64,000 nt of DNA from Bacillota bacterium (GTDB lineage: Bacteria > Bacillota > Dethiobacteria > DTU022): positions 86,829 to 150,828 of the forward strand of contig JAABTH010000003.1 of NCBI GenBank assembly GCA_011389985.1. The letters are read 5' to 3'. Position numbers and translations under genes: made by a program. Of the stretch, positions 1-64,000 are shown one piece after another. Each line of letters begins with the position of its first letter. The first letter of the stretch is position 1. Under the pieces are notes generated by a model. The model ran no database searches. It saw nothing but the letters and a program-made list of their open reading frames with translations, and was not told the origin of the DNA.

Positions 1-1609
1 TGGTCAGGGGGAATTCTTTATTATCAGGCCAAATTTCTACATGCTGAGGACGTTTGTAGGAAGCTATGCCCTGACAGTGCTGCATAATTTCTTCCGAGCT
101 TAGAGTTTCACCTTTTTTGGGCCTGATGAACACAAAAATACCTTCATCAAATACTTCGTGTCTGACACCTACAACATCAACGATATCGACCTTGGGATGA
201 GAAGCGATATAGTCCTGAACTTCATCCGGGAAGACCTGGTAGCCTTTTTGTTTGATCACAAATTTTTGTCTGCCAGCCAAATATAATGCCCGGTATGAAC
301 CCATATCTTTAAAGTAGCCCATATCGCCTGTGTAGAGCCACCCATCACGGGTGATAGTTCTGTCTGTTTCTTCAGGCATGTTATAGTAACCCTGAAATAC
401 GATTGGACCGTTTACACATATTTCTCCAATTTCTCCGTCAGGCAGTTCTTCTCCGGCAGTATTGTCTTCCATAACAGGTTTGCGAATAGTCACAGGAGCC
501 AGGTTTTCAAAAGCGGCTCCAACCTGGCCTGCCATTTCTTCAACAGTGATCCCTATAGGTGTAAAGGAATAAAAACCGGCTGTTTCTGTCATCCCTATTC
601 CAGTCCCGAAATTGGGCGCCATTTCTGAAAGCTGTCTCAGGAAAACTGTGTCAACTGCAGAACCTGCATATATTGCGTAATCCAGGCTGCTTAAATCATA
701 ATCTTTATATTCGGGAAGAGCCCATTCAATCCTGAATTGGGTGGGAATTTGACCAAAAATGTTAACTTTATGCTTTTCAATGGCGTCAAGAGTAACCTTT
801 GGATCAAAAATACGCAGAATTACCGCAGTTCCACCGAGATACAGGGTAGTCATTAACTGTTCTGTAACACAACCGACGTGGCTTGGAGGCAAATTTACCA
901 ACATCTTCATGTTATTCCCGTCAAGTCCAACCCCTCGATTAAGGATTTCGTTTTGAACAATAATATTTTCATGACACATTACGGCAGGCTTAGGTTCTCC
1001 GGTTGTCCCTGTTGTAAAAATAATCAGGGCAGGAGTTTTTGTATCTATTTTTGAGTAGGCCTTTTCGAGGTTGCGAGTAAAGATATTTTTAAGCTTTAAG
1101 CCTATAAGCTTACCTTTAGCCATCATATCGGTAATGGCGGTGGCGCCATCGATAATATCTCCCGGTTCAGGGTTGGGGGTAAACTGAACCAAATGTTCTA
1201 CAAAAGGACAATTATCGCGTACGGCTTTGCCCATTTCACGAAAATCAATCAGGGGAGTTTTGCCCAAAAAGAAAAATGCTTTTGGTTTTATTTTTTCGAG
1301 ATCACGGACGACTTCTGTTTCTTTGAGGCGAACATCGAGAGGAGCAATTATCGCTCCTATTTTAAAGCAGGCGTACATCAGTAATACATGTTCGGGAACG
1401 AGTACCAGCATTGTCGCGACTCGATCACCTTTTTTAATGCCCATGTCGAGCAAGCGCAAAGCAAAAAAGTCGACCAGTGAAATGAATTTTTTATAAGTGA
1501 CAGTTTTGTCATCCTCATGCTGGATTAAAGCCGGCTTGTCCGGTGATTCTTTGGCCCATTTCTCAACATATGAATTGAGCAGCGGCAGTTTCCAACTATT
1601 ATCGTTCAA
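1..1609 (-). CDS. AMP-dependent acyl-CoA synthetase/ligase (partial, C-terminus runs off the left edge)
   Basis: Reverse-strand translation from a TTG start (GGAGGG SD upstream) reads MNDNSWKLPLLNSYVEKWAKESPDKPALIQHEDD...ALIIFTTGTTGEPKPAVMCHENI, with the AMP-binding P-loop motif; no stop before the window edge. Confidence 0.9.
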   Translation of the reverse strand, partial: MNDNSWKLPLLNSYVEKWAKESPDKPALIQHEDDKTVTYKKFISLVDFFALRLLDMGIKKGDRVATMLVLVPEHVLLMYACFKIGAIIAPLDVRLKETEVVRDLEKIKPKAFFFLGKTPLIDFREMGKAVRDNCPFVEHLVQFTPNPEPGDIIDGATAITDMMAKGKLIGLKLKNIFTRNLEKAYSKIDTKTPALIIFTTGTTGEPKPAVMCHENIIVQNEILNRGVGLDGNNMKMLVNLPPSHVGCVTEQLMTTLYLGGTAVILRIFDPKVTLDAIEKHKVNIFGQIPTQFRIEWALPEYKDYDLSSLDYAIYAGSAVDTVFLRQLSEMAPNFGTGIGMTETAGFYSFTPIGITVEEMAGQVGAAFENLAPVTIRKPVMEDNTAGEELPDGEIGEICVNGPIVFQGYYNMPEETDRTITRDGWLYTGDMGYFKDMGSYRALYLAGRQKFVIKQKGYQVFPDEVQDYIASHPKVDIVDVVGVRHEVFDEGIFVFIRPKKGETLSSEEIMQHCQGIASYKRPQHVEIWPDNKEFPLT

Positions 1610-1720
1610 AGCGTTCCCTCCTTTAATTTAGTTCGATGCCTTTGCTATTACATGCTCAATCCTTTATTTCTACGAAAGAGGGTTTAATCCTTCCCTTCAG
1701 TCAGGATCGAAGAAAATGTA

Positions 1721-2593
1721 CTATTCGCAGGACATAAACCCTTCACTTACTGCTTCTTTTCCTTCCCTGTTCAGTACCCGGAAAAAGAGATATTTATGGT
1801 TATCCTTCAGGCTTCTTCCAGTTAACTGGATACGAATGAAACTGTCAGGAAGGACCATGCCTCTGAAACGGCAGGCAATTGCTTTAATACCAGTTGGGTT
1901 CGCTCCGTTTTCACGATTGACAAGTTCGCGAACGGCATGTGCAAGTGACGCAACACCATAATAAATAATATCAGGCAGGCCAACACTGATTGCAAAGGCA
2001 GGCGAGGTATGTATGGGAAAAGGAACATTTGCGCAGCCTTCATAAATATAGCAGGCTTCCCGGGGCACAGGCACAGCAACTTCCCAGTGTATTATATTAT
2101 CAGTCGGGTTGAATGGTATGATCGGTAATGATTCCTGGCCGCTGCCCTGATCGGCACATTCTATTCCCCGCAGCATCCCACCGATATATTCTGTAAATAG
2201 TGGTTCACCATTTTGATCGACGGCTGGAAGTTTAAATATAACGTGGGTTCCTCGTTTTTCCGGCAAAACAGCTGCCACCTCTCCGTTTATGATAACCTTA
2301 TCACCCGGTCTCAAAGGGCGGTGTAATTCCAGGTACTCGGAGTAATGAACAATATTAAAGATTACTTCCGGCGAATAACCAAGATCAATGTAGTCATAAA
2401 TATTATTAATGATTGGCCAGGTGATGGCAGCGGCCAGGGTTGGCGGTGCGATTAGCCCTTCCCGACGCTGGTCGTCCAGATAAAAAGAATTGGAGTCACT
2501 TACTGCTGCCGCATAATTGCAGATTCTCCGCTGATCTACAAAGGCGGTAAACTCACTTAATTTTTTACCAACAATATCTGAATTAACCTGCAT
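1721..2593 (-). CDS. MaoC-like / hotdog-fold dehydratase domain protein
   Basis: 290 aa ORF with MaoC/FAS1-type N-terminal dehydratase features (VGKKLSEFTAFVDQRRICNYAAAVSDSNSFY...APPTLAAA; LRPGDKVIINGEV). Confidence 0.7.
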   Translation of the reverse strand: MQVNSDIVGKKLSEFTAFVDQRRICNYAAAVSDSNSFYLDDQRREGLIAPPTLAAAITWPIINNIYDYIDLGYSPEVIFNIVHYSEYLELHRPLRPGDKVIINGEVAAVLPEKRGTHVIFKLPAVDQNGEPLFTEYIGGMLRGIECADQGSGQESLPIIPFNPTDNIIHWEVAVPVPREACYIYEGCANVPFPIHTSPAFAISVGLPDIIYYGVASLAHAVRELVNRENGANPTGIKAIACRFRGMVLPDSFIRIQLTGRSLKDNHKYLFFRVLNREGKEAVSEGFMSCE

Positions 2594-2743
2594 TTAAGTC
2601 TCCTTTCTCAATAAGAGTTATTAAGAGGTAAGGTCCATTACCATAAGTCCGGAAATGGCAGAAAAAGCTTAATATAGAGCTTTAGGGATCATGATAGTAA
2701 GTTGCTATCAAATAGCTGTGTTTTTCAAAGGATTCCTTAACAA

Positions 2744-2765
2744 ATGAGCTTTAATTAAAGCTCAT
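2744..2765. promoter_or_regulatory. 22-bp perfect palindrome ATGAGCTTTAATTAAAGCTCAT
   Basis: Sequence equals its own reverse complement; intergenic, upstream of the minus-strand MaoC gene. Confidence 0.55.
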
Positions 2766-2868
2766 CCGCTTGTAGCATTGTTTCACAAGCTTCGGCGGCT
2801 TTGTCATGTTTAATAATATCATATAAAATATTATTAAATAGGATAAATGTTTATTATGGAAAGTATTG

Positions 2869-2910
2869 GCTGTGCCTGCAGGAAGGACTGCAGCCATTAC
2901 AGCTTTTTTT
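2869..2910 (+). terminator. Terminator-like interrupted hairpin followed by a T7 run
   Basis: GCTGT-gc-CTGCAG-gaagga-CTGCAG-ccatt-ACAGC-TTTTTTT. Confidence 0.45.
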
Positions 2911-2927
2911 GCAGTACAGAATAAAAT

Positions 2928-3104
2928 TTGAAGGGATGGATTGTTATTTTTGGCTTAAAATATTTGCCTTTGATTTTAGTTGTTATCGGTTTTACTGTTT
3001 TTCCACTGTTGGGTGTTTTATATTTTCAGACTAGCGGCTTAATCGGTGGTTTCGGTATAGGCCTTGCTATTGCACTTGTTGTTAGCATGTTCAAGAAAGA
3101 ATAG
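2928..3104 (+). CDS. Possible small membrane protein (58 aa, TTG start)
   Basis: Hand translation LKGWIVIFGLKYLPLILVVIGFTVFPLLGVLYFQTSGLIGGFGIGLAIALVVSMFKKE*: two hydrophobic segments, Gly-rich turn, basic tail. Weak RBS; absent from the ORF track. Confidence 0.4.
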   Translation: MKGWIVIFGLKYLPLILVVIGFTVFPLLGVLYFQTSGLIGGFGIGLAIALVVSMFKKE

Positions 3105-3227
3105 CAGCAGATTGTTATACTTGTTTACTGTTGATTTAATACACATTCAACCGGGTAATATTATGTTATAACCTGAAATAGCCGGAATGTATTTATTCCT
3201 GCCGGGTATGATCTATTATTACCCGGT

Positions 3228-5142
<1,915 letters not shown>

Positions 5143-5227
5143 GAAGTGTGCGAAAATAAGTCGGTATATAGCCCTATACGGTATACTATGATAAGATTAG
5201 CCATCAAACTTACCAGGAGGGAATCTA

Positions 5228-5794
5228 TTGGCAATTCGGCTTACTGTGCCAAACATATTATCAGCGTCCAGAATAATTTTGCTTCCAGTATTATTCCTAA
5301 TGTTGCATTATGGACATCATCAGCTCTTTTTAATATCATACATTGTTATTGGTTCTACCGATTTTTTTGACGGTATAATAGCCCGCAGGTACAACCAGGT
5401 TTCACATTTCGGCAAAGAGCTCGACTCGCTGGCGGATCTCTTTTTCTATATCTCTTCAGCGTACTTCCTGAGTCAATTACAGCCGGAAGCAATAGCGGCA
5501 AACAGTTTATACCTGATCATCTTTTTTTCAATACTCGGTTTTTCTTTTATTCTCTCAGGAATCCTCTTCAGGCGTCCGGTTATGATGCATACATTTATTT
5601 TACGCTGGAATGCAATTATGGTCTATTTTGTTCTTGTTTTATCCTTCTTTTTCGATGTAACTATTTTTGTCCGTATTGTGGCCCTGATTTACATTGCAGG
5701 TTTCATGGAAGAGATTTTAATCTTTGTCTTTTTCGGCAATGTTAATCCGGATACCAAGTCAATATTTCACTTGATTAGCGACGGGCGTAAATAA
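5228..5794 (+). CDS. CDP-alcohol phosphatidyltransferase family protein
   Basis: CDP-OH_P_transf motif DGIIARRYNQVSHFGKELDSLAD (DGxxAR...G...D...D); several TM segments; TTG start with AGGAGGGA SD. Confidence 0.88.
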   Translation: MAIRLTVPNILSASRIILLPVLFLMLHYGHHQLFLISYIVIGSTDFFDGIIARRYNQVSHFGKELDSLADLFFYISSAYFLSQLQPEAIAANSLYLIIFFSILGFSFILSGILFRRPVMMHTFILRWNAIMVYFVLVLSFFFDVTIFVRIVALIYIAGFMEEILIFVFFGNVNPDTKSIFHLISDGRK

Positions 5795-5880
5795 AACCTA
5801 TATTTTAAAGGAACCTCTTTTTAAATTTAAGGGTCAAGGAAATATTTCTCTGGTTCGTAAAAACATTTATATAGATTTAA

Positions 5881-6678
5881 ATGAAAGGAATTGAAGGAAT
5901 CATGGCAGAGCAATTACTTGAAGGCAAAAATGTCCTGGTGATGGGTGTGGCAAACAAGCGCAGCATTGCCTGGGCGATCGCAGTTTTCTTAAAAAAAGCC
6001 GGCGCCAACCTGGCTTTTACATATCAGAGTGAACGTTTTAAAGATAAGGTTGGGAGGATGGCAGAAGGTCTTGAACCCGGAGCGCCCCTTTTTCCATGTG
6101 ATGTGGGCATTGATGCTGAAATAGATGCATTAGCAGATGCACTGGGTAAAAAGTGGACCAAACTTGATGGCCTGGTGCACAGCCTGGCTTTTGCAAAGAA
6201 AGAAGAGCTAAGCGGTATGTTCGCTGAAACTTCACGTGAAGGGTTTCTGTTGGCCCAGGAAATTAGCGCCTATTCACTTGTTGCGGTAACGAAAAGGCTT
6301 TATCCCATGTTTAGTGAGGGAGGGAGCATCATAACATTAACTTTCTTGGGCTCTCAGCGCGTGGTACCCAATTATAACGTAATGGGAGTGGCAAAGGCTT
6401 CACTGGAAGCTTCCGTACGTTATCTTGCCAATGATCTTGGCCCTCTGGGCATCCGCGTTAATGCCTTATCTGCAGGACCAATTCGTACAGTATCGGCTAA
6501 AGGTGTCAGTGATTTTAATAAAATGCTTGATGGCATGGAAGAAAAAAATCCTCTACGCCGCCTGGTTCCTGCTGAAGAAGTAGCAGGTTCTGCCCTATTT
6601 CTTTTAAGCGATCTCTCAACTGCTGTCACTGGTAATATTCTCTATGCCGATGGTGGCTACCATATAATGGGTGTTTAA
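5881..6678 (+). CDS. fabI: Enoyl-[acyl-carrier-protein] reductase (NADH), FabI type
   Basis: LVMGVANKRSIAWAIA; PNYNVMGVAKASLEASVRYLA (Y-x6-K); LSAGPIRTVSAKGV. Confidence 0.95.
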   Translation: MKGIEGIMAEQLLEGKNVLVMGVANKRSIAWAIAVFLKKAGANLAFTYQSERFKDKVGRMAEGLEPGAPLFPCDVGIDAEIDALADALGKKWTKLDGLVHSLAFAKKEELSGMFAETSREGFLLAQEISAYSLVAVTKRLYPMFSEGGSIITLTFLGSQRVVPNYNVMGVAKASLEASVRYLANDLGPLGIRVNALSAGPIRTVSAKGVSDFNKMLDGMEEKNPLRRLVPAEEVAGSALFLLSDLSTAVTGNILYADGGYHIMGV

Positions 6679-6679
6679 G

Positions 6680-7261
6680 TTAACCTTTTTCGATGCTGTC
6701 GACAAGTGACGTTACATACTTTCCGCGGATAGCCGTGTCACCGATATTTATACCGGCCGTTTCATTATTACTGGAATAAATCAATACAGGATATACAATG
6801 CCCGATATTAGTTGTAATACTTTAAAACCGGCTGCAGTTTCATCTGTAACACCGGTTAGTTTTTTTACAAGCGGGTTGATATCTGTTTCGAGAAGATGCA
6901 AATAGATATTAAGGCCGGTATTCTCCTTTTCCAGAACCTGTGTTCCGATAAGATAAATAATGCCCGGGTAATCAATCAGGTGCTTAATCAGGTTGTTGGC
7001 CCAGCTGATCAACCTTTCTCTTGTCGGTTGGTCAGAATTATGAAGACCGGTATAAATATGGCGGATTTTATCCATAAGCAGCATTTCCACTTCTTCAAGC
7101 AGCTTTTCCTTCGACCCAAAGTGATAGTTGATGGAAGCTATATTAACGTCTGCCCGGGTGGCAATTTCCCTGATGGTTAGATTCAGGTTACGCTCTTTCC
7201 CGATTATCCCCGCTGCCGTTTCCAGTATTTTGGTTTTAGTATCATTTCTGTCAATAACCAT
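6680..7261 (-). CDS. TetR/AcrR family transcriptional regulator
   Basis: 193 aa with N-terminal HTH (TKILETAAGIIGKERNLNLTIREIATRADVNIASINYHFGSKEKLLEEV). Confidence 0.9.
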   Translation of the reverse strand: MVIDRNDTKTKILETAAGIIGKERNLNLTIREIATRADVNIASINYHFGSKEKLLEEVEMLLMDKIRHIYTGLHNSDQPTRERLISWANNLIKHLIDYPGIIYLIGTQVLEKENTGLNIYLHLLETDINPLVKKLTGVTDETAAGFKVLQLISGIVYPVLIYSSNNETAGINIGDTAIRGKYVTSLVDSIEKG

Positions 7262-7276
7262 TTTAAAACACCTCGC

Positions 7277-9217
7277 TTATTCAAATAGGTTAGTAAATTT
7301 CGCCAATATTTGTTCTGCCCAATTCTCGGAGGGATCTTGATCATTTTCTACATTATCGGGATTGATAATATTTTCAATTTCTATCCTGGGAGTCTGAATA
7401 ATAAAGCGTACTTCACTTAACCGGTTATGTTCATTATCAGCATATGAGCGGTAATCATCTGCCAGTTTTTTCATTAACTCAATTTTAGCTTTTCCTGCCC
7501 GGGCTTCATTAATTCCATCAATTAAACCTTCCTCCATCGCTTTTATACCTCCTGAGCCCAGGGCATTAATGCCGTCAGTCAAACGGGATTGCCCTGCTAC
7601 CATTTGATCCAAGGCTTCCGGAAGCATTTCGATATCAGCCAACATCGAGTCCGATTCAATAATAAATTGATCTACCATTTCAAGATATTCATTGAGTTTT
7701 GATATTTCAAGCCCGATATTTTCAATCCGGTTCTTAATATCGGCTGCTTTTAACAAAATGTTAAGTTCTTCCAGCGCTTTTAAGCCCGGCATATAATTAT
7801 TCAGCCAGTTTTGCCGGAAAGAATCGAGGTTATTCTGCAGGGCAGAGAAACTTTGCCCGGCCAGGTTATTCTGATTAAATGCTCTTTGCAGCTCATTTTC
7901 ACGGGCTTTTAACAAGAGTCCCAACTCGTGAAGCGGGGTGCCCGGCTCATTATCGTTTATCAGTTTTTCTGCTTCAATAGTTATCTGGCGAGATGTTATT
8001 TCCAGTCCGGAAAATATTTGATCAAGTTCATTCAGCTGTATCTCCAGTTCTGCTGTTTCCGCTGCAGCCTGGTCAAGCTCAGAAGTCAGTTCATTGCCAT
8101 CAGGTATATTTTCAATTTCTGCAAGCAATAATTCCAGTGTCTCAATGGAGCTCAGCAATTTTTCAATCTCTTTTGATTCAAGCATATCTTGCAAATTTTC
8201 ACGCTGGATTTTATACTCTTCTATAACCGGGTAGAGGTTATCGAAACCGGAAGTCAGGTGTTTGCTTTCATCATTAAATCTAATTAACCCCTGCAGGATT
8301 CGATCTGCTCCTACTGAAAGTTCCCCAAACTTTTCACTGAACATCCTGATGCCTTCAAGCATTTGAATAAGCATATCTTCAATATCCAGATCCGGTACAG
8401 CTGGCAATTGAGGAGTAATCATAAAAGTTATTTTCTCAAGTTCTAGATCTACTCCATCCATGCTAATCCTGATTTCATCCTCGGGATAAGGAAAAACCAT
8501 GAAGTTTATGCTTGCCGTCTGACCCATGATCAGGCTCATACCATTTCCGGGATCAATTTCGGAGTATAGATTCAGATCTGCATCAAGTGTTCCCTGCACA
8601 AGGAGCGGGACGTAGTTATCATCATGTTTTGTCACCAGATTGCCTTCATAATCATGATAACTTAGCGGTTCATTGTAACTCAGGTTGTTTTTAAATTTAA
8701 TTAATAATTCGAGTCTTCCTGATTTGCCGGCAAGGTTTTCTGGTTCAATCTCTATGCCGTCGAGATAATAAGCGATAGTTATATCTACCGGTAGCTGCTT
8801 TTGAATCGTCCCCTCATAGTAGATATCTTCATTTTCCAGCAGCTTACCGTCCCAGATGATTCGATTATTATCGATGACCGGTTTGTCTCCGGTAATCATA
8901 TTTTCAACGGAGGTATACTCTCCGTAATCGACAACCAAACCTGCGCCAGGGTTTTCCTGTTCGTAAATCCGGTTAACTATTCTCTGGTCCAACGCCGTTC
9001 CATAATGATCCAGCAAAACATATACAGTTTCATTTTTTACTGCCGGGGTTTCATCTTCTGCTGAGTTCTCTGATAAAATATTTTCAGCGAGGAAGGCGGG
9101 CCTGTAATTTTCCTTTTGAGTGTCACTCTGATCAGGAACGATTGAATAAGCTGCAGAACCCAGCGCAAGCATTGCAGTTATGATTATTGCTATTGAATAA
9201 TAGATTTTATTTTTCAT
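7277..9217 (-). CDS. Membrane-anchored extracytoplasmic coiled-coil protein (YhgE/Pip N-terminal-like), partner of the MMPL exporter
   Basis: Single N-terminal TM then long Leu/Glu-rich coiled-coil; KNETVYVLLDHYGTALDQRIVNRIY; start overlaps the end of the MMPL gene. Confidence 0.65.
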   Translation of the reverse strand: MKNKIYYSIAIIITAMLALGSAAYSIVPDQSDTQKENYRPAFLAENILSENSAEDETPAVKNETVYVLLDHYGTALDQRIVNRIYEQENPGAGLVVDYGEYTSVENMITGDKPVIDNNRIIWDGKLLENEDIYYEGTIQKQLPVDITIAYYLDGIEIEPENLAGKSGRLELLIKFKNNLSYNEPLSYHDYEGNLVTKHDDNYVPLLVQGTLDADLNLYSEIDPGNGMSLIMGQTASINFMVFPYPEDEIRISMDGVDLELEKITFMITPQLPAVPDLDIEDMLIQMLEGIRMFSEKFGELSVGADRILQGLIRFNDESKHLTSGFDNLYPVIEEYKIQRENLQDMLESKEIEKLLSSIETLELLLAEIENIPDGNELTSELDQAAAETAELEIQLNELDQIFSGLEITSRQITIEAEKLINDNEPGTPLHELGLLLKARENELQRAFNQNNLAGQSFSALQNNLDSFRQNWLNNYMPGLKALEELNILLKAADIKNRIENIGLEISKLNEYLEMVDQFIIESDSMLADIEMLPEALDQMVAGQSRLTDGINALGSGGIKAMEEGLIDGINEARAGKAKIELMKKLADDYRSYADNEHNRLSEVRFIIQTPRIEIENIINPDNVENDQDPSENWAEQILAKFTNLFE

Positions 9218-11333
9218 CGATCTTATCCCTCCGGGGAGTTTTCATTTTTGTTTTTACGAAAGGCCATTTAAATGTTGAATGGCCGATCAATTTATCACAG
9301 ACGATGAGAAGTGCCGGCAGCAATGTAAACATAACAATCATACTGATCATTGCGCCTCGTCCTATCAACATGGTCATTTCACGGGTAGTTTTAATTCCTG
9401 CTATAACTGATATGCTGAACGTGGCAGCAAAAAGTATTAATGCACTGGTCAGAATTGAACGACCGGTATCCTCAATTGTTTTTATTGCAGACCTGAGTCT
9501 GCCGTTGAACAACTCCAAATTTTCCCTGTACCTTAATGTATATAAAATTGCGTAATCAACTGTTGCTCCGAGTTGGATTGCTCCTATTATAATTGGGGTC
9601 AGTGATGATACAGCCTGGTCCTGGTAGTAGAGAATGCTTATATTGATCCATATCGCAAGTTGTACCGCCATAACCAGCACAACCGGCAGTGATAATGATT
9701 TAAGGCTGATGCCGACTATCAATCCGATTGCAGCTATAGAAACAAGAACAACCCGACCGGCATCTAACCGAGACAGGGCAGCCATATCCCTGGTCATGGC
9801 AGTAGGTCCGGTAACGTAGAATTCGTCGTTTAAAGTATTAGTGGCTTCCCGGATAAGATCGATCGTTTTAAATGACTCTGCTTCGCTGATGCCGGGGGTC
9901 AGGAAAACCATTATATTGCGGTAATTACCACCACTGAACTCGCTGATTAATTCTTCAGGTATAATTATTTCCGGCAAGGCCGGATCAACCTGTTCGGACA
10001 CTGCAATTACAGAATCAATAAAGGCAATTTTGTTCAACTGATCCACTAATTCACGTTCTCCCCGTCGTCCATGGTCAGGAATAATTACATAAGCGATATC
10101 GACCGCCCCGTACTCACTCATTATTTTATTTGTATCAGCTACCGCTTTTGAGTTGCGAGGCAGGAAGTTTTCATTTGAGTAATAATAATCAACTTTTTGT
10201 TGTCCCAGGTAAGACGGCACTGCAATAACCAAAAAGACGATCAGAAATAACCAGCGGTATTTTACCAGGCATTTCGCTATCTTTCCAAAAGAGGGAAGCA
10301 GAATAGGGTGTTTAAATCGTCTACTGAAGGGGTAGATAAAAATTATCATTCCCGGTAGCAGTGTCAGTGTTACAATCAAGCTGATAATTATCCCCTTGCC
10401 CAGCACAAAACCCATATCACTGCCGATTCCATTTTGCATAGCCATGAGAGCGGCGAAACCGCCTATCGTGGTTAAAGCGCTTGAAGCAACGGTAGTTGAA
10501 GTTTTATTGACTGTGGATACCATAGCCTCTTCAATATTTTTAAACTTTGGTTTTTCTTCTTCAAGGCGATGCATCAGAAAGATTGCATAGTCAAGAGAGA
10601 TACCTAACTGCATTACCGCTGCAATCGATGCTGTTAGAAAAGAAATTTCTCCCATAAAGATATTACTGCCCATATTAATGACAATCGCGATACCGACGGC
10701 CAGCAGGAAAAGAATTGGATCAAGGTAAAGTGGTGTTGAGATTGTAAGAACAAAAAGAATCATAACTACCGCAATTGCTGTATAAACTACAATTTCCTCA
10801 CCTATTGCTGATTGCATTTCAGCAAGAATGGCCGGCTCTCCGCCAAAGTAAAGGTTTTCATCATCTTTAATCAGATCTTGAATTGATTTAACTGCAGCCG
10901 TTGTTTCAGGAGCGCGGGCATTACCGCTAAATTGTATCTGTAGTAATACTGTATCTTCGGTTGTAAAACGCGCCTGTATTAAGGGATCCGTAAATTGGAT
11001 CGGGACATATATATCTGTGTAATCTCCGAGCCACTTTACATCATCAACGCCTCTAAAATTCATCAAACTGGCAATTAATGTTTCGATTTCATGGTTTTTT
11101 TTATCTCGGGCCATCAAGAGTCCTAAACCGGATAAATCAAATTCCTCTTCAAGAATTTTTTCACCCTGCCGCGAGTTCAACTTTTCCGGCATGTATGATG
11201 CGAGATCATAATTAACCCCTGTTGCCAGGTAACCTATTGCTGCCGGCATCAATATAATAATATATAGAATCAGGATCGTTTTGCGATACCTGACTACAAA
11301 TTGTCCCAAGTCGGGCATGCTTTCAGTCTCCAC
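9207..11333 (-). CDS. MMPL/RND-family transporter
   Basis: 708 aa, two internal repeats each with SSD/RND-like TM blocks (QLGISLDYAIFLMHRLEEEK; QLGATVDYAILYTLRYREN). Confidence 0.92.
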   Translation of the reverse strand: METESMPDLGQFVVRYRKTILILYIIILMPAAIGYLATGVNYDLASYMPEKLNSRQGEKILEEEFDLSGLGLLMARDKKNHEIETLIASLMNFRGVDDVKWLGDYTDIYVPIQFTDPLIQARFTTEDTVLLQIQFSGNARAPETTAAVKSIQDLIKDDENLYFGGEPAILAEMQSAIGEEIVVYTAIAVVMILFVLTISTPLYLDPILFLLAVGIAIVINMGSNIFMGEISFLTASIAAVMQLGISLDYAIFLMHRLEEEKPKFKNIEEAMVSTVNKTSTTVASSALTTIGGFAALMAMQNGIGSDMGFVLGKGIIISLIVTLTLLPGMIIFIYPFSRRFKHPILLPSFGKIAKCLVKYRWLFLIVFLVIAVPSYLGQQKVDYYYSNENFLPRNSKAVADTNKIMSEYGAVDIAYVIIPDHGRRGERELVDQLNKIAFIDSVIAVSEQVDPALPEIIIPEELISEFSGGNYRNIMVFLTPGISEAESFKTIDLIREATNTLNDEFYVTGPTAMTRDMAALSRLDAGRVVLVSIAAIGLIVGISLKSLSLPVVLVMAVQLAIWINISILYYQDQAVSSLTPIIIGAIQLGATVDYAILYTLRYRENLELFNGRLRSAIKTIEDTGRSILTSALILFAATFSISVIAGIKTTREMTMLIGRGAMISMIVMFTLLPALLIVCDKLIGHSTFKWPFVKTKMKTPRRDKIDEK

Positions 11334-11365
11334 CTAACAGATTAAATCAATATTTAAGCATTTAT

Positions 11366-11383
11366 TTAAAACATTTGTTTTAA
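11366..11383. promoter_or_regulatory. Candidate TetR operator TTAAAACA-TT-TGTTTTAA
   Basis: 8-2-8 perfect inverted repeat just downstream of the -10 element of the minus-strand MMPL promoter. Confidence 0.55.
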
Positions 11384-11395
11384 TCGTTTGTTTAC

Positions 11396-11424
11396 ATTAT
11401 ACCCCTCTTTATCTGTTACGTCAA
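11396..11424 (-). promoter_or_regulatory. Sigma-A-type promoter for the MMPL operon (TTGACG-17-TATAAT)
   Basis: Reverse strand reads TTGACG taacagataaagagggg TATAAT. Confidence 0.75.
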
Positions 11425-11487
11425 CAGCAGGAATTAGCTTAGTGTGGGGAGAAATTAAGAGAAAATAAATTCGGGGGAGATGATCCT

Positions 11488-11778
11488 GTGATTGCTCTGG
11501 TTGCAATAATAAAAATTAAACCTGGTATGGAAGAAAAAGTGGCATATGCCAGCCTTAAAATGGCTGAGGCAGTCAGTAAAAATGAAAAGGAATGTTTGCT
11601 GTATGAACCCTATATGCCAATTGAAGGGGCGGGAGAAGTATATATCCTTGAAAAGTACACCAGTTTAGAGGCTCTGGAAACACACCGGCATACTAACCAC
11701 TATCTTGAATTTAAAGAAGCTGTTAAAGATGCGGTTGAAGGTCCGCCATCGGTTACTATTTTAAAGCCGGTTGACTAA
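11488..11778 (+). CDS. Antibiotic biosynthesis monooxygenase (ABM/YgiN-like) family protein
   Basis: 96 aa; VAIIKIKPGMEEKVAYASLKM...EKYTSLEALETHRHTNHYLEF. Confidence 0.85.
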   Translation: MIALVAIIKIKPGMEEKVAYASLKMAEAVSKNEKECLLYEPYMPIEGAGEVYILEKYTSLEALETHRHTNHYLEFKEAVKDAVEGPPSVTILKPVD

Positions 11779-11791
11779 ATACTATCTATGT

Positions 11792-11828
11792 AAAATGCCT
11801 CCGCTCAGAATTTAAGCGGAGGCATTTT
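11792..11828. terminator. Bidirectional rho-independent terminator
   Basis: AAAATGCCTCCGCT-cagaattta-AGCGGAGGCATTTT, 14-bp perfect stem flanked by A/T runs. Confidence 0.85.
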
Positions 11829-12042
11829 AGGAAGTTAAAGGTTGTTTTGATGAAAGGTAAAACAACTTATTCGATTAAATCTGCCTGTATAATTCAAGTC
11901 ATTAATGGAGAGCCACCTGGTTCTTCTTTTTGCTGATCTAAACAGATAAATATTTATAATATACAGAAAAATATGTATAATAAACCAAGAGTAGGTCCAA
12001 CTTACACTAATAAAATTAATTTAAAATAGGGGGAAGGCACCT

Positions 12043-13833
12043 ATGTGGGCTTATGAAAAACCGGATAATCTTGTTGAGTGGTGGATTGAAAGCGAAAAGA
12101 AATATAAAGATACTCCGTTATTTTTAACTCACGATAACCGTGGTGGGCTCAATCCAATTAAGTATGGTGAGATCGGCGTCAGAATAAACAATGCCCGGGG
12201 CGGGCTGGCAGCGCTTGGCGTTGGCGCAGGAGATGCTGTTGGAATTATTTCAAATAACCGCCCTGAATGGGCAATACTTGCTTTTGCTGTATATGGTCGT
12301 AATGCAAGATTTGTTCCCATGTACGAAAAGGAGCTAGAAAAAACCTGGAAGTATATTATTCGTGACAGTGGGTTGAAGTTCCTGATCGTCTCAAATCATG
12401 ATATTTATGAGAAAGTAAAAGAATTCCCCTCAGAGATACCTGCTTTGAAAAATATTTACATTATTGACTCCGATAGTGAAAATAACCTGGCAGCACTTGA
12501 AAGGATAGGTGAAAAAGATCCGGTTACACCTTTAATACCGGTTCCTGATGATATTGCCGTGTTAATATATACCTCGGGAACAACAGCTGATCCGAAAGGA
12601 GTTCTGCTCAGCCATGGTAATATTACTTATAACGCCTTAACAGGTCACCGGCTGTTTCCCGATCTCAGAGAAGGTCTGGTTGGTATTTCTATGCTTCCCT
12701 GGGCCCACTCGTATGCGATCACTGCAGAGTTAACATCTTGGATACATTTTGGCGGTACTCTTGGTTTTATGCGGGATGTGAGTACTCTTGCCGAGGATAT
12801 GAGGCTTGTCAGGCCACATTTTATCGTTTCCGTACCGCGGGTATTTAATAAGGTTTATGATGTTATCCAGATGCGAATGAGTGAGCAAGGTGGATTTAAA
12901 AAGAAATTGTTTGACGTAGCTTGCTTTACGGCAAAACAAAAGCGTGAACTTTCTGAAGCTGGAAAAACAAGCCTGGCCATTAATATTAAACATGCTTTAC
13001 TTGATAAAATTGTTTTTTCCAAAATAAGAGAAGTTGTAGGTGGCCGCATTATCGGCGCAATGACCGGAAGTGCAGTAATGAATAAAAATATCGCCGAGTT
13101 TTTCTTTGATATCGGCATTTCAATCTACGACTGTTATGGGTTGACAGAAACTTCTCCCGGTGTAAGTATGAACAGCCCGCTGGCCTGGCGGATTGGCAGT
13201 GTGGGAAAAATTATGGAAGGTCAGAAAGTGGTAATCGATAAATCTGCATCTGAAGAAGGCGCTGAAGATGGTGAAATTATTGTTTACGGTCCGAATGTGA
13301 TGAAGGGTTATCATAATAAGCCGCAAGAGACGACAGCCGTAATAATGCCCGATGGTGGGTTTCGTACAGGTGATCGCGGCCGGCTTGATGAAGATGGCTT
13401 TCTCTGGATTACAGGCAGAATAAAGGAGCAGTACAAACTATCGAATGGTAAATATGTTTTTCCTGCAGCCATAGAAGAAGAGATTAAGCTTCTCCCAAAA
13501 GTAGCAAATGCCATGGTTTATGGTGATGGAAAGCCTTATAACGTATGCCTGGTATATCCCGATTTTGAAGTGGCGTCCCGTTGGGCGGCAGAAAAAGGCA
13601 TTTCGGGTGAACTGGTGGATCTGTTCGTGAACGAAGATTTTAAAGAAGCGCTAGAAGATGAAATTAAAGATCACCTTAGTGAAACATTCGGGCGCTATGA
13701 AATCCCCGAGAAATTCTATTTGATCGATGAAGATTTTACAGTTGACAATAAAATGTTAACCCAGACAATGAAGCTTAAGCGTCGAAATGTTATCGACAAA
13801 TACGCTGACGATATCGAAAAACTTTACAGTTAA
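12043..13833 (+). CDS. Long-chain acyl-CoA synthetase (AMP-forming)
   Basis: 596 aa; AVLIYTSGTTADPKGVLLSHGNI, YDCYGLTETSPGVS, GFRTGDRGRLDEDGFLWITGRIKEQYKLSNGKYV. Confidence 0.93.
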   Translation: MWAYEKPDNLVEWWIESEKKYKDTPLFLTHDNRGGLNPIKYGEIGVRINNARGGLAALGVGAGDAVGIISNNRPEWAILAFAVYGRNARFVPMYEKELEKTWKYIIRDSGLKFLIVSNHDIYEKVKEFPSEIPALKNIYIIDSDSENNLAALERIGEKDPVTPLIPVPDDIAVLIYTSGTTADPKGVLLSHGNITYNALTGHRLFPDLREGLVGISMLPWAHSYAITAELTSWIHFGGTLGFMRDVSTLAEDMRLVRPHFIVSVPRVFNKVYDVIQMRMSEQGGFKKKLFDVACFTAKQKRELSEAGKTSLAINIKHALLDKIVFSKIREVVGGRIIGAMTGSAVMNKNIAEFFFDIGISIYDCYGLTETSPGVSMNSPLAWRIGSVGKIMEGQKVVIDKSASEEGAEDGEIIVYGPNVMKGYHNKPQETTAVIMPDGGFRTGDRGRLDEDGFLWITGRIKEQYKLSNGKYVFPAAIEEEIKLLPKVANAMVYGDGKPYNVCLVYPDFEVASRWAAEKGISGELVDLFVNEDFKEALEDEIKDHLSETFGRYEIPEKFYLIDEDFTVDNKMLTQTMKLKRRNVIDKYADDIEKLYS

Positions 13834-13898
13834 AATATAAAGATGTAGATCTTAATAAAAAGAGCGGCTAATGTAGTATAATTCCACTATTTTTATAG

Positions 13899-15620
13899 CT
13901 ATTTGTGTTTCTGATCAAGAAAACGGACATTGTTTTTTACATAATTAAGGTATTCGTCAATTTCAGTTTTCATTCTGTTCTCGTCCCAATTATAGTATTC
14001 AGCCATTATTTCTGCTACTGCTGATGCAAGGTCCGGCTGTTTATAATGCCAGATTGTCCATTGCGCTTCGGTGCGTCTGCACAAAATATCCATCAGTTTA
14101 GGAGCAAATTCATTGTCGAGGATATAATCAACTTCGGCTCTGCAGTGCGGGTACCCTTCCAGCAATGATTTACCTTTATCGGGGCTGTTTTTTATCGCTT
14201 CAAGAATCTTTATCCCATCGCGGCCAAACTGAGTATAAAAATATTCCAGTTGTTCTGGGTGAGCAATATTCCGGAGGTTTTTTTCACTTAAGATCCGGTC
14301 GAATTCCTTCCTGCTTAAAGCGATTTTAAAAGGCTGTTTTGAAAAGCCAGGTTTGTTGTAGTCTGCTTTTGTAAAATCTTTAATGAGATTCTGTTTGACC
14401 AGGTAGAATAGAAGGTCTTCTGCCATGCGCCGGTGAGTTGTTGATTTCCCGCCGGCAATTGCTACCACTCCCTCTTCTGTCTGAAAGATTTCATGTTTAC
14501 GTGATACATCAGACTCGTGTCTGGCGCCTTCCTGCCTGATCAGTGGTCTGATCCCGGCATAAGCGCTAATTATATCATCATCTGTAAGTTGCGCATGAGG
14601 AAAAATCCGGTTAACTGTTCTTAAAAGGTAATCGCAATCAGGCCTTGTACACCAGGGTTCGTCCAGGTTCTTCGATTCAGGGTAGTAGGCAGTATCCGTG
14701 GTGCCGATCACTGAAACGCGCCCTCTGTGCAGAACGAAAAAAAAGCGCTCATCATCAAGAGAAATCAGGCTGAAAGCATTACAAATGCCGAGTCGTTCGG
14801 CCGGCACGACGATATGCACTCCTTTGGTCGGGAATATTCTTGGGCTCCAATTACCAAATGATGACAGCACTTGATCAGTCCATATACCCGCTGCAGAGAC
14901 CACACAGGAGCCTTTGATTTCAAAAAAATCTCCGCTAAATTCATTCTGCACAGAAACACCGGTAATTTGGCCTGCTGAATTTCTAATCAGTTTTTTTACG
15001 GTAGCATAATTTAGAGCGCTGGACTGGTTTTCAGGTTTGCTGATACTTTCCTTGATAATCTCCAGGGTTACCCTTGCATCATCACAATTTGTATCATAAT
15101 AGTAACCAGCCATAGTCATTTTTCCCAGTTCAGGGTCTTCAAGGGTTATGGCAGGTTCAAATTCTTCAATGAAAGAAGCGTTAAAAATTCGTCCTTTACG
15201 GTAATTTTTAAACTCACTGAACCAATCGGAAATTATTGTGTAAAGAAATACAGCAAGACGAACTTTCAAAGGCGTTGATTTACTTTTCTGGTAAGAGGGA
15301 TAGACAAAACCGAGTGGTCTTACCAGGTTTGGAAAGTGGCAGCGCAGCCAGTTGCGTTCACTGGTAGATTCACGAACCAGTCCAAATTCACCGGAGGCGA
15401 GGTAGCGAAGGCCACCGTGAAAGAGTTTAGATGAACGTGAAGATGTGCCGAAAGCAAAATCATTTTTATCAAGCAGACAGAACGAAATTCCCCTTAAAGC
15501 GCACTCACGGGCTATCCCAGCCCCGGTTATGCCGCCGCCGATAATAATCAGCTCATAAGTTCTGCCGGCAGCTGTGCGGATTGCATCATCCCGATCCCTG
15601 GCACTCCAGTTTCCAGCCAT
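13899..15620 (-). CDS. glpD: FAD-dependent glycerol-3-phosphate dehydrogenase
   Basis: ELIIIGGGITGAGIARECALRGISFCLLDKNDFAFGTSSRSSKLFHGGLRYL. ORF opens at 15710, but an AAAGGTGATCAG RBS favours the start MAGNW at 15620. Confidence 0.9.
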   Translation of the reverse strand: MAGNWSARDRDDAIRTAAGRTYELIIIGGGITGAGIARECALRGISFCLLDKNDFAFGTSSRSSKLFHGGLRYLASGEFGLVRESTSERNWLRCHFPNLVRPLGFVYPSYQKSKSTPLKVRLAVFLYTIISDWFSEFKNYRKGRIFNASFIEEFEPAITLEDPELGKMTMAGYYYDTNCDDARVTLEIIKESISKPENQSSALNYATVKKLIRNSAGQITGVSVQNEFSGDFFEIKGSCVVSAAGIWTDQVLSSFGNWSPRIFPTKGVHIVVPAERLGICNAFSLISLDDERFFFVLHRGRVSVIGTTDTAYYPESKNLDEPWCTRPDCDYLLRTVNRIFPHAQLTDDDIISAYAGIRPLIRQEGARHESDVSRKHEIFQTEEGVVAIAGGKSTTHRRMAEDLLFYLVKQNLIKDFTKADYNKPGFSKQPFKIALSRKEFDRILSEKNLRNIAHPEQLEYFYTQFGRDGIKILEAIKNSPDKGKSLLEGYPHCRAEVDYILDNEFAPKLMDILCRRTEAQWTIWHYKQPDLASAVAEIMAEYYNWDENRMKTEIDEYLNYVKNNVRFLDQKHK

Positions 15621-15678
15621 CTGATCACCTTTTCTCATGTTTTTGCATGATATTCCCGGCGCTGATCTATATATGTCA

Positions 15679-15807
15679 TTACCTGTTGCAGTGCTGTCCA
15701 TTATTAACAACCAGCGCCAGGGCTTGAGTTTGGGTCTCAGCCAGTTGAATGCTTTTTTCCACTATTTTGCGTGCATTACAGGCAATTACATTTGTTGAAT
15801 CCGGCAC
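15679..15807 (-). CDS. Possible 42-aa small ORF upstream of glpD (GTG start)
   Basis: MPDSTNVIACNARKIVEKSIQLAETQTQALALVVNNGQHCNR*; AAAGGGGC upstream of GTG. Codon-like composition but no family recognised. Confidence 0.25.
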   Translation of the reverse strand: MPDSTNVIACNARKIVEKSIQLAETQTQALALVVNNGQHCNR

Positions 15808-15961
15808 AAAGATTGCCCCTTTCCGTCAATTATAGAAATAATTAAACAAAAGGGACTAAATTCCTTTATTACACTCCACAAAAAGGGCTGAATCCTGTAA
15901 ACTGAAGTAAGCAAGACTAAAATCCACCTTAGACCAGAAGAGTTGGCAGAAGCTTAAATGG

Positions 15962-17248
15962 TTGAAGAAAAGAGTGATGAATATGGAAATTTGCGAGGCA
16001 AAAGAAAAAGTTGTTCTGGCCGGTAAGAGGTTAGTTGAAACAGGGCTTATTGCCCGCACCTGGGGTAATGTCAGCTGCCGTGTTGATGAAAACAAATTCG
16101 TAATTACTCCCAGCGGCCGTGCTTACGAAACTCTGACACCAGATGAAATTGTTACAGTTAATATTAATGATGAAAGCTTTGAAGGAAGTATTGAACCCTC
16201 CTCAGAAAAAGGAGTCCATGCAGCTGCTTACAGTGAGCGTAAAGATATTAATTTTATTATCCATACCCATCAGCTTAATGCCTCAGCTCTCAGTCCTCTT
16301 GGGCTAAATATAGAAGTTATATCTTCAGAAGCATTTGATGCGCTGGGTGGAAATATTATATTTGTGCCTTATGGTTTGCCGGGAACTAAAACCCTTAAAA
16401 TGAATGTTGCATCCGCCATCTCTTCCACCGGCAGTAAAGCCTATCTTATGCAGGCTCACGGCGCGTTATGCCTTGGCGAGAACGATGAAGAAGCCTTCAG
16501 TGTTGCATCAATGATGGAAAAGGTCTGCCACGATTATCTGGTAAACCGCTATCTGGAGGTTAGCGACAGAAGCAGCTTTGATCCTGATGAGTTGAAAGAT
16601 TACTACGTAAATCACTACGGCAATCAGGGATTCACAGCCGGATTAGAGGTGAAGTATTTATATTGCAGCGTTCGGGAGGGTGATTCTTTTAGTTTTTATC
16701 TTTCGGGTGGAGAGACAATGGCGCCTAAAAGCTGCAATCCGGAACCAAAAAGTGATGTAAAAATTAGCCTTGAAAATCCAGATTATGGCAACATTGAAGA
16801 ACGCGAGGCAGCGGCCATTCACTGTGCAATCTATAGAAAACGTAATGATCTTGGGGCAATAGTGCATAGTTTACTCCCTGATATTTTATCTGTTTCACGA
16901 ACCGGTAGAGCCGTATATCCCATGATTGATGATTTTGCTCAAATCATCGGTGTAAATACCAGGGTTGCTTTTCCGGATTATAAAGCCACTCCGGAAAAAG
17001 TGGCCGGAGAAATACTAAGCAAAATGAAAAAACGCCATGCAGTAATATTAGCCGGTAATGGTGCCTTATGCTGCGGCCCTGATAGCAGCGATGCAGTTGC
17101 AGCCGAGATCATATTTGAGAAGAACTGCAGGGCAGTAATTGCTGCCGATCTATTTGGAAGGGGCAGACCAATAAACCCCCGGGAATGCTTGCTGATGCGT
17201 CATATATATCTTACACGTTATTCAAAATTAGCCACTTCTGCAAAATAA
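15962..17248 (+). CDS. Tandem-domain class II aldolase/adducin family protein
   Basis: N-half has ITPSGRAYETL, SSE, HTH and AHGALCLG; C-half repeats the fold with VHSLLP and AGNGALCCG. Confidence 0.85.
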   Translation: MKKRVMNMEICEAKEKVVLAGKRLVETGLIARTWGNVSCRVDENKFVITPSGRAYETLTPDEIVTVNINDESFEGSIEPSSEKGVHAAAYSERKDINFIIHTHQLNASALSPLGLNIEVISSEAFDALGGNIIFVPYGLPGTKTLKMNVASAISSTGSKAYLMQAHGALCLGENDEEAFSVASMMEKVCHDYLVNRYLEVSDRSSFDPDELKDYYVNHYGNQGFTAGLEVKYLYCSVREGDSFSFYLSGGETMAPKSCNPEPKSDVKISLENPDYGNIEEREAAAIHCAIYRKRNDLGAIVHSLLPDILSVSRTGRAVYPMIDDFAQIIGVNTRVAFPDYKATPEKVAGEILSKMKKRHAVILAGNGALCCGPDSSDAVAAEIIFEKNCRAVIAADLFGRGRPINPRECLLMRHIYLTRYSKLATSAK

Positions 17249-17306
17249 CTCAAATTAGTGTCAGACATAAATTTAACTTATTTTTTTGGGGTTTCCTATT
17301 CTTTTA

Positions 17307-17350
17307 TATGAAATTTAAATTTCATAAAAATTTATGTTGAAATATTTTCA
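17307..17350. promoter_or_regulatory. Two adjacent TGAAA-Nx-TTTCA operators, candidate RpiR-family sites
   Basis: 17307-17326 TATGAAATTTAAATTTCATA (20-bp perfect palindrome) and 17338-17350 TGAAATATTTTCA, upstream of the dpp-like operon that encodes its own RpiR regulator. Confidence 0.55.
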
Positions 17351-17420
17351 TCATTATGTTATATTGTATGAAAAGTTTCTTTATTCTTCACGCACTCAAC
17401 TCTGAAAAAGGTGGGCGCGA

Positions 17421-18431
17421 ATGGCTTTATACAAATATTTCATTAAAAGACTTGCTTTAACCCTGCCAACGCTGATTGGTGTCAGTATTATTGTATTTTT
17501 GCTCATACATATGATCCCCGGCGATCCTGTCGATATAATGCTTGGTGACAGGGTAACTGATGCTGCCAGATTGGCTTTGGAGGAAAGGCTTGGACTTAAT
17601 CAGCCTTTACATATCCAGTACTGGAATTGGTTTTCAAATGCAATCAGGGGCGATTTCGGTATTTCGATCAGAAGCAACCAGCCAGTGATTGAAGAAATAA
17701 TGAGTAGGCTCCCGGCCACTGTTGAGTTAACAGTGGTCGCTTTATTGATAGCAGTAATATTTGGTATTTTGTTTGGAGTAAGCGCTGCACGTTATCGGAA
17801 TACACCCATTGATTACTCGATGATTGGCTTTTCACTGCTTGGGGTTTCCATTCCGATTTTTTGGCTCGGGATGATGCTTATCTTTTTCTTTTCAGTTATG
17901 CTTGGTTGGCTGCCGGTATCGGGGCGTTTGGCCATGGGGACCGCAATACCGCAGGTTACGGGATTGTACCTGGTTGATGCTCTTATTTCTGGAAAGATCG
18001 GTGCATTTTGGGATGCTCTTAAGCATCTGGCCCTACCTGCGTTCTCGCTCGCTACAGTATCGCTGGCTCTTATAGTAAGGGTAACCCGCTCAAGCATGCT
18101 GGATATCCTCAGTGAAGACTACATCCGTACAGCACGGGCTAAAGGAGTACACGAAAGTAAAGTTATTTATACTCACGCACTGAAAAATGCAATGATTCCT
18201 GTTGTTACTGTAATAGGACTACAGCTGGCTAAGCTGATGGGGGGCGCCATATTAACTGAGACAGTTTTTTCCTGGCCAGGCATTGGCCGGCTCATAATAA
18301 CTGCTATCGGTGTACGCGATTATCCTGTCGTGCAGGGTGTTGTCTTTTTTGTCGCCTTTGCTTTTATTGCTATCAATATAGTTGTTGATCTCTTTTATGC
18401 CTACCTGGATCCACGTATTCGCTACGATTGA
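17421..18431 (+). CDS. Peptide/nickel-type ABC transporter permease (DppB/OppB family)
   Basis: MALYKYFIKRLALTLPTLIGVSIIVFLLIHMIPGDPVDIM...ETVFSWPGIGRLIITAI. Confidence 0.93.
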   Translation: MALYKYFIKRLALTLPTLIGVSIIVFLLIHMIPGDPVDIMLGDRVTDAARLALEERLGLNQPLHIQYWNWFSNAIRGDFGISIRSNQPVIEEIMSRLPATVELTVVALLIAVIFGILFGVSAARYRNTPIDYSMIGFSLLGVSIPIFWLGMMLIFFFSVMLGWLPVSGRLAMGTAIPQVTGLYLVDALISGKIGAFWDALKHLALPAFSLATVSLALIVRVTRSSMLDILSEDYIRTARAKGVHESKVIYTHALKNAMIPVVTVIGLQLAKLMGGAILTETVFSWPGIGRLIITAIGVRDYPVVQGVVFFVAFAFIAINIVVDLFYAYLDPRIRYD

Positions 18432-18448
18432 TAAGGAGAGTTAAACCG

Positions 18449-19306
18449 GTGAACAGTGAATTTAAACAGGTTGTCAGAGTATATAAGCGAAACAAGCTGG
18501 CGGTAGTTGCTTTTTTCATTGCGCTCATTTTGATGATTCTTGCTGTTATCGGCCCATATCTTGCTCCTTATGATCCGGTAGAAATTAACTTGCAGTTGCG
18601 TTTTGAGCCGGGCTTTTGGGAAGGCAGCACCGATCATTTTTTAGGTACTGATAACCTGGGCCGTGATATTTTTTCACGTATCCTTTATGGAACCGGCATT
18701 TCACTTAAAGTAGGCTATGCAGTAATTGCTATAACTGCAGTTATCGGGTTATTTATTGGCTTGGTTTCAGGTTACTTTGGCGGAGTTGTCGATATTGTCA
18801 TAATGCGGTTTATTGATATTCTACTTGCTTTCCCTCCCCTGCTGCTGGCTTTGGTTATAGCCGCAACTCTTGGAACCGGCATTGAAAAGGCAATGCTTGC
18901 TATAGCCATTATATATATACCCAGCCTGGCCCGTATTGTGCGCGGCTCTGTCCTGACGGTAAAAGAAATGCCTTATGTGGAGGCCTCCAGAGCAATGGGT
19001 GCAGGAAATATATGGATAATCCTTGGTCATGTTCTGCCAAATGTTTTAACCCCGGTTATAGTCTATTTAACCCTGCTTCTTGGGGATGCTATTTTATACA
19101 CTGCCGCACTCGGTTTTTTGGGGGTCGGAATTGACCCTACCACACCGGAATGGGGCGCAATGCTCAGCAGTGGAAAAGACTTTTTAATACTCGGTAAATG
19201 GTGGATTACCGTTTTCCCGGGCATCATGATATTTCTTGCAGTCCTTTCTTTTAACCTCTTCGGCGATGGCCTGCGGGAGGCAGTTGATTCAAAACTGAGA
19301 TTGTAA
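18449..19306 (+). CDS. Peptide/nickel-type ABC transporter permease (DppC/OppC family)
   Basis: GTDNLGRDIFSRILYGTGISLKVG...LYTAALGFLGVGIDPTTPEWGAML; GTG start after AAGGAGAG. Confidence 0.93.
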   Translation: MNSEFKQVVRVYKRNKLAVVAFFIALILMILAVIGPYLAPYDPVEINLQLRFEPGFWEGSTDHFLGTDNLGRDIFSRILYGTGISLKVGYAVIAITAVIGLFIGLVSGYFGGVVDIVIMRFIDILLAFPPLLLALVIAATLGTGIEKAMLAIAIIYIPSLARIVRGSVLTVKEMPYVEASRAMGAGNIWIILGHVLPNVLTPVIVYLTLLLGDAILYTAALGFLGVGIDPTTPEWGAMLSSGKDFLILGKWWITVFPGIMIFLAVLSFNLFGDGLREAVDSKLRL

Positions 19307-19332
19307 ATAGCTTTAAAGAAAGGGGTTTACTT

Positions 19333-20292
19333 TTGCCTGATTTGTCACTGTTAAAAGTAAATAACTTAAAAATTGAATTTGCAACAGATCGATCAAAAAT
19401 TCTGGCTGTCGACGGAATCGATATCAGCCTTAAGAGAGGTAAAACTCTCGGTTTGGTTGGTGAATCAGGTTGTGGAAAAAGTGTTACTGCCCTGGCAATA
19501 ATGGGGTTACTGCCCAGGCACGCCTCAATCAGTGGAGAGGTCTTTTTTAAGGAAAGGGATTTACTTAAGCTTAAAAATAAAGACATGGCAAAAATCCGGG
19601 GCAACCAGATATCAATGATATTCCAGGAACCAATGACTTCACTTAATCCGGTCTTCAATATCGAATACCAGATGGCTGAAGTGTTTAAGCTGCACCGGGG
19701 AAAAAGCGGTAAAGAGGTTCGGCCTGAAATCGTTGACTTGCTTCGGACAGTAGGTATACCGAATCCTGAAAGACGAATGAAAGATTTCCCTCACCAGCTT
19801 AGCGGCGGAATGCGTCAGAGAGTAATGATAGCTATAGCTATGGCCTGCGAGCCGGATATACTGATTGCTGATGAGCCAACTACAGCTCTTGACGTTACCA
19901 TTCAGGCCCAGATTTTGGAGTTGATGAATGAGCTGCAGAGAGTTCATGATACCGGCCTGCTGATGATAACTCACGATTTGGGAGTTATTGCCCAGGTTGC
20001 AGAAAAAGTAGTGGTTATGTATGCCGGCCACATCATGGAGTATTCCGGTGTTAAAGAAATATTTTCTGATCCGCTTCATCCATATACAAGAGGATTATTA
20101 AAAACTATACCCAGAATTTCAAGGAAAACAAAACGGCTAGAAGAGATTAAGGGTACGGTGCCTCACATGTCGAATGTGCCGCCGGGTTGCCGCTTTCATG
20201 ATCGCTGCAGCGAACGCCTGGCCCGCTGTTCTAAAGAGACGCCGCCTGTCAGCCAGGTTAACGGAAGGACTGTACGATGCTGGCTATACTAA
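19333..20292 (+). CDS. Peptide ABC transporter ATP-binding protein (DppD/OppD family)
   Basis: GLVGESGCGKSVTA, HQLSGGMRQRVMIAIAMACEPDILIADEPTTALDVTIQ, C-terminal oligopeptide signature PPGCRFHDRC. Confidence 0.95.
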   Translation: MPDLSLLKVNNLKIEFATDRSKILAVDGIDISLKRGKTLGLVGESGCGKSVTALAIMGLLPRHASISGEVFFKERDLLKLKNKDMAKIRGNQISMIFQEPMTSLNPVFNIEYQMAEVFKLHRGKSGKEVRPEIVDLLRTVGIPNPERRMKDFPHQLSGGMRQRVMIAIAMACEPDILIADEPTTALDVTIQAQILELMNELQRVHDTGLLMITHDLGVIAQVAEKVVVMYAGHIMEYSGVKEIFSDPLHPYTRGLLKTIPRISRKTKRLEEIKGTVPHMSNVPPGCRFHDRCSERLARCSKETPPVSQVNGRTVRCWLY

Positions 20293-20312
20293 TAATATAT
20301 GGAGAGATATAA

Positions 20313-21296
20313 ATGAAGCCTCTGATTACAGTCAGTAATCTTAAAATGCATTATCCGATTAAAAAAGTTGACAGCTTTACGAAGTATGATCTTTTAAAAG
20401 CTGTAGACGGAATCAGTTTTGACCTTTTTGAAGGAGAAACACTGGGGTTGGTCGGTGAATCAGGTTGTGGCAAGTCTACGACCCGAAAACTTTTACTAAA
20501 TGTAGAACCTCCTACAGGTGGTGAGGTGTTTTACAATGATGAAAATATATTTACGATGGACCGTTCTAGTCTGAAGGATTATCGGCGCAATGTACAGACT
20601 GTTTACCAGGATCCTTATTCCTCTTTGAACCCCAAGTGGAAGGTTTTAAAACTTGTTTCGGAGCCTTTAATTGTTCATAAAATTGGCAGCAGGAAAAGCC
20701 GTGAAGTTAAAGTTCGCGAGCTGTTATCACTTGTTGGTTTGAGAGAACAGTACATTGACAGCTTTGCCCATGAATTCAGCGGAGGGCAGCGTCAGAGGAT
20801 CTGTATAGCCCGTGCCCTTGCCCTGGATCCTCGGGTTATCATAGCCGATGAGCCTGTATCGGCGCTTGATGTATCAATTCAGGCCCAGGTAATAAATTTA
20901 TTTAAAGATTTGAAAGAAAGGCTTAATCTTACTTATTTATTTATCTCACATGATTTAAATGTTGTAAAACATATCAGTGATCGTGTTGCTGTTATGTATC
21001 TGGGTAAAATAGTTGAAACAGCTTCTTGTGATGATCTTTTTGATAACCCCAAACATCCCTATACAAAAGCATTAATTAAATCTATTCCGGTAGCTGATCC
21101 TGAAGAAAAAACAGCTGTTGCTGCTCTTAAAGGTGAAATTCCGAGCCCGATTGATCCTCCCCCGGGATGTGCTTTCCATACCAGGTGTCCGGAAGCAATG
21201 GATAGGTGCAGAGAAATTATTCCGGAAATGTTCTCTATTTCAGGCGATCACCAGGTTTCTTGCCATCTTTACACAGGGGGCAATAAAACTGTATAG
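20313..21296 (+). CDS. Peptide ABC transporter ATP-binding protein (DppF/OppF family)
   Basis: GLVGESGCGKSTTRK, EFSGGQRQRICIARALALDPRVIIADEPVSALDVSIQ, PPGCAFHTRCPEA. Confidence 0.95.
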   Translation: MKPLITVSNLKMHYPIKKVDSFTKYDLLKAVDGISFDLFEGETLGLVGESGCGKSTTRKLLLNVEPPTGGEVFYNDENIFTMDRSSLKDYRRNVQTVYQDPYSSLNPKWKVLKLVSEPLIVHKIGSRKSREVKVRELLSLVGLREQYIDSFAHEFSGGQRQRICIARALALDPRVIIADEPVSALDVSIQAQVINLFKDLKERLNLTYLFISHDLNVVKHISDRVAVMYLGKIVETASCDDLFDNPKHPYTKALIKSIPVADPEEKTAVAALKGEIPSPIDPPPGCAFHTRCPEAMDRCREIIPEMFSISGDHQVSCHLYTGGNKTV

Positions 21297-21485
21297 GAGG
21301 GATTGATACGGTTCCAGATAGCTCCGTGATCTGAATCACAGCGTTTGGAGGGAGGCGAAAGCAGAAAAAGATTTATTCAGAATGTTTTAGAGGGGTATTT
21401 ATCTTAAAAGGACCGGATAACCTGATTTTTTTTAACGGGGTCATCCAAGTCCTGCCAATTTATTTGGAGAAAGCGAGGATATGTT

Positions 21486-23069
21486 ATGCGAAGCAAAGCA
21501 GGTTTAATTTCTTTGATAGCCTTGTTACTGTTACTGGTTTTATTCGCAGTTGGATGTGGCGATGCAGAAAATGGTGAACCGGCTGCTCCTGAAGAACCGG
21601 ATGAAAAAATCTTTATTATTGCCAGGGGTACTGATGCCAAAACCCTTGACTGCGGCTATGCTTATCATGAAGGTGAAATTGATCTTATGTACCACCTTTA
21701 TGATGGTTTGGTTAGATTTAAGGATGATGAGAGTCTTGAAATTGAGCCGGCCCTTGCGGCAGATTGGTCGGTTTCCGAAGATGGACTTGTCTGGACATTT
21801 AACCTGCGTGATGATGTTAAATTCCACGACGGGACAGACTTTAATGCTGATGCAGTAGAGTTCAGCTTCATGCGTATTCTTGATGAGAATCATCCTTATT
21901 ATGGTCTTGGCGACCAGGGTTTGGCCTACATGGATTGGCTCCTATCCGGGGCAATCAAAGAAGTAAGAGCCGTGGATGATTACGTTGTTGAAGTTGAGCT
22001 TAATGATGTTTTTGGACCCTTTTTGATGTATATGGGAATTTATTCCCAGTTTATAGTAAGCCCGACTGCTGTTGAAACTCATGGTGAAGATTACTTCCAG
22101 AATCCAGTTGGTACTGGACCATTCAAGTTTGATGAATGGAAGCGGGATGAATATGTTCAGATGTCGGTTAATGACGGTTACTGGGGTGAAATTCCGGCTA
22201 TCGACACTATCATCTGGAAAGTAGTGCCGGATGAATCAACTCGCTTGATGGAGTTGCAGTCTGGCAATGTTCACGCTATTAAATCAATCTCCCCTGCCCA
22301 GCTTGATACTATTCTGGCCAGTGATGACCTCGCTATGATGCAGGTAGCAGGCTCTAACCTGTTTTATGCAGCAATAAACCATCAAGCAGAACCTTTTGAT
22401 GATCTTAGGGTGCGCCAGGCATTTATGCATGCCATTGATTTTGACGCCCTGGTAGAAAGTGTTTATGAAGGTTTGGGAACAAGGGCTGTTAACCCCATGC
22501 CGCCTACACTTCTTGGCTACAACCATGATATCGAACCATATGCATATGATCCTGATCGTGCTGTTGAACTGCTTACCGAAGCAGGACTTCCGGACGGTTT
22601 TGATATGGATCTGCATGTATTTGCCGAGTCAAGAGCATATGTTGGCAGACCTGTTGATGCTGCCGAGATTTTTAAAAGCGATTTGGCCCAGGTCGGGATT
22701 AATGCAAACGTAGTTGTAAATGAATGGGGCACCCATCGAAGCCTGTTAAGAGAGCATGAACACCAGGTAGGATTTATCGGGTGGTTTGATGTGCCTCATC
22801 CGAACAATTTCCTGAATTTACTGGTTTTAAGAGCGGTTAATAACCAGTATGAAAATCCGGAGTTGGAAGAGCTTTCAAATAAAGCTCTGGCAACGATTGA
22901 CCCGGCTGAGCAGGAGCAATATTACAGGGAAATGCAGGAGATAATCCTTCGTGATGTTGTAGTCGTCCCTATAGCTCACAGCGACTATACTGCTGTTGTG
23001 CTTGATGAAATCAGTGGATTCAGACTTGATTCGCTGGGTAATGTACTTGCACATAAAGTTAGTTTCTAA
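21486..23069 (+). CDS. Family 5 extracellular solute-binding lipoprotein (peptide-type)
   Basis: Lipobox LFAVGCGD; VWTFNLRDDVKFHDGTDFNADAVEFSF; SBP_bac_5 architecture. Confidence 0.92.
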   Translation: MRSKAGLISLIALLLLLVLFAVGCGDAENGEPAAPEEPDEKIFIIARGTDAKTLDCGYAYHEGEIDLMYHLYDGLVRFKDDESLEIEPALAADWSVSEDGLVWTFNLRDDVKFHDGTDFNADAVEFSFMRILDENHPYYGLGDQGLAYMDWLLSGAIKEVRAVDDYVVEVELNDVFGPFLMYMGIYSQFIVSPTAVETHGEDYFQNPVGTGPFKFDEWKRDEYVQMSVNDGYWGEIPAIDTIIWKVVPDESTRLMELQSGNVHAIKSISPAQLDTILASDDLAMMQVAGSNLFYAAINHQAEPFDDLRVRQAFMHAIDFDALVESVYEGLGTRAVNPMPPTLLGYNHDIEPYAYDPDRAVELLTEAGLPDGFDMDLHVFAESRAYVGRPVDAAEIFKSDLAQVGINANVVVNEWGTHRSLLREHEHQVGFIGWFDVPHPNNFLNLLVLRAVNNQYENPELEELSNKALATIDPAEQEQYYREMQEIILRDVVVVPIAHSDYTAVVLDEISGFRLDSLGNVLAHKVSF

Positions 23070-23075
23070 ACCAGG

Positions 23076-23103
23076 CAGGGGCAGGGTTTTTACCCTGCCC
23101 CTG
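23076..23103. terminator. 12-bp perfect GC-rich hairpin between the SBP and amidohydrolase genes
   Basis: CAGGGGCAGGGT-tttt-ACCCTGCCCCTG; no strong T run after it, so it may attenuate or stabilise mRNA. Confidence 0.6.
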
Positions 23104-23131
23104 TAATCTTACAGTAAAGAAGGCCCGTTAA

Positions 23132-24337
23132 ATGATCAACCTGTATAAAAACGCTGTTTTAGTAGATGGCTATGGTGGAACACCTCTTGAAGATGCGCTG
23201 CTTGCTATAGAAAATGATACGATCATATTTGCCGGAAAAGCTGATAAATATGAAATACCGACTGGGGCACAGGTTATTGATGTTGCCGGAAAAACTATTA
23301 TTCCCGGTCTGATCGACTGCCACATCCATATGGATTTGCACGGTATGGCTAATACAAACGATGAAAATCATGTTGAAGATAAATTGCGTTCAATCAGAAC
23401 TGCTCACAATATGAGAAAGACTTTACACCAGGGTATAACAACTATCAGGAATGCCGGAAGTGTCAACCATATAGATTTTGCTGTCAAAGCAGCAATAGAA
23501 CAAGGCTGGGTTGAAGGTCCCCGTATTTTTACCTCGGGGAAAATCATCAGCATGACTGCTCAGGGAAACGATTATTTTAACGGGATGTACAGGGAGGCCG
23601 ACGGACCTGATGAAGTGCGCAAAGCTGCCCGCGAACAGCTTAAGGCCGGTGCAGATTTTCTTAAAGTTATGGCCACCGGTGCTTACATGAATCCCGGAGG
23701 AGTACCGGGAGCTGTTCAGTACGGTCTTAATGAACTTGAAGTAATTGTCGACGAAGCAGGTAAGCTGGGACTTCATGTCGCGGCACATGCACATGGAACT
23801 CAGGGTATTATTAATGCTGCCATGGCTGGAGTAAAAACTATTGAACACGGCAGTTTTATTGATGACCGGGGGATTGAGTTGATGCTTGAAAAAAATATTT
23901 ACCTGGTTCCAACATATGTAGCCGGTTATCGAATCCTTGAAAATGCAAAGAAAAGCGGCGTACCCGGTTTCATGATTGAGAAGAATCAGGGCATGAGAAA
24001 AGTGCGGGCTGCAAGCATAAAAAAAGCAATCGAGGCAGGTATCAAGGTTGCTTTCGGTTCAGATGCCGGCACAAGCTATAATTGTCATGGATTAAATGCC
24101 ATGGAGCTTATACTGTGGGTTAGGGAAGGGTTTATGGGGCCCCTGCAGGCTATATGCAGCGGTACGCGCATTGCTGCCGAAGCAATTGGCGTCGAAGACA
24201 GGATCGGCACTCTTGAAAAAGGCAAACTGGCAGATTTTGTTATTGTTGAAGGAGATCTTTCAGTATCGCTTGATCCGCTTCTTGACAGTGTCAAGGCGGT
24301 ATATAAAGAAGGTAAAGAAATATCAGTGTTGAATTAA
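23132..24337 (+). CDS. Metal-dependent amidohydrolase (imidazolonepropionase / Xaa-Pro dipeptidase-like)
   Basis: GLIDCHIHMDLHG, FLKVMATGAYMNPGG, HAHGTQGI, EHGSFID, GSDAGTSYNCHG. Confidence 0.88.
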   Translation: MINLYKNAVLVDGYGGTPLEDALLAIENDTIIFAGKADKYEIPTGAQVIDVAGKTIIPGLIDCHIHMDLHGMANTNDENHVEDKLRSIRTAHNMRKTLHQGITTIRNAGSVNHIDFAVKAAIEQGWVEGPRIFTSGKIISMTAQGNDYFNGMYREADGPDEVRKAAREQLKAGADFLKVMATGAYMNPGGVPGAVQYGLNELEVIVDEAGKLGLHVAAHAHGTQGIINAAMAGVKTIEHGSFIDDRGIELMLEKNIYLVPTYVAGYRILENAKKSGVPGFMIEKNQGMRKVRAASIKKAIEAGIKVAFGSDAGTSYNCHGLNAMELILWVREGFMGPLQAICSGTRIAAEAIGVEDRIGTLEKGKLADFVIVEGDLSVSLDPLLDSVKAVYKEGKEISVLN

Positions 24338-24400
24338 TATAAGATTAAGATCTTATCAATTGGTTCTGGATTCCCTGGTGCTAATAATTATAGATGAAGG

Positions 24401-25264
24401 ATGTTGTTACCGGTGAATAATTCTTTGTTCGAAAGGATCAAAGAAAAAGGAGAAGAATTATCTCCGAAGCAGGTGCAGCTGGCAAACTACCTTATCAACA
24501 ACTATAAAACTGCGGCATTTCAGACTATTGCCCAGATGGCAAAAGAGTCAAATGTCAGTGAAGCTACAGTTGTCAGGTTGGCTATGTTCCTTGATTATTC
24601 CGGATTTCCGGAGATGCTGGAGGACCTGCAGGCAGTTGTGCAGCATGAGCTGCAGGCTTTCGAAACAATCAGACATACCTACAAAGGTGATCAGCTGAAG
24701 CAGCTTAATATTCTTGAAACAGTGGTTAATAATGATCAGCGAAATATTAACAGGCTTTTTGAAAGTGTTACAATGAGGGACATTGAAAAAACAGTAGATA
24801 CCATATGCAATTCAGATCGGGTTTTTGTAGTCGGTTCATATTCTTCCGGCTACCTGGCCCAGTACTTTGGCTACAACCTGGCCAAGGTAAAGAAAAATGT
24901 TACGACACTAAGCAGGGATAGTACCGATGCATTTAACTTTTTTTTATCCTGCGACAGTAAAACCACGGCATTTATATTTTCTTTTCCTCGATATCCGCGT
25001 AAAATGCAGCTTTTAGGAGAAGCTTTTCGTAAAAAAAAGGCTACCGTAGTTGGTATTACAGATAGTATCCTTTCCCCGCTTAAAGCAGTCTCCAACCAGC
25101 TCCTGGTTATACCTCAGCAATACACATCATTTACTGATCCCGGTTGTTCAATCATGCTTCTTCTACAGGCGATCATCATGGAATATATATCCAGAAATCC
25201 GGACGAAACAGAATCTTCCCTCCAGCAGTTTGATGAATATGTAGATTGCATAAAATTTCTATAA
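24401..25264 (+). CDS. MurR/RpiR family transcriptional regulator with SIS domain
   Basis: N-terminal RpiR HTH (LSPKQVQLANYLINNYKTAAFQTIAQMAKESNVSEATVVRLAMFLDYSGFPEM) and SIS-like C-domain. Confidence 0.9.
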   Translation: MLLPVNNSLFERIKEKGEELSPKQVQLANYLINNYKTAAFQTIAQMAKESNVSEATVVRLAMFLDYSGFPEMLEDLQAVVQHELQAFETIRHTYKGDQLKQLNILETVVNNDQRNINRLFESVTMRDIEKTVDTICNSDRVFVVGSYSSGYLAQYFGYNLAKVKKNVTTLSRDSTDAFNFFLSCDSKTTAFIFSFPRYPRKMQLLGEAFRKKKATVVGITDSILSPLKAVSNQLLVIPQQYTSFTDPGCSIMLLLQAIIMEYISRNPDETESSLQQFDEYVDCIKFL

Positions 25265-25353
25265 ATTTTAAAGCTTATAAAGAGTTTAGTAACATAAAAA
25301 TCGAATACAATAATAACTTAATATAGATTAACCTTAATAAGTTCGGGAGGGAC

Positions 25354-26325
25354 ATGATGAGTTTTCGCATTGTTGAACGGATATTTTCAGAAGACGAAAA
25401 GTCTCCGTCAGTACTGATTGCCAACATATATGGTGAACCGAATGTTGAAAAGAATATAAAAAAGATGGAGAAAATCATTGAAATTGCCCATTGGAAAAAA
25501 GTTAATATATTAATTTTCCCTGAACTAAGCGCAACAGGTTATATATGGAAAGACAGTGATCCAGCACCGGTTTGGGATCTGCTTGCTGATGGTGAGAATA
25601 AACGCATCGAATCATGGATAAGGAATATCCGGGACAGTCTCACCGAAGGTGAGGGTGGTTTGGAATATATTTTTTACGGCAATGTTCGCGAAAAAAACAA
25701 GAAATACTATAACTGTACTTTTATACTTAATCCTTCAATAGATTACCGCCTTGAAGAATATATATACGCAAAAGTATTTCTTACGCCCAGTGAAAGAGTA
25801 TTCTTCAGTCAGGGTACCGATAAGCGTTTGAGTATTGATACAAGGTGGGGGCGATTCGGTTTTTTAATATGTTATGACCTCTGCTTTGTAGAGCTGCCCA
25901 GGCAGTATGCTTTTATTGATGGTGTAGACGCCATTGTTACCATGGCTGCCTGGCATTCTCAGGCGATTCGGGAATATGAAAAGATGAATACACGAACCGA
26001 CCATTATTATGGTTTTCTCTGGGATTTGATGAATGCATCAAAGGCTGCATATAACCAGGTCTGGAGTCTGGGTTCTAACTGGGTTGGCAGGCATAAAAAG
26101 AGCCTCGAATACTTTTGGGGCGGCAGTGGGCTGTGGGCGCCGTCTGGTATGAAGCTTTTACAGGCTTCAAATATAAATGAAGAGCTGTTGATAATTCGCA
26201 ATATTGATATAAAGGGGCAGCGTGACCGCGAACAGGATGATTTTAACTATAAAATTGATTTTCGTGAGCTTTATCGCCAGATGAAGTTCTCCACCGATTG
26301 TATCCACTTTATTGATGAAAAATAA
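25354..26325 (+). CDS. Carbon-nitrogen hydrolase (nitrilase superfamily amidase)
   Basis: Glu in FPELSATGY, Lys in YAKVFLTPSE, Cys in LICYDLCFVELPRQ. Confidence 0.85.
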   Translation: MMSFRIVERIFSEDEKSPSVLIANIYGEPNVEKNIKKMEKIIEIAHWKKVNILIFPELSATGYIWKDSDPAPVWDLLADGENKRIESWIRNIRDSLTEGEGGLEYIFYGNVREKNKKYYNCTFILNPSIDYRLEEYIYAKVFLTPSERVFFSQGTDKRLSIDTRWGRFGFLICYDLCFVELPRQYAFIDGVDAIVTMAAWHSQAIREYEKMNTRTDHYYGFLWDLMNASKAAYNQVWSLGSNWVGRHKKSLEYFWGGSGLWAPSGMKLLQASNINEELLIIRNIDIKGQRDREQDDFNYKIDFRELYRQMKFSTDCIHFIDEK

Positions 26326-26361
26326 ATAACACTATTAATTTATATATTCATGTTGATGCCC

Positions 26362-27723
26362 TCAATCTGTAAGAGCTTCAACAGTATCGATATACTGGTT
26401 AACATTAAACTTGGATTTACTGCCGTTGTAGCTCATAAACCTGATTTTGCCGAAGACCGGACGCTCAAACCAGGCCCGGTCGTGCACACCGCCGATACTC
26501 CAGGTTATTCCCGCATAGCCATTTGGATCACGGCCATCCAAAGAATATTTGTCGTTCAGATATATGGCAGTATTAATTGCGTCAGTCGGAGTTTCAGACC
26601 ACTCGAGAATTTTTTTCGCCCAGTACATGCGCATATATCCATGCATTTTACCGGTAACAACCATTTCCTTCTGGGCGGCGTTCCATAAGTGATCATGAGT
26701 TTCAGCAGATTCAAATTCATCCTTTGAGTATATATATTCACGCGGATCATCAAGGTGTTCTGCCAAAGTTTCACGTGCCCATCGTGGAAAACTTTCAACT
26801 TTGTCATAGTTATCATTATAGAAACAAAAGTTGTCGGATAGTTCACGGCGCACGATAAGTTCTTCAAGGTATGATTCAGTATGAATACCAGGTGCTTCAG
26901 CCTGTCTTGTCAAATAAGCCAGACGCTGAGCGCTTAGCTGGCCAAAATGCAAATACGGAGAGAGACCTGACTGGCCTTTCTTGTTTGGGTCGTTGCGATC
27001 TGCTTCATAATCTGCCAGTCTCTCTTCTATGAATGACTGCATGGCGGCATATGCTGCTTTTTCACCGGGGATAAAAAAGCGGTTTCCCCCCGTGGTGAAG
27101 TCAAAGCCGAGGCTCTCTACCACCTTGGTCCAATTAACTTCCGGTATATTTTTCATCGAATGGGGATGCTTGATGATTTCAGGAAAGTCAGACAAAAAAT
27201 CCGGCAATAACTTTTTCACTTTCGGACGGAATGTGTACGCTGCGTATTCCTGTTTGGATGTTGCCGACCAACAGGGAATAATATTATGGGCATCTACTTC
27301 AAAGAAAGAAGTTGGTAATGTTTTAACCACATTATTTTTCCAGCGGCGATTAATCCTGAGTGGTGAAAAATCAGTAACAAGAGCCCCTGCCTTATAATCT
27401 TTGCAAAAACGGAGGATATTTTCTTCTGGTTTTCCAGTTAACAGGTGAAAAATTATGTTCAGTTTTTTCATTGCTGTTTCAATTTCTTTTAATCCTTCCA
27501 GCATAAAACTATAATTGCGAATAGAAGCTTGAAGATACCGGGGTGTAAGGCAAAATACTGTTACCAGGGGTGTTTTAAGCTCAAGAGCCAGATCTTGGGC
27601 GTGTAAAAGCGCCCAATTATCCTTGATTCGCTGATCCCGGCTCATCCAATAGATAACCGGACCTTTTGCTAAAGTTTTATCATTAAGCGGCCTAATCCTT
27701 CTTTCATCTACCCTTGCGTGCAT
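26362..27723 (-). CDS. Deoxyribodipyrimidine photo-lyase, class II type
   Basis: VIYWMSRDQRIKDNWALLHAQDLA; GQSGLSPYLHFGQLSAQRLA; KMHGYMRMYWAKKILEWSETPTDA; DGRDPNGYAGITWSIGGVHDRAW. Confidence 0.93.
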   Translation of the reverse strand: MHARVDERRIRPLNDKTLAKGPVIYWMSRDQRIKDNWALLHAQDLALELKTPLVTVFCLTPRYLQASIRNYSFMLEGLKEIETAMKKLNIIFHLLTGKPEENILRFCKDYKAGALVTDFSPLRINRRWKNNVVKTLPTSFFEVDAHNIIPCWSATSKQEYAAYTFRPKVKKLLPDFLSDFPEIIKHPHSMKNIPEVNWTKVVESLGFDFTTGGNRFFIPGEKAAYAAMQSFIEERLADYEADRNDPNKKGQSGLSPYLHFGQLSAQRLAYLTRQAEAPGIHTESYLEELIVRRELSDNFCFYNDNYDKVESFPRWARETLAEHLDDPREYIYSKDEFESAETHDHLWNAAQKEMVVTGKMHGYMRMYWAKKILEWSETPTDAINTAIYLNDKYSLDGRDPNGYAGITWSIGGVHDRAWFERPVFGKIRFMSYNGSKSKFNVNQYIDTVEALTD

Positions 27724-27850
27724 AGGAATTATCTGCTCCGTATAATTTATTTTTGATCCGATTTTTTATGAAATTAGCCTGATGTCTGTTGTCATTATCT
27801 CAATCTATCCTCCCTGTGTAAAGGGTTTAGAGATAAACAAGCTCAAATGC

Positions 27851-27879
27851 TTGACAAATGGCATTTTTTCGACTATACT
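27851..27879 (+). promoter_or_regulatory. Sigma-A promoter (TTGACA-17-TATACT) driving the riboswitch leader
   Basis: TTGACA aatggcattttttcgac TATACT. Confidence 0.8.
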
Positions 27880-27892
27880 TATTATAGGTTCG

Positions 27893-28011
27893 AATAAGTG
27901 TAAGCCTGAACGATAACGGCAAACCTGCTGAAAAACAGGGGCGCAAAGCTAAAGGGTCTAAAGCTCCAAGCGAGCTATGACAGCCTGGCTACCGAAACGG
28001 GTTTTCTTATT
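27893..28011 (+). ncRNA. Cyclic di-GMP-I (GEMM-I) riboswitch aptamer, copy 1
   Basis: GGCAAACC...GAAA...GGCGCAAAGCUAAAGGGUCUAAAG...CUAUGACAGCCUGGCUACCGAAA core; P1 AAGCCUG/CGGGUUU extended by AAUAAG/CUUAUU; G at the position equivalent to Vc2 G20. Confidence 0.9.
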
Positions 28012-28088
28012 TATCTAAGTAATTAAAGTGGAGGAATGAACAAGCACCATTTTCGGTTGGTGAGAATAATCCAGCCGGACCAAATTTA

Positions 28089-28187
28089 ACCTGACCGACA
28101 AAGGCAAACCTGCTGAAAAGTAGGGACGCAAAGCTAAAGGGTCTAAAGCTCCGAGCGAGCTATGACAGCCTGGCTACCGAAACGGGT
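28089..28187 (+). ncRNA. Cyclic di-GMP-I (GEMM-I) riboswitch aptamer, copy 2
   Basis: Near-identical core to copy 1; P1 ACCUG/CGGGU; P1b CCUGCU-GAAA-AGUAGG with a GAAA tetraloop. Confidence 0.9.
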
Positions 28188-28208
28188 ATTCTTGTTTCTA
28201 CTTTGTCG

Positions 28209-28232
28209 GTCCCTCTGAAGGAGGGACTTTTT
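28209..28232 (+). terminator. Terminator / Shine-Dalgarno-sequestering hairpin (riboswitch expression platform)
   Basis: GTCCCTC-tgaag-GAGGGAC-TTTTT; 3' arm contains the GGAGGG SD of the ATG at 28234. Confidence 0.75.
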
Positions 28233-28233
28233 G

Positions 28234-29382
28234 ATGAAGAAAACAACATGGGTAAAAAGTTTAGCGGTAACAGTAGCGGTAACAGCAATAATGGGTTTAG
28301 CAGGTTTTTACTTCTTTGCCGAACCGAATGTGACTCCGTTAAATGCCGGCAGTGTGGAGGCTACCGGATATGACAGCGCGAGTGTAAGCTTTACCTCTAT
28401 AGTTGAAAGCATTCCCGAATTAAGAAACACTATTGCAGAAGAAACTGATCCTTCAGTGAAAAACACTATTGCAGAAGAGACTGATACTTCAGTGGATACC
28501 ACAGCAGCAACAACTGATACTTCAGTGGATAACATAGCAGCAACAACTGATAAGAATGAAGAAACTCCTGTTAGGGCAATTCCTGCAGCAGAAGCCAGTG
28601 AACCTGCCGAAGTTGAAGCGGTAAAAGCTACTGCAGTTGCAGTTGAAGAAAAAACTGAGGAGCCTGCAGCAGCCCCTGTGCCTGAGGAAGATACTGCTGT
28701 CACGACAAGCAGCCCGTCGGCAGTAAGCGTTACTCCGGTTACTTATTCCTGGGGTTCTGCCGGTAACTACACCTTCCTCATGGAAGTTAAAGTGACAAAT
28801 AAGGGTACAGAAACCTCTAAAGGGGTAGCAGTTTCCGTTCCTCTGCTCGAAAACAGTTCGCCTTACCAGACTACAACTTTAAAATCAGTCAACTACGATG
28901 TTATTTCCAATTCTGGTCGGGTCAGTACTTTTAACCTTGGTGATCTTGCGCCGGGTGAAAGTAAAACCATTGTAGTTGATTTTGCTATCAATGTTCGTAC
29001 CGTTTCGATTAACTCAACTAATGATACAGTTGAACAGGCGCGCAAAATTTACGAAAAATATGCCGGGTCGGGCAACTGTCGCGAACTGGCTTTAGGGTTT
29101 ATTAAAGAAGCACGTGCCCAGGGTATTAAGGCCCGTGAAGTTATTGGCTTTGCTCGCCCGCAGCGCAGTGCAATGACATCAGGTTCACTCCAGGGCGCCC
29201 GTCACAGCTGGGCTGAGTTTTATATAGATGGGCTTGGCTGGGTGCCTGTTGACCTGACGTTCCAATATTTCGGTTCATTTCCGCAAACCTCACATATCGT
29301 CGAGAGTTACAGCGACCAATCAATCAAAGTTAACTTTACGGGCGGAAGTCTTAGCGCCACATGGAGCAACGCTATACTTTAA
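28234..29382 (+). CDS. Secreted/anchored transglutaminase-like protein with Thr/Ala/Glu-rich linker
   Basis: Signal/TM N-terminus; TIAEETDxSV low-complexity repeats; Cys-His-Asp triad context NCRELALGFIKEA...ARHSWAEFY...GWVPVDLTF. Confidence 0.85.
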   Translation: MKKTTWVKSLAVTVAVTAIMGLAGFYFFAEPNVTPLNAGSVEATGYDSASVSFTSIVESIPELRNTIAEETDPSVKNTIAEETDTSVDTTAATTDTSVDNIAATTDKNEETPVRAIPAAEASEPAEVEAVKATAVAVEEKTEEPAAAPVPEEDTAVTTSSPSAVSVTPVTYSWGSAGNYTFLMEVKVTNKGTETSKGVAVSVPLLENSSPYQTTTLKSVNYDVISNSGRVSTFNLGDLAPGESKTIVVDFAINVRTVSINSTNDTVEQARKIYEKYAGSGNCRELALGFIKEARAQGIKAREVIGFARPQRSAMTSGSLQGARHSWAEFYIDGLGWVPVDLTFQYFGSFPQTSHIVESYSDQSIKVNFTGGSLSATWSNAIL

Positions 29383-29432
29383 TGCATCCCTCCTTCAAAT
29401 GAATTTAGAGATGCATTGTTAACCAGGGAAAG

Positions 29433-29460
29433 GCCCCGGTCCTCCACTACCGGGGCTTTT
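29433..29460 (+). terminator. Rho-independent terminator
   Basis: GCCCCGGT-cctccact-ACCGGGGC-TTTT. Confidence 0.85.
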
Positions 29461-29547
29461 CTTTGTACAAAACTATTTGATAGCAATCATATTAAGGGTT
29501 AAAATATATTTATCCGGAATATCTGCTTAAGAAAAAATAAAAGATTA

Positions 29548-30411
29548 ATGGGAGGATTTATGAAAAAAGAACTGGCGAAACCAATTAAAGCATACAAGAA
29601 CTTAGATTTTTTAAACAGCTCCGACGCTCGCACCATACGAATTCTGGCTGAATTTTTAGAACCGATGCAGCGTTTTAGCGCTGAAAAAGTAAGCAATACC
29701 ATTGTGTTTTTTGGATCTGCCCGAACAAAAAACCTTGAAGAAGCACAAAAGAATCTCAATGAATTAGAAAAAAAGCTGAAAGGCGAAAGTTCAAATGCAG
29801 ATCAAGGTTTTGAACAGGAGCTGGACGATGCCAGAAACCAGGTTTTCCTGGCCCGCTATTATGAAGATGCTGTTGACTTATCCAGGCGTCTTACTCAATG
29901 GGCCAATAATCCCGATTCCATCAACCGTTTTGTAATCTGCTCAGGTGGTGGACCGGGTATGATGGAAGCCGCTAACAGGGGTGCGATTGAAGGCGGAGGC
30001 AAATCAATCGGTTTAAACATCAGTATTCCAACCGAGCAATACGCCAATCCCTACATTACACCGGAGTTAAACTTCGAGTTCCATTACTTCTTTATGCGCA
30101 AATTCTGGTTTATCTATCTGGCCAAAGCGCTTGTTATTTTCCCCGGTGGATTTGGGACATTTGATGAGCTTTTTGAAGTTCTTACCCTGATCCAGACTGA
30201 AAAATTGCAGAAAGTTATGCCTATTGTAATTTATGGTAAAAAATACTGGGATCAAATTATTAACTTTGATAACATGGTCAAATTCGGAGTAATTGATCAA
30301 GCAGATCTCGATCTTCTTTATTTTTGTGACACTGTAGACGGAGCTTATAAATATCTGACTGAAGAATTATTAAAATTGTATCCTGAAAACAACAGGAACA
30401 CTATCTTGTAA
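29548..30411 (+). CDS. LOG-family (TIGR00730-like) Rossmann-fold protein with N-terminal extension
   Basis: NTIVFFGSARTKN; CSGGGPGMMEAANRGAIEGGGKSIGLNI; FPGGFGTFDELFEVLTLIQT. Confidence 0.88.
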   Translation: MGGFMKKELAKPIKAYKNLDFLNSSDARTIRILAEFLEPMQRFSAEKVSNTIVFFGSARTKNLEEAQKNLNELEKKLKGESSNADQGFEQELDDARNQVFLARYYEDAVDLSRRLTQWANNPDSINRFVICSGGGPGMMEAANRGAIEGGGKSIGLNISIPTEQYANPYITPELNFEFHYFFMRKFWFIYLAKALVIFPGGFGTFDELFEVLTLIQTEKLQKVMPIVIYGKKYWDQIINFDNMVKFGVIDQADLDLLYFCDTVDGAYKYLTEELLKLYPENNRNTIL

Positions 30412-30600
30412 AGCTCAGATAGCACAAGGACTGATTATATGGTTTTATAATCTAAAGAGCGTTCAATAACAGGAAGTGTATGCTGATTCACTTTCTTTTA
30501 CAGGGTTAGAAGTTGCGATCACGAATCTTTCTGACAAGGGGGGTATTTTTGTAGCACAAATTTAAGGCAGCATTATGTTAACAGGAGGGTTGATCTATCT

Positions 30601-31137
30601 ATGTCTGATGTGATTATTCGCGCTGCTGAAGATAGCGATTTTAGGAAAATAGTAAAACTGAATGCAGATGAAATAAAAAATACAAGCCAAATGGATATTG
30701 AGCGGCTTCGGCATCTCGATGCAATATCTGCATACCACAAGGTTGTTGTTTGTGATGATAACCTAGCCGCTTTTATTCTGGCTATGAAAGACGATGCTCC
30801 CTACGATAATGATAATATTAAATGGTTTTTATCAAGGTATAAATCATTTTTATATATCGATCGAATAGTCGTTGCTCAAAAATACAAGGGCAGGGGAATC
30901 GGTTCTCTCTTATACAAGGATATTCTGAAATATGCCGGCAATGAAGCAATTCCTTTAATTGCCTGCGAGATAAATCTAGTTCCACCCAACAAACCATCGC
31001 TAGCCTTTCATGCAGGTTATGGTTTCAAAGAAGTGGGCAGAAAATGGCATGATAATGGCAAAAAGCAGCTTACAATGCAAATAAGAAAAGTGAACATGGC
31101 TTTGTCCGACAAAGAAAGTAAAAGTTATGGAGGATAA
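30601..31137 (+). CDS. GNAT family N-acetyltransferase
   Basis: IDRIVVAQKYKGRGIGSLLYKDILKYA; GYGFKEVGRK. Confidence 0.85.
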   Translation: MSDVIIRAAEDSDFRKIVKLNADEIKNTSQMDIERLRHLDAISAYHKVVVCDDNLAAFILAMKDDAPYDNDNIKWFLSRYKSFLYIDRIVVAQKYKGRGIGSLLYKDILKYAGNEAIPLIACEINLVPPNKPSLAFHAGYGFKEVGRKWHDNGKKQLTMQIRKVNMALSDKESKSYGG

Positions 31138-31141
31138 TTTA

Positions 31142-31474
31142 ATGAACAACTATATGGTGAAGAATCAAAATGATAATTCATATGTTTTAATGGCGGAAGG
31201 AATAAGGCGCAATACTCTTGTGCACGGTGATAAAACAGTTTTCTGTAAGTTTAAACTTGATGAAGGAACCGCACTGCCTTTGCACCACCATCCTTACGAG
31301 CAGACTGGTTATCTTTTATCGGGCAAACTGCTTTTTACGATAGACGGTAATAAGCATGAAGTTACAGCTGGAGACAGCTGGTGTATTAAAGCAGATATCG
31401 AGCATAGCGCCGAGGTTATTGAAGATACTGTCTTAATTGAAGTCTTTGCTCCGGTCAGGAAAGATTACTTATAG
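31142..31474 (+). CDS. Cupin-domain protein
   Basis: LPLHHHPYEQTGYLLSGKLLFTIDGNKHEVTAGDSWCIKADIEHSAEV. Confidence 0.9.
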   Translation: MNNYMVKNQNDNSYVLMAEGIRRNTLVHGDKTVFCKFKLDEGTALPLHHHPYEQTGYLLSGKLLFTIDGNKHEVTAGDSWCIKADIEHSAEVIEDTVLIEVFAPVRKDYL

Positions 31475-31498
31475 CTGTATGGCTGGAATGTTAGCGGT

Positions 31499-31663
31499 TT
31501 AGTCGGATTGAGTTTTCTTCTTTGCAAGTAATTTTTCAAGTTCTAGTTCGAGATTCTCAAGCTCACTGAACATTGTTGGTTTTGGTGAATGGGCAGGCCA
31601 TCGTTTTTTTACCTCTTCGATTTTCCACCGGATATCTTCAATTTTACTGTCGATCGTAGCCAC
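31499..31663 (-). CDS. Small conserved-looking coiled-coil protein (~54 aa)
   Basis: GTG start with GAGGTGG SD; VATIDSKIEDIRWKIEEVKKRWPAHSPKPTMFSELENLELELEKLLAKKKTQSD. Confidence 0.5.
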   Translation of the reverse strand: MATIDSKIEDIRWKIEEVKKRWPAHSPKPTMFSELENLELELEKLLAKKKTQSD

Positions 31664-31841
31664 TAAGATCCACCTCTTAAAACAAAAATTTATTTGTAAA
31701 TAAACCATCAATATAAAAATTCGCCCGCTTTGCCTAAGATCCTTTTATTTGTTCTTGCTTAGAAAAGTTTAAAAGGTTTATTTTGTCTATTTGGCGAAAT
31801 TATAACAACAGATGTCTTTTATAGGGATAAGGGGTGTAATA

Positions 31842-34070
31842 ATGCATGCTTCAAACGGTAAAAAACAAAACAACCGGGTGGTAATTGTTTCAAACCGTTT
31901 ACCCGTAAGTGTTGCCAGAAATAATGGCAATTTAAAAATAACACCAAGTATAGGTGGTTTGGCGACAGGACTTTCCTCATTTCACCATGACAGCAATGGT
32001 TTGTGGGTTGGTTGGCCGGGGATAAGCCCAAGTGACAATGAAGAAAAAATAACCATGGAAGAAACTTTAAGGAGGGATTTTAGTTGCCTTCCCGTATACC
32101 TCTCGGCTGCTGATCTGAAAAAATATTATTACGGCTTTAGCAACAGAACCCTCTGGCCTTTATTTCATTATTTCACAACCTATTGCACATATGAAAAATC
32201 TGAATGGAAAGCTTACAGAAAAGTCAACCAGATGTTTTGTCGCCGACTGTTGGAAGTCATTGAACCGGGTGATATGATCTGGGTTCACGACTATCACCTG
32301 TTGCTTTTGCCCGATCTTCTGAGACAGGAAAATGTTGATGCAGCCATCGGCCTTTTTCTTCATATCCCTTTTCCTTCTATGGAAATTTTCCGTTACCTGC
32401 CTTGGAGGGAAGAGATTCTTAGGGGTATGCTTGGCGCTGATCTGATCGGTTTTCATACTTATGATTATACCAGGCATTTTCTTAGCAGCGTTCTGCGTAT
32501 CCTGGGGAGAGAACAGGAATACGGACAGGTTGTTGCTGGTAACAGATTGGTAAAGGCAGATACTTTTCCGATGGGAATAGATGCTCGAAAATATTCTGAA
32601 GCTGTAGATACTTCCACTGTAATTAAAGAGAAAAAGACTCTGAGGGAAAGGCTTAAAACAGAAAAAATCATCTTGTCTGTCGACAGGCTTGATTTTTCAA
32701 AAGGTATTCCTGAACGATTAAGAGCTTTTGAGCTATTTTTGGAGAAACAACCAAAATGGCATAACAAAATCACATTTGTAATGCTTTGTGTCCCTTCGAG
32801 GACTAAAGTGAAGCAGTATCAGCTCTTAAAACGAGAAATTGATGAACTTGTCGGCAGGATAAATGGGCGCTTTGGTCGTCCAGGCTGGCTGCCGATACTC
32901 TACATGTACAGGTCGGTTCCATTTGATGAACTGATTGCCCTATACAGCGAAGCAGACCTGGCCCTGGTAACCCCCTTGCGGGATGGTATGAACCTGGTTG
33001 CAAAGGAATACCTTGCCTGCCACAGCAAAACGGGCCTGGGTGTTCTTGTGTTAAGCGAAACAGCGGGCGCAGCAGCTGAACTTGGAGAAGCTATTATTGT
33101 AAATCCCAATGATATCGAGATGATTGCCGATGCTATCTCTCAGGGGCTGGAGATGTCAGCAGAAGATAAAAAAGCCGCAGTCAGCTTTATGTCCCGCCGT
33201 ATCGAAAAATATAATATATTTCGCTGGGCTGAAGACTTTATTGAGCATCTTTCACAGATTAGGGGACGTCATGAATTAAATAAGCAGCGATTTCTAAATA
33301 TAGATCTTCAGAGAACAGTAAAAAGTAGCTACATGAAGGCTAACACAAGGCTAATATTACTTGATTATGACGGCACCTTGGTTTCATTGAAGAAAAAGCC
33401 TGAACTGGCCAGACCATCGGCAGAGTTACTGAAACTACTATCTGCCCTGAAGGCCGATCCTAAAAATACTGTAGTGATAATAAGCGGCAGGGATAGAGAT
33501 TGCCTGTCAGAATGGATGAGTGGAACCGGTGTCGATTTGGTTGCAGAACATGGAACCTGGCTTCGCGAGGCAGATTGGAATGAATGGCAGATCAAGGAAG
33601 AAGGGCTAAACGATCAATGGAAAAAGAATTTTTACCCCATCCTGGAGATGTTCAGTGAAAGAACACCCGGATCTTTTGTTGAAGAGAAAACCTATGCCCT
33701 GGTTTGGCACTACCGTAAAGCTGAACCTGAGCTTGGCGCGCTGAGGGCCAAAGAGTTAATGGATGCTCTGCACGATATGTTATCTGGAACTTCATTACAG
33801 GTTTTACGCGGCAGCAAGGTTGTAGAGATCAAACCGGCAGGGGTAAATAAGGGCAAAGCCGCCATGCACTGGATTGACAAAAAAGAAAAATGGGATTTTA
33901 TACTCTCTATGGGTGATGACTGGACCGATGAAGATATCTTTGCAGTTATGCCTGACAAGACCTGGAGTATCAGAGTTGGTTTCAAGCCTTTTACCAGGGC
34001 TAATTATTTTATGGAATCACCGGAAGAGGTTGTGAACCTGCTTAATACCCTTGTTAATGATATAAAGTGA
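31842..34070 (+). CDS. Bifunctional trehalose-6-phosphate synthase/phosphatase (OtsA-OtsB fusion)
   Basis: VVIVSNRLPVSV, GIDARKYSEA, VDRLDFSKGIPERLRAFE, then HAD phosphatase LILLDYDGTLV...GDDWTDEDIF. Confidence 0.93.
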   Translation: MHASNGKKQNNRVVIVSNRLPVSVARNNGNLKITPSIGGLATGLSSFHHDSNGLWVGWPGISPSDNEEKITMEETLRRDFSCLPVYLSAADLKKYYYGFSNRTLWPLFHYFTTYCTYEKSEWKAYRKVNQMFCRRLLEVIEPGDMIWVHDYHLLLLPDLLRQENVDAAIGLFLHIPFPSMEIFRYLPWREEILRGMLGADLIGFHTYDYTRHFLSSVLRILGREQEYGQVVAGNRLVKADTFPMGIDARKYSEAVDTSTVIKEKKTLRERLKTEKIILSVDRLDFSKGIPERLRAFELFLEKQPKWHNKITFVMLCVPSRTKVKQYQLLKREIDELVGRINGRFGRPGWLPILYMYRSVPFDELIALYSEADLALVTPLRDGMNLVAKEYLACHSKTGLGVLVLSETAGAAAELGEAIIVNPNDIEMIADAISQGLEMSAEDKKAAVSFMSRRIEKYNIFRWAEDFIEHLSQIRGRHELNKQRFLNIDLQRTVKSSYMKANTRLILLDYDGTLVSLKKKPELARPSAELLKLLSALKADPKNTVVIISGRDRDCLSEWMSGTGVDLVAEHGTWLREADWNEWQIKEEGLNDQWKKNFYPILEMFSERTPGSFVEEKTYALVWHYRKAEPELGALRAKELMDALHDMLSGTSLQVLRGSKVVEIKPAGVNKGKAAMHWIDKKEKWDFILSMGDDWTDEDIFAVMPDKTWSIRVGFKPFTRANYFMESPEEVVNLLNTLVNDIK

Positions 34071-34446
34071 ACTCATTTGCAGTAATAACCCTTTCTAAAA
34101 GACTGACTAACTGAAGTCGCCGATTTCGATCAAAGAGCGCTATACTTTTAAAACAGCAGATTAAGATACGGATTTATCGAGGTATGCGTTTTAATATAGT
34201 TAAAATACTATAGATAGATTCATATTTTCTTAAATTATAGCAGGTATAATTTACTCTTGGTTGAATTATTACATTATGTTAGTGGCGGGCATGGCCGGGG
34301 TTTTCTATAGATCATTTGGTGGAAAGGAAAAAACATTCTTGGCTTTATTTTGCATTCACTGGTAAATGCGTCATATGTTCAGTAAGTCGGAATTAATATA
34401 GCATGGCTTAGTCGGATCAAAGTGTAAAAATACAGGGGATGAGTTT

Positions 34447-35004
34447 ATGAATGAAAAACTTGGGAAAAAAATAAAAGAGATACGTACTTCCAAAGGACTA
34501 AAACTTAAAGATTTAAGCAAAAAAACAAATCTTTCTATCGGGTTTCTATCGCTAATCGAAAGGGGCCTTACTTCAGCAGGGCTTGCTTCATTACAGAGCA
34601 TTGCCGATGCGCTCGAAGTTGATATAACTTATTTTTTAAGTGCCTGGAGCAAAAACAGCAAGAAAAAAGTCTTACGTAGTTACGAACATGAAGCATTTCG
34701 AATCGACGATTCAAATTTTGTTTATTTTAGTCTTGCCGGTGACTTTGAGAATAAAACAATTGATCCAATGATTGTGCTGCTTCTTCCCGGTGAATCGAGA
34801 GAGAAAGTACTGCCCTACCTTCATCAGGGAGAAGAATTTATCTATGTCCTCGAAGGTGTCTTGACATTTTTAGTTGAGGATAAAGAGTATGAAATGAATC
34901 CAGGCGATTCAATTCATATTCCTTCAACGGTACCTCATAACTGGGCCAACCTGACCAGTAAACTGGTTAAAGCACTTTGTGTGGTTTCGCCGAAAATATT
35001 GTAG
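34447..35004 (+). CDS. XRE-family regulator with C-terminal cupin sensor
   Basis: GKKIKEIRTSKGLKLKDLSKKTNLSIGFLSLIERG then YLHQGEEFIYVLEGVLTFLVEDKEYEMNPGDSIHIPSTVPHNWAN. Confidence 0.93.
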   Translation: MNEKLGKKIKEIRTSKGLKLKDLSKKTNLSIGFLSLIERGLTSAGLASLQSIADALEVDITYFLSAWSKNSKKKVLRSYEHEAFRIDDSNFVYFSLAGDFENKTIDPMIVLLLPGESREKVLPYLHQGEEFIYVLEGVLTFLVEDKEYEMNPGDSIHIPSTVPHNWANLTSKLVKALCVVSPKIL

Positions 35005-35096
35005 TCAGAAGCATTTCCAACATAACAAATGCAGAGTATTCATCGCTGCTAAACAGTAATTTTCGATCTGTGTACAAATATGGCGGAGGTAGTTTA

Positions 35097-36197
35097 ATGG
35101 ATTCAGTTTTTGGCAAAAGACGTAATAGAACACTCAAATATATTATTGAGCAGGGCATGGATAAAGCTGTTATTATCAATCCTCAGAATATTTGTTACCT
35201 GACCGGAATCAGAGTGGTCCCCTATGAACGGCTCTTTTTACTGATCATTGATGCAATAAACAAAAGCTGCAGCTTTGTTCTCCCAAATGTTGATAAAGAA
35301 CTGCCCCTGGAATCCTCAATAATTAAGGTTTTGTATGTAGATGAAGATGATCCCGCAAATGTTCTTAAAGAAGCTTTGGGAGAATTTAATATACTGGGGG
35401 TCGAAATGGGTAAAATAACCCTTGATCTTGAAGCCAGGATCAGAAATTGCAGCCATAAAGTGGAAATGCAGGACATTGGCCAGGCATTAAGTCAGTTTCG
35501 CCTCCGTAAAGACAGTGAAGAAATAAGTCATATTAAAAGAGCAATTTCATACAGCGACCAGGTATTTAATGAAATCAGGGAAAAAATTAAGCCGGGTATC
35601 ACCGAGAAGACGATCCTGGCCGATATCTTTAGCATGATCTCCGCCAAAGAAGGTGCGGTTACAAACCCTTTTATAATACAGGCTTTATGCGGTGAACACA
35701 CTGCAAGCCCTCATGGTGAACCCGGAGATAGACAGCTCAAGCAGGGTGATCCCCTGACCATTGATTTCAGTGTATGTTATGCATATTACTGGTCTGATCT
35801 AACACGAACGTTTTTTCTCGGGCAACCTGATCCGCGTATGGAAATAATCTATAAAATTAATCTTGCTGCCCAAGAGAAAGCTTTGGAAAAAATAAAACCG
35901 GGAGTAAGAATAAAAGAGCTTGATCTTGCTGCCCGTTCATTTGTTGAAAAGGCCGGTTATGGTAAATATTACTTGCATAGAACAGGCCATGGCATCGGCC
36001 TTGATGTTCACGAACATCCGAATCTGCACAGCATAAACGAAGATTATCTCGAAGAAGGGATGACCTTTACCGTTGAACCGGGTATTTATGTTCCGGGATT
36101 AGGTGGAGTACGCATAGAGGATAATGTACTGGTAACGGCTGATGGTGTGGAGATTCTCAGTAGTTACCCGAAAGAATTCAAATCAATGGTCCTTTAA
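35097..36197 (+). CDS. M24 family Xaa-Pro aminopeptidase/dipeptidase
   Basis: SPHGEPGDRQLKQGDPLTIDFSVCYAYYWSDLTRTFFLG...HRTGHGIGLDVHEHP...TVEPGIYVPGLGGVRIED. RBS GGAGG before ATG 35097. Confidence 0.92.
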   Translation: MDSVFGKRRNRTLKYIIEQGMDKAVIINPQNICYLTGIRVVPYERLFLLIIDAINKSCSFVLPNVDKELPLESSIIKVLYVDEDDPANVLKEALGEFNILGVEMGKITLDLEARIRNCSHKVEMQDIGQALSQFRLRKDSEEISHIKRAISYSDQVFNEIREKIKPGITEKTILADIFSMISAKEGAVTNPFIIQALCGEHTASPHGEPGDRQLKQGDPLTIDFSVCYAYYWSDLTRTFFLGQPDPRMEIIYKINLAAQEKALEKIKPGVRIKELDLAARSFVEKAGYGKYYLHRTGHGIGLDVHEHPNLHSINEDYLEEGMTFTVEPGIYVPGLGGVRIEDNVLVTADGVEILSSYPKEFKSMVL

Positions 36198-36200
36198 TAT

Positions 36201-36413
36201 CTATCTCTCCATAAGTAATGAAATCAATCTGCCGCTCAGATATTCCCGTGAGAGCCAGATAAAAAAGACTATACTTATATAAGAAAAAATTATTGCTGCC
36301 TGATCTGTATTGTCTAGATAGTAAAATTCTGAAAAACCGGTTATTGTAATCCGAACAGCTAAAAATAAGGCACAGACTATAACTACCCACCCGAAAAGTG
36401 GTATAAGCCACAC
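36201..36413 (-). CDS. Small membrane protein, hypothetical
   Basis: 70 aa with two strongly hydrophobic segments. Confidence 0.4.
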   Translation of the reverse strand: MWLIPLFGWVVIVCALFLAVRITITGFSEFYYLDNTDQAAIIFSYISIVFFIWLSREYLSGRLISLLMER

Positions 36414-36508
36414 AGTTGCCAGGGCAAAAAGGTAAAAGAGAGAGCTTGTTGCATTTCCCGGGAAATAGTGGTTTAATTAAGTTCTGCCGCTAACCAGTGG
36501 CATATTAA

Positions 36509-38362
36509 ATGTTTGCGAAGATGGGAACGGTGAGTTTTTTGGTAGATAAAACACAGGGGCACCTGCGCAATATTGCAATAATTGCTCATGTTGATCATGG
36601 AAAAACTACATTAGTCGATGGATTACTTCGCCAGGCGGGTATTTTCCGGGACAATGAAAAAGTGATTGAAAGAGTTATGGATTCAAATGATCTTGAAAGG
36701 GAACGCGGCATAACGATCCTATCAAAGAACACTGCTGTCCATTATGGAGATACCAAAATTAATATTGTTGATACACCCGGTCATGCTGATTTTGGTGGTG
36801 AAGTTGAGCGGGTCTTAAGAATGGTTGATGGCGCACTCTTACTGGTAGATGCTTTTGAAGGGCCCATGGCTCAAACCAAGTTTGTATTGCGTAAAGCGCT
36901 TGAGGTAGGGTTACGCATCATTGTAGTTATTAATAAAATAGATCGACCTGATGCCCGTTCAGAAGAAGTGCTTAATGAAGTTTTTGATCTTTTTGTAGAA
37001 CTTGAAGCAGCAGATTGGCAGCTTGATTTTCCAGTTATCTATGCCGATGCGAGGAAGGGTATCGCCGTATCTGATCCTCATGAAAAAGGCTGTAACTTAC
37101 AGCCGCTTTTCGAACTTATAACAGCTGAAATACCACCACCGGTTGCCGATCCTGAAGGCAGTCTGCAGCTGCAGATCAATACGCTTGATTACGACGATTA
37201 TGTCGGAAGAATTGCAATCGGGCGCATTCGTAATGGTTATTTAGAAGGTGGTAGGCAGATAGCATTATGCAAGCAGGACAACCAGGCTGAAATCTTAAAA
37301 ATCGGCAAGCTATGGACTTATGAAGGATTAAAACGCCGCGAAACTGCATGGGCCGAAGCTGGTGACATAGTAGCAGTTGCAGGTTTGGGACAAGTTAATA
37401 TAGGTGAAACTGTATGCGATCCGGATTATCCGCAGCCTATGCCTTTGCTTGCCGTGGATGAACCTACCTTGACTATGAACTTCATGGTAAACGACAGCCC
37501 TTTTGCCGGGCGCGAGGGAAAATATATAACTTCGCGACAGTTGCGTGCCCGGCTTTGGAAAGAAGCAGAAACAAATGTGAGTCTGAAGGTGGCAGAAACA
37601 GAATCTCCTGATTCTTTTGAGGTATCCGGTCGTGGCGAGCTGCACCTTGGAATTTTGATTGAAACAATGAGGCGCGAAGGTTATGAGCTCCAGATATCAA
37701 AACCAAAACCTATCTTAAAAACTATCGATAGTAAACTCTGCGAGCCATACGAAAGATTGTTTCTAAATGTGCCCGAGGTACATTCAGGCAGAGTGATTGA
37801 AAACCTGGGTGGACGTTTTGGCGATATGCAGAATATGCAGCCGGCAGGAGAAAACAATGTAAAGCTTGAGTTCTTAATTCCAGCCCGGGGGTTAATCGGT
37901 TTTCGTTCAGAACTATTAACCGATACCAGGGGTGAGGGAATTATGCATCACCTCTTCAGTCATTATGGGCCCTGGAAAGGTGATTTAATTGGAAGAAGGC
38001 GCGGCGTTCTTATCGCATTTGAAAGCGGTGAAGCAACTCCCTATGGTATTCATAATGTAGAAGATCGGGGCATATTTTTCATACATCCCAATGATCAGGT
38101 TTATACAGGAATGATCGTTGGTGAACATACCCGGGAAAATGATCTTGACGTAAATATATGTAAGAAAAAGCACCTAACCAACATTCGCTCCAGCAGTGCT
38201 GATGATGCAATCCGCCTGGCGCCGCCGGTTTTATACACATTGGAAAAAGCGATGGAATATATTGCAGACGATGAGCTGGTAGAAGTTACTCCTACAGATA
38301 TACGCATGCGTAAAAAAATTCTTGATCGCAATAAACGGGAGCGAGCTGTTAAGCGCAGCTGA
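36509..38362 (+). CDS. typA: Ribosome-associated translational GTPase TypA/BipA
   Basis: LRNIAIIAHVDHGKTTLVDGLLRQ; RERGITILSKNTAV; NKIDRPDAR; FMVNDSPFAGREGKYITSRQLR; full-length 617 aa. Confidence 0.96.
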   Translation: MFAKMGTVSFLVDKTQGHLRNIAIIAHVDHGKTTLVDGLLRQAGIFRDNEKVIERVMDSNDLERERGITILSKNTAVHYGDTKINIVDTPGHADFGGEVERVLRMVDGALLLVDAFEGPMAQTKFVLRKALEVGLRIIVVINKIDRPDARSEEVLNEVFDLFVELEAADWQLDFPVIYADARKGIAVSDPHEKGCNLQPLFELITAEIPPPVADPEGSLQLQINTLDYDDYVGRIAIGRIRNGYLEGGRQIALCKQDNQAEILKIGKLWTYEGLKRRETAWAEAGDIVAVAGLGQVNIGETVCDPDYPQPMPLLAVDEPTLTMNFMVNDSPFAGREGKYITSRQLRARLWKEAETNVSLKVAETESPDSFEVSGRGELHLGILIETMRREGYELQISKPKPILKTIDSKLCEPYERLFLNVPEVHSGRVIENLGGRFGDMQNMQPAGENNVKLEFLIPARGLIGFRSELLTDTRGEGIMHHLFSHYGPWKGDLIGRRRGVLIAFESGEATPYGIHNVEDRGIFFIHPNDQVYTGMIVGEHTRENDLDVNICKKKHLTNIRSSSADDAIRLAPPVLYTLEKAMEYIADDELVEVTPTDIRMRKKILDRNKRERAVKRS

Positions 38363-38565
38363 TGTTGGAAAAGAAACCCCTGCTCAGCCCTTACTGATTT
38401 CCGCTATTTTTGAAATATGCCAGTCTGTAGTTGCGTCTAATAAACAATTCGCTTAATTGAGAACTTCTCTGAATTAGAGGAGTTTAAATGAGGTTGGTAG
38501 AACTATTTGTGCATAAAGCAGATTATCAGTAAAAGCGCGCAGAATTCTGCCTGGAGGTGGCTGTT

Positions 38566-39357
38566 TTGACCGATCCAAATAGTAAAACGGTCATAAAACC
38601 TGAAAATATAATATGGCAATACGGGGAAGAAGCTGGCAATAAGGATCTACCCTGGGGACCGCATAAAATACCGCTTAATCTGGAGATTTCCGGAATAAAA
38701 ATATCTCTTGAACAGCATAAATCAGGTTTTTTGTACTATCGCGAAGCTAAGGGAGAAACCATTGAAAAACTTGTATTGGCCGGGAAGAGCCAGCTCTTTT
38801 TAAGCCCTGTTGAACCGATGAATGTACCTGCAAAGGTAAGCAGCCATTTACTTATTGATTTTAAACGGCCTCTTGTCGTAGAGCCACAATCTACCAAGAG
38901 TATATTTGTTACATTTCCTCTTGAAATTGCAGTTGCCCTGGGCAGGAGATTAACAGGGGAAAGCATCATTGATATTTTCACGAAATGTATAAGCAAGCAT
39001 ACACTCTACGGCACTATTAAAGACGGGATTATCTGCAAGTATTGGCAAAGTGATCTTTACAACACTGTTCCTGATTTAAATCCAGCGGAACTTGGTGTAA
39101 TGCAAATTGAAATTCAAAATCCGACCGGCAGCTGGGCTGAGGTAGGAAAAGCTGTATTCAGTGCCCATGGAATGAAAATATATTATGGACCACGGCTGGT
39201 TACATTAAACTCGGTTATGAAGATAATCAATGAACATGATGCCGAAACCAGTTTTATTGACAGCCCGCTAAAGACAGGGCTTAAACTTGCTTATGAGCAG
39301 TTTAGTTCAAGAATCCTCACTCAACAGGGGAAAACGCTGATGGAGGAGGGATATTAG
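38566..39357 (+). CDS. DUF432-like protein, translationally coupled to MscS
   Basis: WGPHKIPLNLEISGIKISLEQHKSGFLYYRE...LLIDFKRPLVVEPQSTKSIFVTFPLEIAV; stop overlaps the MscS start. Family assignment from memory. Confidence 0.55.
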   Translation: MTDPNSKTVIKPENIIWQYGEEAGNKDLPWGPHKIPLNLEISGIKISLEQHKSGFLYYREAKGETIEKLVLAGKSQLFLSPVEPMNVPAKVSSHLLIDFKRPLVVEPQSTKSIFVTFPLEIAVALGRRLTGESIIDIFTKCISKHTLYGTIKDGIICKYWQSDLYNTVPDLNPAELGVMQIEIQNPTGSWAEVGKAVFSAHGMKIYYGPRLVTLNSVMKIINEHDAETSFIDSPLKTGLKLAYEQFSSRILTQQGKTLMEEGY

Positions 39358-40172
39358 TGCTTGAGTGGTTTAGTTATGAAGTATATGGGTCTGTAACCTG
39401 GTTCAACCTGGTCATAGCTGTGTTGATTTTCCTGGTAGCCCTGGTAATCGGCAAGGTGCTGTCAGTGCAGTTGAGACGCTCCCTCAAAGAAAAAATGAGC
39501 AGGGAAAACCTGGATATACTCAGCAAGATTATTAATTATGGCATCCTGCTTATCGCAATTATATGGATTATGCCCACAATAGGAATTGAACCATCCGGTC
39601 TGATGGTTGCCGGTGGTATTGTTGCCCTTGCTATTGGTTTTGCCAGCCAGAGCATTATCGGAAACCTGATCTCCGGACTTTTTTTAATGGGTGAACGACC
39701 AGTCAAAATCGGTGATTTAATTAATATATCTGACGAGTTGGGGATAGTTGAAGATATTCATATAATATCAACTACTATTCGTACACTAGACGGCAATTTT
39801 GTTCGAATTCCCAATGAAACTGTATTTACCTCGATTATAACCAACTATACCAGTAACCCTGTTCGTCGTTTTGATTATAAGGTAGGTATCAGTTATGCCG
39901 ATGATGCCGAACTTGCAGTTAAGGTGATTAAGAATGTGATCAATGATCATCCCCTGGCTTTAATTAACCCGGCTCCACAGGTTTTTGTTGAAGAGCTGGG
40001 TGACAACAGTGTCGATATTCTTGTAAGGGTTTGGTCGCCTTCAACAGAGTGGTACGGCGTTAAGATGGAATTGCTCTGGAAAATTAAAGCTGAACTGGAT
40101 ACAGCCGGAATTGAAATTCCCTTCCCACAAAGAGTTTTATGGTTTGGCGCTGAAAAAGGCGAAGAAGGATAA
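39357..40172 (+). CDS. MscS-family mechanosensitive ion channel
   Basis: GGIVALAIGFASQSIIGNLISGLFLMGERPVKIGDLINI...IPNETVFTSIITNYT. Confidence 0.93.
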   Translation: MLEWFSYEVYGSVTWFNLVIAVLIFLVALVIGKVLSVQLRRSLKEKMSRENLDILSKIINYGILLIAIIWIMPTIGIEPSGLMVAGGIVALAIGFASQSIIGNLISGLFLMGERPVKIGDLINISDELGIVEDIHIISTTIRTLDGNFVRIPNETVFTSIITNYTSNPVRRFDYKVGISYADDAELAVKVIKNVINDHPLALINPAPQVFVEELGDNSVDILVRVWSPSTEWYGVKMELLWKIKAELDTAGIEIPFPQRVLWFGAEKGEEG

Positions 40173-40227
40173 GACCTTTTTGATAAATAATTTATAATAC
40201 CGATCATACTTAAATAAAATCATGTGG

Positions 40228-40248
40228 CCCGTCCAAAAATTGGACGGG
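40228..40248. terminator. 9-bp perfect hairpin in the convergent intergenic region
   Basis: CCCGTCCAA-aaa-TTGGACGGG; no strong T run. Confidence 0.5.
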
Positions 40249-40270
40249 ATACTTGTAAAGTAAAGAGATT

Positions 40271-40969
40271 TTACCAGGCCGGTTCGGCAATACCTGTAGC
40301 AGTTAGGCGGTAGGGAACCCAGGTCAGGGCAAACATCTTTAACAGAATGTTTTTTTTAAGCGGTTTGACAGTAAATTGCTCCAGCTCTTCAGTCAGGGGA
40401 TTCATGGCAGCGACCAGAAGGTCGGTTTCACGTTTGAATTCTTCTTCAAGTTCCTGCAGTTTCTGGCGCTGGACTTCCAAAGTTTCAACAGCTCGTTTAA
40501 TATCTTCCTGCTTGCTTAACACTCTGCCCGCGCCCCGTGCTGCTGTTGTTGCCTTCCCCAGTGTGGTTGCGCTAATTGCTGATTTTCCCAAAAATGAGCC
40601 AAGTAATGTAGTGCCGAGAGAAATTGCTGTTTGCATTTTATGCTGTTTGGCTTGATCTTCTTGCCTGCTAACTGCCTGCTCGGCTTTACGTACTCTTTCT
40701 TCCATAGTTGCTATCCGCGAATTATATTTTTGGCGTAGTTTATCCATAGCCGCATCTCTTTGTTCGCGGGCGCTCTGCTGCAGTCGAACCCTGAAGTCAC
40801 GTTCAGATTCACCAGGCTCGGATATTTCTTTAAAACTTTTACTTTGCATCAGCTCAAAAATTTCATTATCTTTGGAATCATACAACAGCAGACTTTAACC
40901 CGGTTTTTTATCAGTAAGATTATATGGCCGCCCGAGGTAGAAAACACCCAGTTTTTCATAATGCTCCAT
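40271..40969 (-). pseudogene. Decayed HerA-like (DUF87-type) ATPase gene: N-terminal tip plus C-terminal coiled-coil domain, ATPase core deleted, internal stop
   Basis: Continuous reverse frame [71 protein letters not shown]...AISLGTTLLGSFLGKSAISATTLGKATTAARGAGRVLS...LTWVPY; TAA at 40895-40897; RBS AAGGGAG before ATG 40969. Confidence 0.75.
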
Positions 40970-41182
40970 AAAAATGTGCTCCCTTTTACGGCCCCAGCAG
41001 CTGCCGCTTGTGAATATCAATTGAGTTCGATAAATTGATATATTAAAAACAGCAGTCAATTATCCTGCAAAAACAAAGTAAATCACTCGCACTGACTTAC
41101 CGGTTATTGACACATTTTGATATTTTGTATAAACTTAAACATATATATCCTATAACTTTAGTAGAAAAAGCAAACAGTAAGC

Positions 41183-42121
41183 ATGGAGGTTGAGATGAAG
41201 ATAGCTAAAGATGTGACTGAGCTGATCGGTAATACTCCCATGATAAACCTTAACAGGGTTACTCATGGTTGCCTGGCAAAAGTGGTGGCCAAGCTGGAAT
41301 CCTATAATCCGGGAGGCAGTATAAAAGACAGGATTGGTTTAGGCATGCTTGAAGCTGCAGAGCATGAAGGTATGATTGGTCCGGATACAGTAATTGTCGA
41401 GCCTACAAGTGGTAATACAGGTATTGCCCTGGCCATGATTAGTGCTGCCAAAGGATACAAGTGTATTCTTGTGATGCCGGACACAATGAGCAATGAACGC
41501 AAAATGATGCTCAAAGCCCTTGGTGCTGAGCTTTATTTAACAGCTGGTGAGAAAGGAATGAAGGGAGCGATAGATAAGGCCGAAGAATTAGTTGAAGCGA
41601 ACAGCAACTATTTTATACCTCTTCAATTTACTAATCCGGCTAACCCCGATGCTCACCGCAGAACTACAGCAGAGGAGATTTGGGCTGATACAGAAGGCAA
41701 GTTAGATATTTTGGTTTGCGGGGTTGGCACTGGTGGCACGATTACCGGAACAGCCCAGGTTTTAAAAGGGCGCAAACCTTCTATAAAAATTGTTGCGGTT
41801 GAACCGGATGAGTCTGCAGTGCTCTCGGGCAATAATTCCGGCCCACATAATATCCAGGGCATCGGAGCCGGTTTTATTCCCGACATACTGAAAATTGATC
41901 TGATTGACGAAATAATCAGGATAAAAAGTAAAGATGCTGTTGAAATGGCTCAAAGATTAATAAAAGAAGAAGGTCTTTTAGTCGGTATCTCTTCAGGAGC
42001 TGCTTGTAAAGCTGCAATCGAGATTGCTAAAAGACATAATAATGAAAACAAGTTAATTCTGGCAATCTTTCCCGATTTAGCTGAACGTTATATTTCAACC
42101 GTTTTGTTTAATAATAGTTAA
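41183..42121 (+). CDS. cysK: Cysteine synthase (O-acetylserine sulfhydrylase)
   Basis: [58 protein letters not shown]. Confidence 0.95.
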
Positions 42122-42161
42122 TAAGATAAGTTTATTTGATAGATTAGGGAGAGGTGTTCAC

Positions 42162-42581
42162 ATGAAGCTTTCAACAAAAGCCCGTTACGCTTCAAGAGCG
42201 TTGGTTGATCTGGCCCTGCAATATGGTAAAGATCCTGTAAAGCTGAAGGATATTTCCGCTCGGCAGGATATTTCACTTAAGTACCTTGAACAGGTTATGT
42301 ATCCCTTACGAGTATGCGGATATGTTAAAACCCAAAAAGGAAGCAAAGGCGGTTATATTCTTGCCCGCTCTCCGAAAGAAGTTACTCTGCTCGAGATTGT
42401 TGAGTGTGTCGAAGGTTCTATATCGCCTGTTGAATGTGCTGATAATCCTAAGTTGTGTAAAAGAGCAGATTGTTGCTCTACTCATCTTGCATGGGTAGGA
42501 CTAAAAGATGCTATAGTCAGAGAACTTGGTAAGATTACCCTGGCCGATCTTGCCGGTAAGCACCTTCTCTTAAATAAATAA
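42162..42581 (+). CDS. Rrf2-family regulator with IscR-like cysteine cluster
   Basis: MKLSTKARYASRALVDLALQYG; KYLEQVMYPLRVCGYVKTQKGSKGGYILARSP; CADNPKLCKRADCCSTH. Confidence 0.9.
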   Translation: MKLSTKARYASRALVDLALQYGKDPVKLKDISARQDISLKYLEQVMYPLRVCGYVKTQKGSKGGYILARSPKEVTLLEIVECVEGSISPVECADNPKLCKRADCCSTHLAWVGLKDAIVRELGKITLADLAGKHLLLNK

Positions 42582-42653
42582 TTAAAGCAGGAGTCATTAT
42601 TAAAATATAGAATATATGATTAAACATATAAATACACAACAGGAGGTATAATT

Positions 42654-43250
42654 ATGAGCGTTAAAGTAGGCCAGAAAGCGCCTGATTTTGAAGCTAATGC
42701 TTTTTATGAAGGTGGTTTTAAAAAAGTTAAACTGTCTGATTATAAGGATAAGTGGGTAGTAATTTGTTTTTATCCTGGTGATTTTACATTTGTCTGACCG
42801 ACCGAATTGGCGTCAGTTGCCGCCAGGTATGAAGAATTAAAAGAGCTTGGTGTTGAAGTTCTTTCCTGTAGTGTTGACAGTCAATTTACTCATAAAATAT
42901 GGCAGGAAGTGGAATTATCAAAAATGGTTGATGGCGGGGTGCCTTTCCCCATGCTTTCAGACACGGGTGGTAAAGTTGGCAGCCTTTACGGTGTTTACGA
43001 TGAAGAAGAGGGAGTTAATCTCCGGGGACGTTTTCTCATAGATCCCGATGGTGTTATTCAGGCCATGGAAGTGCTTACCCCCCCGGTTGGACGCAACTTC
43101 TCTGAACTTGTTCGCCAGGTTCAGGCATTTCAGCATGTGCGTAAAACCGGCGAGCCAACTCCTGCAGGATGGCAACCGGGCAAAAAAACACTTAAACCCG
43201 GCCCTGAACTTGTCGGCAGGGTTTGGGAAACCTGGAAGATTGGCGACTAA
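42654..43250 (+). CDS. Selenocysteine-containing peroxiredoxin (AhpC/Prx1 type), TGA (Sec) at codon 48
   Basis: AGGAGG RBS, ATG 42654; [47 protein letters not shown]-[TGA 42795-42797][28 protein letters not shown]... continuous in frame to 43250. TGA sits at the peroxidatic Cys. The ORF track lists only the part after the TGA (42807). Confidence 0.88.
42795..42825 (+). promoter_or_regulatory. Candidate bacterial SECIS element
   Basis: UGA, then UGGCG (42808-42812) pairing CGCCA (42821-42825), with inner C-G pair and AGUU loop; 10 nt separate the UGA from the stem. Confidence 0.65.
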
Positions 43251-43314
43251 AGTAATGATGAAGCAGCCGAATTGATATCTAAGCATTCGAAAAATTAAGG
43301 GACAGGTAAATATG

Positions 43315-43353
43315 ATAATACCCGGGCATAATTCACCCGGGTATTATTTTTTA
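43315..43353 (+). terminator. Rho-independent terminator after the peroxiredoxin
   Basis: ATAATACCCGGG-cataattca-CCCGGGTATTAT-TTTTTT, 12-bp perfect stem. Confidence 0.9.
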
Positions 43354-43477
43354 GATCTCCTGTAAGAAAGATGTACGGGAATCTCTTTAAATCAAGCTGA
43401 AATTAAGCTATCATAGTATTTAAGTTTATTTATTGATGATCAGCATTAGTAGAAAAATAAATGGGAGGTTAAGGAAT

Positions 43478-44014
43478 ATGAAAATTGAATTTTTAAAAGT
43501 AACCGTTGAATGTATAGCAGGTGATATAGCCGCGCAGCCTGATATGGCAGCTGTGGTTAATGCCGCAAACGCACAGCTGAAGACAGGTGGTGGCGTTGCC
43601 GGAGCACTTCACCGTGCAGCAGGCTCCGGTCTTGAGGAGGAAGGAAGACCGCTTGCTCCCATAAAGCCGGGGCAGGCAGTAATCACCGGTGGACATAATC
43701 TGCCCAATCGATATGTTATCCACTGTCTCGGCCCTGTCTACGGTATCGACAAGCCGGAAGATAAACTTTTAGCAGACTGCTATAAAAATGCCCTTAAGAT
43801 TGCTGAAGAAAAAAGAATTGACTCCATTGCATTCCCATCAATTTCAACAGGTGCCTTCGGTTATCCGATGAAAGACGCTGCAGAAATGGCATTTAAGACA
43901 GTGAAAGAAGTTATACCAGCTCTTAATAACGTTAAATTGATCCGTTTTGTGCTTCACGGATCTGAAGCGCTTGGTATTCACAAAGAGGCGCTTAATAAAA
44001 CTTTCGGAGGCTAA
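43478..44014 (+). CDS. Macro-domain protein (ADP-ribose-binding / deacetylase type)
   Basis: VVNAANAQLKTGGGVAGALHRAAG; FPSISTGAFGYPMKDAAEMA. Confidence 0.92.
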   Translation: MKIEFLKVTVECIAGDIAAQPDMAAVVNAANAQLKTGGGVAGALHRAAGSGLEEEGRPLAPIKPGQAVITGGHNLPNRYVIHCLGPVYGIDKPEDKLLADCYKNALKIAEEKRIDSIAFPSISTGAFGYPMKDAAEMAFKTVKEVIPALNNVKLIRFVLHGSEALGIHKEALNKTFGG

Positions 44015-44162
44015 TCATAATTTAACCGGACCGGATGAGCAGGTTTTTATCCGTGTTACTCGAACCAATACGGAATAAATCATTAAAAGTATTTGCTTTA
44101 TTTAGTCCGTTATGCATGGGATACATCTATTTTCAATATACTATAAGCAGGTGATAACCGAG

Positions 44163-44447
44163 ATGACGAATACCAGGGAAACCTTAGAGAAAGCGATCCA
44201 AGTAATTAAGATAGAGATAGATCCGGAGGAAAGGAATATTTTACATGATGATTTGATCCAATTTCTGGAGTGGCTTAAGCCTCTTAAAGCGCTTGATACT
44301 TCCGGTGTTACGCCGGTTCGTTTTAGCCATGTTGCGGTAAATGCTTTCAGGGATGATCAAGCCTTGTCCTGTGATTTAAAAGAAGTAAGAAAAGCGGCGC
44401 CAAATTTTGACGAAGGTTTTTACACGGTGCCCCCGATAATCGAGTAA
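44163..44447 (+). CDS. gatC: Asp/Glu-tRNA amidotransferase subunit C
   Basis: LKALDTSGVTPV...NAFRDDQA...APNFDEGFYTVPPIIE; directly upstream of gatA-gatB. Confidence 0.88.
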   Translation: MTNTRETLEKAIQVIKIEIDPEERNILHDDLIQFLEWLKPLKALDTSGVTPVRFSHVAVNAFRDDQALSCDLKEVRKAAPNFDEGFYTVPPIIE

Positions 44448-44467
44448 CTAAGCTGAGGAGGTACATT

Positions 44468-45913
44468 GTGAACTTAAATGAAATGACTGTTGTCAAAACA
44501 GCGGAAGCTGTAAACAATCAAGAGATATCAGCCCGTTACCTCATTGAGAGAACCCTTGAACAGATCAAAAACAATGTTAAACTTAATGCATTTGCCTGCA
44601 CTGCCGGTGCAGAGGCGTTTGAACAAGCTGATGCCGTCGATCAAAAAATTAAAAGTGGTTACAGCCTGCCTCTTGCAGGGATACCATTAGCTGTCGGAGA
44701 CAACATCGCTTATAAGGAATTACCCACCGCTTATGGGTCTGCTGCTTTTAGAAAATTTAAGCCTCCTTTCAGTGCTGCTGCTGTTGAAAAGCTGATAGGC
44801 GCCGGAGCTGTAGTGGTTGGCAAAATAAATACTGGCGATATGGGGTTTAGTTCGCATAAAGCATTGTCGCCTGCCGGGCCCGTTATGAATCCCTGGAAAG
44901 AAAATAGAATATCAGAAAGCCCCGGATCTGCAGCGTTGGCTGCCCGGCAGTGTATGCTTGCACTCGAAAGCGACAGCGAAGGCTCCTTAAGGCAGGGGGC
45001 TTCTTCCTGTGGGATGTATGGTTTTCGTCCCACACCTGGCAGGGTTTCACGCTATGGGCTCAATTTAAGTTCGGGTTCCTATGATCAGGTTGGATTTGCT
45101 GCTTCAACGGCCACCGATATGGGAATAACTTTTCAGGCCACTTCAGGTTACGATGAGCGGGATATTTTAACTTCAGTCAGCCGTGAAGCCGGTCCTAAAC
45201 CTGATCCCAATAAAGCGCCCGGCGAAATCACTTTAGCATTTTCTCCCGAGTGTTTTGATCAGCTTGATTCAATTTCAGCAAAACATCTTAAGCAGTTTCA
45301 GGCCAAATGCCTGGATCTTGGTTTTAAAGTAGTTGAATCATCTTTAAAACTTTTACCGGAAGCCTTAAAAGCTTTTTACATCATTGCTTATGCAGAAGCT
45401 TCCTCATCTTTTGCCCGCTTTGACGGAATCAGGTTTGGAACGGCAGCAGAAGCTGATGAACTTGAAGATTTATATTATAAAACCCGCAAGTTGACCTTTG
45501 GCCATGAAGCCAGGCGGCGCTCTGTTTTTGGTACATATATTTTAAGTAAAGGTAATTTTGAGCAATACTATCAACAGGCGCTAAAGGTATGGACCCTGGT
45601 TCGGCAAGATTTTAATAATGCAATGGCTAACTGTGATTTTCTTGTAATGCCGGTAGTTAGTGGAGCTGCTCCGTCAGGCATCGAAGAAAATGATTTCCTG
45701 CAGCGAATAGAATCGGATATATTTACAGCTCCTGTCAGTATGGCTTGCCTCCCTTCGCTTGCATTGCCGGCATGGCAGGAAGATGGTTTGCCTGCCGGTA
45801 TTCAGCTAGTCGGACATCCATTTAGCGATGAGATATTACTAAATGTTGCAGAAATGATCAATACAGAAACTATATTTCCTGATACAGACAAATCTGCCTG
45901 GGAGGAGGGCTAA
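44468..45913 (+). CDS. gatA: Asp/Glu-tRNA amidotransferase subunit A, amidase signature degenerate
   Basis: GatA-like throughout (GSDxxGSxRQ-like SDSEGSLRQGASSCGMYGFRPTPGRVSRYGL; SSFARFDGIRFG), but AVGDNI replaces xxKDNI and ISESPGSAALAA replaces VPGGSSGGSAAAVAA. Confidence 0.88.
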   Translation: MNLNEMTVVKTAEAVNNQEISARYLIERTLEQIKNNVKLNAFACTAGAEAFEQADAVDQKIKSGYSLPLAGIPLAVGDNIAYKELPTAYGSAAFRKFKPPFSAAAVEKLIGAGAVVVGKINTGDMGFSSHKALSPAGPVMNPWKENRISESPGSAALAARQCMLALESDSEGSLRQGASSCGMYGFRPTPGRVSRYGLNLSSGSYDQVGFAASTATDMGITFQATSGYDERDILTSVSREAGPKPDPNKAPGEITLAFSPECFDQLDSISAKHLKQFQAKCLDLGFKVVESSLKLLPEALKAFYIIAYAEASSSFARFDGIRFGTAAEADELEDLYYKTRKLTFGHEARRRSVFGTYILSKGNFEQYYQQALKVWTLVRQDFNNAMANCDFLVMPVVSGAAPSGIEENDFLQRIESDIFTAPVSMACLPSLALPAWQEDGLPAGIQLVGHPFSDEILLNVAEMINTETIFPDTDKSAWEEG

Positions 45914-45914
45914 G

Positions 45915-47348
45915 ATGAACTACGAAGTAGTGATTGGACTTGAAGTACATGTTGAGCTGCATACACAGAGTAAGCTATTTTGTGCCTGCCCGAACCGTTT
46001 TGTCCCCGAGCCTAATGTGAACACTTGCCCTGTCTGCCTTGGCTTTCCCGGTGCATTGCCACGACTTAACAGCGAAGCTGTAAATCTCGCTCTTTCTGCT
46101 TCCCTGGCCCTGAATTGTAAAGTAGCCAGCATAAGCTATTTTGATCGCAAAAACTATTTTTACCCCGATATGCCGAAAGGCTACCAGATATCTCAGTTTT
46201 TTGAGCCGATAGGAAGTAATGGTTTTATTGATATTGAAGATGACAGTGGCAACCCGAAAAGGATTCGTGTCGGAAGAGTGCATATGGAAGAAGATGCAGG
46301 CAAACTTGTTCATTCACTGGCAGGCGATATGTCGATGGTTGACTATAACAGGGCGGGGGTTCCATTAATTGAAATCGTCACTGAACCTGACCTGCGTTCT
46401 TCCGGGGAGGCCCGGAAATATCTCGAAAAATTGAAAAGCCATCTAGAGTATGTCCGTGTTTCTGACTGTAAGATGGAAGAAGGAAGTCTTCGTTGTGATG
46501 CTAATATTTCACTCAGACCAAAAGGCAGTGATAAACTTGGAAGCAAAACAGAATTAAAGAACATGAACTCCTTTAAAGCTGTTGAAAAATCGCTTGAGCA
46601 TGAAATAAAAAGGCAGAAGAAGATTCTTGATGCCGGAAACCTCGTTGTAACCCAAACGCTGCGCTGGGACGATAACAGCCAGCAGACAGTTGCCATGCGC
46701 GGTAAATTACAAGCGCACGATTACCGTTGTTTTACTGATCCTGAACTGGCTCCCATTGTGCTTACAGAAGAAGAAATTGAAAAAGCCCGGGTCAGCCTAC
46801 CGGAAATGGCAGAAGCGAGGGCTTGCCGTTTTGTTGAAGAGTATGGTTTGCCAGATTATGATGCAGGGGTGCTGACTGCTTCACGAAATGTGGCTGATTA
46901 TTTCGAGGAATGCCTGAAAGTTTATAACAGCCCGAAAGCGGCAGGCAATTGGATTATGGGGGAACTTACTGCTAAGTTAAACAGCTCTGGCCAGGAAATT
47001 GAACAATGTCCATTTAGGCCGGAACACCTGGCAGAACTGCTAAAAATGATCGACGAGAACGTAATCAGCGGTAAAATTGCCAAGGATGTCCTTGAAAAAT
47101 CATTCGAAAGCGGCAAATCTCCGGGTCAGGTTGTCAGTGACGAGGGATTGCTTCAAATATCAGATCAGTCAGAGCTTGAAACAATCGTTGATACCATTTT
47201 AGAAAATAATTCTGATAGTGTTGAAAATTACCGTAGCGGAAAAACCAAGGCGATTGGCTTCCTGGTTGGTCAGGTTATGAAAGAGACAAAAGGGAAAGCT
47301 AACCCGCAGCTTGTGAACGAACTTTTAAAGGATAAGTTAAAAAAATAA
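45915..47348 (+). CDS. gatB: Asp/Glu-tRNA amidotransferase subunit B
   Basis: YEVVIGLEVHVELHTQSKLFCACPN...NTCPVCLGFPGALPRLN; YQISQFFEPI; HMEEDAGKLVH; intact motifs. Confidence 0.96.
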   Translation: MNYEVVIGLEVHVELHTQSKLFCACPNRFVPEPNVNTCPVCLGFPGALPRLNSEAVNLALSASLALNCKVASISYFDRKNYFYPDMPKGYQISQFFEPIGSNGFIDIEDDSGNPKRIRVGRVHMEEDAGKLVHSLAGDMSMVDYNRAGVPLIEIVTEPDLRSSGEARKYLEKLKSHLEYVRVSDCKMEEGSLRCDANISLRPKGSDKLGSKTELKNMNSFKAVEKSLEHEIKRQKKILDAGNLVVTQTLRWDDNSQQTVAMRGKLQAHDYRCFTDPELAPIVLTEEEIEKARVSLPEMAEARACRFVEEYGLPDYDAGVLTASRNVADYFEECLKVYNSPKAAGNWIMGELTAKLNSSGQEIEQCPFRPEHLAELLKMIDENVISGKIAKDVLEKSFESGKSPGQVVSDEGLLQISDQSELETIVDTILENNSDSVENYRSGKTKAIGFLVGQVMKETKGKANPQLVNELLKDKLKK

Positions 47349-47356
47349 TCCTGGCT

Positions 47357-48118
47357 TTAAATTTCCATCAGTGAGAACCGGCGGCCTGTTAATAAAACAA
47401 GTAGTAAAATAAATATGATTGTGATTATAAGCGGCCAGGTCATATCTGTCGCTGTCGCTGTTTTATCCAGTAAAGGTTTCATGAGCGATAGCAGGGTATT
47501 GGGATAAAAATTGGCAGCGGCTGAATTTGATATAAGCATGTTGGCGATACCGCTCAGAAAAAAATAAAGCATCGTCAGACCGCCTGCCTGAAGCGGAGTT
47601 TTAAGCAGAGTTGATAATGAAAATGTGATGGTTGCAATATAGATGGTAAAAATTACAAGGCATGTTGTTGCCAGTATTGATGCACCTAAGGGTGGCTGAC
47701 CGATCAGGCTCATCGTATACAGGTAAGCCACTGCGCTGCAGGCAAATAAGCCTGCAATTATTATCGCATAAAGAACCAGCAGTTTCGCAGCCAGGTATTG
47801 CCATCTGCCGATAGGTTTGCTGAGAAGCCAGCCGGTAACGCCGGTTTCTTTTTCACGCGCCACAGTGCCCATAGTCATAAATATAAGAACTATTACGCCT
47901 ATTTGCGATACATCTGACAAATAAGACAGGAAAGATTCTTCAGAAGATGGGTCGGGGATTACCATTTCTATACCGGTAGCGAAATAGTCAAATATTTCAT
48001 TCATATATTTAAGCATTAGTGGGTCGAGAATTGCAAAGAACAGTACTATCAACAGAAATGCAGGATATCGAAAACTGCGCCAGTTTGATTTTAACTCTTT
48101 TAAGACAAGGACGATCAT
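47357..48118 (-). CDS. ABC-2 type transporter permease
   Basis: 253 aa, six hydrophobic segments; TMGTVAREKETGVTGWLLSKPIGRWQYLAAKLLVLYA. Confidence 0.85.
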   Translation of the reverse strand: MIVLVLKELKSNWRSFRYPAFLLIVLFFAILDPLMLKYMNEIFDYFATGIEMVIPDPSSEESFLSYLSDVSQIGVIVLIFMTMGTVAREKETGVTGWLLSKPIGRWQYLAAKLLVLYAIIIAGLFACSAVAYLYTMSLIGQPPLGASILATTCLVIFTIYIATITFSLSTLLKTPLQAGGLTMLYFFLSGIANMLISNSAAANFYPNTLLSLMKPLLDKTATATDMTWPLIITIIFILLLVLLTGRRFSLMEI

Positions 48119-49158
48119 TTTGTAACCTCCTGACCATGGTTTTCTTCAAGAATTCTGAAGAAAGCCTCTTCGAGGTTGGTTCGGTTCTGTGTAAACTCTG
48201 TCACTGTTATGCCGTCGCGTATTAACCCTGGCAGTAGTTTTTCAGATATTGTCTCCGATTTTCCGGGTTTTGATACAACCAGCAGCTTACCGAGGTGAGG
48301 GGTAACTCTGCTTACCCAGCTTTTCCCCCGGATTAATGCAGCAGCCTGTTCTGTTTGATCGGGCCTGACCGTTACAAGGTACTGTTCAACGGCATAGCGA
48401 TTTAAAAGATCGCTGATTCCGGCATCGAGAAGTTTTCTGCCCCGGTCTATAATAGTAATATGATCACATACTCTTTCAACATCATCAAGAATATGGCTTG
48501 AGAAAAAAACAGTAGCCCTTCCCTTTAGTTTCATAATGATTTCAAGTACACGTCGTCGTCCTTCGGGATCAAGAGCTGATACCGGCTCATCAAGAACCAG
48601 CAGTTCAGGTTCTGTTAAAAGAACAGCTGCTATGCCCAAACGCTGCTGCATGCCCCGTGAATATGCGCCCACCCTGCGTCCCGCCGCATCATCGAGCTGA
48701 AAATATTTAAGAAGGCGGTCAATACGTTCAGTCTTTTTTCCCCGGTCGAGTTTGTAAACATCGGCTACCAGGTGCAACGCTTCTCTTCCTGTTAAACCCT
48801 CAGGGAAAACCGGATCCTGAGGCAGGTAATTCAGGTAGCGCAGGAAATTATGTTTGCCGCCGAATTGCAGCGGTTCACCGAGAACGTTTACCTTACCTGA
48901 CGTAGCAGGAATTAGACCTAGAATTATTTTAATTGCAGTTGTTTTACCGGCACCGTTCGGGCCGAGAAAGCCGTGAATGCTTCCGCGTTTTACATTAAAA
49001 TCAACCTCATCAAGCGCACGATGTCCCGGGAAATGTTTCGTCAGTCCCTTGACTGTAATAGCGTAACCTTTAATTTTTAATCCTCTCCCCTGCCAAGAAC
49101 AAGGTATATAATTGGTCCAAAAATATTGACAAAAACAATAATCAAAGCCCAGGCCCAC
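48115..49158 (-). CDS. ABC transporter ATP-binding protein (true start probably near 49080)
   Basis: GFLGPNGAGKTTAIKIILGL; GAYSRGMQQRLGIAAVLLTEPELLVLDEPVSALDPEGR. The first ~27 residues overlap the upstream gene and are unlikely to be translated. Confidence 0.92.
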   Translation of the reverse strand: MGLGFDYCFCQYFWTNYIPCSWQGRGLKIKGYAITVKGLTKHFPGHRALDEVDFNVKRGSIHGFLGPNGAGKTTAIKIILGLIPATSGKVNVLGEPLQFGGKHNFLRYLNYLPQDPVFPEGLTGREALHLVADVYKLDRGKKTERIDRLLKYFQLDDAAGRRVGAYSRGMQQRLGIAAVLLTEPELLVLDEPVSALDPEGRRRVLEIIMKLKGRATVFFSSHILDDVERVCDHITIIDRGRKLLDAGISDLLNRYAVEQYLVTVRPDQTEQAAALIRGKSWVSRVTPHLGKLLVVSKPGKSETISEKLLPGLIRDGITVTEFTQNRTNLEEAFFRILEENHGQEVTK

Positions 49159-49292
49159 TTAGGCAGAGCTTTTACGGTCCTTCGCCTGATCAGGTCGATA
49201 ATAGCCCAGATTAACAGCAAAAGCTGGAAGACCAGGATAGGCCAGAGCATTTTTAACAGATCAGCTATTTCCTGCAATAAGGTAACCTCCAT
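49077..49292 (-). CDS. PLDc_N (phospholipase D nuclease N-terminal) small membrane protein
   Basis: WPILVFQLLLLIWAIIDLIRRRTVKALPKWAWALIIVFVNIFGPIIYLVLGRGED. Confidence 0.88.
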   Translation of the reverse strand: MEVTLLQEIADLLKMLWPILVFQLLLLIWAIIDLIRRRTVKALPKWAWALIIVFVNIFGPIIYLVLGRGED

Positions 49293-49295
49293 TCA

Positions 49296-50417
49296 TTATT
49301 TCCTAACCTCGTGATAAGCCCAATCAAGCCACTGCATAGCTAAAGCCAAATCATCTTTATCAACAGTTGCGCCACACCAGAAGCGAAGGCCGGTTGGAGC
49401 ATCACGGTACGAAGCAATATCGAAAGCGGCCTCTTCAACAGCGAGGAGCTTAACGAGCTTTTTTACGCTGTCAGGTTCGAGATCCAGGGTGAGACAGACA
49501 CTGGTATTTGATCGTGTCTCCGGGTTTTTAGCCAGGAAATTGATCCAATCGTGTTCAGCAACAAATTTCTCCAGTACTTCAAGGTTATTCATGCTTCTTT
49601 CAATCAGCGCCGGCAGGCCGCCTATGTTTTCTGCCCATTTGAGGGCACCAAGATAATCTTCGGTACACAACATTGATGGGGTGTTTATCGTTGAACCTTC
49701 AAAAATCTCGCTGATCAATTTACCCTTTTTGGTTAGCCTGAATACTTTTGGTATAGGGCGGGAAGGATTGAAATTTTCAAGTCTTTCAACTGCCCGGGGT
49801 GATAAGATCAACATGCCGTGTGCCGCTTCGCCTCCCAGTACTTTTTGCCAGGAGAATGTGGTTACATCCAGCTTATCCCAGGGTAAATCCATAGCGAAAA
49901 CAGCCGAGGTTGCATCACATAAAGTAAGACCGCTGCGCTTTTCGGGAATAAAGTCGCCATTTGGTATTTTTACTCCGCTGGTTGTTCCATTCCAGGTGAA
50001 AACAACATCGTTATTAAAATTTACACTATTCAGATCGGGCAGTTTCCCGTAACCGGCAAAGAAGAGATTGACATCGTTTAGTTGCAGCTGTCCGGTTATA
50101 TCGTCTGCCCAGGTTTTACCGAAAGATTCAAAATAAATAACATCTACCGGCCTGCTGCCGAGAAGGTTCCACATAGCCATTTCAAAGGCACCTGTATCAG
50201 ATGCCGGGACAATACCAACCAGGTAATCTTCGGGCAAACCTAGGATATTTTTTGTCTTTACAATGGCCTCCTGTAAACGTTCTTTGCCGATACTGCTGCG
50301 ATGTGAGCGGCCAAGAGGGGCGTTTTTCAGCGCTTCAAGTTTATACCCCGGATGTTTCGCGCAGGGGCCCGAAGAGAAGTAGGCTCGAAGGGGCTTTTGC
50401 TTTGGCTTGGTGATCAT
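49296..50417 (-). CDS. serC: Phosphoserine aminotransferase (TIGR01365-like type)
   Basis: [13 protein letters not shown]...[14 protein letters not shown]...[18 protein letters not shown]...[35 protein letters not shown]. Confidence 0.88.
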
Positions 50418-50611
50418 GTCTTTATTCCTCCAGCTTATTATTCTTTATACAAGTAATATATATTAGCTGGATGCAATTGTAAATGCCGCGTAGATCTAAT
50501 TTTTAGTTTCTTGTGCTTTTGTCACATCCTTTTATACTGGTGTTAAATATTGCAAAAATTCTCATAATCAGTCCCTCTGGTAAAAGTATTATGATATAAT
50601 AAAAATATCTT

Positions 50612-50630
50612 AATGATAAATATTATCATT
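50612..50630. promoter_or_regulatory. Candidate Zur/Fur box AATGATAA-ATA-TTATCATT
   Basis: 8-3-8 perfect inverted repeat upstream of the znu operon, which ends in a Fur-family gene. Confidence 0.7.
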
Positions 50631-50676
50631 TGAATATCTCATAACAAAAGTAACAGCTATTACCGGTTTATAGATA

Positions 50677-51678
50677 ATGATTAACATTTTCAATAACGGA
50701 GGCTTGTCTGTATTGCGGAATATTATATATTTATTAACAATTATTTTGCTGATATCACTTATAAGTGGTTGTGCTGCAAGTGATGCGGAGCAAATTGAAG
50801 ATGAGACCGGTTTGCAGGTGGTTACAACGATATTCCCACTCAGCGATATCATTAAACAGTTGGGAGGCGATTTAGTTAATGTTCATTATATTTTACCTGC
50901 AGGAGCAAGCCCGCACACCTACGAGCCGACTGTTGAACAGGCCAGACTGGTGAATGATGCTGACTTGTTTGTATATGTTGGCGCAGGTCTTGATAACTGG
51001 GCTGTTGGTCTTGCTGAAACTGCGGGTCATGAATTACTCCTTCTTGATCTCTCAGAAAAAGTGCCGCTCCTCGAATCTACTTCTTACAACTTGGATGAAG
51101 AAGAGTGGAATCATTTAGATGAGCATGAAATTGAGGATAATCATAATCATGAGCATGGGCCTGTGGATCCGCATATATGGTTAGATCCGCTTCTGGTGCG
51201 TGATCTGCTCTCCCCGTCAATTTCAGCAGCCTTGATTGCACTTGCACCGGAAGAAGAAATTAACTTTAAACAAAACCTGGTAATATTTCAAAGCAAATTA
51301 AGTGACCTGCATCATGGCATCGAACATAGTTTATCAGCCCTTCCTGATAATAAGTTTATTTCATTCCATTCTGCCTGGCGCTACTTTGCCGCTAGATATA
51401 ACCTGCAGGAAATTGCAGTTATTGCCCGGTCCCCCGGCCAGGAGCCTTCAGCAGGGTGGCTGGCGGAGTTGGTTGAATTAATAAAAGCTGAAAATGTAAG
51501 CGCAATATTTGCTGAGCCGCAATTCTCAACTAATTTAGCGGATAGAATTGCGGAAGAAAGCGGAATTGAAGTTTTACTTCTTGACCCCATCGGCAGTGAA
51601 GATATCAGTGGTAAAGACAGTTATATTACCCTGATGCTGTACAATCTTGATACATTAATTCAGGGATTGACTGATTAG
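50677..51678 (+). CDS. znuA: Zinc ABC transporter substrate-binding lipoprotein
   Basis: Lipobox LISGC; VVTTIFPLSDIIKQLGGDLVNVHYILPAGASPHTYEPT; His-rich NHLDEHEIEDNHNHEHGPVDPHIWLDP. Confidence 0.92.
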   Translation: MINIFNNGGLSVLRNIIYLLTIILLISLISGCAASDAEQIEDETGLQVVTTIFPLSDIIKQLGGDLVNVHYILPAGASPHTYEPTVEQARLVNDADLFVYVGAGLDNWAVGLAETAGHELLLLDLSEKVPLLESTSYNLDEEEWNHLDEHEIEDNHNHEHGPVDPHIWLDPLLVRDLLSPSISAALIALAPEEEINFKQNLVIFQSKLSDLHHGIEHSLSALPDNKFISFHSAWRYFAARYNLQEIAVIARSPGQEPSAGWLAELVELIKAENVSAIFAEPQFSTNLADRIAEESGIEVLLLDPIGSEDISGKDSYITLMLYNLDTLIQGLTD

Positions 51679-51711
51679 TGTTGTTGTTTAAAAAAAATCT
51701 GGAGGTCGGTT

Positions 51712-52479
51712 TTGGTGGAGAAGGTTGTTGTTGCAGAAAACCTCTCAGTTTTACTTGGCAGGCGAAAAGTTTTAGAGGATATAAGCTTTACTGTGATGAG
51801 AGGACAGTTAACCGGGGTAATAGGGCCAAATGGCGCCGGTAAAACAACTCTCCTCCGGGCCATCCTGGGGTTGGTTCAGGTAGAATCGGGTGAGCTTAAT
51901 GTGCTTGGCTATTCAAAAATTGATTTAAAAGAAGTTCGTCCCAAGATCGGTTATATGCCTCAACTCCAGTCATTCGAAAAAAGATTTCCTTTTTCTGTTG
52001 CTGATGTTGTGGCAACGGGCCTTCTTTCCCCAAAAACACTATTTCGTCGCCATGTAAATTTAAAAAAAAGAATTAGTCAGGCTCTTAGATCGGTAGGTAT
52101 GGAAAACTATATTCTTGAACCTTTTCAGGATCTATCAGGTGGGGAGCAGCAGCGTGTTTTACTGGCTCGTTCAATTGTGCGTAAGCCGGAGTTGCTCTTG
52201 CTTGATGAACCGAATTCCGGGCTTGATTTTCCTGCACAGCGTTTATTTATGGAGCTTCTGATCAGCCTGAAAACTGAAGAAAATCTTGCTGTTGTCCTGG
52301 TATCGCATGACCTGGTTTCTGTTGCTTCTTTTGCAGATCAACTAGTTTGTATTAATCGAACTATGCACCTTCATGGCAGTCCCTTAGATGTGTTGAACAG
52401 TCCTCATCTCGATGAGGCATACCGCTGTCAGTTTGACTTGTTAAGCAGCACGATCGGTAAAGAGAGGTATGAAAATTGA
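51712..52479 (+). CDS. znuC: Zinc ABC transporter ATP-binding protein
   Basis: GVIGPNGAGKTTLLRAILGLVQ; DLSGGEQQRVLLARSIVRKPELLLLDEPNSGLD. Confidence 0.92.
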   Translation: MVEKVVVAENLSVLLGRRKVLEDISFTVMRGQLTGVIGPNGAGKTTLLRAILGLVQVESGELNVLGYSKIDLKEVRPKIGYMPQLQSFEKRFPFSVADVVATGLLSPKTLFRRHVNLKKRISQALRSVGMENYILEPFQDLSGGEQQRVLLARSIVRKPELLLLDEPNSGLDFPAQRLFMELLISLKTEENLAVVLVSHDLVSVASFADQLVCINRTMHLHGSPLDVLNSPHLDEAYRCQFDLLSSTIGKERYEN

Positions 52480-53309
52480 GTGAGATATTGGCGTATGGTT
52501 TTATGCAAAGAGCTCTTATGGCAGCGATTTTTGTCGGACTGCTCTGTTCCACTCTTTCATTTTTCGTGGTTCTGAAGAGACTCTCATTTCTCGGCGCCGG
52601 GATATCTCATACTGCATTAGGAGGCATTGCTATAGGATTGGTACTAGGTATTGATCCTATCATTACCGGTTCAGTCTTTGCCGTGGGCACGGCGATGAGC
52701 ACGGGTTACATAAGCCGTATCGGGAGGGTTGGCGAAGATACGGTTATCGGTATATATTATGCTACCGGAATGGCTCTGGGTATTGCCCTGATCAGTTCTT
52801 TTAAAGGATATTATCCCGAGCTATTTGCGTTGTTGTTTGGTAATATTCTTTCAGTAACGGTTAGGGATCTTGCTATAATGGCCGTTGTACTGGTTTTTGT
52901 CCTACTGTTTGTAATACTTTTTTTCAAAGAACTTTTAGCAATCTGTTTTGACGAAGAGATGGCTATAGCCGGAGGTTTGCCGGTTAACTTGATTTATATG
53001 GGGCTCCTGGCAGCGATGGGTTTAACGGTAATTGTTTCGATTCAGCTGGTCGGTGTGGTCCTTGTGGCTGCTTTGATCGTAATACCCGGAGCAATATCCT
53101 TCCGTCTCAGTAAGAACTATAGGGGCATGTTGTGGCTGTCACTGTTATTCGGGCTTGGCGGCAGCGTTGGCGGGCTTTTTATTTCTTATTTCTTTCCTGT
53201 GCCCCCGGGAGCCGCAATAGTCTTGATCCTGGCCGTGGCTTTTGCCCTGACAATGGTTTTGAAGCCTATCTTTGAAAGTGGTCATCGAAAAACCCTTTTG
53301 GATAAGTAA
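52476..53309 (+). CDS. znuB: Zinc ABC transporter permease (ABC-3 family)
   Basis: LKRLSFLGAGISHTALGGIAIG...VGVVLVAALIVIPGAISFRLS. Confidence 0.92.
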   Translation: MSEILAYGFMQRALMAAIFVGLLCSTLSFFVVLKRLSFLGAGISHTALGGIAIGLVLGIDPIITGSVFAVGTAMSTGYISRIGRVGEDTVIGIYYATGMALGIALISSFKGYYPELFALLFGNILSVTVRDLAIMAVVLVFVLLFVILFFKELLAICFDEEMAIAGGLPVNLIYMGLLAAMGLTVIVSIQLVGVVLVAALIVIPGAISFRLSKNYRGMLWLSLLFGLGGSVGGLFISYFFPVPPGAAIVLILAVAFALTMVLKPIFESGHRKTLLDK

Positions 53310-53331
53310 TTAATGCATCGTAACAGGAGTA

Positions 53332-53802
53332 ATGATTAAAATGGAAGAGAAATATCTTCAATCAGTTAAGGAAAACTTAAAAAAGAAAGGTTATAAACTT
53401 ACCGGTCCCCGGCTTGCTATTCTCAAATATCTTTTGAGGAAGAAGGGTCATCACAGCATAATGGATATTTATGAAAAGATGCGGATGAAGAATGATAGAA
53501 TAGGCATTGCAACTATTTACCGGACGGTTGATCTTTTTCTGGAGTTGGGAATTGTCCGTGTTTTAACTATAAATAATAGTAAACCTTGTTTCGAAATTAA
53601 CTGGCCGGGGGATCACCATCACCACCTGATTTGCAAAGGATGCGGTCGCATCATAGAGTTTGGCAGTTGTAATTTTATACAGATCGTCGGTGAAATTGAA
53701 AGAGTAACCCGTTTCAGTGTGAAGGAGCATACTCTTGAAGCCTATGGTCTTTGCCCTAAATGTGCGCAGAAAACAGAAGATTACTCTACGGAAAAAATAT
53801 AA
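53332..53802 (+). CDS. Fur-family regulator (probable Zur)
   Basis: KLTGPRLAILKYLLRKKGHHSIMDIYEKM...GIATIYRTVDLFLELGIV; HHHHLICKGCGRIIEF; CPKC. Confidence 0.92.
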   Translation: MIKMEEKYLQSVKENLKKKGYKLTGPRLAILKYLLRKKGHHSIMDIYEKMRMKNDRIGIATIYRTVDLFLELGIVRVLTINNSKPCFEINWPGDHHHHLICKGCGRIIEFGSCNFIQIVGEIERVTRFSVKEHTLEAYGLCPKCAQKTEDYSTEKI

Positions 53803-55478
53803 TAGTATATTGGTTGCCCTCCATACTGTGGCTCTACTTCATGATCTGGATATTTTATATTTATAGCTTTTATCAATTCGCCTGCTTCCCGGTTAGAAAC
53901 ATCCTGGCCGTAAAATACAGTAATGATATCATTTTCTTCGTCTACTATATCACTGACCAGTTCAATTGCTAAATTGTGTAAATTCTGACCGGCAGAGATA
54001 ATTTTATCGCCATTTAGACCGAGAAACTGTCCTGCTTTTATCTTAACTCCCTTTACAGTTGTATCCCTGGTAGCGTATGTAATTAAACCGGTTTTTACTT
54101 CTTCAATGCTTTGAAGCATGTTTTCCATATTTACTTCTATAGTCAGCATAGGATTGAATGCTATTAGTGCAGCGAGCCCTTCCGGAAGTGTCCTTGTTTT
54201 TAAGACCTCTACATTTTTTTCAGTAAGCGCCTTGACCTGTTCTGCCACCATAATGATATTTCTGTTGTTCGGCAAAATAATAGCCTTTTGCTGGGGCAGA
54301 TTTTCAACTGCTTTTAGCAGATCTTCTACATTGGGGTTCATTGTCTGCCCGCCATATACAATTTCATCTGCGCCAAGACTTAAGAATATTTCACGAAACC
54401 CTTCTCCGAAGGATACAGAAATGAGGCCTGCTTCTCCCTTTTGGTGCGGAATGACAGAGGACATAATAAATTTGTTTTCATCAACAGGCTTATTCCGGGT
54501 TACTGTTCCCCGATGCTGATCGATCATATTATCAATTTTTATGTCATGAATAGTTCCGAACTTTTGACCTATCTGGAGCACAAGTCCCGGTGAAGCGGTA
54601 TGAATATGCACTTTTGCAACTTTATTGTAGTCAGCAACAAGCAGGGAATCTCCATGTGGTGAAAGTAAAATTTCCAGTTTGTCGAACTTTCCGTTTTCAT
54701 TTTTTACAATGAATTCTGTACAATAAGGGTATTCCAAATCAAATGGTTCTAGATGGCTTTCAGCAGTGCCTGCAGTTGTATCAATTGTTCCTACAGGATC
54801 AACAGCAAGGTCTTTCCTGTGGTTTAGCATGTCATTAAATGATTTTTTCATTGCGTAGAGACATCCTTCAAAGAATACGAGAAGACCAAGCCCCCCGGCA
54901 TCAACAACACCGGCTTCCTTCAGCGCCGGCAGCATATCCGTGGTTCTTGCCAAAGCTTCTTTTCCGCTTCTGACTGCTTCTTCCAGGCTGTCGTAAAGGT
55001 TTTCTCCTTTTTTTGCTGCAGACCGAATACCACGGGCCATCTCGCGGGATACAGTTAAAATAGTGCCTTCAACCGGTTTAGATACAGCTTTGTAGGCATA
55101 AACAACACCGTATTGAAATGCCCTGCTTAGTTCTGCAGTTGAGATGTGGTCTTTTTTTCGCAGTCCGTGGGCAATACCTCTTAATATTTGTGACAGGATT
55201 ACCCCCGAATTACCGCGGGCGCCTAAAAGGGCTCGTGAAGCAACTATTTCAGATAGCTCCCCGATAGACTGTCCCTTGTAAGATAAAGATCCTTCAACTG
55301 CAGCTTTTAAGGTCATACTCATATTTGTTCCCGTGTCTCCGTCAGGAACGGGGAACACATTTAAAGCATTTATTCGCTCTTTTTCACGTTCAAAAAAGTA
55401 ATTTGCGCCAAGAATCATTTTTTTGAAATCATTAGCGTGAAGCAAGTTACCTTGCTCATTTTTTGATCTTGTAGTCAA
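53781..55478 (-). CDS. YloV/FakA-like DAK2-domain protein
   Basis: NVFPVPDGDTGTNMSMTLKAAVEG; LLGARGNSGVILSQILRG; VVDAGGLGLLVFFEG; QPIYYYIFSVE C-terminus. Confidence 0.92.
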   Translation of the reverse strand: MTTRSKNEQGNLLHANDFKKMILGANYFFEREKERINALNVFPVPDGDTGTNMSMTLKAAVEGSLSYKGQSIGELSEIVASRALLGARGNSGVILSQILRGIAHGLRKKDHISTAELSRAFQYGVVYAYKAVSKPVEGTILTVSREMARGIRSAAKKGENLYDSLEEAVRSGKEALARTTDMLPALKEAGVVDAGGLGLLVFFEGCLYAMKKSFNDMLNHRKDLAVDPVGTIDTTAGTAESHLEPFDLEYPYCTEFIVKNENGKFDKLEILLSPHGDSLLVADYNKVAKVHIHTASPGLVLQIGQKFGTIHDIKIDNMIDQHRGTVTRNKPVDENKFIMSSVIPHQKGEAGLISVSFGEGFREIFLSLGADEIVYGGQTMNPNVEDLLKAVENLPQQKAIILPNNRNIIMVAEQVKALTEKNVEVLKTRTLPEGLAALIAFNPMLTIEVNMENMLQSIEEVKTGLITYATRDTTVKGVKIKAGQFLGLNGDKIISAGQNLHNLAIELVSDIVDEENDIITVFYGQDVSNREAGELIKAINIKYPDHEVEPQYGGQPIYYYIFSVE

Positions 55479-55586
55479 TGTATTTCTCCTGTAAATTAAT
55501 ATTGAATTCTACTATACTGAATAATAACATAATTTTAATGAACAGGCCAATAAAGCACAAAAGACAAAATTGCAACTTTTTCTATC

Positions 55587-56537
55587 CTAGACATGGTTGC
55601 GCAGCATTAATTCCGCCGGATGCGGTTCTAAGTATGTTTGGTTTTGTAAGTATTCAACCTTATATTTTCTAATATAATGGTTCAACAGAGTCAGGGGAAC
55701 GACAAGCGGTAGATGTTGCCAGGAATAACTGTCAATAACTCCTAAAAGTTCAGCTTTTTCATCAGAAGTAAGATCTTTTTTAAAGTAGCCCATGATGTGC
55801 TGTAAAACATTGACGTTCTTTTTAACTGTGGCTTTTAAGTTGAGCGCTTCCAATAAATTTTCCTGGTAGGAAAAGAATAATTCTTTCGGGCCGGTTTTTT
55901 TACCCGATGCAACCAGTTTACCCATAGCGGATAAATGTTTTGTGCTGTGAGCCATTATCTGAAGCTTATGACAGGCATGAAACAAAATCAGTTTTTTATA
56001 ATCAGGAGCATTAGCTAAAAAATCTTTCCATCGTTGGTAACAGAAAACTTTTTCAATAAAATTTTCTCTGAGATGAGCGTCCTGCAGGCGGCCTTCTTCC
56101 TCGACAGGGAGAAGAGGGTATGCATTTACCATGGACGCAGCGAAGAGTCCTCTTCCGTTTTTCCTTGCCATGCCTGAGTTCCCATAAACTTTTACCCTGT
56201 ACAGGCCTGAGCTCGGAGAATTTTTTTTAAAAATAAAAGCAGAGAGGTTTTCTTTCTCAAGCTCCTTAACCTTACGATTGCAGAAACTTAACATTCTGGA
56301 TGTGTGATCAATTCCGGTTTTGGTAGTCAAAAGCTTTGGACTTACCGGATCGCCGACCAGTCGCATGGTTTCGCGGGGTACGGGAAGGCCACACTCCACC
56401 TCCGGGCAAACAGGAATAAATTCAAAGTAGTTACCAAGAACATCAGTAATATAGCGATCATGTTTATGCCCTCCATCAAAACGAACCGGGTTACCCAGCA
56501 GACAGGAGCTGACGCCGACACGAATTTTATTTTCCAC
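55587..56537 (-). CDS. DUF523 + DUF1722 (YbgA-like) domain protein
   Basis: VGVSSCLLGNPVRFDGGHKHDRYI...PVCPEVECGLPVPRE; C-terminal LFHACHKLQIMAHS...FKKDLTSDEKAELLGVIDSY. Confidence 0.88.
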   Translation of the reverse strand: MENKIRVGVSSCLLGNPVRFDGGHKHDRYITDVLGNYFEFIPVCPEVECGLPVPRETMRLVGDPVSPKLLTTKTGIDHTSRMLSFCNRKVKELEKENLSAFIFKKNSPSSGLYRVKVYGNSGMARKNGRGLFAASMVNAYPLLPVEEEGRLQDAHLRENFIEKVFCYQRWKDFLANAPDYKKLILFHACHKLQIMAHSTKHLSAMGKLVASGKKTGPKELFFSYQENLLEALNLKATVKKNVNVLQHIMGYFKKDLTSDEKAELLGVIDSYSWQHLPLVVPLTLLNHYIRKYKVEYLQNQTYLEPHPAELMLRNHV

Positions 56538-56759
56538 ACAAACACCCCCGGGTGACTATATTCGACTTTTCAGCAGGGGTTTCCTTTCGCGGCGGTTGTT
56601 TGGTTATACAAAAAGGTTAAGGCACTGGCTTTATCAAAACAAAACAATAAAATGTTTAACAGTATTTATTAAAAGTTAATTTAGAAATAATCATTTGGAA
56701 CCTGCTGAATGGTATAATTGTCTTAATCGGCAGAATGATTTAAGGGAGGTTTTCGAATT

Positions 56760-57674
56760 ATGATAAAGATGATAAGAGGATTGTTTTTTCTAATGATGAT
56801 CATTTCCATCGCAGCTATTGTAATATCCGGTTGCGGTTCAACTGAAACTGATGCTGATCAACAGGTAGTTCTTGAAGGTGAAGGTGTGCTGGTAGGACAA
56901 ATTGACTCTCACTCAGTTGAAATTGAAATTGATGGTCAGAATCGTGCTTATGCCCTGGGCGAAAATGTCAGTATAGAAAAAATAGCTGACGGATCAACTA
57001 TAGCATTTACATATATTAATGAAGAGTCAGGGCCGGTATTGCTTTCTGTTGAAGTATTGGATTCTATCCCTGATGTGTTGTCTGCAGAAGGTATATATAA
57101 TGGCCAGATAGACAGCAATTCGGTAGAAATTGAGGTGGATGGCGAGCCGAGAGCATTTTCTATATCACCTGACCTTATACTCGGAAATCTGGAAAGTGGC
57201 TCGCAAATTGAGTTTACTTACCGGGAAGAAAAAGACCGGCCTCTCTTAATCTCAATTGATCATTTTGAACAGCCGGTAAAAGATACAGAAGATATACTGG
57301 TTGGTGAAGGGGTTTTTGTCGGCCAGATAGATCCCCAGTCAGTTGAACTTCAAATTAACAGGGCTTTTGTTTTGGCGGAAGATATAAAGATTGAAGAGAT
57401 AGAGGATGGTTCCATGGTTGCCTTCACCTTCGTGGAAACCGGTCAAAGGGCGGTTCTTGAATCTATTGTGGCTGTTAATGAGCCTGTTGAAGGAGAAGTT
57501 ATGCATGGCACTTATATTGGCCAAATTGACGGTCAATCAGTGGAAATAAGCTACTACCAGGCTTTTGCCATAGGTGAGGCAAATGTAGAAGGGTTAACAG
57601 ATGGTTCCGATGTTGTTTTCACTTATCTGCCGGGCGCACACAGACCTGTTTTAGTAACCATAACAGCTAAGTAA
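56760..57674 (+). CDS. Lipoprotein of four tandem ~60-aa repeats
   Basis: Lipobox VISGCG; four copies of G(x)GQID-xxSVEI-...-DGSxxxFTY...PVLxSI. Confidence 0.75.
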   Translation: MIKMIRGLFFLMMIISIAAIVISGCGSTETDADQQVVLEGEGVLVGQIDSHSVEIEIDGQNRAYALGENVSIEKIADGSTIAFTYINEESGPVLLSVEVLDSIPDVLSAEGIYNGQIDSNSVEIEVDGEPRAFSISPDLILGNLESGSQIEFTYREEKDRPLLISIDHFEQPVKDTEDILVGEGVFVGQIDPQSVELQINRAFVLAEDIKIEEIEDGSMVAFTFVETGQRAVLESIVAVNEPVEGEVMHGTYIGQIDGQSVEISYYQAFAIGEANVEGLTDGSDVVFTYLPGAHRPVLVTITAK

Positions 57675-57920
57675 AATAAGTATATTATCATCGTTGACTG
57701 AATAACAGCGGTAAACTTATTTCATGATCTGGTGGTATTATTTTGTCTACTTGTTTTACAGATGCAGAACATGTTAATATAGGTAGGTACTCTAAATTGC
57801 ACTAGGAGTCTGTTTTTTTGTTTTGACTAAATTCAACACTGCCTGGCTAATAATATCTATCGGTTTTAGATGAATTTAATCAGTGCAGGTTGAGATTATT
57901 GTTTTGAGAGGGGTATCGTA

Positions 57921-59279
57921 ATGGTAGATTGCAAGTCTTGTGGTATGTCTTATGACGAAAAAGAATTCGATATCTGCCCTTATTGTGGTGAAGAACATGA
58001 AGGTACTTCTGCCGATAAAGCCGCAGCTAAAGATGTTCTTCCGCAGAAAGATAGGGATGAAGAATTAGATGGCTCTGAAGATAAGAAGCCGGATCAAATA
58101 CAGCCTGCCGGCAATAAACTAAAATATGTCATCATCGGCGTGGTTGCTCTTGCGGTCATAGCTGCGATAATCTTCACTCTTTTTTCTTTCGGTGACGCTT
58201 CAGTAACTGTTCCCGATAAATATGCAACAATCCAGGAAGCTCTAGATGCTGCTGAAGATGGCGATGTGATCGTGGTGCAGATTGGGGTTTACAGGGAAAG
58301 CATCGATTTTAAAGGTAAAAATATTACCCTGCAAAGTGTAGATCCCAATGATCCTGCTGTTGTCTCCGAAACAATTATTGACGGTGGTGGCAGCGGAACT
58401 GTTGTTTCTTTCAGAAGCGGTGAAACTGAAGGCGCTGTATTAAGCGGTTTCACCATTACCCGCGGAAGTGGTGTGCTTGTATCCGGCGGCAGCTCGCCGG
58501 TAATTGAAAAATGCATTATTGAAGACAATACGGCTGAATTTGGCGCCGGAATTGCTGTTTTCGATTCTTCGCCAACGATTAGGGAAAATTTGATAACCGG
58601 CAATTCAGGCTTCCTTGGTGGAGGAATGTTCATCGAAGAATCTTCCCCGCTTGTTCATGACAATACTATTACCGGGAACAGGGCTGAAATGGGCAGTGGA
58701 ATGGTTATTATTTCCAATTCATCGCCAACTGTAAATGATAATTTAATCGCCGACAATACAGCCGCCAGGCTTGGCGGCGGAATAGTTGTTGCTGTTAATT
58801 CAACTCCGGTTATCAGGGAAAATGTAATTACCGGCAACCGTGCCGAGCGTAATGGCGGAGGGCTCTTGATTGAAGAGTCTGAGCCTGTTGTCGAAAATAA
58901 CAACATCTCCCGCAACAGGGCGGCTAATGGCGGTGGAATTTTTATAGTAAATTCTCTTCATACCGACCTCGTTATTAAAGGTAATAATATTGCAGACAAC
59001 CTTGCCTATATAGCCGGGGGAGGTTTGTACATGGAGGGTTCCTCCCCTACTGTTGAGGAAAATGAATTTATTAACAATATCTCTGAATTTTTAGGTGGAG
59101 CTGTAGCAGTTTATAATTCTTCACCGGTAATTGTGCTTAATCTATTTGAAAATAACCAGGCACAGGATGTAAGCGGAGGGGGCGCAATCTGGGCCTCGGC
59201 AGATTCAAGTCTTGTGCTAAATGATCCCGACGACAACAGATACCTGCAGAATATACCGGATGATCTGTTTCAGGAGTAG
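57921..59279 (+). CDS. Zinc-ribbon / TM / parallel beta-helix repeat surface protein
   Basis: CKSCGMSYDEKEFDICPYCGEEHEG; TM YVIIGVVALAVIAAIIFTLF; VPDKYATIQEALDAAEDGDVIVVQIGVYRE then repeated SSPxIxxNxIxxNxAxxGGG. Confidence 0.85.
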   Translation: MVDCKSCGMSYDEKEFDICPYCGEEHEGTSADKAAAKDVLPQKDRDEELDGSEDKKPDQIQPAGNKLKYVIIGVVALAVIAAIIFTLFSFGDASVTVPDKYATIQEALDAAEDGDVIVVQIGVYRESIDFKGKNITLQSVDPNDPAVVSETIIDGGGSGTVVSFRSGETEGAVLSGFTITRGSGVLVSGGSSPVIEKCIIEDNTAEFGAGIAVFDSSPTIRENLITGNSGFLGGGMFIEESSPLVHDNTITGNRAEMGSGMVIISNSSPTVNDNLIADNTAARLGGGIVVAVNSTPVIRENVITGNRAERNGGGLLIEESEPVVENNNISRNRAANGGGIFIVNSLHTDLVIKGNNIADNLAYIAGGGLYMEGSSPTVEENEFINNISEFLGGAVAVYNSSPVIVLNLFENNQAQDVSGGGAIWASADSSLVLNDPDDNRYLQNIPDDLFQE

Positions 59280-59325
59280 ATAAGCCTAAATTTAAGCAGG
59301 TGGTAGTGGAAAGGAGTATTTCATA

Positions 59326-61023
59326 ATGACAGAAAAAAACGGAGCTGGCTCCGGTAAATTAAAATTTATTATCATTGGTGTTGTGGTGTTAATTGCTGCT
59401 GTTTTGGGAGTGCTGTTTTTATATAATCCGAATCTTGCGGTACCCGGTAAATACAGAACTATTCAGTCTGCAATTGAGGCTGCGAATGACGGTGATGTTA
59501 TTGTTGTTGACCCGGGAGTTTATTACGAGCTGATCGATTTTCTGGGTAAGGATATTACAATCCGCAGCACCGATCCCGAAGATCCTGATATTGTGGCTGA
59601 TACGATTATAGATGGCCGCAGAAGAGGCTCAGTTGTAACATTTGCCGGTGGTGAAGGCTCAGGGGCTGTCCTGGAGGGCTTTACCATAACTAGTGGAGTA
59701 GGCACCTTTCAAACATTAACACACGAGTATGAAGGCGAAGAAGTCATTAATGAGGGTAATTACGGTGGTGGCATTCTTATTTCTGCCGGTAGTTCACCTA
59801 CAATCAGAAATAATGTAATTACCAACAACAACGTTGATCTTGACGGTGGAGGTATCGCTGTGCAGGACAACTCGAGTCCGACCATCACAGATAATGTAAT
59901 AGAAAATAATAGTGCCTTTAACGGGGGAGCAATTGCTATTTGGCAGTCAAACCCGATTATAGAAAACAATAAGTTAGGTAATAACCGGGCAAATTACCTC
60001 GGCGGAGCAATCCTGGTTGATTTTGACTCGTCGCCATCGGTTAGCAGCAATGAAATTAATCACAACAGTTCTACGAGTGGTGGTGGTATTGCAGTTTGGT
60101 CTGCTGATCCGCTCATATCTTCCAATGCAATTCACAATAACTCGGCAATATGGTATGGTGGCGGCATCGCGATATTTGATGCTTCGCCAACAATCGACAG
60201 TAACGAGATATCGAGAAACTCGGCGACAAATAATGGTGGCGGTATTGCTGTGGCCGAGAATTCTTCACCGGTAATAAGCAACAATAATATCAATAGGAAC
60301 TTCACTGATGAAAATGGTGGCGGTGTAGCTGTTATTGAAAACTCTTCACCAGTTATTTCTGACAATATCATTTCTGATAATGCTGTTTTATTTGGCGGTG
60401 GCGGAATTTATGTCAACGATTCTACAGCAGAAATTAGCGGAACCAATATTTTCGGGAATCTTGTGCAGCAGGATGGTGGCGGAATTGCTGCTGTTGCCGG
60501 TTCAACAATAGCTATTACGAATTCTATAATTGATGATAATGCAGCAGGCAGAGCCGGCGGTGGAATGGTTGTTGGTGACGGATCGAGCGTCAATTTAGAG
60601 GAAACCACAATTTCTAAAAACAGTGCTTCAACCGGCGGAGGTATTATAATCCAGAGATCGAACCTGGTTATGAATATGAGCATGGTAAATGACAATAAAG
60701 CTGAGTCAGGCTCCGGAGGTGGCGTGCTCATGGTAGTAAATTCCCAGGGTGAAATTCAGAACACTAGTTTTTCTGGTAATATAGCTTTTGAATTCGGAGG
60801 TGGGATGGTTGCTTTCGATGAATCAACCGTTTCGCTCAGAAATAATGATTTTATTGGGAATGAAGCCCAGATGGGCGGTGCCTTCATCGGTTTTGGTGAC
60901 GCCAGTATTAACTTAAGCGATCCTGACAATAACACCTATAGCGGTAATGTCCCTGAAGATGTCGAGCCGGTTGATGAAGAACCGGAAGATGAGGAAGAAG
61001 CGGAAGAAGCGGAAGAACAGTAA
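59326..61023 (+). CDS. TM-anchored parallel beta-helix repeat surface protein (paralogue), acidic C-tail
   Basis: KLKFIIIGVVVLIAAVLGVLFLYN; VPGKYRTIQSAIEAANDGDVIVVDPGVYYE; about a dozen beta-helix coils; EPEDEEEAEEAEEQ tail. Confidence 0.85.
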   Translation: MTEKNGAGSGKLKFIIIGVVVLIAAVLGVLFLYNPNLAVPGKYRTIQSAIEAANDGDVIVVDPGVYYELIDFLGKDITIRSTDPEDPDIVADTIIDGRRRGSVVTFAGGEGSGAVLEGFTITSGVGTFQTLTHEYEGEEVINEGNYGGGILISAGSSPTIRNNVITNNNVDLDGGGIAVQDNSSPTITDNVIENNSAFNGGAIAIWQSNPIIENNKLGNNRANYLGGAILVDFDSSPSVSSNEINHNSSTSGGGIAVWSADPLISSNAIHNNSAIWYGGGIAIFDASPTIDSNEISRNSATNNGGGIAVAENSSPVISNNNINRNFTDENGGGVAVIENSSPVISDNIISDNAVLFGGGGIYVNDSTAEISGTNIFGNLVQQDGGGIAAVAGSTIAITNSIIDDNAAGRAGGGMVVGDGSSVNLEETTISKNSASTGGGIIIQRSNLVMNMSMVNDNKAESGSGGGVLMVVNSQGEIQNTSFSGNIAFEFGGGMVAFDESTVSLRNNDFIGNEAQMGGAFIGFGDASINLSDPDNNTYSGNVPEDVEPVDEEPEDEEEAEEAEEQ

Positions 61024-61075
61024 GTAGAATTAAAAAATAGTTTATTTCCGGTTAATATTTTGGGGCTGTCGGGCA

Positions 61076-61978
61076 TCAATCTTTGATGAACAGACGGCCC
61101 CATGTTTCTGTTATTGCTCTTTGGGCAGCAAATGAAGTGATATCGTTGTGATCAAGAGGCGGTGATACTTCAACTACGTCTATACCGACAAGCGGCAGTG
61201 ATGCAAACTTTTCGATTAGTGTATAAAGATCTCTGGTTGAAAAACCACCCGGCTTCGGTGTTCCTGTGCCTGGAGCAAAGGCAGGATCAAGAAAGTCGAT
61301 ATCAAGGGTAATATATATAGCTTCACAGTCGCTTAAACCTTTACAAACAGTTTCAGCTGTGTAATTCAGCCCACGCCTGTTCATTTCGGCGGCTGTGATT
61401 ATATTTGCTGACCTGCCGTCGATAAATTGCAGTTCCTGAGTTTCAAAAGAACGAATACCGACAAACCATAAATGCCCGAGCGGCAGTTTGTATTTTTCGA
61501 GGACCCGCCGGTGGGTACTGCCGTGCGAGAGCTTGTTTCCCCCTATTTCATCGCAGAGATCGAGATGGGCATCTAAATGAATTACTCCTAAGTTATTGCC
61601 CCATCTATCCGCTGCAGCACTGAGTAGAGGAATACTGACGGAATGATCACCGCCAATAAAAGTCGGGAACCCCGCTTTGAACAATTCAGCTGCTTTATTC
61701 TCCACCATTACGAAGTAGTCAGCCTGGCTCTGACCGGCCGGATCAATATTGCCCAGATCAAGCACTTTGATATTGCTCATCAAGCGTCCATCTTCAGTTG
61801 TTGGTTCAATATGTCCGGAAATACTTCTGATTCTGTCCGGGCCCTCAGCCGCACCTCTGCGAAAAGAGGCAGCACCGTCATAAGGCAGCCCCAGCACCAG
61901 GATGTCAGCTTCCTCTGGAGATAAATTCTGATTATCTAATCCGTTCCATATGCTAATATTATTGACAGTTTCTTTCAA
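61076..61978 (-). CDS. Agmatinase/arginase-family ureohydrolase
   Basis: FIGGDHSVSIPLL; GVIHLDAHLDLCDE; THRRVLE; YITLDIDFLDPAFAPGTGTPKPGGFS; DVVEVSPPLDHNDIT. Confidence 0.93.
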   Translation of the reverse strand: MKETVNNISIWNGLDNQNLSPEEADILVLGLPYDGAASFRRGAAEGPDRIRSISGHIEPTTEDGRLMSNIKVLDLGNIDPAGQSQADYFVMVENKAAELFKAGFPTFIGGDHSVSIPLLSAAADRWGNNLGVIHLDAHLDLCDEIGGNKLSHGSTHRRVLEKYKLPLGHLWFVGIRSFETQELQFIDGRSANIITAAEMNRRGLNYTAETVCKGLSDCEAIYITLDIDFLDPAFAPGTGTPKPGGFSTRDLYTLIEKFASLPLVGIDVVEVSPPLDHNDITSFAAQRAITETWGRLFIKD

Positions 61979-62092
61979 TTTATTAGACCGCCTTTCAACC
62001 GAGATTTATTATAAGTATGAAGAATATATCTTTTTAAATAGTATACCAGCAATTACTAAAAAACGGCACCTCTTGCTAAAAAGCCTTTTAAT

Positions 62093-62133
62093 GAAAAACC
62101 CGGGCGCTGGAAATAATTCCATTCTACCCGGGT
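62093..62133 (-). terminator. Rho-independent terminator for the minus-strand fusion gene
   Basis: Reverse strand ACCCGGG...CCCGGGTTTTT with inner TGGAATTATTTCCA. Confidence 0.7.
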
Positions 62134-62163
62134 CTGTGATTTGTATATTCCTGACTATGTTAT

Positions 62164-64000
62164 TTATATAAACAGATTAACATCCGAGCTTTCTGCTGCA
62201 TCAAGGTAAGAAGCAACACCGGCCAGCTCAACTCCATCAAGAAGTTCTGCTGCGGTAATACCCATAATGTCCATAGACATCTGGCAGGCTACCAACCTTA
62301 CTCCTGAGTTGAGAGCCTCCTGGAGCAGAACTTCAAGTGAATCAACATTTTTGTTCTTCATAACCATGCGGATCATTTTTGAGCCCATCCCGGCCATGTT
62401 CATCCTCGATAGCCCCAGCTTTTTACTGCCTTTGGGCATCATTTTGCCAAACATGCTGTCCATAAAGGGTTTCTTCACATTGGCTCCGTCAGGCTTCCGG
62501 AGGATGTTTAGACCCCAAAAAGTAAAGAAGAGAGTTACTCTTCTGCCCATAGCCGCTGCGCCGTTGGCGATGATCAGGGCGGCTAAGGCTCTGTCAAGGT
62601 CACTGCTGAAGACTACAATGGTCTTGTCGTTTTCGGTTGCAGCCGTTTCTGTGGTTTTGTTAACTACACTTTCTATCGCCATCCCGTTGCCCTTCCTGAT
62701 TGTAGCGGTAAAGCCTTTACCGTCATGGCCTCTTTTAACAAGGGTATTCCCCGTGCGTTGACACCATGAAGCTATATCGGCTGAAAAACCGGGATCAGTT
62801 GCGCATACTTCAAGGATTGCTCCTTCAGGCATTTCTTCCATCTTTTGATAAACCTTCATAATCGGACCGGGACACTGAAGACCGCAAAGGTCAAGCTTTA
62901 TGGTTGCGCAAGGTTCGGCAGGATCTTTTGCTGCTGCTGTCTGCTTGACGCTGTCTGGTGTTAAAACCTCTTCTACCTTGTTTTCTGCTTCATTTTTAAG
63001 GGCTTGATAAGTGCGGTAGCCTCCATTGAGATTAAGAACTTTTTTAAATCCCCTGTGCTGCAGGATTCGCGAAGCCAGGTATGAGCGCAAACCGACACTG
63101 CAATAAGTAACCACTTCTCGGTTGCGGTCAAGCTTATCAATTTGATCACGCAGCTGTCCCAAAGGGATATTGATGCTTCCGGGTATTTTACCAAGTTCAT
63201 TTTCTTCTGTTTCCCTGACATCCAAGATCTGAACAGTATCGTCAATGCCCTGGAGTAATTCTTCGGCGCGGATAGGAGTGTAATCACCGAGCAGAACGTT
63301 GGAAGCAACATAACCAGCCATGTTCACAGGATCCTTCGCCGAAGAATAGGGAGGTGCGTAAGCCAGTTCCAGCTCCTGTAAATCCTGCACAGTCTGTCCG
63401 GCACGCAGGGCAGAAGCCAGAACATCAATACGTTTTTCTACTCCGCTGTAACCGACTGCTTGTGCGCCTAAAATACGCCCGTCAGAGTTAAAGATAAGTT
63501 TTAAAGAAATTGGTGTGGCTCCCGGATAGTAACCGGCATGCGCATTGGGGTGAATAATAATGCTTTTAAAATCTATACCTTCTGCTTGAAGAAGGCGCTC
63601 GTTGGCGCCGGTGGTTGCTACAGTCATTTCGAATATTTTAAGCACCGAGGTGCCCTGTGTTCCTTTGTAGTAATCTTCCCGGCCGGCGATATTGTTGGCT
63701 ACAATACGTCCCTGTTTATTGGCTGGTCCGGCCAGTGGTATTACAGCCGGCTTGCCCGTTACAAAGTGTTTTACCTCAACGGCGTCACCGAGAGCATAAA
63801 TTGAGGGATCGCTTGTTTGCATCCTGTCGTTTACTACAATGCCTTTGTTAACATCAAGACCTGCTGCGACGGCCAGTTTGGTCTCAGGTTTAACCCCGAT
63901 TGATAGAATAACCAGTTCTGCTTCAAGCATTTCACCGTCTGCCAGCTCAACCTTCAGTCCGCCGGTTTCTACCGGAAGAAATTGTTTGACTCCATTGCCG
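62164..64000 (-). CDS. CoA-disulfide-reductase-like FAD oxidoreductase fused to rhodanese, TusA and DsrE-like domains (partial, N-terminus off the right edge)
   Basis: ALGDAVEVKHFVTGKPAVIPLAGPANKQGRIVANNI; rhodanese VTYCSVGLRSYLASRIL; TusA DLCGLQCPGPIMKVYQKM; DsrE-like VVFSSDLDRALAALIIANGAAAMGRRVTLFFTFWGLNILRK. Confidence 0.92.
   Translation of the reverse strand, partial: GNGVKQFLPVETGGLKVELADGEMLEAELVILSIGVKPETKLAVAAGLDVNKGIVVNDRMQTSDPSIYALGDAVEVKHFVTGKPAVIPLAGPANKQGRIVANNIAGREDYYKGTQGTSVLKIFEMTVATTGANERLLQAEGIDFKSIIIHPNAHAGYYPGATPISLKLIFNSDGRILGAQAVGYSGVEKRIDVLASALRAGQTVQDLQELELAYAPPYSSAKDPVNMAGYVASNVLLGDYTPIRAEELLQGIDDTVQILDVRETEENELGKIPGSINIPLGQLRDQIDKLDRNREVVTYCSVGLRSYLASRILQHRGFKKVLNLNGGYRTYQALKNEAENKVEEVLTPDSVKQTAAAKDPAEPCATIKLDLCGLQCPGPIMKVYQKMEEMPEGAILEVCATDPGFSADIASWCQRTGNTLVKRGHDGKGFTATIRKGNGMAIESVVNKTTETAATENDKTIVVFSSDLDRALAALIIANGAAAMGRRVTLFFTFWGLNILRKPDGANVKKPFMDSMFGKMMPKGSKKLGLSRMNMAGMGSKMIRMVMKNKNVDSLEVLLQEALNSGVRLVACQMSMDIMGITAAELLDGVELAGVASYLDAAESSDVNLFI

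Follow-up and report, generated by a model that had tools for sequence, protein, structure and literature searches.

Tandem c-di-GMP-I riboswitch aptamers upstream of a predicted surface transglutaminase-like gene in a Bacillota bacterium

Described tandems and their likeness to the locus

Tandem c-di-GMP-I aptamers form the commonest class of riboswitch tandems, with 347 doublets and 12 triplets (PMC9481103), and tandem c-di-GMP-I units gave a more digital response (PMC4759541). According to a 2025 survey (PMC12452182), tandem c-di-GMP-I aptamers precede COG1305 transglutaminase-like genes in Bacillota, an association with a p-value of 1.08e-34 and 94% doublets. The window, i.e. the whole stretch of 64,000 nt analysed here, holds a locus of the same riboswitch class, doublet arrangement and gene family; the tandem and its gene association are already known in the literature. 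However, in what is available of that survey these tandems occupy a table row, whereas anatomy, platform and mechanism are described here for the window locus. As is probable for the window, the doublets and triplets of PMC9481103 are pseudo-cooperative tandems of one class; the table of that paper contains no bi-mechanism c-di-GMP-I entry, and its accessible part does not treat the platforms of single loci.

Three individual systems share parts of this arrangement. Bc3-5 of Bacillus thuringiensis (PMC4759541) resembles the window in its highly similar c-di-GMP-I copies within one leader and its surface protein genes, but there the copies number three, a separate terminator lies downstream of each, and experiments show ON switching. 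In the Cd1 OFF switch of Clostridioides difficile (PMC9262584), the ligand frees a terminator from an antiterminator, as is proposed for the window. Cd1, however, is a single aptamer whose antiterminator uses the aptamer-stabilising 3' strand (A), whereas in the window the 5' flank of the aptamer would be used. The HMP-PP (thiS) riboswitch (PMC6478431) shares the idea of a terminator-embedded aptamer with the proposal for copy 1, although its aptamer and ligand are unrelated to those of the window.

The aptamer pair and its downstream gene

A preliminary description had proposed tandem GEMM-I aptamers at this locus. A covariance search with RF01051 (c-di-GMP-I, GEMM-I) recovered both copies at full length (Table 1) and far above the gathering score of 35 bits; a chance origin of two such strong matches at tandem spacing is far beyond expectation. 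A single leader thereby holds a tandem of two complete aptamers of the same class, both on the + strand and downstream of a strong promoter-like site. The leader is about 345 nt long up to the ATG, and within the window no ORF of at least 60 aa lies on the + strand between the aptamers. A smaller ORF there (AUG 28036, 17 codons, after GGAGG) was rejected: its Shine-Dalgarno sequence is too near the start codon, and the relatives' linkers that were inspected showed nothing comparable.

Table 1. Position of the features of the tandem leader and its gene within the window
Feature	Position	Strand	Evidence or remark
Sigma-70-type promoter TTGACA-17-TATACT	27851-27879	+	11/12 consensus positions; consensus match only
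P1 5' strand of aptamer 1, AAGCCUG	27902-27908	+	Partner CGGGUUU 27998-28004; from sequence
c-di-GMP-I aptamer 1	27908-27996	+	RF01051, 79.2 bits, E 6.3e-14, model 1-87/87
U-rich run UUUUCUUAUUU right after aptamer 1 P1	28002-28012	+	Proposed aptamer-embedded terminator
Linker segment UUUCGGU	28051-28057	+	Free-energy folds of the window; possible ligand-free partner ACCGAAA 27991-27997
P1 5' strand of aptamer 2, ACCUG	28089-28093	+	Partner CGGGU 28183-28187; from sequence
c-di-GMP-I aptamer 2	28093-28181	+	RF01051, 83.4 bits, E 6e-15, model 1-87/87
Strand X, GACCGACAAAG, 5' flank of aptamer 2	28093-28103	+	Perfect complement of strand T
Alternative hairpin GAAACGGG/CUUGUUUC	28179-28198	+	Minimum free-energy fold of the window; would consume the aptamer 2 P1 3' strand
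Strand T, CUUUGUCGGUC	28201-28211	+	Full complement of X; overlaps the hairpin base
Hairpin GGUCCCUC-UGA-AGGAGGGACU	28208-28228	+	Terminator-like scan match; pattern kept in relatives
Transglutaminase-like gene, ATG start	28234-29382	+	PF01841 (Transglut_core), E 5.7e-14, residues 262-341 of the ORF from 28231

As had been noticed from the letters, the copies are nearly identical (82/89 positions alike, 7/89 different) and start 185 nt apart. The likeness extends beyond the aptamer 3' end for 16 nt (14 alike) and is then lost (2/24), while the 5' flanks agree at 11/25 nt. The earlier reading of P1b also holds: cmscan marks a single C.A mismatch in the CCUGCU/AACAGG of copy 1, and the CCUGCU/AGUAGG of copy 2 is paired throughout, including one G.U. 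Both copies have a G at the G20-equivalent position (GGCAAACC), which favours c-di-GMP and is not of the cGAMP type. By this criterion c-di-GMP is supported as the predicted ligand of both aptamers, in agreement with the earlier preference for it over cGAMP, and the source genome has 11 GGDEF matches, 10 of them above the cut-off. Outside the pair, the same genome has one more RF01051 match, a single GEMM-I (L046 1455-1545, G000:C31) followed by a terminator-like CGCCTGGGCGAACAGGCG hairpin and lacking strand T.

From its ATG, the downstream gene encodes a protein of 382 residues. What appears to be a membrane segment or signal at its N-terminus is followed by a stretch of low complexity and then by the Transglut_core domain. 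By eye, the superfamily's Cys (GNCRE), His (HSW) and Asp (VDL) are apparently there. The product is predicted to be a secreted or membrane-anchored transglutaminase-like protein; searches with it against solved structures and NCBIfam models gave no match.

Expression platforms of the two copies

An own expression platform is clear for copy 2, whereas copy 1 shows P1 and a U-run only. The pattern of strand T plus hairpin was found 32 times in 28 of the 71 genomes of the order, with no match in the 27 other genomes of the class or in the reversed control. X and T pair at a mean of 10.5 of 11 positions in second copies, against 8.5 in first copies at these loci, and nine X:T positions are paired in 92-100% of 37 sequences, with compensatory changes at two. 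In a register control (30 sequences), 91.8% of the cells were paired, compared to 23-47% when slid by 1-3 columns. In this set of sequences, two pairs changed on both sides, giving five double-changed cells, which 3 of 500 shuffles reach; the percentage paired and the number of pair types showed no clear excess over shuffles. The covariation is modest. Because GACCGAYAA also occurs in some T-less aptamers, the conservation of X has partly other causes. The conserved platform of the second aptamer is a new detail, through which this sensor probably turns the gene off. Neither the X:T platform nor the unequal labour of the two copies was met with in the open-access papers searched.

In the predicted fold of the window, X:T has a probability of 0.86, and the basal pairs of the hairpin rise from 0.49 when folding is free to 1.00 with X barred. 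The Shine-Dalgarno sequence lies in the 3' arm of this hairpin, followed by a U5 run (28228-28232), a G and the AUG. It is paired in both predicted states (unpaired 0.04 and 0.04), so that only the hairpin base changes. We infer the following order of events. Free of ligand, X would pair with T and thereby take up the basal pairs of the Shine-Dalgarno hairpin. With c-di-GMP bound, aptamer 2 and its P1 would form, holding X inside and releasing T; the full hairpin could then close beside the U-run and the start codon, so that transcription would end and the Shine-Dalgarno sequence would be buried. For copy 1, where the case is weaker, the ligand-stabilised P1 directly 5' of the U-rich run might itself act as the terminator. 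Taken as a whole, two independent c-di-GMP-I riboswitches, probably both OFF, would control the surface transglutaminase-like protein, a reading for which direction and mechanism come from predicted pairing and in which we have middling confidence. On this model c-di-GMP is predicted to repress the gene by both routes, and OFF switches in series would sharpen the response, as the literature expects of such tandems (PMC9481103, PMC4759541) and as the preliminary description had also proposed.

The proposal for copy 1 draws on the pilM GEMM aptamer, in which P1 was detected only with ligand (PMC9262584); since that P1 is ligand-dependent, a ligand-stabilised P1 with a U-run may itself be a terminator. 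Across 21 tandems the U-run after P1 averages 5.2 in first copies and 3.9 in second copies (Wilcoxon p 0.0007; the loci are related). In the window, P1 of aptamer 1 has 7 bp including two G.U, which is short for a terminator. The GACCGA flank is kept in just 5/21 first copies, and strand T was not found in the first copies' own linkers. For aptamer 1, a conserved antiterminator within the linker was rejected, as the complements found were mostly the second aptamer's own P1 strand, and the linker pairing UUUCGGU:ACCGAAA showed no conservation in relatives.

The same U-runs would also suit a bi-mechanism tandem, with aptamer 1 acting on transcription via P1 and the U-run, and aptamer 2 on translation via the Shine-Dalgarno hairpin. 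The hairpin holds the Shine-Dalgarno sequence near the start codon, yet several relatives (L034, L035, L037, L038, L040) lack the U-tract 3' of it, so one mechanism may not suit them all. In the window, however, the U5 run is there, and because the Shine-Dalgarno sequence stays paired in the folds with or without X:T, translational switching is not predicted; we regard the bi-mechanism tandem as the less likely reading here. Another possibility might be that c-di-GMP blocks termination at one or both copies, as it does in Bc3-5, the B. thuringiensis triplet of ON switches (PMC4759541), and highly homologous GEMM aptamers do exist as both ON and OFF switches (PMC9262584). Yet downstream of either copy no conserved terminator consuming the aptamer 3' strand was found, and X:T, the alternative helix that is conserved, would compete with the hairpin instead of building it, which makes ON switching unlikely. 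Cooperative binding of both aptamers through a shared platform, in the style of the glycine riboswitch, could be read from X:T being conserved in the second copy only, but it is very improbable given linkers that range from 38 to 119 nt and share no conserved sequence, nine orthologous leaders having a single aptamer with the same platform as the second copy, and the classing of c-di-GMP tandems as independent units in the survey (PMC12452182).

Two further elements lie near the second aptamer. The GAAAC/GUUUC complement of the alternative hairpin is present in many relatives, weakly above shuffled sequence. In leaders of family f5 (L024, L047, L049), an extra terminator-like CCCCGGCCTGGCCGGGG-ATTTTT stands between the aptamer and the T-hairpin; an aptamer strand of the GCCAGGC type is a possible partner for the GCCTGGC in it.

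Age and probable homogenisation of the pair

RF01051 matches occur in 57 of 60 related genomes, many as tandems. When orthologues were searched with the C-terminal 193 residues of the transglutaminase-like protein, 17 further genomes from two families, with G040 the one in another family, were found to have a GEMM-I pair before the orthologue, and nine a single aptamer. A locus of the MAG Syntrophomonadaceae bacterium CSSed165cm_165, with aptamer sequences equal to those of G030, is probably the same genome and was counted once. In view of this distribution, the earlier suggestion that the pair arose by recent duplication is rejected. Since pair and single arrangements are spread over orthologous loci, the pair is old, with the upstream copy repeatedly gained or lost. 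Remnants of degenerate first copies were sought in the nine leaders with a single aptamer; the only trace was a stray GCAAA in one of them, 285 nt upstream.

Several other elements were encountered in the related loci. One locus has two successive transglutaminase-like genes (L051 300-902, 1478-2668), the second preceded by a tandem GEMM-I pair, and in three genomes a cobalamin riboswitch lies 3' of the transglutaminase gene (L039 2747-2922, L044 2741-2916, L081 2221-2396). In a tandem GEMM-I upstream of a flagellar rod-like gene (L041 2752-2999), GGGATTTTTGTG comes after P1 in each copy and T is absent, and GEMM-I aptamers are found upstream of type IV pilus-like component genes (L050 62-152, 4005-4092). 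Near the G040 tandem, a match to PYLIS_3 (RF02510, pyrrolysine insertion sequence mttB) with 39.4 bits (L025 131-230, - strand) suggests possible pyrrolysine use in that genome.

The other half of the earlier suggestion, gene conversion, fares better, as the cores point towards later homogenisation. In the window the two cores are alike at 71/75 positions (95%), whereas each matches its counterpart in the congener G001 at 60/75 (80%). Core identity within a locus averages 0.87 (18 loci) versus 0.76 for first-first, second-second or across-copy comparisons between loci, with a permutation p of 0.0005, the smallest value that the shuffles used allowed, among related loci. Mutual best matches make up 8 of 21 tandem pairs. 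In G034 and G064 likeness goes by position (0.95 and 0.96 vs 0.88 within locus). Assembly collapse is an unlikely cause of the identity of the window copies, which differ at 7/89 positions and in both flanks; in G006 and G040 the cores are 100% identical, and a short-read assembly error is possible there. Homogenisation of the window cores after the split from G001 is supported by these comparisons, and gene conversion or re-duplication would both fit. No paper on gene conversion between tandem riboswitches was found in the open-access literature.

A lineage-specific design is a more tentative proposal. In it, the aptamer 5' flank would serve as antiterminator of a hairpin with a double role, ending transcription and blocking the ribosome site, P1 of the upstream copy would be a terminator, and repeated gene conversion would keep the cores alike while the flanks stay different.

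The window protein is predicted to be made at low c-di-GMP. A transglutaminase-like surface cysteine protease produced under such conditions would recall LapG, with which adhesin loss occurs at low c-di-GMP (PMC3032545). The likeness is an analogy, however: LapG belongs to a different family and its control is at the protein level. If the inferred fold is true, about 28 genomes would offer a ready series of single and double riboswitch versions before the same gene, suited to testing the contribution of the second copy to the c-di-GMP response, as well as a clear example of homogenised tandem riboswitches.
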